Source of the DNA: Actinomycetes bacterium
Lineage (GTDB): Bacteria > Actinomycetota > Acidimicrobiia > Acidimicrobiales > Palsa-688
Assembly (NCBI GenBank): GCA_021838445.1
Contig: JAKCDU010000030.1
Coordinates: forward strand, 1 to 40,082
DNA: 40,082 bases
Reading direction: 5' to 3'
The notes under the pieces were generated by a model that did not search any database, was not told where the DNA came from, and worked only from the letters and a program-made list of their open reading frames with translations. Below, piece after piece: positions 1 to 40,082 of this stretch. A program made the translations under genes and the position numbers. Position 1 is the first letter of the stretch, and each line of letters opens with the position of its first letter.

Positions 1-176
1 CACACCAGGGTGTAGACCGTCGTGCCCGTGCCCGTGCCCGTGCCCGTGCCCGTGCCCGTGCCCGTTAGGGCCAGGTCGGACCCGGCTTTCGCTGGGGCGG
101 CGGCGGCCGGTGGAATCGTCTGCGGTCGGGAGGGTCGTGGCGGCGACCGTGGACTGTCGAGTACCGACGTGACCAT
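1..176 (-). CDS. Partial Pro/Ala-rich protein with a Gly-Thr repeat, cut by the window edge
   Basis: On the minus strand an ATG at 176 opens a frame that stays open to base 1, about 58 residues. The visible part is Pro/Arg/Ala-rich (begins MVTSVLDSPRSPP), then reads SDLALTG, a run of alternating Gly-Thr coded by a hexamer repeat, and TTVYTLV. A weak purine-rich stretch (aaggggg) lies about 8 bases before the ATG. The LALTG followed by a segment turning hydrophobic is reminiscent of LPxTG-like C-terminal anchors of secreted actinobacterial proteins, but no signal peptide is visible and the C-terminus is outside the window. It lies downstream of the aldo/keto reductase on the same strand. I do not recognise the family. 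The frame could be non-coding, although the in-frame Gly-Thr run argues mildly for a real protein. Confidence 0.3.
   Translation of the reverse strand, partial: MVTSVLDSPRSPPRPSRPQTIPPAAAAPAKAGSDLALTGTGTGTGTGTGTGTTVYTLV
21..65. repeat. Hexamer tandem repeat (CGTGCC), about 7.5 copies
   Basis: Perfect uninterrupted CGTGCC units, read directly. On the minus strand, in the frame of the partial gene, they encode Gly-Thr dipeptides. A multiple of three keeps the frame open whatever the copy number, so length variation between strains would be tolerated. Confidence 0.9.
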
Positions 177-282
177 CGGACGGCCCCCTTCGTGATGCGC
201 GGATGCTGCTCTACCAATCCGACCCTACGGCGCGAAAAGGCCCGCCCGGCAGGGTCATAAGTACCTTTGCGGCGGTAGCCGG

Positions 283-1308
283 TCAGTTGCTGCTCGAGCT
301 ACTCCACAAGTTGATTCCCGAGTCGGTGGCGTGGCGGTCGATCTCGGCCAGCTCGGCGGCGTCGAAGTCGAGGCGGTCGAGAGCGGCCACGTTCTCCTCC
401 AGCTGCTCGACCGAACTGGCGCCGATCAAGGTGGAGGTGACCCTCGGGTCCCGCAGGGTCCAGGCCAGGGCCATCTGCGACAGCTTCTGCCCCCGGGCCT
501 CGGCGATCCCGGCCAGGGCGCGGACCTTGGCCAGGGTGTCGTCGGAGAGCATGTCCTCTTTGAGCGACCCGTTGCGGCTGGCGCGCGAGCCTTCCGGCAC
601 GCCGTGGAGGTAGCGGTCGGTGAGCAGTCCCTGGGCGAGGGGGGAGAAGACGATGCAGCCCGCACCTTCGGCGTCGAGGGCGTCGAGCAGTTCGGGTTCG
701 ATCCAACGGTTGAGCATCGAGTACGACGGCTGGTGGATCAGGAGCGGGGTGCCCATGGCCGAGAGCAGTCCGGCCGCCTCGGTGGTGCGGGCCGCCGAGT
801 ACGACGAGATGCCGGCGTAGAGGGCCTTGCCCTGGCGGACCGCGGTGTCGAGGGCGCCCATGGTCTCCTCCAGCGGTGTGTCGGGGTCGAAGCGGTGGGA
901 GTAGAAGATGTCCACGTAGTCGAGTCCCATCCGCCGCAGGCTCTGGTCGAGGCTGGCCAGCAGGTACTTGCGCGATCCCCACTCGCCGTAGGGGCCCGGC
1001 CACATGTCGTACCCGGCCTTGGTGGAGATGACCATCTCGTCGCGGTAGGGGGCCAGGCCGGAGGCCAGCACCCGGCCGAAGACCTCCTCGGCCGACCCGT
1101 AGGGCGGCCCGTAGTTATTGGCCAGGTCGAAATGGGTGATGCCCATATCGAACGCTCGTAAGAGGATGGCTCTCGACACGTCGAGCGGCCGGCTCCAACC
1201 GAAGTTCTGCCACAGCCCCAGGGAGATGGCCGGCAGCTTGAGGCCGCGGCGGCCGCAGCGCCGGTAGGGCATCGACTCGTAACGGGATCCTGAGGCGTTC
1301 CAGGGCAT
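283..1308 (-). CDS. Aldo/keto reductase, YghZ/L-glyceraldehyde-3-phosphate reductase-like
   Basis: A 341-residue NADPH-dependent aldo/keto reductase, predicted to be a cytoplasmic TIM barrel that reduces small aldehydes or ketones. The catalytic tetrad is visible as D61 and Y66 (in DLANNYGPPYGSAEEVFGR), K97 (STKAGYD) and H138 (FYSHRFD). The N-terminal MPYRRCGRRGLKLPAISLGLW and the DMWPGPYGEWGSRKYL stretch are typical of the YghZ/AKR14-like subgroup, and the length is normal for it. The C-terminal IGASSVEQLEENVAAL is the usual cofactor-phosphate region. The ATG at 1308 has an AGGAG sequence 5 bases upstream. It follows the broken 2-oxoglutarate oxygenase by 27 bases and probably shares its transcript with that gene and the LacI regulator. 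The true substrate is unknown; a sugar- or nucleoside-derived aldehyde is an inference from the neighbours. Confidence 0.9.
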   Translation of the reverse strand: MPWNASGSRYESMPYRRCGRRGLKLPAISLGLWQNFGWSRPLDVSRAILLRAFDMGITHFDLANNYGPPYGSAEEVFGRVLASGLAPYRDEMVISTKAGYDMWPGPYGEWGSRKYLLASLDQSLRRMGLDYVDIFYSHRFDPDTPLEETMGALDTAVRQGKALYAGISSYSAARTTEAAGLLSAMGTPLLIHQPSYSMLNRWIEPELLDALDAEGAGCIVFSPLAQGLLTDRYLHGVPEGSRASRNGSLKEDMLSDDTLAKVRALAGIAEARGQKLSQMALAWTLRDPRVTSTLIGASSVEQLEENVAALDRLDFDAAELAEIDRHATDSGINLWSSSSSN

Positions 1309-1335
1309 TCGGGCTCCTAGGTATAGAGGGCGGTT

Positions 1336-2222
1336 TCAGGTGGTAGGACGGGGAGGTCCACCGGGGGTTCGTTCTTCGGCTCCGATCTCGATACCCCGAA
1401 TGGCCCGGAGACGATCGCGCAGCAGCTCGAAGGCGGTCGTGTCGCCGACGCCCACGTCGTCGGCGGCGTGGAGGAACAAAGGGGTGGACACCCGGGACCG
1501 GGCCGCCTCGGCGCCTTCGGGAAGCACCACCCGGTGGGTGGTCGAGGGGTAGAAGCCGCCGGTCGCCCGGCTGAGCATGTCGCCGCTGTTCACCACCAGG
1601 CTCCCGGGGTCGCACGGCACGTCGCGCCAGGCACCGGACAGGTCGAGGACCTGCAGGCCGGGTCGGTCGGCGGCCGGCAGGACGGTCAGCAGGTTGATGT
1701 CCTCGTGGGCCGCAGCCGCATCGCTCCGGGCGGCGGAGGGGAGAGCACCGGCGGGTAGTGCAGGATGCGCAGCAGGGTGCGGCGAGACCCGGCCAGCATC
1801 CGACCGAGGGGCATGGACAGCTGAGCGGTCACCTCGGGCGGGGTCACCCGGTCCAGCCATCCGAGCAGAGTGGTGGCCACCGCTGTCGCTTCTCGGTGCA
1901 GCCGGGCCGCCGACCGGGTCGGTCCTTCCGGCTGAATCCCCCACGGGTACCAGTGGAAGTACTCCTTCAGGTCCTTGGCGGCCGCCCCCACGGCGGTCTC
2001 GGAGACCTCCAGGGGGTGGTACCCGTCCTGGCGCCCGGCGGCGGGGAGGTAGCGGTACTTCTCCGCGCCGGCGAACCAGGCCAGCCATTCCCGTTGGACC
2101 CGGGCAATCGCCTCGGGGGCGATGGGATGGGATACCACTACGGCGAAGCCGGTGGTCCGCAGCGACTCGGCGAGGGCTTCGGCTGCGTCGGGGGATCGGT
2201 AGTCCACGGTGCGAAGGGTCAC
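1336..2222 (-). pseudogene. 2-oxoglutarate/Fe(II) oxygenase (isopenicillin-N-synthase-like), single-base frameshift
   Basis: The reading frame starts at a GTG (2222) whose GTGA overlaps the LacI stop, with AGGAGG 3 bases before it. The first ~170 residues (VDYRSPDAAEALAESLRTTG ... LLRILHYPP) are the N-terminal half of an IPNS-like oxygenase. The frame is then lost near 1717 and continues one frame over as AAAHEDINLLTVLPAADRPG, with the HxD iron ligands, then NSGDMLSRATGG and STTHRVV carrying the distal His. Adding one G in the minus-strand run near 1716-1718 would restore a contiguous protein of about 295 residues with GAMRAAAHEDIN across the join, normal for the family. All iron-ligand motifs are intact, so the break is recent or a sequencing error. 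It lies between the LacI regulator and the reductase and is probably co-transcribed with them. Substrate unknown. Confidence 0.8.
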
Positions 2223-3286
2223 GGGCCTCCTGCTGTTCCTCGGGGCGGCGGGGTGCGCCGCTTGGCCCGAACCACCGGGTCGGGGCAGCCGCAGGACCCC
2301 CGGGTCAGGAGCTCCACTGGGAACACCACCCGCTCGGGGGGTCCGTCGAGGAGGAGATCGACGGCTTTGGCGGCCATCTGGTCGACGGGCTGGACCACCG
2401 AGCTCAGACCCGGCACCGAGAAAGCCGCCTGGGAGATGCCGTCGAAGGACACCACCGCCACGTCGTCGGGCACCTGCCGGCCGGTGTCCACCGCCGCCCG
2501 CAGTACCCCGAAGGCCTGCTCGTCGGTGGTGACGAACACCGCCGAGGGGGGACGGGCCCGGTTCAGGAGCCGGACGGCCGCCTCGTAGCCGGCTCCCCGG
2601 TCGATACTGGCGTGCACCACCGGGCAGGAACCGCGCCCCAGTCCCATCTCTGCCACCGCCGTGCTCCAGCCCTTCTCCCGTTCGGCGGTCGGCCACAGCG
2701 GCGGGGGCCCGGAAATGCAGGCGATTCGGCGGTGGCCGTGGCCGGCGAGGTGCATGGTCGCTTCGGCCGCCCCCCCGACGTTGTCGACGGTGACGGTGGC
2801 GGCCCGCAACCCGCCGACCGGGCGGTCGAGGGCTACCACCGGTACGCCGCTTCGGTTCAGTTCCCTGACCGTGGCCGCCCCCGGTCCCACCGCCAGCAGT
2901 ATGAGGCCGTCGACGCGCCGGTCGAGGAGCTGCTCGATCAGCACCTGCTCGCGCTGGCGGTCCACCGCGCTGTTGGCCAGCAGCACGGTGTGGTCGCGCG
3001 CCGAGGCGGCCGCCTCCACCGCCCGGGCCACGTCGCTCATGAACGGGTTGGTGATGTCGGCGACCACCAGCCCCACCGTCTCGGTGCGCCGGGCGGCCAG
3101 CGCCCGGGCGATGCGGTCGGGGCGGTAGCCGAGCTGGTTCACCGCGCCGAGCACCCGGGCTCGGGTCGCTGCAGCGACCGGCCGGGGGCCGTCGTTGACC
3201 ACGTAGCTGACGACCGCCGTCGACGTGCCGGCCAGACGGGCCACGTCGGCGCGTGTCGGTCCGCGACCCTGTCGGCGGGCTGTCAT
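2219..3286 (-). CDS. LacI-family transcriptional regulator
   Basis: A 355-residue cytoplasmic DNA-binding repressor. Residues ~10-60 form the LacI helix-turn-helix and hinge (TRADVARLAGTSTAVVSYVV ... VNQLGYRPDRIARALAARRT). The rest is a periplasmic-binding-protein-like sensor domain (VGLVVADITNPFMSDVARAV, DGLILLAVGPGAATVRELN, AVFVTTDEQAFGVLRAA, VSFDGISQAAFSVPGLSSV). Length is normal. ATG at 3286; the stop TGA overlaps the GTG of the oxygenase (GTGA), which suggests translational coupling. The gene faces the nucleoside hydrolase across 65 bases and heads the operon with the oxygenase and reductase, so it most likely regulates both directions in response to a nucleoside or sugar ligand. That ligand is an inference. 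I found no convincing LacI-type palindrome with a central CG in the gap. Confidence 0.93.
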   Translation of the reverse strand: MTARRQGRGPTRADVARLAGTSTAVVSYVVNDGPRPVAAATRARVLGAVNQLGYRPDRIARALAARRTETVGLVVADITNPFMSDVARAVEAAASARDHTVLLANSAVDRQREQVLIEQLLDRRVDGLILLAVGPGAATVRELNRSGVPVVALDRPVGGLRAATVTVDNVGGAAEATMHLAGHGHRRIACISGPPPLWPTAEREKGWSTAVAEMGLGRGSCPVVHASIDRGAGYEAAVRLLNRARPPSAVFVTTDEQAFGVLRAAVDTGRQVPDDVAVVSFDGISQAAFSVPGLSSVVQPVDQMAAKAVDLLLDGPPERVVFPVELLTRGSCGCPDPVVRAKRRTPPPRGTAGGP

Positions 3287-3351
3287 GATTCACCCCTACG
3301 GGATTCATCACGTCCGGAACCACCCCGGGCGGGTCGTCGGCAGGAGGTCAG

Positions 3352-4305
3352 GTGGCGCAGCACAAGCTCATCCTCGATGGTGATTACGGCATTGACGACT
3401 CCATCGCCGCCCTGTACCTCTGCCGCCGGTCGGATGTGGAGATCCTGGCCGTCGGCTCGGTGCACGGCAACGCGACCGCGGCCGCCGCGGCCCGCAACGC
3501 CATATCGGTGCTCGACCTCGGAGGGCGCCCCGACGTTCCCGTCGCGGTCGGTGCCGGCCGGCCGATGGCCCAGGCGGTCAGCATCAGCTCCATGGTCCAC
3601 GGCGACGACGGCCTCGGCGGGGTGGCCCCGTCTCCGCCGCCCGACCGCGAGCCGGTTCCCACTCCCGCCGCGGTGCAGCTGATCGAGACGGTCCGCTCCC
3701 ACCCAGGGGAGTGCACCGTGGTGGCCACCGGTCCGCTCACCAACCTGGCGCTGGCTGTCCTGCTCGACCCGGATGTGCCCTCCCTGGTCGCCAAGGTGGT
3801 CATCATGGGTGGCACCGTCGACCATCCCGGAAATGTAGGCCCTTACGCCGAGGCCAACATCGCCCACGACCCCGAAGCCGCCCAACTGGTCCTCGGTGCC
3901 GACTGGCCGGTGACCCAGGTCGGCCTCGACGTCACCATGCCCACCTGGCTCGGCCCCGCCGAACTGGCTCGGGTGGAGGCCTCCACTACGCCCACCGGAC
4001 GGTTCGTGTGGGGGATTCTGCAGCACTACCTGGCCTTCTACGCCGCCCGCCACGGCCGTCACGGCTGCCCGGTCCACGACCCGAGCGCCGCCCTCGTAGC
4101 TCTCGACCCGTCCCTTGCCCAGTGGTTCGAGGCGCCCGTGGACGTCGAGCTGCGCTCGCTGCGCAACCGGGGCATGCTCGTGATCGACCGGCGGGAGCTC
4201 GCCGCGTCGGAGCGGACCGAGGAGCGCCCCCCGGTGAAGATCGTCATCGCCCTCGACTCGAGGAGGCTGATCGACATCCTCCTCGACGGCCTGCTCGGCG
4301 ACTGA
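3352..4305 (+). CDS. Nucleoside hydrolase (inosine/uridine-preferring type)
   Basis: A 317-residue enzyme that splits the N-glycosidic bond of nucleosides to give base and ribose. The calcium-binding signature is visible near the N-terminus as DGDYGIDDS (residues 9-17, with D9, D11, D15 and D16), slightly different from the usual DTDPGIDDA. VVATGPLTNLAL and VVIMGGTVDHPGNVGPYAEANIAHDPEAA are the central family motifs, and HDP (D243) supplies the last calcium ligand. GTG start at 3352 with AGGAGG four bases upstream. It is transcribed divergently from the LacI regulator and followed by a decayed xanthine-dehydrogenase-like gene, which supports a role in purine or nucleoside salvage or breakdown. 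Substrate preference cannot be read from the sequence. Confidence 0.93.
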   Translation: MAQHKLILDGDYGIDDSIAALYLCRRSDVEILAVGSVHGNATAAAAARNAISVLDLGGRPDVPVAVGAGRPMAQAVSISSMVHGDDGLGGVAPSPPPDREPVPTPAAVQLIETVRSHPGECTVVATGPLTNLALAVLLDPDVPSLVAKVVIMGGTVDHPGNVGPYAEANIAHDPEAAQLVLGADWPVTQVGLDVTMPTWLGPAELARVEASTTPTGRFVWGILQHYLAFYAARHGRHGCPVHDPSAALVALDPSLAQWFEAPVDVELRSLRNRGMLVIDRRELAASERTEERPPVKIVIALDSRRLIDILLDGLLGD

Positions 4306-4367
4306 CCCGCAGATTCCGCCACCCAACCCCACCCGGGGCCCCAGCGTCCCGCTCGGGCCCCGCTCGG

Positions 4368-4420
4368 CTGCCGCCGGGCCCCTGCCGCCCTGCCGCCGGG
4401 CCCCTGCCGCCCTGCCGCCG
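4368..4420. repeat. 22-bp direct repeat, two full copies plus a partial
   Basis: Two identical 22-base units (4368-4389 and 4390-4411, each starting ctgccgccgggccc) and the first 9 bases of a third, in the 214-base gap between the nucleoside hydrolase stop and the molybdenum-hydroxylase remnant. Nothing else is seen in that gap. The repeat sits where the missing front of the remnant should be and could mark the deletion scar. Confidence 0.8.
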
Positions 4421-4519
4421 CCCGTGGCGAGGCGGGACTCACGGCCCGACCCGTCCGAGCAGATCCCGCCGCTCCCTTTCGGCTCTGTCCAGGATATCCG
4501 GCAGCGATTGTGTCAGTAG

Positions 4520-5387
4520 ATGGCTGCCGCTGACGACATGGCGGACTGCGCCACCGTGCGCAGCGCCGCCGCCGAGGTCGGTCAGGGATGGGTGGCGCTG
4601 GCCCAGCAGATCGCCCGCAGCCTGATCGGGGTGGAGCGCGTCTTGGTGGCACCCGCCGACACCCTCGGCGGATCGGCCGGGTCGTCGTCGGCCAGCCGGC
4701 AGTCATGGATGTCCGGCGGGGCGGTGGCCGCCGCGGCCGAGGCGGTACGCCAACGGCTGGTCCAGAGCCTGTCGCGGATCACCGGTGTCGACGCCGGCTC
4801 GCTCGACGTGAGGGGCGGGATCGTGACCGGACCCGGGTGGCGCCAGCCGTTGAGCGCTCTGGCGGCCGACCTGTGGATCGAGGAGACCGCCGTGTTCCGC
4901 CATCGGCCGACCGTGCCGCTCGACGGCCAAGGGCAGGGCGACGCCCACGTCTCGTACGTGTGCGCCGCCCCACCGCGCTGTCGTGGACGTCGACGTCGAG
5001 CTCGGCCTGGTCAAGGTGGTCAGGATCGATACCGCCCAGGACGTCGGCCGGGTCCTCAACCCGCTGTCGGTGCAGGGTCAGATCGAGGGAGGGATCGCCC
5101 AGGGCGTAGGGCTGGCGGTCATGGAGGAACTGATCCTCGACGGGGGACGGATACGCAATCCGTCGTTCACCGACTACCTGATCCCCACCGCCCTCGACAT
5201 GCCCGAGGTCCGCTACCGCCTCATCGAAGAGCCCGAACCCGGCGCCCCTTTCGGGGCCAAAGGGGTGGGGGAGGCGCCCACCATCTCCTCCACTGCGGCG
5301 GTGGCCGCGGCCATACGCCAGGCCACCGGACTGGCCCTGTCGCGGGTGCCCATCCGCCCCGAGGACATCGCCCTGGCTGACCGCTGA
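4520..5387 (+). pseudogene. Remnant of a molybdenum hydroxylase large subunit (xanthine dehydrogenase/CoxL type)
   Basis: Only the last ~290 residues of a subunit normally about 750 long are present. The first frame carries AAAEVGQGWVALAQQIARSL and a DTLGG...SSSASRQSWMSGGAVAAAAEAVRQ stretch typical of the molybdopterin-binding domain. It then slips near 4968-4971, where one extra C in a CCCC run changes HVSYVCAAHRAVVDVDVE into an arginine-rich frame. The second frame resumes at 4983 as DVDVELGLVKVVRIDTAQDVGRVLNPLSVQGQIEGG and ends with PGAPFGAKGVGEAPTISS, including the conserved Glu of GVGEA. The N-terminal two-thirds and the small iron-sulfur and FAD subunits are absent nearby. It is therefore truncated and frameshifted and cannot make an active enzyme. 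Its place after the nucleoside hydrolase suggests a former purine (hypoxanthine/xanthine) oxidation role, an inference. Confidence 0.85.
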
Positions 5388-5441
5388 CGCGCTCCCGCCT
5401 CTCAGGGCATCAAGCCCTCCGAGCCTCAGACCCGCCCCCGG

Positions 5442-5480
5442 AGCATCAGGACGTCAGAGCATCAGGACGTCAGAGCATCA
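5442..5480. repeat. 16-bp direct repeat (AGCATCAGGACGTCAG), 2.4 copies
   Basis: Two perfect copies (5442-5457, 5458-5473) and a 7-base partial copy. The array runs over the stop codon and last residues of the minus-strand SDR gene. The ATCAGGACGTCAGAGC lattice contains the ACGT dyad but is not a convincing operator or terminator. Confidence 0.85.
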
Positions 5481-6252
5481 CTTCGCCGCCGTTGACGTTG
5501 AGCTCGGCGCCGGTGATGACCTTGGCCAGGTCCGAGGCCAGGAACGCCACCGCGTTGGCGCAGTCGGCGTCATCGGGTACGAATCCGAGGGGGATGTCCC
5601 GGGTGATCTCGGCCATCACTTCCTCCCGGGAACGGCCCGCCGCCACGGCACCTTCGACGTAGCTCTCGACCGGCGGCCCCCACATCCAGCCCATGTAGGT
5701 GGTGTTGACCCGGATACCGTGGGGACCGAGCTCCTTGGCCAGCATCCGGGCCGCGACGGCCAGGGCGCCCTTCTCGATTGCGTACCCCGCCTGGGCCGGC
5801 AGGGGTTTCTTCTGGATCATCGAGTTGACGAACACGATGGACCCGCGACCGGCCTGTCGCATGGCCGGTACCACCGCCTGGGTGAGCTGGAGGGTACCGA
5901 ACACGGTGATCTCGAACGCCGCTCTCCAGTCGTCCAGGTCGGCGCTGTCGAACATGGCGAAGGGGGGCGGTACGTAGGCGCTGTTGACGAGCACGTCGAT
6001 GCGGCCGAACTCGGCGACGGTGGCCTCCACCAGCCGGGCCGTCTGCCCGGCATCGCTGATGTCGGTCGGGCACACCAGGGTCCGGGCCTGCGGCCACTCC
6101 TTCTTGATGTTGGCCTCGACCTCTCTCAGCTTGGACTCGGTGCGGGCGGCCAGGACCACGTGGCCTCCCTCGCGGGCGAACACGTAGGCCAACTCCTGGC
6201 CCAGGCCCGGCCCCACCCCGGAGATGATCGAAACCTTGTCCTCGAGCAGCAC
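5470..6252 (-). CDS. SDR-family NAD(P)-dependent oxidoreductase
   Basis: A 260-residue classical short-chain dehydrogenase. The cofactor motif GVGPGLG lies at residues 12-18, an Arg in AARTESKL after beta-2 favours NADP, and VNSA is at ~89-92. The catalytic Ser (S144 in FVNSMIQKK) and the YxxxK pair (Y157/K161 in GYAIEKGAL) are in place. The C-terminus (FLASDLAKVITGAELNVNGGEVML) is the common ending of FabG-like SDRs. GTG start at 6252, preceded by a G-rich stretch (aaggggggcgg). It stands alone, convergent with the molybdenum-hydroxylase remnant and upstream of the NTF2-like gene on the same strand. The substrate is not recognisable; a hydroxy-lipid, steroid or CoA ester would be typical for this lineage. 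Confidence 0.92.
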   Translation of the reverse strand: MLLEDKVSIISGVGPGLGQELAYVFAREGGHVVLAARTESKLREVEANIKKEWPQARTLVCPTDISDAGQTARLVEATVAEFGRIDVLVNSAYVPPPFAMFDSADLDDWRAAFEITVFGTLQLTQAVVPAMRQAGRGSIVFVNSMIQKKPLPAQAGYAIEKGALAVAARMLAKELGPHGIRVNTTYMGWMWGPPVESYVEGAVAAGRSREEVMAEITRDIPLGFVPDDADCANAVAFLASDLAKVITGAELNVNGGEVML

Positions 6253-6340
6253 GCCCGCCCCCCTTGTCGTGGCGCGTCTGCCTTCGAGGCGCGCCGGCTA
6301 CACCGTAGGGTAGAGGGTGGCGCCGGCCGGGCGCCGGCGG

Positions 6341-6724
6341 TCAGCGCTGGCGGCTGCCGTCCCAGAACGAGCGCAGAGAGGCCAGCTTCCCATTGGGGGA
6401 GCGCTTGTAGATGTTGACCAGGTCCATGTCGAGGGTCCCGCCCGCACCGGTGATCTGGAAGTTGACCACGACCGCCACCTCGTCGCCGCCGGTGTAGGCC
6501 CGTTCGATGGTGTACTCGAAGTTCTCCACCCCGGAGATGACCGAGTCGTGGAACTTGGCTATGGCCTCGATGCCCTGGTGCCCCTGACCGGAGGGATCGG
6601 TGGGCGAGGGGCCGACCGGATCCTGCACCACGGCGTCGTCCTCGAAGAGGGCCAGCCAGCCGTCGCGGTCTCCGGCCTTGGTCAGGGCGAGCGAGGTCTC
6701 GGCCAGCTCGAGCGGTGTCTTCAC
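6341..6724 (-). CDS. NTF2/SnoaL-like small protein
   Basis: A 127-residue cone-shaped NTF2-fold protein related to SnoaL-like cyclases and ketosteroid isomerases. Visible signature: ETSLALTKAGDRDGWLALFE, DDAVVQDPVGPSP, IAKFHDSVI and YTGGDEVAVVVNFQI, then MDLVNIYKR and SLRSFWD. I chose the GTG at 6724 because GGAGG lies 6 bases before it; a longer form from 6799 would add 25 residues that do not look like the family. NTF2-fold proteins are often small-molecule isomerases or hydrolases, or only ligand binders, so a reaction cannot be assigned. It follows the MarP-like gene on the same strand after 97 bases. Confidence 0.8.
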   Translation of the reverse strand: MKTPLELAETSLALTKAGDRDGWLALFEDDAVVQDPVGPSPTDPSGQGHQGIEAIAKFHDSVISGVENFEYTIERAYTGGDEVAVVVNFQITGAGGTLDMDLVNIYKRSPNGKLASLRSFWDGSRQR

Positions 6725-6821
6725 AGGTTGCCTCCGGGGTTCGGCCTTGGTTGCCGATGGGCAGTCTGACAAATTCGCAAGCCCCGCGCCGGGTGCCACC
6801 CCCCCGGGTCGAGCGATCCGC

Positions 6822-8018
6822 TCAGGGAACGCACCCGCCCGTGCTCACCGGGGCGCCGGCCTGCCCGGCCGCGCTGACGGCGGCGGCGACGGCCCCCATG
6901 GACAGGGCGTAGCCGGTCTGGTCGGCGGTGGTGGAACTGGCGAACACCACGCCGATGACCGTCCCGGGGCTGAGACCGGAGGTGCCGACGGGCTCGCCGC
7001 TGGCCACCAGCGGTCCGCCGGAGTTGCCCGGTCGCACCTGCCCGTGTACCTCGTACACGTCCCGGGTGGTTATCCCGGTGCCGTAGATGTCGAGACCGGT
7101 GGCCTGGATCCGGGTGTTCACCGCGGCAGCCGTCGCCTGGAGGGGGCCGCCGAGGGGGTAGCCCATGATGGCCCCGGTGGTGCCGCGGGCCACCGGCTCG
7201 GCGCGGATGGGTAGCGGGGCGCCCGACAGGCCGTTCACCCTCAGGACCGCCACGTCGAGCTCGGGGTCGAACAGGACCACCGAGCCGGCATGACTACCCG
7301 ACCCGTCGATCACATCGGTGAGGGCCTCGCCGGCCACGACGTGGGCGTTGGTGACGACCAGTCCCGGTGCCGCCACGAAACCCGAACCCGTCTCCACCCT
7401 CCCGCAGGCCTGCCCGACGATCTCGACCGTCGACGCCTGGGCGGCCCGGAAGGCCGCCTGGATGGTCGCATCGGCGGGCAGGTTGGCGGCGGCGATGAGG
7501 CCGGGGGGCAGGTTGGCGAAGACCACCGGGTAGCCGCGGCTGGACAGGAACGACTCGACCCGGGCCAGGAACTGCGGGAGCGGGGGGAGGACGGCGGCGG
7601 TCGCCCGCACCACACGCGAGTCGTTTATGGCCCGGTTCAGAGCCGGGTAGGGGCTCACCGACAGCAGCGTGCCGAGCACCCATGTGGCCACGAGGGCGGT
7701 GGCCGTGCCCACCGCCACCCCGACGACCGCGTCGGCCGCGCCCAGGTGGTTCCGCTCGAGGGACGGGTGGAGCCGGTGCCCGACCCACTCACCCACGGCG
7801 CCCCCCGCGAAGGGGCACACGACGAGGACGAGGAGCGCCACCAGCGAACGTGCCGTTCCCGATGCCAGACCGGCCAGTGGCGGTACCAGCAGGCCGCCCG
7901 CCAGGAGCCCGATGACCAACCCGGCCAGCATGAGGGTCTGGGTGACCGCACCGAGCCCGAAACCCCGCCACGCGTAGACCACAGCTAGCGCGATGGCGAC
8001 CCAATCGAACCAGGTCAC
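6822..8018 (-). CDS. MarP-like membrane-anchored serine protease (CvpA-type N-terminus plus trypsin-like domain)
   Basis: A 398-residue protein with four hydrophobic segments in the first ~125 residues (beginning MTWFDWVAIALAVVYAWRGF, CvpA/colicin-V-like) and an extracytoplasmic chymotrypsin-fold protease. The catalytic triad is visible: H226 (VVTNAHVVAG), D255 (DPELDVAVLR) and S333 (VRPGNSGGPLV). The arrangement and length match the MarP family (Mycobacterium Rv3671c), which protects the cell against acid and oxidative stress by cleaving envelope substrates. A redox-controlled disulfide near the active site is known in MarP; here C205 (GQACGRVETGSG) and the C-terminal Cys (STGGCVP) are candidates, an inference. 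It is encoded between the ferritin-like lipoprotein and the NTF2-like gene on the same strand. Confidence 0.92.
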   Translation of the reverse strand: MTWFDWVAIALAVVYAWRGFGLGAVTQTLMLAGLVIGLLAGGLLVPPLAGLASGTARSLVALLVLVVCPFAGGAVGEWVGHRLHPSLERNHLGAADAVVGVAVGTATALVATWVLGTLLSVSPYPALNRAINDSRVVRATAAVLPPLPQFLARVESFLSSRGYPVVFANLPPGLIAAANLPADATIQAAFRAAQASTVEIVGQACGRVETGSGFVAAPGLVVTNAHVVAGEALTDVIDGSGSHAGSVVLFDPELDVAVLRVNGLSGAPLPIRAEPVARGTTGAIMGYPLGGPLQATAAAVNTRIQATGLDIYGTGITTRDVYEVHGQVRPGNSGGPLVASGEPVGTSGLSPGTVIGVVFASSTTADQTGYALSMGAVAAAVSAAGQAGAPVSTGGCVP

Positions 8019-8081
8019 CGGCGGCCAGCCCGCCCGCCACGTCTGGGTCGCGGTTCGTGGCGGTGGACCTCGGCCCGGGCC

Positions 8082-8696
8082 CTAGGCGCAGTGCTCGAAG
8101 GCGGGCAGGTGATTATCACGGGACACGCTCTGGAGGTTCTGCAACGCCGTGGTGACGTCTGGGTAGGCCGAAACTTCGGGAATGTGGGCCGAGTACAAGG
8201 AGATCACCTGCTGCTCGATGGCCACGCCCAGGCTGCAGGCGGCGCTCAGGGTGGACGGCGCCGCCTGGCCCGCCGAGGCGGTGGGGACCGGGATGCCATG
8301 ACCGGTGAGCAGACCTGTCACGGTCGCGACGTGCTGCTCCTCGGCGAGAATGACATTGGGGAACGGTCCCACCGAACCGAGGGCGGATACGACGTTGCGG
8401 TAGGTGGCCAGAGCCCCGGTCTCAGCCTGGTAGGAGGCGGTGAGCACGGATGACAGAACCGTGCCGGTGCCAGAGGTCGAGGTGGGGCTTGACGGCCCGG
8501 GCCGGCTGGTCGAGACACCTGGGCCTGTGGTGGGTCCTGGCGTCGGGGTCGGCGCCGCCGTGGCCGAGGGTGGGGGAGCGGCCGTGTGGCTGGTCGACGA
8601 ACATGCCGCGCCGAGCAGCGCCAAGGCGACCAGACCAGGAAGCGCCCCGTGCCGGGCGATCGATGGATTGTGCACATGATGGGCCATGACCTCCAC
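8082..8696 (-). CDS. Ferritin-like lipoprotein
   Basis: About 204 residues. An N-terminal signal (GALPGLVALALLGAAC) ends in a lipobox with the modified Cys, followed by a Thr/Pro/Ser-rich linker of ~45 residues that spans the envelope. The C-terminal ~120 residues form a helical domain with ferritin-like features: YQAETGALATYRNVV, then LAEEQHVATVTGLL (ExxH), then AIEQQVISLYSAH and SRDNHLPAFEHC. This looks like a DUF2202/DUF4439-type di-iron or structural four-helix bundle outside the membrane. The start is uncertain: GTG at 8696, ATG at 8687 and a GTG two codons into the HHVHN region are all in frame, and a GGAGG lies just before 8687. It is transcribed divergently from the big secreted repeat protein. 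Whether iron is bound is unknown. Confidence 0.75.
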   Translation of the reverse strand: MEVMAHHVHNPSIARHGALPGLVALALLGAACSSTSHTAAPPPSATAAPTPTPGPTTGPGVSTSRPGPSSPTSTSGTGTVLSSVLTASYQAETGALATYRNVVSALGSVGPFPNVILAEEQHVATVTGLLTGHGIPVPTASAGQAAPSTLSAACSLGVAIEQQVISLYSAHIPEVSAYPDVTTALQNLQSVSRDNHLPAFEHCA

Positions 8697-8720
8697 GGTC
8701 CGGCGTCGTGCCCTCCTTGG

Positions 8721-8882
8721 GGAGAGCCGAACGTCACCGATTGTGAAGGCCTACGGTCGACCCGGCCCCCTCGACCCAGCTTCGGGCAGTTCGCCTCTAA
8801 CCGTGACCGGTCGCCGGCGCGACTCTCGGGGCAGCCGTACCGTCGGTGCGAAGAGCCCCTTCTGCGACGAGGAGAGCCGAAC
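8721..8882. repeat. 12-bp direct repeat GGAGAGCCGAAC spaced 150 bp, in the divergent leader
   Basis: Identical copies at 8721-8732 and 8871-8882. The second is the ribosome-binding region directly before the ATG of the secreted protein (8883); the first lies 150 bases upstream, just beyond the start of the divergent lipoprotein. They may be a leftover of a duplicated leader or a binding site. Nothing else stands out in this 186-base gap. Confidence 0.6.
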
Positions 8883-11800
8883 ATGTCTTTAGTCAAAAAA
8901 GGTGTCATAAGTATTGTCACCGCGGCGACGATGTTGGCGATGTTGGCGATCCCCGCCCAGGGAGCGTCCGGGTCGGGAAGTGGGGGCGGAAGTGGCAGCG
9001 GTGGGAGCGGAGGGAGTAGCAGTACAGGCTCGGTGTACGCCGACATGACCGTGGACCTGCGCGCCGCCGACGGGAGCATCCTCTTGAAGGCCTACCAGGT
9101 ACCGTCGACCTCGGGGTCGGGGCAGCCGACCACCGAGTACTGCGCCCAGCCCGTGTCCTATCGTCCCGTCCCGGGCATCAGCGCGTCGCTCAACCCGGTG
9201 GACGGACGCCAGGTCTGGGTGATCCCGCTCCAAGGAGAGTGGCTCACCAATCCTCCTGACCCGCTGCCGGTGGCGACGATATCTGCGTGTGACCCTCAGC
9301 CGCAGTACGCCATGTTCGTCTCCGACGTGAACATGGAGCGACTCAACCAGGCCCGGTCCACTGACTCCTTCCTGGCGACCAAGTTGGCGGCGGTCACTGG
9401 CAAACTGCTCCAGGGGTCCAGCATCACCCTGGAGTCCACCGGGCGCATCAGCATCGACGGAGTGCCCATCGACGCACCACCGGAGAACGCGGCCGTGTAC
9501 CAGTCCCTGATGCTGACCGGCACCGTGCCCGGCCTGCCGGCCGGCATGGCCGGCCCTCCGGCGTTGATCGGGCCGACGCCCGCCGGGCCGAGCTCCAACA
9601 GTCAGTTCGACGCGTGGGAGCTGGCGGCGGCGGCCGTCGGGGCGGCGGCCAGCAAGGATGTGCCGGTCACGGTGGACACGGTGGAGTACTACAACCGGAT
9701 CCTGGGGTTCCCGCCCAGCACCTCCTCGTCGGGTGCTGCGTACGTGTCACCTTGGGGGGTCAGCTTCGTGCGGTCGGTGGATCCGGGTACCGGCGTTGCG
9801 ATGACCACCGGTGAGCAGTTCGTCGACTACAGCGGGTTCAGTTACAACCGTTCCCAGACCTTCACCGGGAGCGTCACCTGGCTCGACGTGCCGACCATGA
9901 CCTGGAAGGTCAGCCGGATTGCCGATGTCGTCCCGTTCACCAACCTGTCCTCCTATCCCGAGATCGGGGATCGCACGCTCCACGGGGTCGTGGCCTTCGC
10001 CCAACTAGCGGACGACGTCCGGGCGCTGTGCAACTTCATCCCGGACAACACCTTCATTCCCGGCTTCTTCATGGACGTCCCGGGTACCGACACCACGGCA
10101 GCTCAGCTCCGAGCCATCGTCGACCCTGCCGTCGGGTTCGGATCGCTGCCCGCGAGCGCGTTCGAGACCTACCCGTTCCACATGACCGCGTCCCTGCTCA
10201 ACCCCTTCGCCGGTAGCGCCCTCGCCGACGCCCGCCTGCGGGTCACCGTGCACGCCCCCGAGGCTCTCAACGCCGATGATGTCACCGTGGTGGCCGCCGA
10301 CGGGCAGCCCGTGACCTTCGGTGTGAGCGGGTCCGATCTGGTCGGGTGGTGGGGGCCACCTTCGGGATTCCCCGTCCCCCCCGGCTACAACGTCTCGACC
10401 GACTTCGCCGTGACTGTGGCCGACCGTGCTCCGACTGGTGCCTATCAGGTCACCCTGGACCTGGTCCGCGCCAGCGACCCCTCGCAGGTTCTGGCTTCCA
10501 CCACCGCCTCGACGAGCGTCCTGGCCAACCAGCCGACCGTCCTGTGGGGGCCGGCCGTGCCCAAACTGGCGACCGAAGGGGTGGCGATGGCGCTACCGCT
10601 GCAGGTCTACTCGCCGGTCGAGACCGGTGGTCGGTTGGTGCTCGACGTGAGCGGCCCCCCCACGCTCGGAGTCGCGGACGTATCTGTCTACGGGAGCAAC
10701 GGGGCCCAGATGGTGGCCATGCCGCTGACTCTCGACGCGTCGGGTCATCTGGTGGGGACGTGGGATGTCGCCCTCGCCGCTCGCTACACGCCGGTCACGT
10801 GGTACGCAACGGTGGCATCTGGCGCACCGGTGGGCATCTACAGCTTCGGGGTCGGGCTCCAGGGAGCCAACACGCTGGCTCCGAGTGACGTGTCGGTCGT
10901 CGCTCCCGAGAGCCACGGTCAGAAGCCGCCCGGGGCGGGAGAGGACACCACCGCGCCGACGGTCACGGTCACAGCCATCAGTACTCCCTCGGCGACGGCG
11001 TCGTTCGCTCTCGCCGCCGACGAGACCGACGTGAGCTATTCCTGCCAGCTGTTCGTCGACGGGGTCGCCCAGCCGCCGGAGACCTGCACCTCGCCCGTGT
11101 CGTTCAGCGATCTCCAGCCCGCAGTCTATGTCCTGGCCGTCACCGGGGCCGACGCCGCCGGCAACGTCTCGAGTCCGGTGATCGTGACCTGGACCGTGGG
11201 TCCCCCCGCCTCGGGGGTCGTCATCACCAGTGCTCCCAGCAGCACCCTGACGGTCGGCCAGTCCGGATCCGTCTCCTTCTCGGCGACCGGTCCGGCGCCG
11301 TTGCAGCTGGCCGCCGTCGGGGCGCTTCCCACCGGGGTCACCTTCACTGACAATAGTGATGGCACGGCCACGCTGGGCGGAACCGCCGTAGCGGGCACCG
11401 AGGGCAGCTACGAGTTGGTTCTCGTGGCCTGGTCGGGGAACACCGCGACTTCGCAGACCTTCGTGCTCACCGTGGCTGCGGCCGCAACTGCTCCGGGGAC
11501 CACCAGCCCCGGCACCCAAACGTCGGGACCGGGCTACTGGTTGGTGGCGTCTGATGGTGGGGTGTTCGCGTTCGGTGATGCCGGGTTCTATGGTTCGGCG
11601 GGGTCGGTGAGGCTGGCTGCGCCGATTGTGGGTATGGCGGCGTCGTCGGATGGTCGGGGCTACTGGTTGGTGGCGTCTGATGGTGGGGTGTTCGCGTTCG
11701 GTGATGCCGGGTTCTATGGTTCGGCGGGGTCGGTGAGGCTGGCTGCGCCGATTGTGGGTATGGCGGCGTCGTCGGATGGTCGGGGCTACTGGTTGGTGGC

Positions 11801-12026
11801 GTCTGATGGTGGGGTGTTCGCGTTCGGTGATGCCGGGTTCCATGGTTCGGCGGGGTCGGTGAAGCTGGCTGCGCCGATAGTCGGACTGGAGCGCGACCGC
11901 CAGACAGGGGGCTACTGGCTGGTCGGCTCCGACGGCGGGGTGTTCGGGTTCGGGGCACCCTTCGCCGGTTCGGCCGGGACGCTGCCCCTCCGCCAGCCGG
12001 TGGTGGTGATGTCCTCCGCCGCCTGA
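8883..12026 (+). CDS. Large secreted protein with Ig-like domains and C-terminal GYWLVASDGG repeats
   Basis: A 1047-residue exported protein. Residues 1-28 are a Sec signal peptide (ends AIPAQGASG), then a Gly/Ser linker to ~50. A beta-rich region follows in which two related ~100-residue domains occur in tandem (around 445-550 and 555-680; compare LVGWWGPP..APTGAYQVTLDL with LVGTWDVA..APVGIYSFGVGL). Residues ~687-769 are an Ig-like domain with a Cys pair, and ~770-870 resemble a He_PIG/cadherin-like fold. Residues 884-1047 are four 42-residue repeats. No sortase motif or C-terminal anchor is seen. ATG at 8883 preceded by GAGGAGAG. The first codons are unusually AT-rich and include a TTA (8889-8891), rare in high-GC actinobacteria. 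Probably a surface or adhesive protein; no enzyme motif was found. Confidence 0.85.
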   Translation: MSLVKKGVISIVTAATMLAMLAIPAQGASGSGSGGGSGSGGSGGSSSTGSVYADMTVDLRAADGSILLKAYQVPSTSGSGQPTTEYCAQPVSYRPVPGISASLNPVDGRQVWVIPLQGEWLTNPPDPLPVATISACDPQPQYAMFVSDVNMERLNQARSTDSFLATKLAAVTGKLLQGSSITLESTGRISIDGVPIDAPPENAAVYQSLMLTGTVPGLPAGMAGPPALIGPTPAGPSSNSQFDAWELAAAAVGAAASKDVPVTVDTVEYYNRILGFPPSTSSSGAAYVSPWGVSFVRSVDPGTGVAMTTGEQFVDYSGFSYNRSQTFTGSVTWLDVPTMTWKVSRIADVVPFTNLSSYPEIGDRTLHGVVAFAQLADDVRALCNFIPDNTFIPGFFMDVPGTDTTAAQLRAIVDPAVGFGSLPASAFETYPFHMTASLLNPFAGSALADARLRVTVHAPEALNADDVTVVAADGQPVTFGVSGSDLVGWWGPPSGFPVPPGYNVSTDFAVTVADRAPTGAYQVTLDLVRASDPSQVLASTTASTSVLANQPTVLWGPAVPKLATEGVAMALPLQVYSPVETGGRLVLDVSGPPTLGVADVSVYGSNGAQMVAMPLTLDASGHLVGTWDVALAARYTPVTWYATVASGAPVGIYSFGVGLQGANTLAPSDVSVVAPESHGQKPPGAGEDTTAPTVTVTAISTPSATASFALAADETDVSYSCQLFVDGVAQPPETCTSPVSFSDLQPAVYVLAVTGADAAGNVSSPVIVTWTVGPPASGVVITSAPSSTLTVGQSGSVSFSATGPAPLQLAAVGALPTGVTFTDNSDGTATLGGTAVAGTEGSYELVLVAWSGNTATSQTFVLTVAAAATAPGTTSPGTQTSGPGYWLVASDGGVFAFGDAGFYGSAGSVRLAAPIVGMAASSDGRGYWLVASDGGVFAFGDAGFYGSAGSVRLAAPIVGMAASSDGRGYWLVASDGGVFAFGDAGFHGSAGSVKLAAPIVGLERDRQTGGYWLVGSDGGVFGFGAPFAGSAGTLPLRQPVVVMSSAA
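11532..12023 (+). repeat. 126-bp coding tandem repeat, four copies
   Basis: Copies begin at 11532, 11658, 11784 and 11910. Copies 1 and 2 are identical base for base over 126 bp, copy 3 differs at a few sites and then diverges in its last third, and copy 4 is degenerate and ends the gene. Each encodes GYWLVxSDGGVFxFG ... GSAGS ... PIVG. The first copies prefer T-ending codons (tct gat ggt) and gcg/tcg/ggg, unlike the GC-ending codons of the rest of the gene and of copy 4. Confidence 0.95.
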
Positions 12027-12033
12027 CCGGCGT

Positions 12034-12274
12034 CCGGTCGAATTTGGCGCCCAGGTCCCGACCCCTGAAGAGGATCTGCCGGGCGGTGGCTCTGTCGAGG
12101 GCGGCGAGCAGTTGGAGCAGGGTGGTCTCGGCGGCTCCAACCCACAGCCCCCAGGAGACCGAACTCGCGCAGCCGCTCTATGAACGACAGGAGCATCTTG
12201 TTCATGACGATGATGGTCCCGATGAGCAGGGCCAGTATGGTCGCGCCGGTCCGGGCCGCGGCCAGGAACGCCAT
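12034..12274 (-). pseudogene. Scrambled ABC-transporter relic: FtsX-type permease piece joined to an ATPase piece
   Basis: On the minus strand, 12274 to about 12150 reads ALLIGTIIVMNKMLLSFIER and LREFGLLGAVGWSRR, the signature of a MacB/FtsX-family permease (usually LIVMNTM..S..ER.REIG.LRAVGW). One frame over, about 12155 to 12045 reads GAAETTLLQLLAALDRATAR then QILFRGRDLGA, which matches the start of an ABC ATPase just after Walker A (GxGKTTLLQLLxxLDxPTxGxILFxGxDL) with the G-x-G-K part lost. The two pieces abut within a few bases and in different frames. In intact systems they are separate proteins. It lies between the secreted protein stop and the DMT start, and overlaps no convincing gene. 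A decayed insertion or deletion product is the best reading. Confidence 0.55.
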
Positions 12275-12307
12275 ACTGTGCCGGGCCTCGGCCGCCGGGA
12301 GCGCCGG

Positions 12308-13222
12308 GTGATCCCGTCGGTGCTGGCTGCGCTCGCCGCCGCCGCCTGCTTCGCCGGGGCCGCCGTTCTCCAGCAGGAGGCGGCCCAGGCCACATCCGCC
12401 GACGATTCACTCCGGATCGCGCTGCTCGTACACCTCCTCGGCCGACCGAAGTGGCTGGGTGGGATCGCCATGCTGGTGTGCGGGTACGGCTTCCAGGCCG
12501 TGGCCCTGGCCTACGGACCGGTGGCTCTGGTGCAGCCCGTCGTGGTCACCGAGCTGGCCATCGCCATCCCCGTCGCCATGTGGCGCCGCCGACGCCACCC
12601 CCTCGCCCGGGACTGGATCGGCATCGCCTCCGTCCTCGGCGGCATCAGTGGCTTCCTCGTGAGCGCCTCGCCGCAACCGGGGGTCGCCAACCCCGACGAC
12701 GCCACCTGGATCGCCTGCCTGACCCCGGTGGTGGCGGCGGTGTCGATCCTGATCGTCCTGTCGGTCCGTGCCCGGGGTCCCGCCCGGTCCATGCTCCTCG
12801 GGGCGGCCGCCGGCTGCGCTTTCGGGATGCTCGCCGTGCTCACCAAAGCGGTGGCCTACCAGGTCGGCCGCGGTGTCAGTGTTGCGCTGACCGGTTGGCA
12901 GGTCTACGTGCTGGTGGCCTCGGGGATCGGGGCGCTGCTCGTGTCCCAGAGCGCTTACCAGGCCGGCCCGCTCGCCTACTCGATGCCCATGATCGGCGTT
13001 CTCGAGCCGGTGCTCGCGGTGCTGATCGGCGACACCGCCTTCGGCGAGGAGATCAGGCTGAGCGGTGGCTACCTGGCGGCGCAGATCGCCACCGCGGCGG
13101 TGGCCATCGTCGGCATCGCCCTATTGGCGAGCTCGCCGACGGTGCTCAGCATCTACGAGGAACAGAGCCCCGCGGCGCCCCCAGGAGGGTGTCACCGCAC
13201 CGGCAGCGCGCCGAAACGGTAG
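12308..13222 (+). CDS. DMT/EamA-like multi-pass membrane protein
   Basis: About 304 residues, nearly all hydrophobic with roughly nine to ten membrane segments, in two halves as in drug/metabolite transporters: VLAALAAAACFAGAAVLQQE, GFQAVALAYGPVALVQPVVV, ELAIAIPVAMWRRRR, WIGIASVLGGISGFLVSA, and later QSAYQAGPLAYSMPMIGVLE. The GPxALVQPVVVTELxxAIP and AGPLAxSxPxIxxLEPVLAVLIG motifs are typical of this actinobacterial DMT subgroup. I chose the GTG at 12308 (GGGAG 6 bases upstream); the frame is open further upstream but that part is the antisense of the ABC relic and is not hydrophobic. Its 3' end overlaps the convergent DODA-like gene by 31 bases. Substrate unknown. Confidence 0.83.
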   Translation: MIPSVLAALAAAACFAGAAVLQQEAAQATSADDSLRIALLVHLLGRPKWLGGIAMLVCGYGFQAVALAYGPVALVQPVVVTELAIAIPVAMWRRRRHPLARDWIGIASVLGGISGFLVSASPQPGVANPDDATWIACLTPVVAAVSILIVLSVRARGPARSMLLGAAAGCAFGMLAVLTKAVAYQVGRGVSVALTGWQVYVLVASGIGALLVSQSAYQAGPLAYSMPMIGVLEPVLAVLIGDTAFGEEIRLSGGYLAAQIATAAVAIVGIALLASSPTVLSIYEEQSPAAPPGGCHRTGSAPKR

Positions 13223-14004
13223 CCGGAGGCCACTGCGCCACCCATGAAGCCGTGGTAGTTGCGCACCGCCGGTTCGTCCTCGGCCGCGCCGAGAGCCACC
13301 ATGAGGGGGAGCAGATGGTCCTCGCGGGGATGGCATATCCGGGCCGCCGGAGCCTGCTCCCAGCCGATGAGCTCCTTGGTCCGCGTCGTCGGATCGGCCT
13401 CCATCGCCCGGTGCAGCCAACCGTCGAAATGCTGCGACGGCTCTGCCGCGTCGGGGCCGAACCGGCGCAGATTGTGGTAGCTCAGCCCGCTGCCCACGAT
13501 GAGCACCCCCTCGTCGCGCAACGGTGCGAGGGCCCGTCCGACCTCGAGGTGGTCCACCGGGTCGAAGTCGGCCTTGATGGACATCTGCACGACCGGCACG
13601 GCGGCGCCGGGCCAAGCCACGAAGAGGGGGACGAAGGTCCCGTGGTCGTAGCCGCGTCGGGGGTCCCGCCCGGCGGGGATGCCCGCCGCTTCGAGCAGCT
13701 CGGCCACACGGGCCGCCACACCGGGATGTCCGGGGGCCGGGTAGCGGAGGTGGTAGGTGAAATCCGGGAAGCCGCCGTAGTCGTAGAGCATGGGCGGTTC
13801 GGCGCCCGTCCCTATGGTGAACTGCGGCGCCTCCCAGTGGGCGGTCACGCACAGCACCGCGGTGGGGTCACCGACCTCGCCGGGAATGGACTGCAGTGAC
13901 TCCTCGAGATCGCCGAAGTCGAACGGGATCAGATCTTTGATCCACGGCCACGGTCCACCTCCGTGGGAGATGAAGTAGGTGGGAAGGCGGGTGGTGGACT
14001 CCAC
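13192..14004 (-). CDS. LigB-superfamily extradiol dioxygenase, DODA/YgiD type
   Basis: A 270-residue cytoplasmic class III ring-cleaving dioxygenase-like enzyme of the 4,5-DOPA extradiol dioxygenase group. Metal-binding His positions are visible: H14 (YFISHGGGPWPW), H56 (CVTAHWEAP) and H121 (RRGYDHGTFVPL), with a further conserved His in the REDHLLPLMVALGAA block. Length is normal. ATG at 14004. It is followed by a 31-base tail-to-tail overlap with the DMT gene and preceded 42 bases upstream by the MarR regulator on the same strand, so it probably sits in that regulator's operon. YgiD-like proteins cleave catechols in vitro; the physiological substrate is usually unknown. Confidence 0.92.
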   Translation of the reverse strand: MESTTRLPTYFISHGGGPWPWIKDLIPFDFGDLEESLQSIPGEVGDPTAVLCVTAHWEAPQFTIGTGAEPPMLYDYGGFPDFTYHLRYPAPGHPGVAARVAELLEAAGIPAGRDPRRGYDHGTFVPLFVAWPGAAVPVVQMSIKADFDPVDHLEVGRALAPLRDEGVLIVGSGLSYHNLRRFGPDAAEPSQHFDGWLHRAMEADPTTRTKELIGWEQAPAARICHPREDHLLPLMVALGAAEDEPAVRNYHGFMGGAVASGYRFGALPVR

Positions 14005-14046
14005 GGTCGGGCTCTCCTGGCTAGCGGTCTCGGTCGGGCGGGGTTC

Positions 14047-14571
14047 TCAGTGCTCGGTCGGGCGGGTTCGGTTGAGCGGGTGCGACGAGCTGAGCTCGAG
14101 GTCCAAAAGGCCCATGGCCTTGACGAAGGTGGCGCGCTCCTCGGGGCTGAGCTGCTCGAGGACGCGCGCCACGGGGGCGCTCGAACCTTCGAGCCACCGG
14201 TCGACGCACCGGTGGCGTTCGGGGCAGACCGACAGGAGCGTGCGCCGCCGGTCCTTCGGGTCCGGCGTGCGTCGAACGAAACCGGCGCGCTCCAGATCGG
14301 CGACCACGCCGCTGACCGTCGGGAGGGTCAGACCCAGGTGGGACGCCAGGGCGCCGACGGTGAGCTCGCCCTCGCGGATCTGAGCCAGCGCCGAGCGGTG
14401 ACGCGGCCCGAGGCCGGGCGGGGGTTCGTCGACCCGGGGGGTGGTGCGGCGCAGGCCCCGGGTGATCCGGGGAAGGAGCTGCACGAGCCGCTGCACCCCC
14501 TCGTGCACGGTGCAGCCCTTCTCCATGGCCGGCCCATTGGGCTCACCGGAGCTTGGGGTTCCTCGGGCCAT
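14047..14571 (-). CDS. MarR-family transcriptional regulator
   Basis: About 174 residues from the ATG at 14571. The winged helix-turn-helix is clear: LTVGALASHLGLTLPTVSGV, then VADLERAGFVRRTPDPKDRR, with the DxRR wing. The flanking helices (VQRLVQLLPRITRGL and LEQLSPEERATFVKAMGLLD) form the dimer domain. I chose 14571 (MARGTPSS) because the longer frame from 14661 runs through the operator and the divergent gene's leader. MarR proteins usually repress their own operon and a divergent gene and release DNA on binding phenolics or on oxidation. Here the DODA-like dioxygenase follows on the same strand and YceI is divergent, with an inverted repeat between. Confidence 0.9.
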   Translation of the reverse strand: MARGTPSSGEPNGPAMEKGCTVHEGVQRLVQLLPRITRGLRRTTPRVDEPPPGLGPRHRSALAQIREGELTVGALASHLGLTLPTVSGVVADLERAGFVRRTPDPKDRRRTLLSVCPERHRCVDRWLEGSSAPVARVLEQLSPEERATFVKAMGLLDLELSSSHPLNRTRPTEH

Positions 14572-14597
14572 GTCTACCACCCTAGGCCGAGATGATA

Positions 14598-14612
14598 TGG
14601 TTCGTAGAACCA
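14598..14612. promoter_or_regulatory. Likely MarR operator: TGGTTCgtaGAACCA
   Basis: Perfect inverted repeat with 6-base arms and a 3-base centre, in the 79-base gap between marR-type and YceI genes, in a locally AT-richer stretch (gatatggttcg...aaagtattt). A TATCAT hexamer on the minus strand (14593-14598) abuts it and could be the -10 box of the regulator. Binding by the neighbouring MarR is an inference. Confidence 0.6.
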
Positions 14613-14650
14613 AAGTATTTGGGCGGACGAACAGAAAGAGGAGCAACGAA

Positions 14651-15178
14651 ATGCCGATCACCGATGTGAGCCTTTCCGACCTGAGCCGCTACACCGGCAC
14701 CTGGACGCTGGACCCCGCACAGACGACCGTGACCTTCCGGACCAAAGCCATGTGGCTGCTGCCGGTCAAGGGGACGGCCAAGGCCGCCAGCGGAGCGGCC
14801 AAGGTCGATGCTGACGGTAAGGTCGAGGGGCGTTTGAGCATCGACATGAAGTCCATCTCGACGGGTATGGCCAAGCGGGATCAGCACCTGCAGACGGCCG
14901 ACTTCTTCGACACCGAGAAGTACCCGACGATGGAGTTCGAGCTGAGCGGCGTGCGCGCCCAGGGCGACGGCCTGGCCCTCGACGGTCAGCTACGCCTCCA
15001 CGGGCAGGAGCAACCGGTGTCGCTGGTGGCTCGGGTCAGCGTCGAAGGTGAGCGGGCGACCATCGCCGCGTCCATCGACGATCTGGATCGCCGGCGTTGG
15101 GGTATCGAGTGGACCAAGATGGGAGCCGGCGTCCACAACCGGGTCGAGGTGACCGCGGTGTTCGCCAAAGGCGCCTAG
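14651..15178 (+). CDS. YceI-family protein
   Basis: A 175-residue lipocalin-like protein that in this family binds isoprenoid or other amphipathic ligands. Features: YTGTWTLDPAQTTVTFRTKA near the start, VEGRLSIDMKSISTGMAKRD, QHLQTADFFDTEKYPTMEF and a C-terminal RRWGIEWTKMGAGVHNRVEV, the standard YceI sequence blocks. No signal peptide is visible, so this is probably a cytoplasmic form. ATG at 14651 with GAGGAG about 7 bases upstream. Divergent from the MarR gene with the palindrome in the gap, so probably derepressed together with the dioxygenase. Its 3' third is antisense to the open tail of the membrane-protein gene. Confidence 0.93.
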   Translation: MPITDVSLSDLSRYTGTWTLDPAQTTVTFRTKAMWLLPVKGTAKAASGAAKVDADGKVEGRLSIDMKSISTGMAKRDQHLQTADFFDTEKYPTMEFELSGVRAQGDGLALDGQLRLHGQEQPVSLVARVSVEGERATIAASIDDLDRRRWGIEWTKMGAGVHNRVEVTAVFAKGA

Positions 15179-16103
15179 ACGACACCGAGGCCCCTGAGGT
15201 CGGTGCCGGGGTCGTGGCCGGGCCGGTGGCCGCTTCGACGGCCCAGGCCAGCAGCACCAGCAGCGGCGCCGAGCCGGGGTCGGTGGAGCCCCCGCCGGCC
15301 AGGCCTCCGAGGGACTGGACGGTAACCCAGAACAGCAGGGCCAGGGCTGTGCCGGCGAACAGCGCCGGGCGGCGGGTGCGCCGGTCGAGCACACCGAGGC
15401 CCACGGCGAGCTGAGCGGTGAGCAGCGCCGCTGGTACCAGGAGCGGGTGGAGCCCCACGAGGTGGTAGGCGCCGGAGGACATCTGGGTCAGCCAGTGGGG
15501 CTGCCCCTGCCCGTTCTGCTCTATGTTGGCCTGCAGGACGGCCGCCGCCGGCTGGCGCCACGGCAGGCCGGCTATCGCCCCCGCCGCCCAGATGCCGACC
15601 CAACTGCCGAGGGCCAGGCGGCCGCACCACCGAGTATCGCGGCCCTCCCCGGCACTGTCGTGGGGCGGCCAGCAGATGATGCCCACTAGCGGGTAGAGAA
15701 GGGCCGGACCGGGCAACCCCCCGGCCACGACCGCGAAACCGGTGGGAAGGGCACCCAGCCCCTCGCCGATCCACCAGATGCCGACCGCCCATGGTACGGA
15801 CGCGATGAGAGCCACCCGCTCGAAGCGACCGAGCAGCAGGCACAGGCCGATCCCGGCCTGGACCCCCACCGCCGACGCGTCGGCCAGCGCCGCGTGCGGG
15901 GCGATCAGACCGATCACCCACAAGATGCTGTGGCTGATGGCGGCCGGTTGGCCCATCACCGACTGGGCCAGGTCGCCGGTCCACCAGTCCCGACTGAAAA
16001 AGTGTGGTTGAGCTTGGAGTATCGCGTCGATCAGCCAGACGCCGCCCAGGCACGCCCGTATTCGTCTCGGGGACAGGACCATCACGCTTGGCACAACTCG
16101 CAC
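15036..16103 (-). CDS. Actinobacterial multi-pass membrane protein, unusual antisense tail
   Basis: Up to 355 residues, with around eight hydrophobic segments between residues ~10 and ~290: RIRACLGGVWLIDAILQAQP, the SHSILWVIGLIAPHAALADA stretch, VGVQAGIGLCLLLGRFERV, ALIASVPWAVGIWWIGEGLG, LFAGTALALLFWVTVQSLGG and others. The LQAQPHFF and WAVGIWWIGEGLG blocks recur in an uncharacterised actinobacterial membrane family that I recognise only by pattern. The last ~48 residues (after SGASVSSRRLW) are Arg/Pro-rich, not hydrophobic, and lie antisense to YceI; a normal stop is probably missing or the tail is read-through. In a neighbouring frame a stop occurs exactly at 15175. No strong ribosome-binding site precedes the GTG at 16103. 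Function unknown. Confidence 0.7.
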   Translation of the reverse strand: MRVVPSVMVLSPRRIRACLGGVWLIDAILQAQPHFFSRDWWTGDLAQSVMGQPAAISHSILWVIGLIAPHAALADASAVGVQAGIGLCLLLGRFERVALIASVPWAVGIWWIGEGLGALPTGFAVVAGGLPGPALLYPLVGIICWPPHDSAGEGRDTRWCGRLALGSWVGIWAAGAIAGLPWRQPAAAVLQANIEQNGQGQPHWLTQMSSGAYHLVGLHPLLVPAALLTAQLAVGLGVLDRRTRRPALFAGTALALLFWVTVQSLGGLAGGGSTDPGSAPLLVLLAWAVEAATGPATTPAPTSGASVSSRRLWRTPRSPRPGCGRRLPSWSTRYPNAGDPDRRWTRRWSPAHLRR

Positions 16104-16191
16104 CGGTCCATTCGGGTGGTATCCGGAGCCGGTCGCCTATCCGGATGAGGGGGCGTGGGCGAAGTGGGGAACCAAGGTTTTTATCTGATTT

Positions 16192-16638
16192 GTGTCGTCC
16201 GGGGCGCCGGTCGGCCCCGAAGATACTGACGTGATCGCCCCCTGGGAAACCCTCCGTCGGCGGCCCATCCCCAAGCGCTTCGCCGGGGTAGGGGTCGCAG
16301 CAATCGCTTCGGTAGCCGCGCTCAGCGGCTGTGGATCGTCGTCGCACGCCGCGACCGCTCCTACCTCGAGCCCGGCGTCGGCCGGTGCAACGATCGTCAT
16401 CAAGAACTTCGCTTTCGTTCCGTCCACCCTGACGGTGTCGCCGGGGGAGAAGGTGACGGTCCGCAACACCGACTCGGCCACTCACACCGTGACGTCCACG
16501 GCCGCGACCAAGGCTTTCGACACCGGCAACATCAACCCCGGACAGACGGTCACCTTCACCGCACCCAATGTCACCGGCTCCTACGCCTACATCTGCCAGA
16601 TCCACCAATTCATGCACGGGACGCTGACGGTCCGCTGA
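16192..16638 (+). CDS. Cupredoxin (plastocyanin/azurin-like) lipoprotein
   Basis: About 148 residues from a GTG at 16192 (a GTG at 16234 is an alternative). A basic and hydrophobic signal (RRRPIPKRFAGVGVAAIASV) ends in the lipobox LSGC with C47. After a short Ser/Thr/Ala linker comes a ~90-residue beta-sandwich. The type 1 copper ligands are visible: H98 (SATHTVT), C135, H138 and M141 (YICQIHQFM). It should be an exported, lipid-anchored electron carrier or copper-binding protein on the outer face of the membrane. It is 26 bases upstream of the first ferritin-like gene in the same direction and is likely the first gene of the cupredoxin/ferritin-like/Tat operon. Electron transfer to the di-iron proteins is speculation. 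Confidence 0.88.
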   Translation: MSSGAPVGPEDTDVIAPWETLRRRPIPKRFAGVGVAAIASVAALSGCGSSSHAATAPTSSPASAGATIVIKNFAFVPSTLTVSPGEKVTVRNTDSATHTVTSTAATKAFDTGNINPGQTVTFTAPNVTGSYAYICQIHQFMHGTLTVR

Positions 16639-16664
16639 CACCGACCCCACCCCGAGAGAACCAA

Positions 16665-17561
16665 ATGAGAGAACAGAAGGAGAGACAAGTGATATCAGAC
16701 GACCGGGAGCTCGATCTGCTGATCGAGCAATCCCAGGACATCCACTCGGAAGCCATGGCCAAGAGCCGGGAATCCCTGGCCGAACTGGTCGAGGTCGGCC
16801 ACGAGCGGCGGGCCAGCGGCGAGATGGACGTCGAGGAGTTCCGGGAGTCGGCCCGGGCCACCCACGACGGCGTGCGCAAAGGACTGGTAGCCGGTGGGAC
16901 GCTTGCCACTGCCGCTTTTGGTGCGACGCTGATGGGGTTGACCGCCTCCGCGGCGTTCGCCGATACGCCCATGGACATCCAGATGCTCCAGACGTCGGCA
17001 TCGCTGGAGAACCTGGCGGTGAGCACGTACACGACCGCCCTCACCCTTCCCTACATCGGCGGCTCGTCGGCCAATCCGGTCATCAAAGCCTTCGCCCAGA
17101 CCACCATGGGTCAGCACTCCCAGCACGCCCAGGCCTTCAACGCCGCGGCCAGCGCCCTGGGGGGCAAGGCGCAGACCGGACCCGACCCGAAGTACGTGCC
17201 TACCGTCAACAGCGCGGTCGCATCGATAGGCAAGCTTTCCCCTGCCGATGGTGCTCTAGCCGTGGTTGGTCTGGCTCTGACCTTGGAGAACGTGGCCGCC
17301 GAGACCTACGTGGCCAACTGCTCGAAGTTCACTGACAGCAACGCCAGGAAGGTGACCGCGTCGATCATGGGTGTCGAAGCCCAGCACGTGGCCACTCTGC
17401 TGGCGGTCCAGGCACTGCTGAAGGCGGGGGCCTCGCAGCTGATCGCCCTCAGCCCCACTGTCGTCACCCAGCTCCCGGCTGCGGCCGGCAGCGTGGGCTT
17501 CCCCAACAGCTTCTACCCGACCGATATGGCCAGCCCCGCCACCGAAGGAGCCCTCTCGTGA
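16665..17561 (+). CDS. Membrane-anchored ferritin-like protein (Ferritin_2 type)
   Basis: About 298 residues. A ~70-residue charged N-terminal part (many Glu/Arg, EELxE-like helices) precedes a hydrophobic segment (VAGGTLATAAFGATLMGLTA), then the helical domain. Two repeated halves each carry a Glu and a His motif: SLENLAVSTY then GQHSQHAQAF, and TLENVAAETY then VEAQHVATLL. The last is ExxH; in the first half the usual ExxH is HxxH. This resembles the desiccation-related/ferritin-like family that may bind two metals. Start choice: the ATG at 16665 has GAGAG 6 bases before it; the GTG at 16689 has AAGGAG 6 bases before it and may be the true start (about 290 residues). Its TGA overlaps the next gene's GTG. 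No twin-arginine pair is visible. Confidence 0.82.
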   Translation: MREQKERQVISDDRELDLLIEQSQDIHSEAMAKSRESLAELVEVGHERRASGEMDVEEFRESARATHDGVRKGLVAGGTLATAAFGATLMGLTASAAFADTPMDIQMLQTSASLENLAVSTYTTALTLPYIGGSSANPVIKAFAQTTMGQHSQHAQAFNAAASALGGKAQTGPDPKYVPTVNSAVASIGKLSPADGALAVVGLALTLENVAAETYVANCSKFTDSNARKVTASIMGVEAQHVATLLAVQALLKAGASQLIALSPTVVTQLPAAAGSVGFPNSFYPTDMASPATEGALS

Positions 17562-18418
17562 ATCTCCGCCGCCGATCCCAGCACATATCCGAAGCCGAGC
17601 TGACCGCCATGACCGTCGAGCTCGACCAGATGCACCGCGATCAGACCCTGCCGGCCATGCAGGCCGCGGTGGCCGAGTGGGCCGATTCGATCCGCGCCGA
17701 CGGCTCCGACTCGCCCCGGAAGGCCAGCCGGCGGACCTTCCTGCTCGGCGCCGCCGGGGTGGGTGCCGGGGGTCTGCTCCTGGCGGCCTGCTCCTCGTCG
17801 TCGAAGGTCACCGCCCCGACCACGATCGCGCCGAGCGGCACTTCTTCGACGGCCGGCTCGAGCTCAGGGGCCCTGACCGGGGACCTGGCCGTGGCGGCCA
17901 TGGCCGCCAGCCTGGAGAACCTGGGCGTCTTCGCCTACAACGCCGGGCTACAGGCCGCCCAGGCCGGCAAGCTCGGCACCGTACCCCCGGCGGTGGCGAC
18001 CTTCGCCCAGACGGCCATGGCCCAGCACAAGGACCACGCCCAGGCGTGGAACTCGGTGCTCACCGCGGCGGGGAAGCCGGCGGTCACCGCCACGGACCCG
18101 GCGTTGACCCCGACCGTTCAGCAGAAGTTCTCCCAGGTCAAAGACGTCGCTGGGCTGGCCGAGCTGGCCCTGCTCATCGAGAACATTGCCGCTCAGACCT
18201 ACCAGAACGGCATAGGCGTGCTCTCGTCGAGCAAGGCCGTGGCCGTCGCGGCGACCATCCAGCCCGTCGAGATGCAGCACGCCGCCATCTTGTACTACGC
18301 CCTCGGCCGTTACCCGGGAATTCAGGGCGACGCCTCCACCAGCTATTCGATGGGCCAACCCCTGGCCTTCAATCCCACCACCCTGGCTCGGCCCGCCGCC
18401 GACTACCAGGGCAGCTGA
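17558..18418 (+). CDS. Ferritin-like protein with twin-arginine signal and lipobox
   Basis: A 286-residue paralogue of the preceding gene. A long polar N-terminal extension (~55 residues) leads to a Tat motif SRRTFLLGAAG (R58, R59) and hydrophobic stretch ending in LLLAAC with C78 as the likely lipidated Cys. A Ser/Thr-rich linker follows, then the four-helix domain with SLENLGVFAYNAG, MAQHKDHAQAWN, LIENIAAQTY and VEMQHAAILYY. As in the first gene, helix 2 has HxxH and the last helix ExxH. GTG start at 17558 within a GTGA overlap, so the two proteins are translationally coupled and may act as a pair. It is followed after 55 bases by tatA, tatB and tatC, which supply the export route its signal needs. 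Confidence 0.88.
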   Translation: MNLRRRSQHISEAELTAMTVELDQMHRDQTLPAMQAAVAEWADSIRADGSDSPRKASRRTFLLGAAGVGAGGLLLAACSSSSKVTAPTTIAPSGTSSTAGSSSGALTGDLAVAAMAASLENLGVFAYNAGLQAAQAGKLGTVPPAVATFAQTAMAQHKDHAQAWNSVLTAAGKPAVTATDPALTPTVQQKFSQVKDVAGLAELALLIENIAAQTYQNGIGVLSSSKAVAVAATIQPVEMQHAAILYYALGRYPGIQGDASTSYSMGQPLAFNPTTLARPAADYQGS

Positions 18419-18473
18419 CACCGCACCGCGACTCCCGTCCGATCCCCTCAAGTGGAAGGAATGCCCACATCCC

Positions 18474-18746
18474 ATGCTCGCCGTAATCAATGACACAGGA
18501 ATACTCGTGGTGCTCGTCGCCGTGGTGCTGCTCTTCGGCGCCAGCCGAATACCCAGGCTGGCCCGCAACCTCGGAGAGGCCAGCCGGGAGTTCAAGAAGG
18601 CCCAGGACGACGCCCTGCCGACCGGCCAGCCGACCTCCCTGCCGGCGCCGGAGACGGTCACCATGACCCGGTCCGACCTCGACGCCCTGCTCGCTTCCCG
18701 GACGGCCCCGGCGGTGCAGCCGGGAGCGGCCCGCTCGGCCTCTTAG
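18474..18746 (+). CDS. tatA: Sec-independent translocase subunit TatA
   Basis: A 90-residue TatA/E protein: an N-terminal transmembrane helix (TGILVVLVAVVLLFGASRIP) with the FGxxRIP hinge, followed by an amphipathic helix (RLARNLGEASREFKKAQDD) and a polar tail rich in Pro/Thr. TatA oligomers form the pore through which folded proteins with RR signals cross the membrane. It lies directly after the twin-arginine ferritin-like gene and before the tatB-like and tatC genes in the same direction. Confidence 0.93.
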   Translation: MLAVINDTGILVVLVAVVLLFGASRIPRLARNLGEASREFKKAQDDALPTGQPTSLPAPETVTMTRSDLDALLASRTAPAVQPGAARSAS

Positions 18747-18761
18747 GTCGGACGGATCCCC

Positions 18762-19109
18762 ATGCTCGATCTCAGCCCCGAGAAGCTGACCATGTTGCTG
18801 GCGGTGGGCTTGGTCGTGCTCGGCCCCGAAAAGCTGCCCGCCGCGGCCCGCACCATGGCCCACGCCATGGTGCGGGCCCGGCGCCTGGCCACCACTCTCA
18901 CCGGCCCCATCGACGAGGCGCTGGGCCAGACACTGGGAGCGGACCGCGGCGCACCGGGGGAGCCGACTCCGATCGAGTCGCTCAGGCGGCGCGCGTCAGA
19001 ACCGGCTCAGGCGGTGCGTGACGTGGTGGCCGACCTGCGCAGCACCATCGCCTCCCACCCCCGACCCGCCGCGGCCGCGCCAGCGGTCCCCGACCCCTCA
19101 GGCGAGTAA
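18762..19109 (+). CDS. tatB: TatB-like translocase subunit
   Basis: A 115-residue protein beginning MLDLSPEKLTMLLAVGLVVL followed by GPEKLPAAARTMAHAMVRAR. The N-terminal helix with Glu (SPEK) and the GPEKLP hinge are characteristic of actinobacterial TatB; the long amphipathic helix continues to about residue 50, then a polar tail. With TatC it forms the receptor for twin-arginine signals. It begins 15 bases after tatA and ends 3 bases before tatC. TatA versus TatB assignment rests on the hinge sequence and gene order. Confidence 0.87.
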   Translation: MLDLSPEKLTMLLAVGLVVLGPEKLPAAARTMAHAMVRARRLATTLTGPIDEALGQTLGADRGAPGEPTPIESLRRRASEPAQAVRDVVADLRSTIASHPRPAAAAPAVPDPSGE

Positions 19110-19112
19110 GCC

Positions 19113-19886
19113 ATGTCCGTCCTCGACACCGAAGTCACCGGCGCCGACCGAGTCGCTCCCACCGAGATGACGTGGGTCGAGCACCTCGTCGAGTTGCGCC
19201 ATCGCCTGCTGATCTGCCTGGCCGCCCTCGCTGCGGGGACGCTGGTCGCCTGGTTCGCCTACGACCATCTGCTGGGCTTCATGATCGCCCCCTACCGGGA
19301 CTACCTCCTCCGCCACCCGGCCAAAGACGTTTCGCACGGTGACCTGGTGACCACCGGGCCGCTGGAGGGTTTCACCACCCGGCTCCAGGTCTCGGGCTAC
19401 GCCGGGGTGGCGTTGAGCGCCCCGGTGTGGATCTGGCAGTCCTGGCGGTTCGTCTCCCCCGGGCTCTACCGCCACGAGCGGCGCCGCAGCCTGGCCTTCG
19501 CCGGCTCGGCGGTGGCGCTGTTCGTCCTCGGCGTGGTCACCGCCATCCTCGTCTTCCCCAAGGCGGTGGACTGGATGATCTCGGTCTCGGGCTCGGGGAT
19601 CGCCCCGCTCTTCTCACCCTCGCGGTACCTGGGCCTCTACACCCTGGCCTGCGTGGTGTTCGGAGCCGTGTTCACCTATCCGGTGTTCCTGGTCGGATTG
19701 GAGGTGGCCGGTTTGGTCACCAGCGCCCGGCTGCGCTCCTGGCGTCGATACGCCATCGTGGTCTGCGCCACGGTGGCGGCGTTCATCACGCCGAGCAGCG
19801 ACCCCTTCTCCTTCCTCGCCATGGCTGTGCCCATGGTCGTGTTCTATGAAGCTGCGATCCTGGTCGGCCGGTGCCTCGGCAAGTGA
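19113..19886 (+). CDS. tatC: Twin-arginine translocase subunit TatC
   Basis: A 257-residue integral membrane protein with six expected helices. The signature EMTWVEHLVELRHRLLICLA (first cytoplasmic segment and start of helix 1), VTTGPLEGFTTRLQVSGYAG, and the FVSPGLYRHERRRSLAF block of the family are visible, plus the late FITPSSDPFSFLAMAVPM helix. TatC holds the binding site for the RR motif. ATG at 19113. Its last 16 bases overlap the start of the next small membrane gene. The gene group tatA-tatB-tatC is complete here. Confidence 0.97.
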   Translation: MSVLDTEVTGADRVAPTEMTWVEHLVELRHRLLICLAALAAGTLVAWFAYDHLLGFMIAPYRDYLLRHPAKDVSHGDLVTTGPLEGFTTRLQVSGYAGVALSAPVWIWQSWRFVSPGLYRHERRRSLAFAGSAVALFVLGVVTAILVFPKAVDWMISVSGSGIAPLFSPSRYLGLYTLACVVFGAVFTYPVFLVGLEVAGLVTSARLRSWRRYAIVVCATVAAFITPSSDPFSFLAMAVPMVVFYEAAILVGRCLGK

Positions 19887-20287
19887 TTCGCGGCGCCGGC
19901 GCCGATCCCGTACTGAGGGGCGTGGTGGCCGCCCTGGCGGGCACCATCGCCGGGATCCACTTCGACCTGTGGGACAGCTACGGCTACCGCCACATCCCCC
20001 ATATCGGGCCGCTGTTCCTCCTCGATGCCGCCGCCGGAGTGGTGCTGGCCGTAGCCTCGCTGGTCCTGCCGGCGAGATTCGTGGCACTGGCCTGGCTGGG
20101 CGTGTCGGGCTACGGGGCGGCCACCCTGGCGGCGGTGCTGGTGAGCCTGTGGTCGGGTCTGCTGGGTTTCAGCGAGACGACATCGGCGCCGCTGCTCGCC
20201 CCGGCCATCGCGGTGGAGGCAGCCGCGTTCCTGATTGGAGCGGGCGCCGCCCTGCGAGCCAGGCACCGGACCCGGCTGCTTTCCTAG
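19871..20287 (+). CDS. Small four-helix membrane protein of unknown function
   Basis: A 138-residue protein with about four hydrophobic helices (VLRGVVAALAGTIAGIHFDL; GPLFLLDAAAGVVLAVASLV; VSGYGAATLAAVLVSLWSGL; APAIAVEAAAFLIGAGAALR) and a conserved-looking HFDLWDSYGYRHIPHIGPLF loop. GTG at 19871 overlaps the tatC 3' end by 16 bases, so it is probably translated with tatC. I do not recognise a named family. It ends in a CTAG shared with the stop codon of the convergent P1B-5 ATPase (20284-20287). Confidence 0.72.
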   Translation: MPRQVIRGAGADPVLRGVVAALAGTIAGIHFDLWDSYGYRHIPHIGPLFLLDAAAGVVLAVASLVLPARFVALAWLGVSGYGAATLAAVLVSLWSGLLGFSETTSAPLLAPAIAVEAAAFLIGAGAALRARHRTRLLS

Positions 20288-22638
20288 CGGACCGGCGCGG
20301 TCAGTTCCCCGCTGGCGTCCTCCCCGAGGGTGAGGTAGGCCTCCTCCTCCTGGGTGGTGTGCAGCTTCAGCACTGCATACAGCCCGTAGAGCAACCTTCG
20401 TAGTTCGGCGGTGTCCTCGTCGTCGGGGCCGTCGGGGCCGAGCTCGTCGAGCACCTGCCCGAGCCGGCGTATCTGGTGGGCGATCTCGACATGGGCCCGG
20501 CTCATCGGCCCGGTCGGGTCGCGCCCGCCGAGCAGCTTGTCCAAGGCCGGGTACAGCTCGTCCTGCTCGGCCGCCTCGTGGGGCTGGACCTCGTCCACGA
20601 GGAGGCGGTGCAGTTCGGCGAGGGAGGTGGCCGCCGTGGAGCGATCCATCTTCCCCAGCCGGTCGGCGGTGGCCTGTATCTGGTCGAGCACGGCCCGTAC
20701 CCTCAGGTGCTCGACCTGGAACCGGCGGGTCAGCTCGGTGTCCTCGGCGCCGAGTCGGATCTCGGTGGACCGGGTCCGCAGGGCCCTCAGCGCGTTGGCT
20801 ATCACCGCCACGTCGATGCCCTCCTGCAGCAGTGCGCCCCAGACCGCCGGGAGCCAGCCGAGGGAGGCCACGGCCATGGCGATCAGCGACATGGCCATTC
20901 CGGCGACGACGCTCTGCAGGGCGATGCGGCGGCTGCGGTGGGCGATGGCGCGCGCCTCGCCGAGGCGGTCGAGCCGGTCCACGGTCAGCACCACGTCGGC
21001 GGTCTGGGAGGTGGCGGTGGCTCCCCGGGCCCCCATGGCCACCCCCACGTCGGCGAGGGCCAGGGCCGGGGCGTCGTTGATGCCGTCACCGACCATGATC
21101 GTCGGGGCCCGCTCGTGCTCGAAGCGGACGGCGTCGAGCTTCTCCGCCGGTGTGCGGTCGGCCAGGACCTCGTCCACGCCGATGGCCGCGCCCACCGATT
21201 CGGCGACCTCGGCCCGGTCGCCGGTGACCATGACTATCCGGTCGATGCCGCTGCGGCGCAGAGCCCGCACCGTCCTCGCCGCGTCGGGGCGTATCACGTC
21301 GTCGAGCAGCAGGACCCCCGCAGGCACCCCGTCGACGGATACGAAGACGGTCATCGAACCGTCGAGTCGGGCCCGCCGGCGAGCCGATCGGGCCCAGTGC
21401 GGATGGTCGGCGGTCCCGACCCATTCGGCCTTGCCGAGGGCCACCGTCCGGCTTCCCACCCGGCCCCGGATTCCCTTACCGGGCACCTCCTCCACATCTG
21501 TCGGCAGGACCAGGGCGCACCCGCGGCTGGTGGCCGCCTGCACGACGGCGTGGGCCAGCACGTGGGGGGAGAGCTGGTCGAGCGACGCGGCCAGGGTGAG
21601 GATGTCCTCGGCGGGTATGTGACCGGCCGAGACCACGTCTGCCACGGTGGGACGCCCTGTGGTCAGGGTCCCGGTCTTGTCCACGAGGAGAGTGGTGCAG
21701 GTGGCCAGACGTTCGAGCACCGCCCCTCCTTTGGTCACCACCCCCCGGCGGGCTGAGCGCGACAGGCCCGACACCCACGCCACGGGCGCGGCGAGGATGA
21801 GCGGACAGGGGGTGGCCACCACGAGGACGGCCACCGCCCTCGCCGGGCCGGCGGCGGCCCACGACAGTCCCGCCGCGGCGAGAGTCAGAGCCAGGAACCA
21901 CAAGGCGTAGCGGTCGGCCAGGCGCACGAAGGGAGGCCGGGACGTCTCCGCTTCCGACACCAATCGGACGACGCCGGCATAGGTGCTCTCGGCGGCGGGT
22001 GCGGTGATGCGCACGTCGAAGGGGGAGCCGGCGTTGACCGCGCCGCTCCTCACGGGTTCGCCCGACCGGCGCTCGACGGGCAGGGCTTCCCCGCTCAGGG
22101 CGGCCTCGTCGAGGACGGCGTCGCTCAGAAGGTTGCCGTCGGAGGGCACCAGCTCGCCGGTGCCGACCATCACCTCGTCGCCTGGTACCAGCCGGTCCAC
22201 GCCGACAGTGACCAGCGCTCCCCCCTCGTAGCGGTGGGCGAAATTGGGAGCCCGTTGCAGGAGGGCGTCGAGATCGCGGTGGGCCCGCCCCGCTGCCCAG
22301 GACTCGAGCGCCCGGCCCGTGGTCACCATCACACCGATCACGCCGGCGGCCAGCAGCTCGCCGACGGCCATGGCTCCGGCCACCGCGAGCAGCGCGATCA
22401 CGTCGATGCCGAGGCGCCCCTCCCACAGGCTCCTACCGGTCATCCACAGTGAGTACGCCCCTCCCACCGCCCCGGCCGCCATCCACAGGCGGTCGCCGGC
22501 GAGTGGTGAAGCCCCGGTGGCGTGCAGCAGACCCCCGGCGGCCAGGCACGAGAGGGTGGTCGCGACCATCAGCATCGGGGCCAGCCCGGCCAGACGGTCG
22601 GGCGCGGCCGTCGGCCTCGGCTCGGCCACGGCGGTCAC
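20284..22638 (-). CDS. P1B-5-type heavy-metal ATPase with C-terminal hemerythrin domain (CtpD-like)
   Basis: About 784 residues from the GTG at 22638, whose GTGA overlaps the GerMN gene stop. The membrane motif TPCPL (276-280) replaces the CPC or SPC of other P1B pumps. LSGEALPVE, the phosphorylated D320 in DKTGT, and MVGDGINDAPAL are the ATPase landmarks; no N-terminal metal-binding domain is present. Residues ~640-770 add a hemerythrin-like four-helix bundle with His/Glu positions (FQVEHLRVR, QPHEAAEQDELYPAL, MSRAHVEIAHQIRRL, LKLHTTQEEEAYL). The TPCPL motif with this tail defines the P1B-5 subgroup (Sinorhizobium Nia, Acidothermus CtpD), linked by published work to nickel/iron export and a di-iron centre. 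Direction of transport and the metal are inferences from the family. Confidence 0.93.
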   Translation of the reverse strand: MTAVAEPRPTAAPDRLAGLAPMLMVATTLSCLAAGGLLHATGASPLAGDRLWMAAGAVGGAYSLWMTGRSLWEGRLGIDVIALLAVAGAMAVGELLAAGVIGVMVTTGRALESWAAGRAHRDLDALLQRAPNFAHRYEGGALVTVGVDRLVPGDEVMVGTGELVPSDGNLLSDAVLDEAALSGEALPVERRSGEPVRSGAVNAGSPFDVRITAPAAESTYAGVVRLVSEAETSRPPFVRLADRYALWFLALTLAAAGLSWAAAGPARAVAVLVVATPCPLILAAPVAWVSGLSRSARRGVVTKGGAVLERLATCTTLLVDKTGTLTTGRPTVADVVSAGHIPAEDILTLAASLDQLSPHVLAHAVVQAATSRGCALVLPTDVEEVPGKGIRGRVGSRTVALGKAEWVGTADHPHWARSARRRARLDGSMTVFVSVDGVPAGVLLLDDVIRPDAARTVRALRRSGIDRIVMVTGDRAEVAESVGAAIGVDEVLADRTPAEKLDAVRFEHERAPTIMVGDGINDAPALALADVGVAMGARGATATSQTADVVLTVDRLDRLGEARAIAHRSRRIALQSVVAGMAMSLIAMAVASLGWLPAVWGALLQEGIDVAVIANALRALRTRSTEIRLGAEDTELTRRFQVEHLRVRAVLDQIQATADRLGKMDRSTAATSLAELHRLLVDEVQPHEAAEQDELYPALDKLLGGRDPTGPMSRAHVEIAHQIRRLGQVLDELGPDGPDDEDTAELRRLLYGLYAVLKLHTTQEEEAYLTLGEDASGELTAPVR

Positions 22639-23609
22639 GGACCGGCCGTCAGGTGCAGATCGACCTCGTTCTGGGGTGTGCCGTCCTTGGCCGACAGGTC
22701 GTAGACCCGGAGCGTGGCCGTCGAAGCCGTCGTGGCCGTGAACCGGTAGGTCGTGTCGAAAGTCCCCCACGTGCCCGTACCGGCCGTCGCCATGACCGGC
22801 TGATCCACGAGGACATGCCCCGATCCGTCGATCAGCTGGACGCGGAACTGCGCCTCGTAGACGTTGGCCATCCCGCTCAGGTGCAGCGACCCGTGGAGCA
22901 CGTCGCCGACGGCGGGGTTCTCGACCAGGATGGCCGGCAGCGCGCCGAGCACGTCGCTGCGGCCCAGAGCGCGGGTCAGGTCGACGGCTCCGCTGGCGAA
23001 GGTCATGGGCGTCGCCCCGTTGATCTGGAAGTTGACTGTCTGCACCGTCGGGAACTGCGTCAGGGTGAACACCACCTGGGCGATCCGGTTCAGCTCACTC
23101 GACGGGGTCCCCGCCGTGGCGTAAGCGGAGTTGAGGTTGACCGTGGCGCGACCGGCGCTGACCGTCAGGCCGAGCAGGATCGACCCGCTGGGGACGGCAC
23201 TGCTCAGTCCCTCGGCCCGTTCGGCCGCGTTGGGGCCACCGAGCAGCGCGCCGACGGCGGCTCCACCCACCGAAGTGGTGTACGCGACGCTGCGGTGAGC
23301 GACGCCGAGGTAGTTGCCTCTGACGAAGTACACCGCCAAGGAGGTGGTGGCGGGCACCGGCTGTGTCGTGGATGTCGTGGATGTCGAGGAGGTGCTCGCG
23401 GGGCTCCCGGGGACCGATGAGCTCGGTGTGGTCGGCGTGGTCGGTGAGGTGTGCGGAGCGGTGGTGGGAGAGCTGACCGGGCTTTTGGCGGAGCTGCACT
23501 GTGTCGCCACCCCGGAGAGGAGCACCGCGACGACGGCGGCCACCAGCCTCATCGGCCACCGCCCCGTGGCGCCGTGGTGGCGATCCGGACCGGCAGTGTT
23601 CTGCTCCAT
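22635..23609 (-). CDS. GerMN-domain exported protein with Gmad2 domain
   Basis: Up to 324 residues. A hydrophobic signal (MRLVAAVVAVLLSG) ends near C38; the sequence ATQC before it is not a canonical lipobox because of the Gln at -1, so lipidation is uncertain. A long Ser/Thr/Pro linker (~41-90) precedes the GerMN domain (TSLAVYFVRGNYLGVAHRSV, AVGALLGGPNAAE, VNLNSAYATAG) and a C-terminal Gmad2 Ig-like domain (ILVENPAVGDVLHGSLHLSG, VQLIDGSGHVLVDQPVMATA). In actinobacteria such proteins are commonly envelope lipoproteins near two-component systems; sporulation is not implied. The start is uncertain between 23609 and the ATG at 23552. Its stop overlaps the P1B-5 ATPase start, so the two are co-translated. 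Confidence 0.85.
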   Translation of the reverse strand: MEQNTAGPDRHHGATGRWPMRLVAAVVAVLLSGVATQCSSAKSPVSSPTTAPHTSPTTPTTPSSSVPGSPASTSSTSTTSTTQPVPATTSLAVYFVRGNYLGVAHRSVAYTTSVGGAAVGALLGGPNAAERAEGLSSAVPSGSILLGLTVSAGRATVNLNSAYATAGTPSSELNRIAQVVFTLTQFPTVQTVNFQINGATPMTFASGAVDLTRALGRSDVLGALPAILVENPAVGDVLHGSLHLSGMANVYEAQFRVQLIDGSGHVLVDQPVMATAGTGTWGTFDTTYRFTATTASTATLRVYDLSAKDGTPQNEVDLHLTAGP

Positions 23610-24013
23610 ACGTGTTCAGTGTCCGGCCACCCCCGGCTGCGGGCTAGAGCCGTTGGTAAGGGTCTGTGGGCGGTTTCTGACCTTTTGGGCTTGGGCCCCT
23701 GGAACGACCCGCCCCAGGTTCTGGTGAGAACTTCAGGCGGCCTGTGCCGTGGCGGGTGCTGGCTGGTTGTCGGCTTTGCGCCGGCGCAGCCGGGGTTTCG
23801 GCCGGTATGGCGGTGTGTGGCCGCCGGTCCGCAGGGGTAGGCCGCTCGCGGCGGGTGGCCGGGCCAGTCGCCCTCCGCCGACCCGACACCGCTCGTGGTG
23901 GCCCGGCGCCGCCGAGCCAGCAGGTCGGAGCGACCTGGTCGGGGGGGAGCCAGCAGGTCGGCGGGCCCGGCGCCGCGGTGCTCGAACCCCATGGGGGCGC
24001 CGGACGCGCCAGG
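23610..24013. other. 404-base stretch without a recognised gene
   Basis: No frame on either strand gave a convincing protein. The sequence is GC-rich and contains a 15-base direct repeat GAGCCAGCAGGTCGG (23914-23928, 23947-23961) and a GCCCGGCGCCGC repeat (23901-23912, 23965-23976) arranged around it. The left part (23640-23760) has an ordinary base mix unlike the flanks and might be the tail of a decayed element, but nothing recognisable could be assigned. Not a tRNA: no complete cloverleaf could be drawn. Confidence 0.5.
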
Positions 24014-24433
24014 ATGGAGTCGGCCATGCCCACCCGCTGCCTCCACGGCCTCGATCCTTCCGCCTGCCTGATCTGCCGCACTCTGGCCGGGGACGGCGCG
24101 CCGGGCGCCGCCGCCGGGCCCCGGCGAGGTACTCGGCGGGTGCAACGGCGGGAGGCCGCCCCGGGTCCCGATACCGGATGGGCGCCGACCCCCCCGGCCC
24201 GGTCGGCGCCCCTGGTCGCGCCGGCTCCCGCGACGGGCCATCATCTCGGCCCGGTCGCCATGCTCGTGGTCGCCGCCGCCCTGCTGGTGGCCGTGGGAGC
24301 GGCGGTGTGGCTGCTGGTGGGGGTGGTGTTCACCATCCTGCGGGTCTTCGAGCTGGTCGCCGTGGCCGGGGGAGCGGGATGGGCCGGCTACCGCATCGGC
24401 CACTTCAGGGGCTCCCGGCATCCCCGCCGCTGA
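24014..24433 (+). CDS. Small membrane protein with N-terminal CxxC-type Cys motif
   Basis: About 139 residues from the ATG at 24014 (or 135 from 24026). The N-terminus carries CLHGLDPSACLIC, a compact Cys/His cluster that looks like a metal-binding knuckle, then a Pro/Arg/Ala-rich linker, then two hydrophobic segments (VAMLVVAAALLVAVGAAVWL and LLVGVVFTILRVFELVAVAG) and a basic end. I do not recognise the family. Small membrane proteins with such zinc-knuckle starts occur in actinobacteria. It is followed after 42 bases by the CoA-transferase gene on the same strand. Confidence 0.65.
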   Translation: MESAMPTRCLHGLDPSACLICRTLAGDGAPGAAAGPRRGTRRVQRREAAPGPDTGWAPTPPARSAPLVAPAPATGHHLGPVAMLVVAAALLVAVGAAVWLLVGVVFTILRVFELVAVAGGAGWAGYRIGHFRGSRHPRR

Positions 24434-24475
24434 GATTCACCACGCGGTCGGCCCGGCGCGACTACAACCATTCCC

Positions 24476-26995
24476 ATGTCAGCAGACGGCCGACCGATCT
24501 CCACCCACGAACCGGCGGGTGCCCCACCAGCGGGGTGCGCCGAGACCATGCCCGTCCGGCGAGCCGACGTGCTGAGCGGCTCCTACCGGCCGCTGCAGGG
24601 CCTGCGGGTCGTCGACATGGCCGACGAGAAGGCCGAGCTGTGTGGGCGCCTGATGGCCGATCTCGGGGCTGACGTGGTCCGGGTGGAACCTCCCGGCGGG
24701 GCCCGGTCACGGGCGTTGCCGCCCCACGTCGGAGCGGACAGCCTCTACTTCGAGGTCCGCAACACCAACAAGCGCGGCGCGGTGATCGACCTGGGGTCGG
24801 AGGGGGGGCGCCGACAGCTGACGGAGTGGTTGGGTCAGGCCGACATCTGGGTGGAGACCTCGAGGCCGGGGGAGCTGGCCGCCCTCGGGTTGGACCCCGC
24901 CGAGGTAGCCGAGCGGTTCCCGCATCTCGTGGTCGTATCCGTCACCGACTTCGGCCACACCGGACCGTACCGGGACTACCTCGCCACCGACGCGGTGATG
25001 GAGGGCCTGGCCTGGATGCTCTTCCGGGCCGGGGTGCCGGAACTGCCGCCGGTCCTGCCGCCGGGCGCCATCGCCTACGACATCGCCGGTGTGTCGGCCG
25101 CGTTCGTGGCCCTCACGGGCTACCTGGACCGGCTCACCACCGGCGTCGGTCAGTGGATCGACCTGAGCGTCATGCAGGCGGTGGCCCAGACCACCGACTG
25201 GGGGCTCACCAGCTACTCGGTGGTCAGCCGCCAGGGCCTCTACGGCGAGGTGCGCGACGGGGGAGGGAAGGTCTATCCCATCATCCGCTGCCGTGACGGG
25301 TACGTGCGACCAGCCATGGTGACCCGCGGCGAGTGGCGGAGGATACGGGACTGGATCACCGAGGCGGGCTTGGGCATCGGCATCATCGACCAGGACTACT
25401 GGGACGAGACCGTCGCCCGCGTCGGCGCCTTCGACGAGCTGTTGCGACCGGTGCTCGACGAGTTCTTCGCCCGGGGCGACATGCAGGACCTGGCCGCCAC
25501 CGGGCAGGCCCGCGGCATCCCGATCACCCCCATGCTGACCCCCGCCGACGTCCTGCGAGCCGACCAGTTCGAGTGGTTGGGGTCCTTCACGACCCTGACC
25601 ACCGCCTCGGGTCTGGAGGGTCGGGCCGCCAGCGGGTTCATAGCGGTCGACGGCGAACGCATCGGCTACCACCGCCCCGCCCCCGCCGCGCCCGGTTCGG
25701 GGGCCGCCCCGACCGGACCGTCGTGGCTCGAGCCGCCCGTGACGGCCCCCGCTGGGGGTGGGGAGGCGGGGCGTCCCTACCGGGGACTGCGGGTCCTCGA
25801 GTTCGGGGTGGCCGGCGCCGTGCCCGAGATCGGCCGCCTGCTGGCCGAGTACGGAGCCGACGTGATCCGGGTGGAGAGCCCCAAGCGGATCGACATCTTC
25901 CGCCAGCTGGGGGGGCCCGGAGGGATGGGCAGCGTCTTCGCCTCCTCCAACCGGTCCACGAGGAGCATCGGGGTGGACTTCACGGATCCCCGGGGCGCCG
26001 GCATCGTCAGGGAGCTGGTCGGGTGGGCGGACGTGGTCATCGAGAACCTGCCACCGGGCACCCTGGAGAAGTTCGGTCTGGGAGCCGACGAACTGCGCCG
26101 CATCGAACCTGGGCTCCTGATCGTCTCCAGCCAGACGATGGGCCGGTCCGGCCCGTGGTCGCACTGGAAGGGGTACGGGTCCAACACGCAGCTGCCGGGC
26201 GGGATGAGCTGGCTGTGGAGCCTCCCCGACGTCGACGAGCCGGTCCCCCAGAACGTCGCCTTCCCGGACCATCTGGTGGGCCGCCTGGGAGCTTTCGTGA
26301 CCGCCGCCGACCTGGTCGGCCGTCGTCACGGCCGCCGCCGCGGCGAGGGAGGAGCCCACGTCGAGATCGTGCAAGCCGAGATGGCCCTCAACCTCCTGAG
26401 CGACCTGTACTTCAAGGAGTCGGTCGACCCCGGATCGGTCCGGCCCCTGGGTAACCGCTCGGAGCGGGGCGCCCCCTGGGGGGTCTACCCCTGCGCCGGG
26501 GAGCAGAGGTGGTGCGTAATCACCTGCCGTGACGACGCCGACTGGCAGCGGTTGCGCCGTGCCCTGGGCCATCCACCGTGGGCCCTGGACCCCCGCCTCG
26601 ACACGGTGGAGGGACGTAGGGACCGCCACGACCTCCTCGACGAGGGTATCGCGGCCTGGACCCGTCAGCGCCCCGACAGCGAAGTGATGTCAGTGCTCCA
26701 GGCCAACCTGGTGCCCGCCGGGATGATGATGTACATGAGCGATCAGCCCGACGACCCCCACCTCAAAGCGCGCGGCTACATCCTGCAAGTGGACCAGCCC
26801 GGTATCGGGCCCGTGCTCATGGAGGGAGCGGCGTTCACCGCCACCCGGCTGCCGCCTCCGATCACCCAACCGGCTCCGCTCCTCGGCCAGCACACCCGCG
26901 AGATCGCCGCCTCGGTGCTCGCCTACCCGCCCGAGCGTATCGACGAGCTCGTCGACCTCGAACTGCTCATCGAGGCCCTCCCGGGGCCGGCCTGA
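24476..26995 (+). CDS. Tandem-fused class III (CaiB/BaiF-type) CoA-transferase
   Basis: An 839-residue protein made of two CoA-transferase units, residues ~38-405 and ~433-835, each normally a separate ~400-residue enzyme. Each repeats the family openings: PLQGLRVVDMADEKAELCGR, LMADLGADVVRVEPP, then PYRGLRVLEFGVAGAVPEIG, RLLAEYGADVIRVESP. The acyl-carrying Asp is visible in unit 1 as D172 (YLATDAVMEGLAWM). In unit 2 the equivalent position reads N570 (GYGSNTQLPGGMSW), so the second site is probably inactive in the usual mechanism, while NLPPGTLEKFGLG and later motifs persist. Such fusions occur in actinobacterial lipid and steroid catabolism gene clusters. Substrate unknown; the thiolase-like and DUF35 genes downstream suggest CoA-ester breakdown. 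No strong ribosome-binding site precedes the ATG at 24476. Confidence 0.9.
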   Translation: MSADGRPISTHEPAGAPPAGCAETMPVRRADVLSGSYRPLQGLRVVDMADEKAELCGRLMADLGADVVRVEPPGGARSRALPPHVGADSLYFEVRNTNKRGAVIDLGSEGGRRQLTEWLGQADIWVETSRPGELAALGLDPAEVAERFPHLVVVSVTDFGHTGPYRDYLATDAVMEGLAWMLFRAGVPELPPVLPPGAIAYDIAGVSAAFVALTGYLDRLTTGVGQWIDLSVMQAVAQTTDWGLTSYSVVSRQGLYGEVRDGGGKVYPIIRCRDGYVRPAMVTRGEWRRIRDWITEAGLGIGIIDQDYWDETVARVGAFDELLRPVLDEFFARGDMQDLAATGQARGIPITPMLTPADVLRADQFEWLGSFTTLTTASGLEGRAASGFIAVDGERIGYHRPAPAAPGSGAAPTGPSWLEPPVTAPAGGGEAGRPYRGLRVLEFGVAGAVPEIGRLLAEYGADVIRVESPKRIDIFRQLGGPGGMGSVFASSNRSTRSIGVDFTDPRGAGIVRELVGWADVVIENLPPGTLEKFGLGADELRRIEPGLLIVSSQTMGRSGPWSHWKGYGSNTQLPGGMSWLWSLPDVDEPVPQNVAFPDHLVGRLGAFVTAADLVGRRHGRRRGEGGAHVEIVQAEMALNLLSDLYFKESVDPGSVRPLGNRSERGAPWGVYPCAGEQRWCVITCRDDADWQRLRRALGHPPWALDPRLDTVEGRRDRHDLLDEGIAAWTRQRPDSEVMSVLQANLVPAGMMMYMSDQPDDPHLKARGYILQVDQPGIGPVLMEGAAFTATRLPPPITQPAPLLGQHTREIAASVLAYPPERIDELVDLELLIEALPGPA

Positions 26996-27151
26996 GCACG
27001 CCCCGGCGCCCCGGCGCCCCGGCGCCACCGCCCGGATAGCCCCAAGGATGGCGCGCTAGGTTCTGGCGTCGGGCGTCGGCCCGGGGAGCAGGGGAGCGTT
27101 TACCGCCATGTCGAGACGAATCGCCGCGATACCGTCGGGGAGCGGGGACCG

Positions 27152-28348
27152 GTGCCCCTGAGCGCCTGCGTGGCCGGTGTCGCCCAGCATCGAGCCCAGC
27201 GCCACTTCCGCGGCAGCCCCCTCTTCTCCATCGAGCAGTGGGCCAATCTGGCGGCCGAGGCTCTGAGCGACGCCGGGATCGAACCCGGTGAGGTCGACGG
27301 TATCTGCTGCGGTGGGGACATCATCGAGGCGTCGCGGTTCGTGCCGGCGACCATCGCCGAGTACTGCGGGTGGTCGGTGAACCTCGCCGAGCGGGTGGAC
27401 CTCGGAGGGGCGTCGGCCGTGGGGGCCGTCTGGAGGGCGGCCACAGCCATAGACGCCGGCCTGTGCGACGTGGTGGTCTGCGGGTTCGTCTCCGAGCCCA
27501 GGCCGCCCGATCCCAACCCCGGCCCGCCCGATCCCGGTTACGTCTACGGCGCCTCGAGCAACGAGTGGGGTTCGCCGCAGGCCGAGTTCGACATCCCCTA
27601 CGGCAACCTCGGGCAGAATTGCGGCTACGCCATGTACGCCCGGCGTTACCATGACCTCCACGGGTGGGACGAGGCCAGCCGTGCCAAGATCGTCGTGGAC
27701 CAGCGGGCCAGCGCCGCGGTCAACCCCGACGCCGTGTTCCACGGCGTGCCGGTCACCGCCGACGAGGTCCTCTCGTCGCCGATGATCGCCACCCCGCTGC
27801 ACATGTTCGAGATAGTCATGCCCGTGTCGGGGGCGGCCGCCGTGGTCGTCACCTCCCAGAAGCGGGCCGGCTCGGCGCGCCATCGCCCGGTAAGGGTCGC
27901 CGGCTTCGGGGAGCACATCACCCACAAGACCCCGACCTACGCCCCCGACCTGCTCACCACGCCCGTGGCGGCGGCCGCCCAGAAGGCCCTTGCCATGGCC
28001 GGGATCACCCCCGCCGACGTGGACATGGTGCAGATCTACGACTGCTACTCGATCACGGTCCTGCTCACTATCGAGAACTCCGGTTTCTGCGGGCCAGGCC
28101 AGGGGCTGGCGTTCGTGCGCGACCACGACCTGTCCTACCGTGGGGACTTCCCGTGCAACACCCACGGCGGCCAACTCGGCTTCGGTCAGGCCGGCCTGGC
28201 CGGCGGCATGTCCCATGTGGTCGAGGCGGTGGCCCAGATCCAAGGCCGTGCCGGCGAGCGTCAACTCGCCCGCCACGACCGCGCCTACGTCTCGGGCACC
28301 GGCGGGGTCATGAGCGAGCAGTCGGCGCTGGTGCTGGTCGGGCTGTGA
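27152..28348 (+). CDS. Thiolase-fold lipid-transfer-type protein without the usual nucleophilic Cys
   Basis: A 398-residue thiolase-superfamily protein of the SCP-x/Ltp type. Family marks: VAGVAQHRAQRHFRG, AEALSDAGIEPGEVDGICCG, the ASAAVNPDAVF stretch, SSPMIATPLHMFEIVMPVSG and the CNTHGGQLGFGQAGLAGG box. At the position of the reactive Cys in thiolases, the loop reads DLGGASAVGAVW, with no Cys. That is also seen in Ltp-type retro-aldolases that use other residues, with a DUF35 partner. That partner is encoded immediately downstream with a 4-base overlap. Start GTG at 27152, weak ribosome-binding site. Likely role: retro-aldol or other C-C cleavage on a CoA ester, for example from a sterol or branched acid, inferred. 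Confidence 0.88.
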   Translation: MPLSACVAGVAQHRAQRHFRGSPLFSIEQWANLAAEALSDAGIEPGEVDGICCGGDIIEASRFVPATIAEYCGWSVNLAERVDLGGASAVGAVWRAATAIDAGLCDVVVCGFVSEPRPPDPNPGPPDPGYVYGASSNEWGSPQAEFDIPYGNLGQNCGYAMYARRYHDLHGWDEASRAKIVVDQRASAAVNPDAVFHGVPVTADEVLSSPMIATPLHMFEIVMPVSGAAAVVVTSQKRAGSARHRPVRVAGFGEHITHKTPTYAPDLLTTPVAAAAQKALAMAGITPADVDMVQIYDCYSITVLLTIENSGFCGPGQGLAFVRDHDLSYRGDFPCNTHGGQLGFGQAGLAGGMSHVVEAVAQIQGRAGERQLARHDRAYVSGTGGVMSEQSALVLVGL

Positions 28349-28776
28349 CACACGTGCCCGCCACCGGATCGGAGCCGCTGGCCCCGCCTCTTCCCCGGCC
28401 CACTCCCACCTCGGCGCCGTACTGGGAGGGACTGGCGGCGGGGCGGTTGCGACTTCAGCACTGCCAGACCTGCGCCGCCTGGATCCACTACCCCCGGGTC
28501 CGCTGCCCGGCGTGTTTCGGCACCGACCTGGCCTGGGAGGCCGTTGAGGCATCCGGGGTGCTCTACACCTTCACCGTCGCCGTCCGCCCCACCGCTCCCA
28601 TGTTCGCCGGGTCCGTGCCCCAGGTGATCGGGGTGGTGGAGCTACCCGTCGGGGTGCGGATCACCACCACCATCGAGACCGACGACCCCGATGGGCTGCG
28701 GGTGGGGATGGCCATGAAAGGGGTATTCGACACCTCGGAGCGGGTCGCCCTGCTGCGTTTCACCCCCGACCGCTGA
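28345..28776 (+). CDS. DUF35 (Zn-ribbon/OB-fold) partner of the thiolase-like protein
   Basis: A 143-residue protein from a GTG at 28345 that overlaps the thiolase stop (GTGA). After a Pro-rich start it has PYWEGLAAGRLRLQHCQTCA and IHYPRVRCPACFG, giving four Cys for a rubredoxin-like zinc ribbon, followed by an OB-fold (SGVLYTFTVAVRPTAPMF, PQVIGVVELPVGVRITTTIE). DUF35 proteins bind acyl-CoA and form a complex with a thiolase-fold subunit; Ltp2-DUF35 pairs are steroid side-chain aldolases. The overlap and order support such a heteromer here. Confidence 0.9.
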   Translation: MTHVPATGSEPLAPPLPRPTPTSAPYWEGLAAGRLRLQHCQTCAAWIHYPRVRCPACFGTDLAWEAVEASGVLYTFTVAVRPTAPMFAGSVPQVIGVVELPVGVRITTTIETDDPDGLRVGMAMKGVFDTSERVALLRFTPDR

Positions 28777-28823
28777 ACGCGGGCGACGTCGGCTACCGCC
28801 GCGGGGACCGTACAGTTCGACCG

Positions 28824-29423
28824 ATGGGCGACCACGACCGGCTCCGATGGGATGCCCGCTACGGGGCCGATACCGCGTCGGCGCCGAGCCCGCCGCCGGC
28901 CCTGCCCGAGCTGTTCTCCTCCCACGCGGGGCGTTTCCCCACCGCCGGGGAGGCGTTGGACGTAGCGTGCGGGACCGGTGAGAGCGCTGTCTGGCTGGCC
29001 GGGCTCGGCATGGAGGTGTGCGCCGCCGACATCTCGCCGGTGGCGCTGGCACGGGCCCGGCGACTGGCCGACGACCACGGGGTTGACCACCGGTGCCGCT
29101 TCGTGCTGGCCGACCTCGACCGGGGGCTTCCCGCCGGACCACAGGCGGCGGTGATCCTCTGCCACATGTTCCGCGACCCGCGCCTCTACGCGCCGCTGAT
29201 GGCCAGACTGGCCCCTGGGGGGCTGCTGGCCGTCGCCGTGCTGAGCGAGGTGGGCGACAGGCCCGGGCCGTTCCGGGCGGCCAGGGGGGAGCTTCTGCGC
29301 GCTTTCGGGTCGCTCCACGTCCTGACGGGGGGCGAGGGGGAGGGCCGGGCCTGGTTGCTGGCCGAGAGGCGGCTCCATCGGCCCACCCCCGGTCGGCCGT
29401 CCGGACCGGGACTTTCGGCCTGA
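28824..29423 (+). CDS. SAM-dependent methyltransferase
   Basis: A 199-residue class I methyltransferase. Motif I is clear at GEALDVACGTGESAVWLA, followed by the acidic turn MEVCAADISPVALARARRLA, a DLDRGLPAGPQAAVILCHMF strand and LAPGGLLAVAVLSEV. The N-terminus RWDARYG resembles the tellurite/thiopurine-methyltransferase-like subgroup, but methyl acceptor and pathway are not recognisable. ATG at 28824, 48 bases after the DUF35 gene in the same direction, so it is probably in the same operon. No other partner is seen. Confidence 0.88.
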   Translation: MGDHDRLRWDARYGADTASAPSPPPALPELFSSHAGRFPTAGEALDVACGTGESAVWLAGLGMEVCAADISPVALARARRLADDHGVDHRCRFVLADLDRGLPAGPQAAVILCHMFRDPRLYAPLMARLAPGGLLAVAVLSEVGDRPGPFRAARGELLRAFGSLHVLTGGEGEGRAWLLAERRLHRPTPGRPSGPGLSA

Positions 29424-29499
29424 ATCGTCGCCGACGCCCCGACCGCGAAATAGCCGTTGAGGCACTAGCGTTGTCATGAGTGAAGTGCCGATACCCGAA

Positions 29500-29723
29500 A
29501 GGGGGTGGTGCCACCGGATGACCAGTAGAGTGGCCTCCGCCGACCACTGTAAGGACGACGAAGCCCGGCGGTAGCGCCGGGAGACCCGGATGAAGTGCGG
29601 AAACCAGGTGGGAGGATTCCGTGGGCAGGAGCCCGAGTGGGCTCCCCAGGGTTGGTCGGTCCGATCAGGGCGTTCGGAGGAACATGGAGAAGATGCCCGG
29701 TGACTGGCGGTCGCCGGGCATCT
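29500..29723 (+). ncRNA. Candidate structured RNA, family not assigned
   Basis: The 362-base gap between the methyltransferase and the acetyltransferase holds no credible gene but several strong hairpins in a row: GGTG/CACC with loop GTGC (29504-29515), AGTGG/CCACT with a C-rich loop CCTCCGCCGA (29529-29548), CCCGGCG/CGCCGGG with loop GTAG (29564-29581), GGAGCCC/GGGCTCC with loop GAGT (29628-29645), and a closing 14-bp hairpin (29691-29723). Single-stranded links are purine-rich (taaggacgacgaag, gatgaagtgcggaaacc), as in riboswitches or small RNAs. I compared it by eye with cobalamin, SAM, glycine, ydaO, RNase P, SRP and tmRNA patterns; part of a cobalamin-like CCACTGT...GGGAGACC is present but the core is missing. 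Strand is assumed from the neighbours. Confidence 0.35.
29691..29723 (+). terminator. Strong hairpin, probable U-less terminator
   Basis: 14-bp stem (agatgcccggtgac / gtcgccgggcatct with one G-U type pair) and a 5-base loop tggcg. No U-tract follows (cctgtcgg), which is common for actinobacterial intrinsic terminators. It ends the hairpin-rich region before the acetyltransferase gene. Confidence 0.55.
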
Positions 29724-29785
29724 CCTGTCGGTGGGCTGGGCCGATGGACCCTTCCGCGTGGGGTGGGCCAGGCAGATGATGGGGT

Positions 29786-30718
29786 ATGCAGGCTCGTCGG
29801 ATCCCATTGCCCGGCGGGCGTCTTCTCACCGTCCGGCCGGTGGTCGTGGCCGACGTCGTCGGTCTGGGGACGCTCTTCGGCGGATTGGACGAGGACGACA
29901 TGTACCGGCGGTTCTTCTCGGCCCGCCCGCCGCCGGCTCGCTTCATCGAGCAGATGACGACCGTCAGCGACCGAGGAGACTTCGGCGTGGTGGCCGTCCT
30001 CAGCGGTTCCGGTCGGGACGACCGACTGGTCGGCGAAGCCGGCTACGCGCGGCTGCCCGGAGGCGACGCCGAAGTCGGCATCACTGTCGCCTGTGCGCTG
30101 CGCGGCTGGCTCGGCCCCTACCTGCTGGACCTCCTCGTGGCCGAGGCCCGATCGCAGGGAATACCCAATCTCCAAGCAGAGGTGCTGATGGCCAACCGGA
30201 GGATGATGTCTCTGCTCGAGTCTCGTGGCATGGCCGTCATCGAGTGTTACGAGAACCCGGCTATCGCCCGGGTGTGCATCGGCACGAAGGGGCGGACGCC
30301 CGTCTGGTCGGGCGATGCCGCGGCCCCCCGGCTCCTGGTCGAGGCCGCCGGTGGTCGCTGGCGGGGCGCCGAGGTGGCCCGTCGGGCCGGCTTCTCCGTC
30401 CTTGTCTGCCCCGGGCGTCCGAGCCGCCTGGCGCCCTGTCCCGCCACCGCCGGCCAGCCGTGCCTTCTCGCCGCTACATCCGACGTGATCGTGATTTCGG
30501 TCGGGGGTGAGCGTCGGCAGGGGCTGATCGAGGCCCACCGCCAGCTGCACCCCGGAGTGAGGCTGTGCACCGATGCCGTCTCGAGCTCCATCGAGGATCA
30601 CGGGGTGCCGATACTGCCCGCGGCGACGACCGTCGAGGACATCGCCGCGGTGATCGGGGGGCTCACCGACGACGCCATAGTCGGGGAGGTGCCGGCCGTG
30701 GCCGGCCCGGCCAGGTGA
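29786..30718 (+). CDS. GNAT-family N-acetyltransferase with C-terminal extension
   Basis: A 310-residue protein. Residues 1-170 are a GNAT domain (RIPLPGGRLLTVRPVVVADV, LDEDDMYRRFFSARPPPARF, LVGEAGYARLP, EVGITVACALRGWLGPYLLD, LQAEVLMANRRMMSLLESRG). The acetyl-CoA loop reads RGWLGPYLL rather than the usual RGxGxG/A. Residues ~175-310 are an extra domain with several Cys and a VIVISVGGERR strand that I do not recognise. The N-terminal GNAT resembles the Pat/AcuA-type protein acetyltransferases that use RFF..P-like motifs. It stands 103 bases before the acetyl-CoA-synthetase-like ligase, the classical target of such enzymes. The target assignment is an inference. Confidence 0.8.
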   Translation: MQARRIPLPGGRLLTVRPVVVADVVGLGTLFGGLDEDDMYRRFFSARPPPARFIEQMTTVSDRGDFGVVAVLSGSGRDDRLVGEAGYARLPGGDAEVGITVACALRGWLGPYLLDLLVAEARSQGIPNLQAEVLMANRRMMSLLESRGMAVIECYENPAIARVCIGTKGRTPVWSGDAAAPRLLVEAAGGRWRGAEVARRAGFSVLVCPGRPSRLAPCPATAGQPCLLAATSDVIVISVGGERRQGLIEAHRQLHPGVRLCTDAVSSSIEDHGVPILPAATTVEDIAAVIGGLTDDAIVGEVPAVAGPAR

Positions 30719-30821
30719 CGGCGGCCCAAGCATGACCTTCGCCTCTTGGTCGCCGGCGAGAGGCGCCGTAGCTTCGAGATGAAGACGCTGGCACCTACCG
30801 CCGAGAGGGAGGCGTCACGGC

Positions 30822-32596
<1,775 letters not shown>

Positions 32597-32600
<4 letters not shown>

Positions 32601-33610
32601 CCGCGGTAGCGTCCGGCGGCCGGGTCGGCGACGGGTCGGTGGCCATGCTGCGCCAGATGATCAGGATCCGTCGCTTCGAGGAACGCTGCGTCGAGCTGTA
32701 CAGCCGAGGCGACATACGGGGGTTCTTGCACCTGGCCATAGGGGAGGAGGCCTGCGCGGTGGGAGTCACGGAGGCACTCGACACCGACGACGCGGTGGTC
32801 GCCACCTACCGAGAGCACGGCCATGCCCTGGCTCGGGGCCTGTCGATGGGCGCGGTCATGGCCGAGCTCGAAGGCAAAGTCGAAGGCTGCAGCCGGGGCC
32901 GGGGCGGCTCCATGCATCTCTTCGACGCGCCAACGCGCTTCTACGGAGGCAACGCCATCGTGGCCGGCGGTCTGCCCCTGGCCGTGGGCCTGGCCCTGGC
33001 TGACCGCATGAACGGGCGTGAGCGGGTGACAGCCTGCTTCTTCGGCGACGGAGCGGTGGCCGAAGGAGAATTCCACGAGTGCCTCAACCTGGCGTCACTG
33101 TGGCACCTGCCCGTCCTGTTCTGCTGTGAGAACAACCTCTACGCCATGGGGACCGCCCTGCGGCTCACCGAGTCCGAGACCGATCTCTCGCTGAAGGCGG
33201 CCAGCTACCGCATTCCGTCGTGGGAAGTCGACGGCATGGACGTTCGCGCCGTGCGGGAGGCGGCCGCCAGGGCGGTGGAGGCCATCCGGTCCGGCGGCGG
33301 CCCGCACTTCCTGGAGATGCGCACCTACCGGTTCCGGGCCCATTCCATGTACGACCCTGACCGCTACCGCCAAAAGGACGAGATCGAGTCGTGGAAGCAG
33401 CACGATCCCATTCCCACGCTCAGTGAGGCACTGCTCGCCGAAGGGGTGCTGACTGCCGCCGACCTGGTCTCCATGGAGGAGGCGGTGGACGCCGAGGTCG
33501 ATGACGCGGTGTCCTTCGCTGAGAGCGGGACCATCGAGCCGGTGGAGGATCTCGAGCGCTTCGTCACGACCCCGGCACCCGCTGACGCGGATGGAGGCCG
33601 ACGGTCATGA
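32597..33610 (+). CDS. 2-oxoacid dehydrogenase E1 alpha (pyruvate/acetoin type)
   Basis: A 337-residue thiamine-diphosphate enzyme subunit that decarboxylates a 2-oxoacid or cleaves acetoin. Features: [40 protein letters not shown], and the TPP motif from [20 protein letters not shown] (GDG at 150-152) to CENN (NN at 179-180). Arg-rich [19 protein letters not shown] carries the phosphorylation-loop region of family members. Size is that of AcoA/PdhA proteins that pair with a separate beta subunit. It overlaps the ligase by 4 bases and the beta gene by 4 bases. Pyruvate versus acetoin cannot be decided from sequence alone. Confidence 0.93.
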
Positions 33611-34599
33611 CCACCGTCACCTTCCGGGACGCGCTGCGCGAAGCCCTCCGCGAGGCGCTGCGCAGCGATGATCGGGTGTTCCTGATGGGCGAGGACGTCG
33701 GCCGCTACGGAGGTTGCTACGCGGTCAGCCTCGGGTTGCTGGAGGAGTTCGGGCCTGAGCGAATCCGGGACACGCCCCTGTCGGAGTCGGCCTTCGTCGG
33801 CGCCGGGATCGGCGCCGCTCTTGGCGGGATGAGGCCCATCGTGGAGATCATGACCGTCAACTTCAGCCTCCTGGCCCTCGATCAGATCGTGAACAACGCG
33901 GCCAGCCTCCTGTACATGTCGGGGGGCCAGTTCAATGTGCCGCTGGTGATCCGCATGACCACCGGGGCGGGCCGCCAGCTCGGCGCCCAGCACTCCCACA
34001 GTCTCGAGGGTTGGTACGCCCACATCCCGGGGCTGCGCATCCTCACGCCGGCCACCCACGCCGACGCTCGCGGCATGCTGCGACCGGCGCTGGCCGACCC
34101 CGACCCGGTCCTCATCTTCGAGCACGGATCGCTCTACAACGTGCGGGGCGAGCTCGATGACCACGCCGGCCCGGTGGACCTCGACCACGCCGCGGTGCGC
34201 CGCCCCGGCCGTGACGTGACCCTCATCGCCTACGGAGGGACGTTGCGAGTGGCCCTGGAGGCAGCCGACCGGCTCTCAGGGGCGGGGGTGGAGGCGGAGG
34301 TCGTCGACCTGAGGACGCTGCGCCCCCTCGACACCGCCACCCTGCTCGACTCGGTGGCCCGCACCCACCGAGCGGTGGTCGTCGACGAGGGCTGGCGGTC
34401 CGGAAGCATCTCGGCCGAGATCAGCGCCAGGATCACCGAAGAGGCCTTCTACGACCTCGACGCCCCGGTCGGGCGGGTCTGCAGCGCCGAGGTGCCGATG
34501 CCCTACGCCCGCCACCTCGAAGAGGCGGCCCTGCCCCGAGCGGAGGACGTCATCGCCGCCGTCGGGCGTCTCGGGGGCTGCGGAGGTTCGGATGGGTGA
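33607..34599 (+). CDS. 2-oxoacid dehydrogenase E1 beta (pyruvate/acetoin type)
   Basis: A 330-residue transketolase-like beta subunit: [36 protein letters not shown], then [40 protein letters not shown] and [20 protein letters not shown], then the C-terminal domain ([38 protein letters not shown]). It forms an alpha2-beta2 heterotetramer with the upstream product; the [11 protein letters not shown] block is a hallmark of PdhB/AcoB. ATG at 33607 in a 4-base overlap with E1 alpha; it overlaps E2 by 8 bases. Confidence 0.94.
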
Positions 34600-35821
34600 T
34601 TTCACCATGCCCGCGCTCGGTGCCGACATGGAGGTCGGGACGGTCACGCAGTGGTTCGTGCAGCCAGGGGCGACCGTCGAGCGCGGTGACATCGTCGCCG
34701 TGGTCGACACCGAGAAGTCGACCATCGAAGTCGAGGTCTTTGAATCCGGCGTGGTGGACCGCATCCTCGTCGGTGAGGGTGAGGAGGTCCCGGTGGGGAC
34801 GGTGCTGGCCCACATCTCGACGGGAAGCGACGCCGGGGAGACGCATTCGCCGGTGGTCCGTCACCTGGCCGAGAAACTGGGAGTGGACCTGCACGCCATT
34901 GCCGGCACGGGGCTGGGGGGTGGGTTGACCCGGGCCGATGTGGAGCGGGCGGCGCGCCCCGCCCCGGTGGCTTCGGGGACCGGGGGCGGCCGGAAGGGGC
35001 CGGTCCGTTCCTCGCCGTTGGCCCGCCGGCGGGCGGCCGAAGCGAACCGGGACCTCTCGACGGTGGCGGGCAGTGGTCCCGGCGGTGCCGTCCTCGCCAC
35101 TGACCTGGCCGCCCCGATATCGGCGATTCGACGACCTGCGACCGGGACGGAGCAGCGGGCCGAGGCGGTGAGACGGGCCACGGGCCTGCTCATGGCCCGG
35201 TCCAAGCGGGAGATACCCCACTACTACCTTTCGACGACTGTCGACATGGCTCTGAGCAAGGAGTGGCTGGAACGCACCAATGCCGGTCGTTCGGTGACCG
35301 ATAGGCTGCTGCCTGCCGTCCTGCTGCTGAAAGCGACGACATTGGCCGTGGCCAAAGTGCCGGAGATGAACGGGTTCTTCGTCGACGATCGGTTCGAGCC
35401 GGCACCGACGGTAAGTCTCGGCGTCGCCATCTCACGGCGCGACGGAGGCCTGTCGGCGCCCGCCATCGTCGGGGCCGAAAAGCTGTCCCTGGACGAGCTG
35501 ATGGGCCGCCTGCGCGACCTGGTGGGCCGGGCCCGCTCCGGTGCGCTGCGCAGCTCCGAGGTGTCTGGCGCGACCATCACGGTGACCAATCTGGGTGACC
35601 TGGGCGTCGACTCGGTCTACGGGGTCATCTACCCGCCGCAGGTGGCCCTGGTGGGCTTCGGCCGTATCGTCGAGCGGCCGGTGGCCCTACGGGGGCTACT
35701 GGGCGTGAGGCCGACACTGGTCGCCACTCTGGCCGCCGACCACCGGGCCAGCGACGGCCACCGGGGCGGCCGTTTCCTGGCCGAGATCGATCGTCTCCTA
35801 CAAGAACCGGGGAAGCTATGA
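34592..35821 (+). CDS. Dihydrolipoamide acyltransferase E2 with two subunit-binding domains
   Basis: A 409-residue core protein. Residues 1-76 are a lipoyl domain, with the lipoylated K42 in [13 protein letters not shown]. Two peripheral subunit-binding domains follow: 86-118 ([15 protein letters not shown]...GTG) and 140-172 ([15 protein letters not shown]...GSGPGG). The catalytic domain starts at ~185 and ends with H384 and D388 in [16 protein letters not shown], the standard HxxxDG pair. It accepts the acyl group from E1 on its lipoyl arm and passes it to CoA. The usual E2 has one binding domain; two is unusual. GTG start at 34592, 8-base overlap with E1 beta; its stop overlaps the ACP start. 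No E3 gene follows. Confidence 0.93.
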
Positions 35822-36063
35822 CAGAATCCGAGGCCCGACGAATCCTAGGAGCGGTGCTGGCCACTGTCGCTCCCGAAGCCGACCTGGACGAGGTCGGCGA
35901 AGGGGAGACCATGCAGGAGGCCATGGATCTCGACTCGGTCGACTTCTTGAACCTGGTGATCGGGTTGCACGAGCGGACCGGGATAGAGATTCCCGAGCGC
36001 GACTATCCCGAGCTGGCGACGGTGGAGGGCTGCGTGGCCTATCTGACCTCCGCTTCGGCCTGA
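35818..36063 (+). CDS. Acyl carrier protein
   Basis: An 81-residue acidic protein with the phosphopantetheine site at S40 in EAMDLDSVDFLNLVIGLHER, and the helix IEIPERDYPELATVEGCVAYL. Length and charge are those of AcpP-type carriers. ATG at 35818 in a 4-base overlap with E2, and nothing of a fatty-acid or polyketide synthase is nearby. An ACP tied by translation to a 2-oxoacid dehydrogenase and a ligase suggests that acyl groups made here may be loaded onto the carrier, or that it serves lipoyl/octanoyl supply. Both are inferences. Confidence 0.9.
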   Translation: MTESEARRILGAVLATVAPEADLDEVGEGETMQEAMDLDSVDFLNLVIGLHERTGIEIPERDYPELATVEGCVAYLTSASA

Positions 36064-36152
36064 CGCCGGCTCGCCCATCCCGCTCCGTCCGCGTCCGGCC
36101 GGCGACCGCTAGGCTGCGGCATCGACAGGTGATCTTTCAAGGAGGGGCCCCT

Positions 36153-36629
36153 GTGTCGATGACCGATGAGTCCAGCGCCGGGCCGTCCGCTTGGGAACGG
36201 CAGCTCTATTCGCATCTGAAGGAGCATGTCGAGAGCGAGCGCGGCATGTTGGAGAGGTACGCCAAGGTGGCCGAGCAGGCCGAGTCCAAGGCGTTCGCCT
36301 ACCTGGTGAAGCTCCTGATCGACGACGAGATCCGTCATCACCGTCTCTTCAACGAGCTGGCGTCGACGCTCGAGACCGAGGCGCTCATGAGAAGCGAAGA
36401 TCCGGCCGTCCCCTACATGGACTTCCAACGGGCTGATCGCAACACGGTGCTCGACGGGGCCCGGGAACTGCTGGCCGGGGAGGAGCGCGACGTCGGCGAG
36501 CTGAAGCGCCTGCAGCGCGAGATGCGCGACGTCAAGGACACGTCGCTCTGGAGCCTGCTGGTGGAGCTGATGCAGCGCGACACCGAGAAGCACATCGCCA
36601 TCTTGAAGTTCGTGGTCGATCACACCTGA
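36153..36629 (+). CDS. Rubrerythrin/ferritin-like protein
   Basis: About 158 residues, helical, without signal peptide, so probably cytoplasmic. Helix 1 has KEHVESERGMLERYAKVAEQ; helix 2 AYLVKLLIDDEIRHHRLFNE with ExxH; then ARELLAGEERDVGELKRLQR and a last helix LVELMQRDTEKHIAILKFVV. These fit a di-iron four-helix bundle, although the last ExxH is imperfect (DTEKH). I chose the GTG at 36153 because AAGGAGG lies 7 bases before it; a start at 36129 would add eight residues without a ribosome-binding site. It sits 89 bases after the ACP, possibly on its own promoter. Confidence 0.75.
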   Translation: MSMTDESSAGPSAWERQLYSHLKEHVESERGMLERYAKVAEQAESKAFAYLVKLLIDDEIRHHRLFNELASTLETEALMRSEDPAVPYMDFQRADRNTVLDGARELLAGEERDVGELKRLQREMRDVKDTSLWSLLVELMQRDTEKHIAILKFVVDHT

Positions 36630-36653
36630 CCGGTCGGTGTCGGGGTCGGTCGC

Positions 36654-36902
36654 CTAGCCGAACCCGGCCCGGGCCACCCGCCCGTGGTGGATCAGGAGGT
36701 TGAGGCGCCCAGGGCGGAAGTCGGCGGTGAACACGTCGGACCCGGGGAGGTCCCAGTCGGCTATCCGCAGGCTGCCCACGGCCTCGTCACGGGCCTTGGC
36801 CTCGGCCTGCTCGCGGGTCAGGCCCTCGTAGGCGACGGCCCGTCGCTCGGGGGTGAACATCCGGTCCCAGGCTGTGTAGTCGTCGGTCGTCACTCCAGCC
36901 AT
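36654..36902 (-). CDS. Peptidase inhibitor I78-like small protein
   Basis: About 82 residues from the ATG at 36902 (an ATG at 36929 would add nine residues). The motif TADFRPGRLNLLIHHGRVAR resembles the I78 family core (DxRPxRLNxxxxxxGxV), after a helix GLTREQAEAKARDEA and LRIADWD. I78 proteins include inhibitors of serine proteases; many are uncharacterised. No signal peptide is visible. It is convergent with the rubrerythrin-like gene and divergent from the phosphoribosyltransferase. Confidence 0.6.
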   Translation of the reverse strand: MAGVTTDDYTAWDRMFTPERRAVAYEGLTREQAEAKARDEAVGSLRIADWDLPGSDVFTADFRPGRLNLLIHHGRVARAGFG

Positions 36903-36994
36903 TGTCCCCCCCGCCCCCGCCCCCCGCACGTAGGGCCACTCGGCACTGGCCGAGCGGTCGCCGTCCCGGCATCCTGGGGTGAGGAGGCTCCGAA

Positions 36995-37657
36995 ATGCCT
37001 TTCGCCGATCGTACCGACGCCGGGCGCCGGTTGGGCGCCCGCCTGGCCTTCCTCCGGGGGGAGGATGTCGTGGTGCTGGGGCTGCCCCGCGGCGGGGTTC
37101 CGGTCGCTTTCGAGGTGGCCCGGCTCATCGGCGCCCCCCTCGACGTGCTTCTCGTCGCCAAGATCGGAGTCCCGCGCCATCCCGAGCTGGCCATGGGCGC
37201 CGTCGCCGAAGGCGGCGTGCGGGTAGTCAAGGAGCAGGTGAGGCAGCTCGTCGGCGTCACGCCGGCCGAGTTCGAGGAGGTGGCAGCCAGAGCGGTCGCC
37301 CAGCTCGACGCCCGGATCCGGACCTTGCGCTCGGGCGGTGGGGCGCCCCTCCTCGCCGGTCGCACCGCGGTGGTGGTGGACGACGGGATGGCCACCGGGT
37401 CCACGGCCAAAGCGGCCGGTCGGGCGGTTCGGGACATGGGAGCCGAGCGCGTGATCCTGGGGGTGCCCGTGGCCAGCACCGAGGCCCTGGTGGAGGTGGG
37501 CGCGGAGATGGAGGTGGTGTGCGTCGAAGCGCCGCACCGCCTCACCGCAGTGGGCCAGTGGTATGCAGACTTCACGCAGGTGTCGGACCGTGAGGTGATC
37601 GAACTGCTCCAACGGGCCCGCTCCGAGCGTGGGGAGGTTACCCCCGAGCGGGGCTAG
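36995..37657 (+). CDS. Phosphoribosyltransferase-domain protein
   Basis: A 220-residue protein with the PRPP-binding motif VVVDDGMATGSTAKAA, and an N-terminal FADRTDAGRRLGARLAFLRG, VVVLGLPRGGVPVAFEVARL, then VAKIGVPRHPELAMGAVAEG. This variant, with PRHPELAMGA, belongs to the common 'phosphoribosyltransferase' proteins of unknown base specificity. ATG at 36995 with GAGGAGG 7 bases upstream. The stop TAG shares a CTAG with the convergent universal stress protein. A base salvage role is possible but unproven. Confidence 0.9.
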   Translation: MPFADRTDAGRRLGARLAFLRGEDVVVLGLPRGGVPVAFEVARLIGAPLDVLLVAKIGVPRHPELAMGAVAEGGVRVVKEQVRQLVGVTPAEFEEVAARAVAQLDARIRTLRSGGGAPLLAGRTAVVVDDGMATGSTAKAAGRAVRDMGAERVILGVPVASTEALVEVGAEMEVVCVEAPHRLTAVGQWYADFTQVSDREVIELLQRARSERGEVTPERG

Positions 37658-38091
37658 CCCCGCGGTGGCGGAACGATGAAGACAGGGCAGGCACTGTGCT
37701 CGGCCACCTGGTGGCTGGTGCTGCCCAACATCAGCTCGCTGAACCCCCCGGCGCCGCGCCGCCCGAGGACGATCACGTCGGCTTCCTCCTCCGACGCGGC
37801 GTCGAGCACCACCAGCACCGGTGGTCCGTCCACGCACAACGTCCGGTAGGCGACGTTGCTTTGGGCCAGCGGGGCGCACCAGAGCGATTCGAAGGTCGCT
37901 TGCAGCTCGTCGCGGTGGGAGTGGCTCGGGACCGGGGTGCCGTCGTCGAGCCGGGTCAGTAGGCCCACCGCGTGCACGGCGATGACCTCCGCCCCGAAGG
38001 GCCCGGCCAGGGTGACGGCCCACTCCAGGGCCCTCCGGGAGTTATCCGACCCGTCCACGCCGACGAGGATCCGCTCGATGGGATGGGTCAT
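37654..38091 (-). CDS. Universal stress protein (UspA family)
   Basis: A 145-residue single-domain USP. The N-terminal ERILVGVDGSDNSRRALEWA and the ATP-binding loop VIVLGRRGAGGFSELMLGST (GxxG-x9-GS type) are canonical, followed by HSACPVFIVPP. Such proteins bind ATP and modulate stress responses. Its ATG overlaps the stop of the deacetylase gene (ATGA), so the two form an operon; USP and AcuC-type genes are otherwise rarely coupled. Confidence 0.93.
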   Translation of the reverse strand: MTHPIERILVGVDGSDNSRRALEWAVTLAGPFGAEVIAVHAVGLLTRLDDGTPVPSHSHRDELQATFESLWCAPLAQSNVAYRTLCVDGPPVLVVLDAASEEEADVIVLGRRGAGGFSELMLGSTSHQVAEHSACPVFIVPPPRG

Positions 38092-39104
38092 GTCTGTAGG
38101 CCTCCCTCACTGAAGGTGTAGCGGTAGTCGGCGACCCTGGTCAGGCCGTTGCCGCCGATGGTCGCGGTCTCCGGCCGGTAGGGAACGTCGAGCAGTCGGG
38201 CGGCGCAGGCAGCCACGGAGAGCGACAGCGCCCGGAGGTCGTAGCCGCCCTCGAGGAACAGGACGAGGGGGGTCCGGGATTCGGACAGTCCGATCAGGCG
38301 TCCGGTCAGGTCGGCGAAATCGGCCGAGCTGAGGCTCATGTCGGCCAGCGGGTCGTCACGGTGGGCGTCGAAGCCGGCGGAGATGAGGAGCCACGTGGGC
38401 GAGAAGCGTTCCACCGCGGGGAGGATGACCTCGTCGAAACACGCCAGGTAGGTGTCGCCGGTGGACCCGGGGGGCAGGGGAAGGTTCATGGTGGTGCCTA
38501 GCCCGGGGCCCTCGCCGCGTTCGGTTACCCGCCCGGTCCCGGGGTAGAGGGGCCACTGGTGCAGCGACACGTACAGCACCGACGGGTCCGACCAGAAGAT
38601 CTCCTGGGTCCCGTTGCCGTGGTGCACGTCCCAGTCGATGATGGCCACCTTCTCGCCTCTCGCCGCCAGCGCGGCGGCGGTCACCGCGATGTTGTTGACG
38701 ATGCAGAATCCCATACCGGAGGCCCTCCCGGCGTGGTGGCCGGGTGGGCGGCTCAGCACCAGAGCGGCCCGGCTCGCGCCGCTCGCGACGGCATCGACGG
38801 CGGCCAGGCCAGCCCCGGCGGCGAAACGGGCGGTGTCCCACGATCCCGAGCCGACGACGGTGTCGGGGTCGATCTGGCCTCCCCCCATGGCGCAGAGGTC
38901 GATGATGCCGTTCAGGTACCGGGGGTCGTGCACGGCCTGCAGCTCGCCCGACGTCGCCGGCCGCGGCGCCAACCAGTCCAGGTCCCCGGCGAAATCCTGA
39001 CCTTTCAGCGAGCTCACGGCGGCGCTCAGGCGACCGATCTGTTCGGGATGGTAGGGGCCTGTCTCGTGATCGTCCTGTTCGAGGGTCGAGGCCACCACCA
39101 GCAT
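38088..39104 (-). CDS. AcuC/histone-deacetylase-like deacetylase
   Basis: A 338-residue class II-type zinc deacetylase. The general-base pair H123/H124 lies in SRPPGHHAGRASGMGFC; zinc ligands are D159 and H161 (IIDWDVHHGNGT) and D246 (ISAGFDAHRDDPLADM); the Tyr of LEGGYDLRAL supports the transition state. These proteins remove acetyl groups from lysines, for example from acetyl-CoA synthetase (AcuC), or from acetylpolyamines. ATG at 39104; its stop overlaps the USP start. The nearby acyl-CoA ligase and GNAT protein make the ligase a natural target, an inference. Confidence 0.93.
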   Translation of the reverse strand: MLVVASTLEQDDHETGPYHPEQIGRLSAAVSSLKGQDFAGDLDWLAPRPATSGELQAVHDPRYLNGIIDLCAMGGGQIDPDTVVGSGSWDTARFAAGAGLAAVDAVASGASRAALVLSRPPGHHAGRASGMGFCIVNNIAVTAAALAARGEKVAIIDWDVHHGNGTQEIFWSDPSVLYVSLHQWPLYPGTGRVTERGEGPGLGTTMNLPLPPGSTGDTYLACFDEVILPAVERFSPTWLLISAGFDAHRDDPLADMSLSSADFADLTGRLIGLSESRTPLVLFLEGGYDLRALSLSVAACAARLLDVPYRPETATIGGNGLTRVADYRYTFSEGGLQT

Positions 39105-39262
39105 CGTGCCATGGTGGGTCGCGCCGCCCGCCTTGCGACAGGGCCGATGGACTCTGGCCGCCTCCGCCGAGCACCGCCAGGTCTCCGCCTTCTGCCGATC
39201 CCGGCGCGGCGTCCGCTCAGCTGAGGGCGGCTCACACGGTTGACGAACAACAATTCTGTTCG

Positions 39263-39278
39263 ATCACACATTTGTGAT
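39263..39278. promoter_or_regulatory. Operator-like inverted repeat ATCACAcattTGTGAT
   Basis: Six-base arms, 4-base spacer, in the only clearly AT-rich stretch of the region (39240-39290). A second, weaker pair GAACA...TGTTC spans 39245-39261. Both lie between the deacetylase start and the DeoR gene and just upstream of its -10 box, so they are likely binding sites of a DeoR/GntR/Crp-like regulator. Which one binds is not known. Confidence 0.5.
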
Positions 39279-39280
39279 GT

Positions 39281-39286
39281 TAATAT
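39281..39286 (+). promoter_or_regulatory. TAATAT -10 box of the DeoR-family gene
   Basis: TAATAT lies only 6 bases before the GTG at 39293 (TAATATcggttgGTG), the distance expected between a -10 box and the transcription start. The mRNA would then begin at or next to the GTG, that is leaderless. No ribosome-binding site is present before either start. The -35 region is poor (gttcga), so an activator or the palindrome may matter. Confidence 0.55.
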
Positions 39287-39292
39287 CGGTTG

Positions 39293-40078
39293 GTGCAAGG
39301 TCTCGAGCGGCGGGCCGCGTTGCTGCGGGCGCTGCAGGACTACGGGCGGGTGGATGTGGCTGAGGCGGCCCGGCGTTTCGGGACGGCCGAGATGACCATC
39401 CGCAGGGACCTGGATGCCCTCGTCGCCCGGGGGGCGGCCCGCCGGGTGCGGGGCGGCGCCGTCAGCCTGCTGCTGCGCGGTGAGGAACCCCCTTTCGCGG
39501 TGCGCTCACTGGCGGCTCCCCAAGCCAAAGCGCGTATTGGTCGGGCGGCGGCGGCGTTGGTGGCCGAGGGCGAGTCTGTGGTGCTCGACGGCGGGACGAC
39601 CGCATTGGAGGTGGCCCGGTCGCTGGCGGGCCGCCGCCTCACGGTCATGGCTGTGTCGATGCACGCCGTCGGGCTACTCGGCGCCGACCCCACCGTGGAG
39701 GTCATGGTCGCCGGCGGCCAGGTCCGTCGCGGCGAGCTCTCCGCAGTGGGCCCACTGGCCACAGCCAGTTTGCGTTCGCTGCGCTTCGACACGGCCATCG
39801 TCGGCTGCTGCGGCCTGGCCGAAGGCTGGGTCAGCGCCCACGACCTAGGTGACGCCGAGATCAAGCGGACCATGCTGGAGGTCTCGGCCCGCCGCATCCT
39901 CGTGGCCGACAGCTCGAAGTGGGGTCGCTCGGCCACCGCCGTGGTCTGCCGGGTGGAGGACTTCGACGCGGTGGTCACCGATGGGATGGCCGCCGACGGG
40001 ATGGCCGCCGACGGGGCGGTTCCCGCGGCTGTGGTCGCCGCTCTTCGTGAGGCCAATGTCGAGCTCGTCACCGCCTGA
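39293..40078 (+). CDS. DeoR-family transcriptional regulator
   Basis: About 262 residues (GTG at 39293; a TTG at 39290 precedes it). The N-terminal winged helix is RRAALLRALQDYGRVDVAEA then RRFGTAEMTIRRDLDALVAR, with the DeoR signature, and VRGGAVSLLL. The sensor domain (VLDGGTTALEVARSLAGRRL, VAGGQVRRGELSAVGPLATA, GLAEGWVSAHDLGDAEIKRT, ILVADSSKWGRSATAVVCRV) is that of sugar-phosphate-responsive GlpR/DeoR members. Near the end, a 15-base unit repeats as DGMAADGMAADG. No target operon lies in the window except, divergently, the deacetylase-USP pair; the gene's downstream partners are outside. Confidence 0.92.
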   Translation: MQGLERRAALLRALQDYGRVDVAEAARRFGTAEMTIRRDLDALVARGAARRVRGGAVSLLLRGEEPPFAVRSLAAPQAKARIGRAAAALVAEGESVVLDGGTTALEVARSLAGRRLTVMAVSMHAVGLLGADPTVEVMVAGGQVRRGELSAVGPLATASLRSLRFDTAIVGCCGLAEGWVSAHDLGDAEIKRTMLEVSARRILVADSSKWGRSATAVVCRVEDFDAVVTDGMAADGMAADGAVPAAVVAALREANVELVTA

Positions 40079-40082
40079 CGCC

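Follow-up and report, generated by a model that had tools for sequence, protein, structure and literature searches.

A candidate lineage-restricted small RNA with an invariant C-rich loop beside an acidimicrobial methyltransferase gene

The DNA analyzed here, a stretch of 40,082 nucleotides that we call the window, contains a gene-free gap on the + strand at positions 29424-29785, between a methyltransferase stop at 29423 and the next gene start at 29786. The upstream gene (28824-29423) encodes a SAM-dependent methyltransferase (Pfam Methyltransf_25) and comes last in the order thiolase - DUF35 - methyltransferase. The downstream gene (29786-30718) encodes a Pat-like acetyltransferase, a name resting on an NCBIfam Pat score of 36.5 bits that is far under the cut-off of 460. 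Gene content and GC suggest an acidimicrobial actinobacterium as the source. On the same strand as the methyltransferase, and beginning ~70 bases past its stop, lies a candidate RNA. An original prediction, made from the DNA letters, had placed at least five hairpins in this gap; the sequence is as it described, and six hairpins can be drawn between about 29494 and 29728. The features are given below with their counterparts in G001, a MAG of the same genus.

29440-29489, + strand: moderately conserved block directly upstream of the RNA, a possible promoter region lacking a sigma-70 consensus; identity to G001 is 0.90 in 29440-29479 versus 0.76-0.82 in 29360-29439
29494-29728, + strand: candidate small RNA as a whole, with putative ends; 235 of 235 positions align to G001 without an indel, with 19 differences
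29494-29503, + strand: 5' hairpin CCC-GAAA-GGG, identical in the two species; pairs have a probability of 0.95 in the window and 0.4 in G001
29508-29520, + strand: 5' strand of a possible closing stem (GTGCC-A-CCGGATG) with its partner at 29671-29683, in the G001 minimum-energy fold and absent from the window's own
29526-29551, + strand: C-rich-loop hairpin, with CCTCCGCCGA invariant; local fold -6.7 to -7.9 kcal/mol in the window and -10.1 to -14.1 in G001, the stem register sliding two bases between species
29564-29581, + strand: hairpin CCCGGCG-GTAG-CGCCGGG, invariant; pair probability >0.9 in both species
about 29597-29622, + strand: weaker hairpin around CGGAA...TTCCG (GCGGAA/TTCCGT type); local fold -9.9 in the window and -9.2 in G001, where one pair is lost
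29628-29645, + strand: hairpin GGAGCCC-GAGT-GGGCTCC, invariant; 6 of 7 pairs with probability at least 0.94 in both species, the outermost at 0.89 and 0.50
29671-29683, + strand: CGTTCGG-A-GGAAC with CGGAGG, in two competing folds either the partner of the C-rich loop or the RNA-closing strand; CGGAGG invariant
29692-29722, + strand: terminator-like 14-pair hairpin without a T run, about -30 kcal/mol

The G001 genome holds the element at 92% identity. Its core (29514-29680) is 94% identical, with 10 differences in 167 positions and no indel, compared to 148 differences in 968 aligned positions (~15%) in four pieces of nearby intergenic DNA and 125 in 922 (13.6%) at the fourfold sites of four neighboring genes. 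The core is more conserved than the intergenic pieces (Fisher p 0.001) and than the fourfold sites (p 0.005), which from one genome pair is moderate evidence. The neighboring genes overall are 85-96% identical in G001, and the element is not more conserved than they are. Among these genes the methyltransferase gene at 28824-29423 diverges much faster than its neighbors between the two genomes (85% DNA identity; fourfold divergence of 0.24 versus 0.11-0.16). Codon periodicity was seen in no frame of the element, 19 substitution positions, counted by hand from position 34 of the first aligned sequence on, splitting 8, 6, and 5 by phase. In both species, two frames of the minus strand run open through the element, a pattern that, lacking periodicity, is what GC-rich DNA would be expected to give. 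A GGAGG...ATG at 29676-29686 was considered as a translation start and rejected, as the ATG reads ATA in G001.

The predicted RNA fold of 29480-29730 reaches -121.1 kcal/mol, versus -104.1 +/- 4.8 kcal/mol for dinucleotide shuffles (z -3.5), and none of 200 shuffles was as stable. When 240-base stretches were sampled from the + strand of the window and each compared to 12 shuffles, the element ranked first of 83 in stability over shuffles. The minus strand of the element also folds well relative to its own shuffles (z -4.6), so that stability alone does not choose the strand. More informative for this choice is the last hairpin, in which all 14 pairs are kept through four base changes between the window and G001. 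Positions 29693 and 29721 change together, from A-U to U-A, and two further changes are compatible through G-U pairing, at 29703/29711, where A-U becomes G-U, and at 29705/29709, where U-G becomes C-G. As the latter two pairs need G-U in one species, and would be C-A mismatches on the minus strand, they favor the + strand, which appears fairly well supported as the RNA strand.

Folding of the two-species alignment gave z -4.1 with the last hairpin; leaving this hairpin out gave z -1.8, with 8 of 150 column shuffles then as good. Most of the folding signal of the alignment is therefore in the last hairpin, and the remainder is weakly better than chance. Because only two genomes carry the element, covariation is minimal; the covariation that the original prediction looked for among relatives is present in part, as one two-sided change and two of G-U type, each within the last hairpin. 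The description of that hairpin as a closing terminator is likewise accurate in part: the 14-pair stem is strong, but a T run is lacking, and a terminator consensus scan of the element region was empty. In GC-rich bacteria, transcripts frequently terminate with no obvious T run. A promoter consensus scan of the same region, including the upstream block at 29440-29489, found none, and the window contains no tRNA or tmRNA.

The fold of the central region differs between the two species. In the minimum-energy fold of the window, CCTCCG (29534-29539) pairs with CGGAGG (29675-29680), while in that of G001 a pairing joins 29508-29520 to 29671-29683, leaving the C-rich loop to stand open in a separate hairpin. 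Neither CCTCCG nor CGGAGG differs at any base between the two. Exchanging the folds is costly, by 22.7 kcal/mol for the window fold on the G001 sequence and by 7.2 kcal/mol for the G001 fold on the window sequence. Either the G001-like fold would be the working one, or the RNA would switch, a choice beyond two sequences. The original prediction held the loop to be complementary to GGAGG ribosome-binding sites and likened it to C-rich-loop regulatory RNAs. CCTCC is indeed complementary to GGAGG, but in the window fold its partner is the internal CGGAGG. A regulatory mechanism of that kind may be possible; the loop is invariant in both species, yet mostly paired in the predicted window fold and open only in that of G001. 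The mean pairing energy of the loop with 24 start regions of the window beats that of 98% of 200 shuffled loops, a result from a small sample that any CCUCC would produce.

Comparison of the flanks suggests how the element relates to its neighbors. In G001, it is directly followed by DNA equivalent to window position 36101 onward, in which 36159, in window coordinates, is the start of a gene for a 156-amino-acid protein that has no Pfam match. The window instead has ~6.3 kb (29729-36100) between the last hairpin and this equivalent DNA, with genes for the Pat-like acetyltransferase, an acyl-CoA synthetase, PDH-like E1a, E1b, and E2 proteins, and a carrier protein (the synthetase and carrier are named from Pfam and the PDH-like proteins from reading their translations). 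The ~6.3-kb block may be an insertion in the window or a deletion in G001, and neither G001 nor G002, a third genome of the genus, yielded a match to the DNA of 29735-30800. Thus, G001 retains what lies upstream of the element but not what lies downstream, with the next gene on the same strand in both species but encoding the Pat-like acetyltransferase in one and the 156-amino-acid protein in the other. That the downstream genes differ while the element stays argues that the element forms an independent unit. The thiolase has a 97% identical counterpart in G001 and a best G002 match of 48%, and the best G002 match of the methyltransferase is 42% over part of its length; to judge from these comparisons, the whole neighborhood seems accessory.

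The element itself appears to be genus restricted, with two genomes carrying it among those searched. It was not found in G002 or in other genomes of the family. A DNA search of 61 genomes (own and relatives) returned the own genome, G001, and a 36-base match in G028 (L003); the last was dismissed as chance, with no Rfam match there and the model match in G028 sitting on another contig. Extending the DNA search to 298 genomes of the order, at E up to 1, gave matches in 249, and those listed, except the own, were short (~60 bases or less; best E 8e-4) and were taken as chance. Model R1, run on 32 family genomes, matched 10 with E up to 1, of which only the own genome and G001 were near 200 bits, the other eight scoring 22.3 bits or less. 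With stricter filters and E up to 0.01, a model search of 397 sampled genomes of the order found the own genome only, G001 presumably not being in the sample. An 18-base exact pattern occurred in 37 stretches across 84,980 species, and only L089, taken as a G001 contig, scores with the model (199.7 bits); the next best stretch, L084, reached 22.9 bits (E 0.0019), a value biased by its choice through the pattern. The element was not found in phages and plasmids, and the pattern gave 3 and 0 stretches in viral contigs, none scoring with the model. Methyltransferase orthologs in three further genomes, G011, G047, and G046 (48-58% identity), have no similar stretch nearby.

As a control, RNase P RNA was recovered by the same DNA search in 8 of 8 related genomes (96% identity in G001 and 90% in G002), so that the element is no housekeeping RNA of RNase P-like conservation. 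Two RNase P matches occur in G001, a genome with 7% contamination. That the element is itself the RNase P RNA was rejected, as RNase P was found elsewhere in the genome.

Searches of known families were consistent with an unassigned RNA. Rfam gave no match in the whole window at gathering score, and at E up to 10 it gave five weak matches in 29423-29800, the strongest of which, an enterobacterial sRNA, reached 19.1 bits where the cut-off is 60. This covariance check, which had been proposed with the original prediction, matched no known family; together with non-coding conservation in G001 and the pair-preserving changes of the last hairpin, it upholds the claim of an unassigned structured RNA. 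The stretch CCACTGTAA... resembles the cobalamin-riboswitch motif, a likeness set aside because no such model scored. Our literature search found no paper joining acidimicrobial bacteria, small RNA, and riboswitch.

Among known RNAs, one near comparison is the 6C/B11 small RNA of Actinobacteria (RF01066), which, like the element, has a C-rich hairpin loop that could pair with G-rich translation starts. The 6C model has 75 positions and B11 has two C-rich loops, in contrast to one such loop in about 235 nt here. RF01066 matched neither the window nor any of 21 genomes (own and relatives), in a search of limited sensitivity, as among 14 control genomes only Corynebacterium glutamicum matched, and that under the cut-off. 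Two C-rich-loop hairpins are typical of 6C RNA. For B11, mutating either one of its two loops still leaves an eccB4 reporter repressed in Mycobacterium abscessus (PMC10470900).

In its two genomes, the element is a conserved, non-coding, foldable sequence with a pair-preserving last hairpin, as would be expected of a terminator-bounded small RNA. Our preferred explanation, offered tentatively, is a lineage-restricted small RNA of about 235 nt, encoded on the + strand, ending at the strong hairpin and most likely acting in trans via its C-rich loop. Such an RNA would come from the + strand of the gap that follows the methyltransferase gene, either as its own transcript or cut from the end of the operon mRNA, and would end at the strong GC-rich hairpin. 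We infer both that the element is transcribed and where the RNA ends. By base pairing with G-rich ribosome-binding sites, the invariant C-rich loop CCUCCGCCGA would lower translation of targets, and the internal CGGAGG could mask this loop; such anti-Shine-Dalgarno action is weakly suggested. A bolder version has the anti-Shine-Dalgarno loop alternate between an exposed state and one masked by CGGAGG, an internal mimic of the Shine-Dalgarno sequence that would also close the whole RNA, so that folding state would decide whether target translation is blocked. This would be a new class of conformational switch RNA, and we regard it as quite improbable.

The nearest rival is that the structure is the 3' end of the upstream operon mRNA. 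Here, the thiolase - DUF35 - methyltransferase transcript would carry the element as its 3' untranslated end and terminator, protecting or ending the mRNA with no separate regulatory role. The position on the same strand shortly past the methyltransferase stop, the empty promoter scan, the concentration of folding signal in the last hairpin, and the conservation of the adjoining genes on the upstream side all fit this account. Against it stands the conservation of the 167-base core preceding the hairpin, which exceeds both that of other intergenic DNA and the need of a bare terminator, and we consider this account rather less likely than a small RNA.

Less likely still is that the element is conserved DNA without RNA function, reflecting binding sites, young undiverged sequence, or chance folding. 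Comparison is to one moderately close sister species, the p value of about 0.001 comes from that one genome pair, and GC-rich DNA folds readily, on the minus strand too. The top rank in stability among the 83 sampled stretches and the pair-preserving changes in the last hairpin speak against this reading.

A riboswitch-like leader with a terminator for the downstream gene is similarly doubtful. Like transcription-terminating riboswitch leaders, the element has a closing stem, several hairpins, and a terminator-like hairpin in order, and the next gene lies on the same strand in both species. An alternative partner for the closing-stem strand GCCACCGG (29510-29517) could be CCGGTGAC (29697-29704) within the last hairpin, a pairing that would prevent termination; by hand count, it joins 7 of 8 positions in the window and all 8 in G001. 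This pairing of GCCACCGG with the 5' arm of the last hairpin may be an antiterminator or chance, as short GC-rich complementarity easily arises by chance. Unlike such leaders, the element has no known Rfam aptamer or riboswitch match and no conserved downstream gene, and retention of the upstream but not the downstream side weighs against a leader tied to one gene. The last hairpin, at about -30 kcal/mol, is a further point against it.

A diverged Ms1-like RNA, which by analogy would bind the RNA polymerase core, is highly improbable: the element resembles Ms1/6S-like RNA in length class (220- to 235-nt subsequences gave Ms1-like folds in Streptomyces coelicolor; PMC9130861), and its predicted window fold, a branched rod flanked by a short hairpin at either end, is loosely like the Ms1-type long hairpin with central bubble. 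The G001 fold is different, however, and the rod-like fold is unsuited to the G001 sequence. Moreover, the element is limited to two genomes, with none found in G002, and the HAD hydrolase gene reported to adjoin Ms1 in most species (PMC9130861) has no counterpart among nine flanking proteins scanned with Pfam, so that Ms1 synteny was not seen.

The small RNA that we prefer is probably young and ordinary for a bacterium. A candidate small RNA alone opens no new mechanism. If transcribed, the element would be an unlisted small RNA without an Rfam relative, and an RNA gene kept in two close species and not found in a third of the genus would be useful for the study of small-RNA origin and loss.
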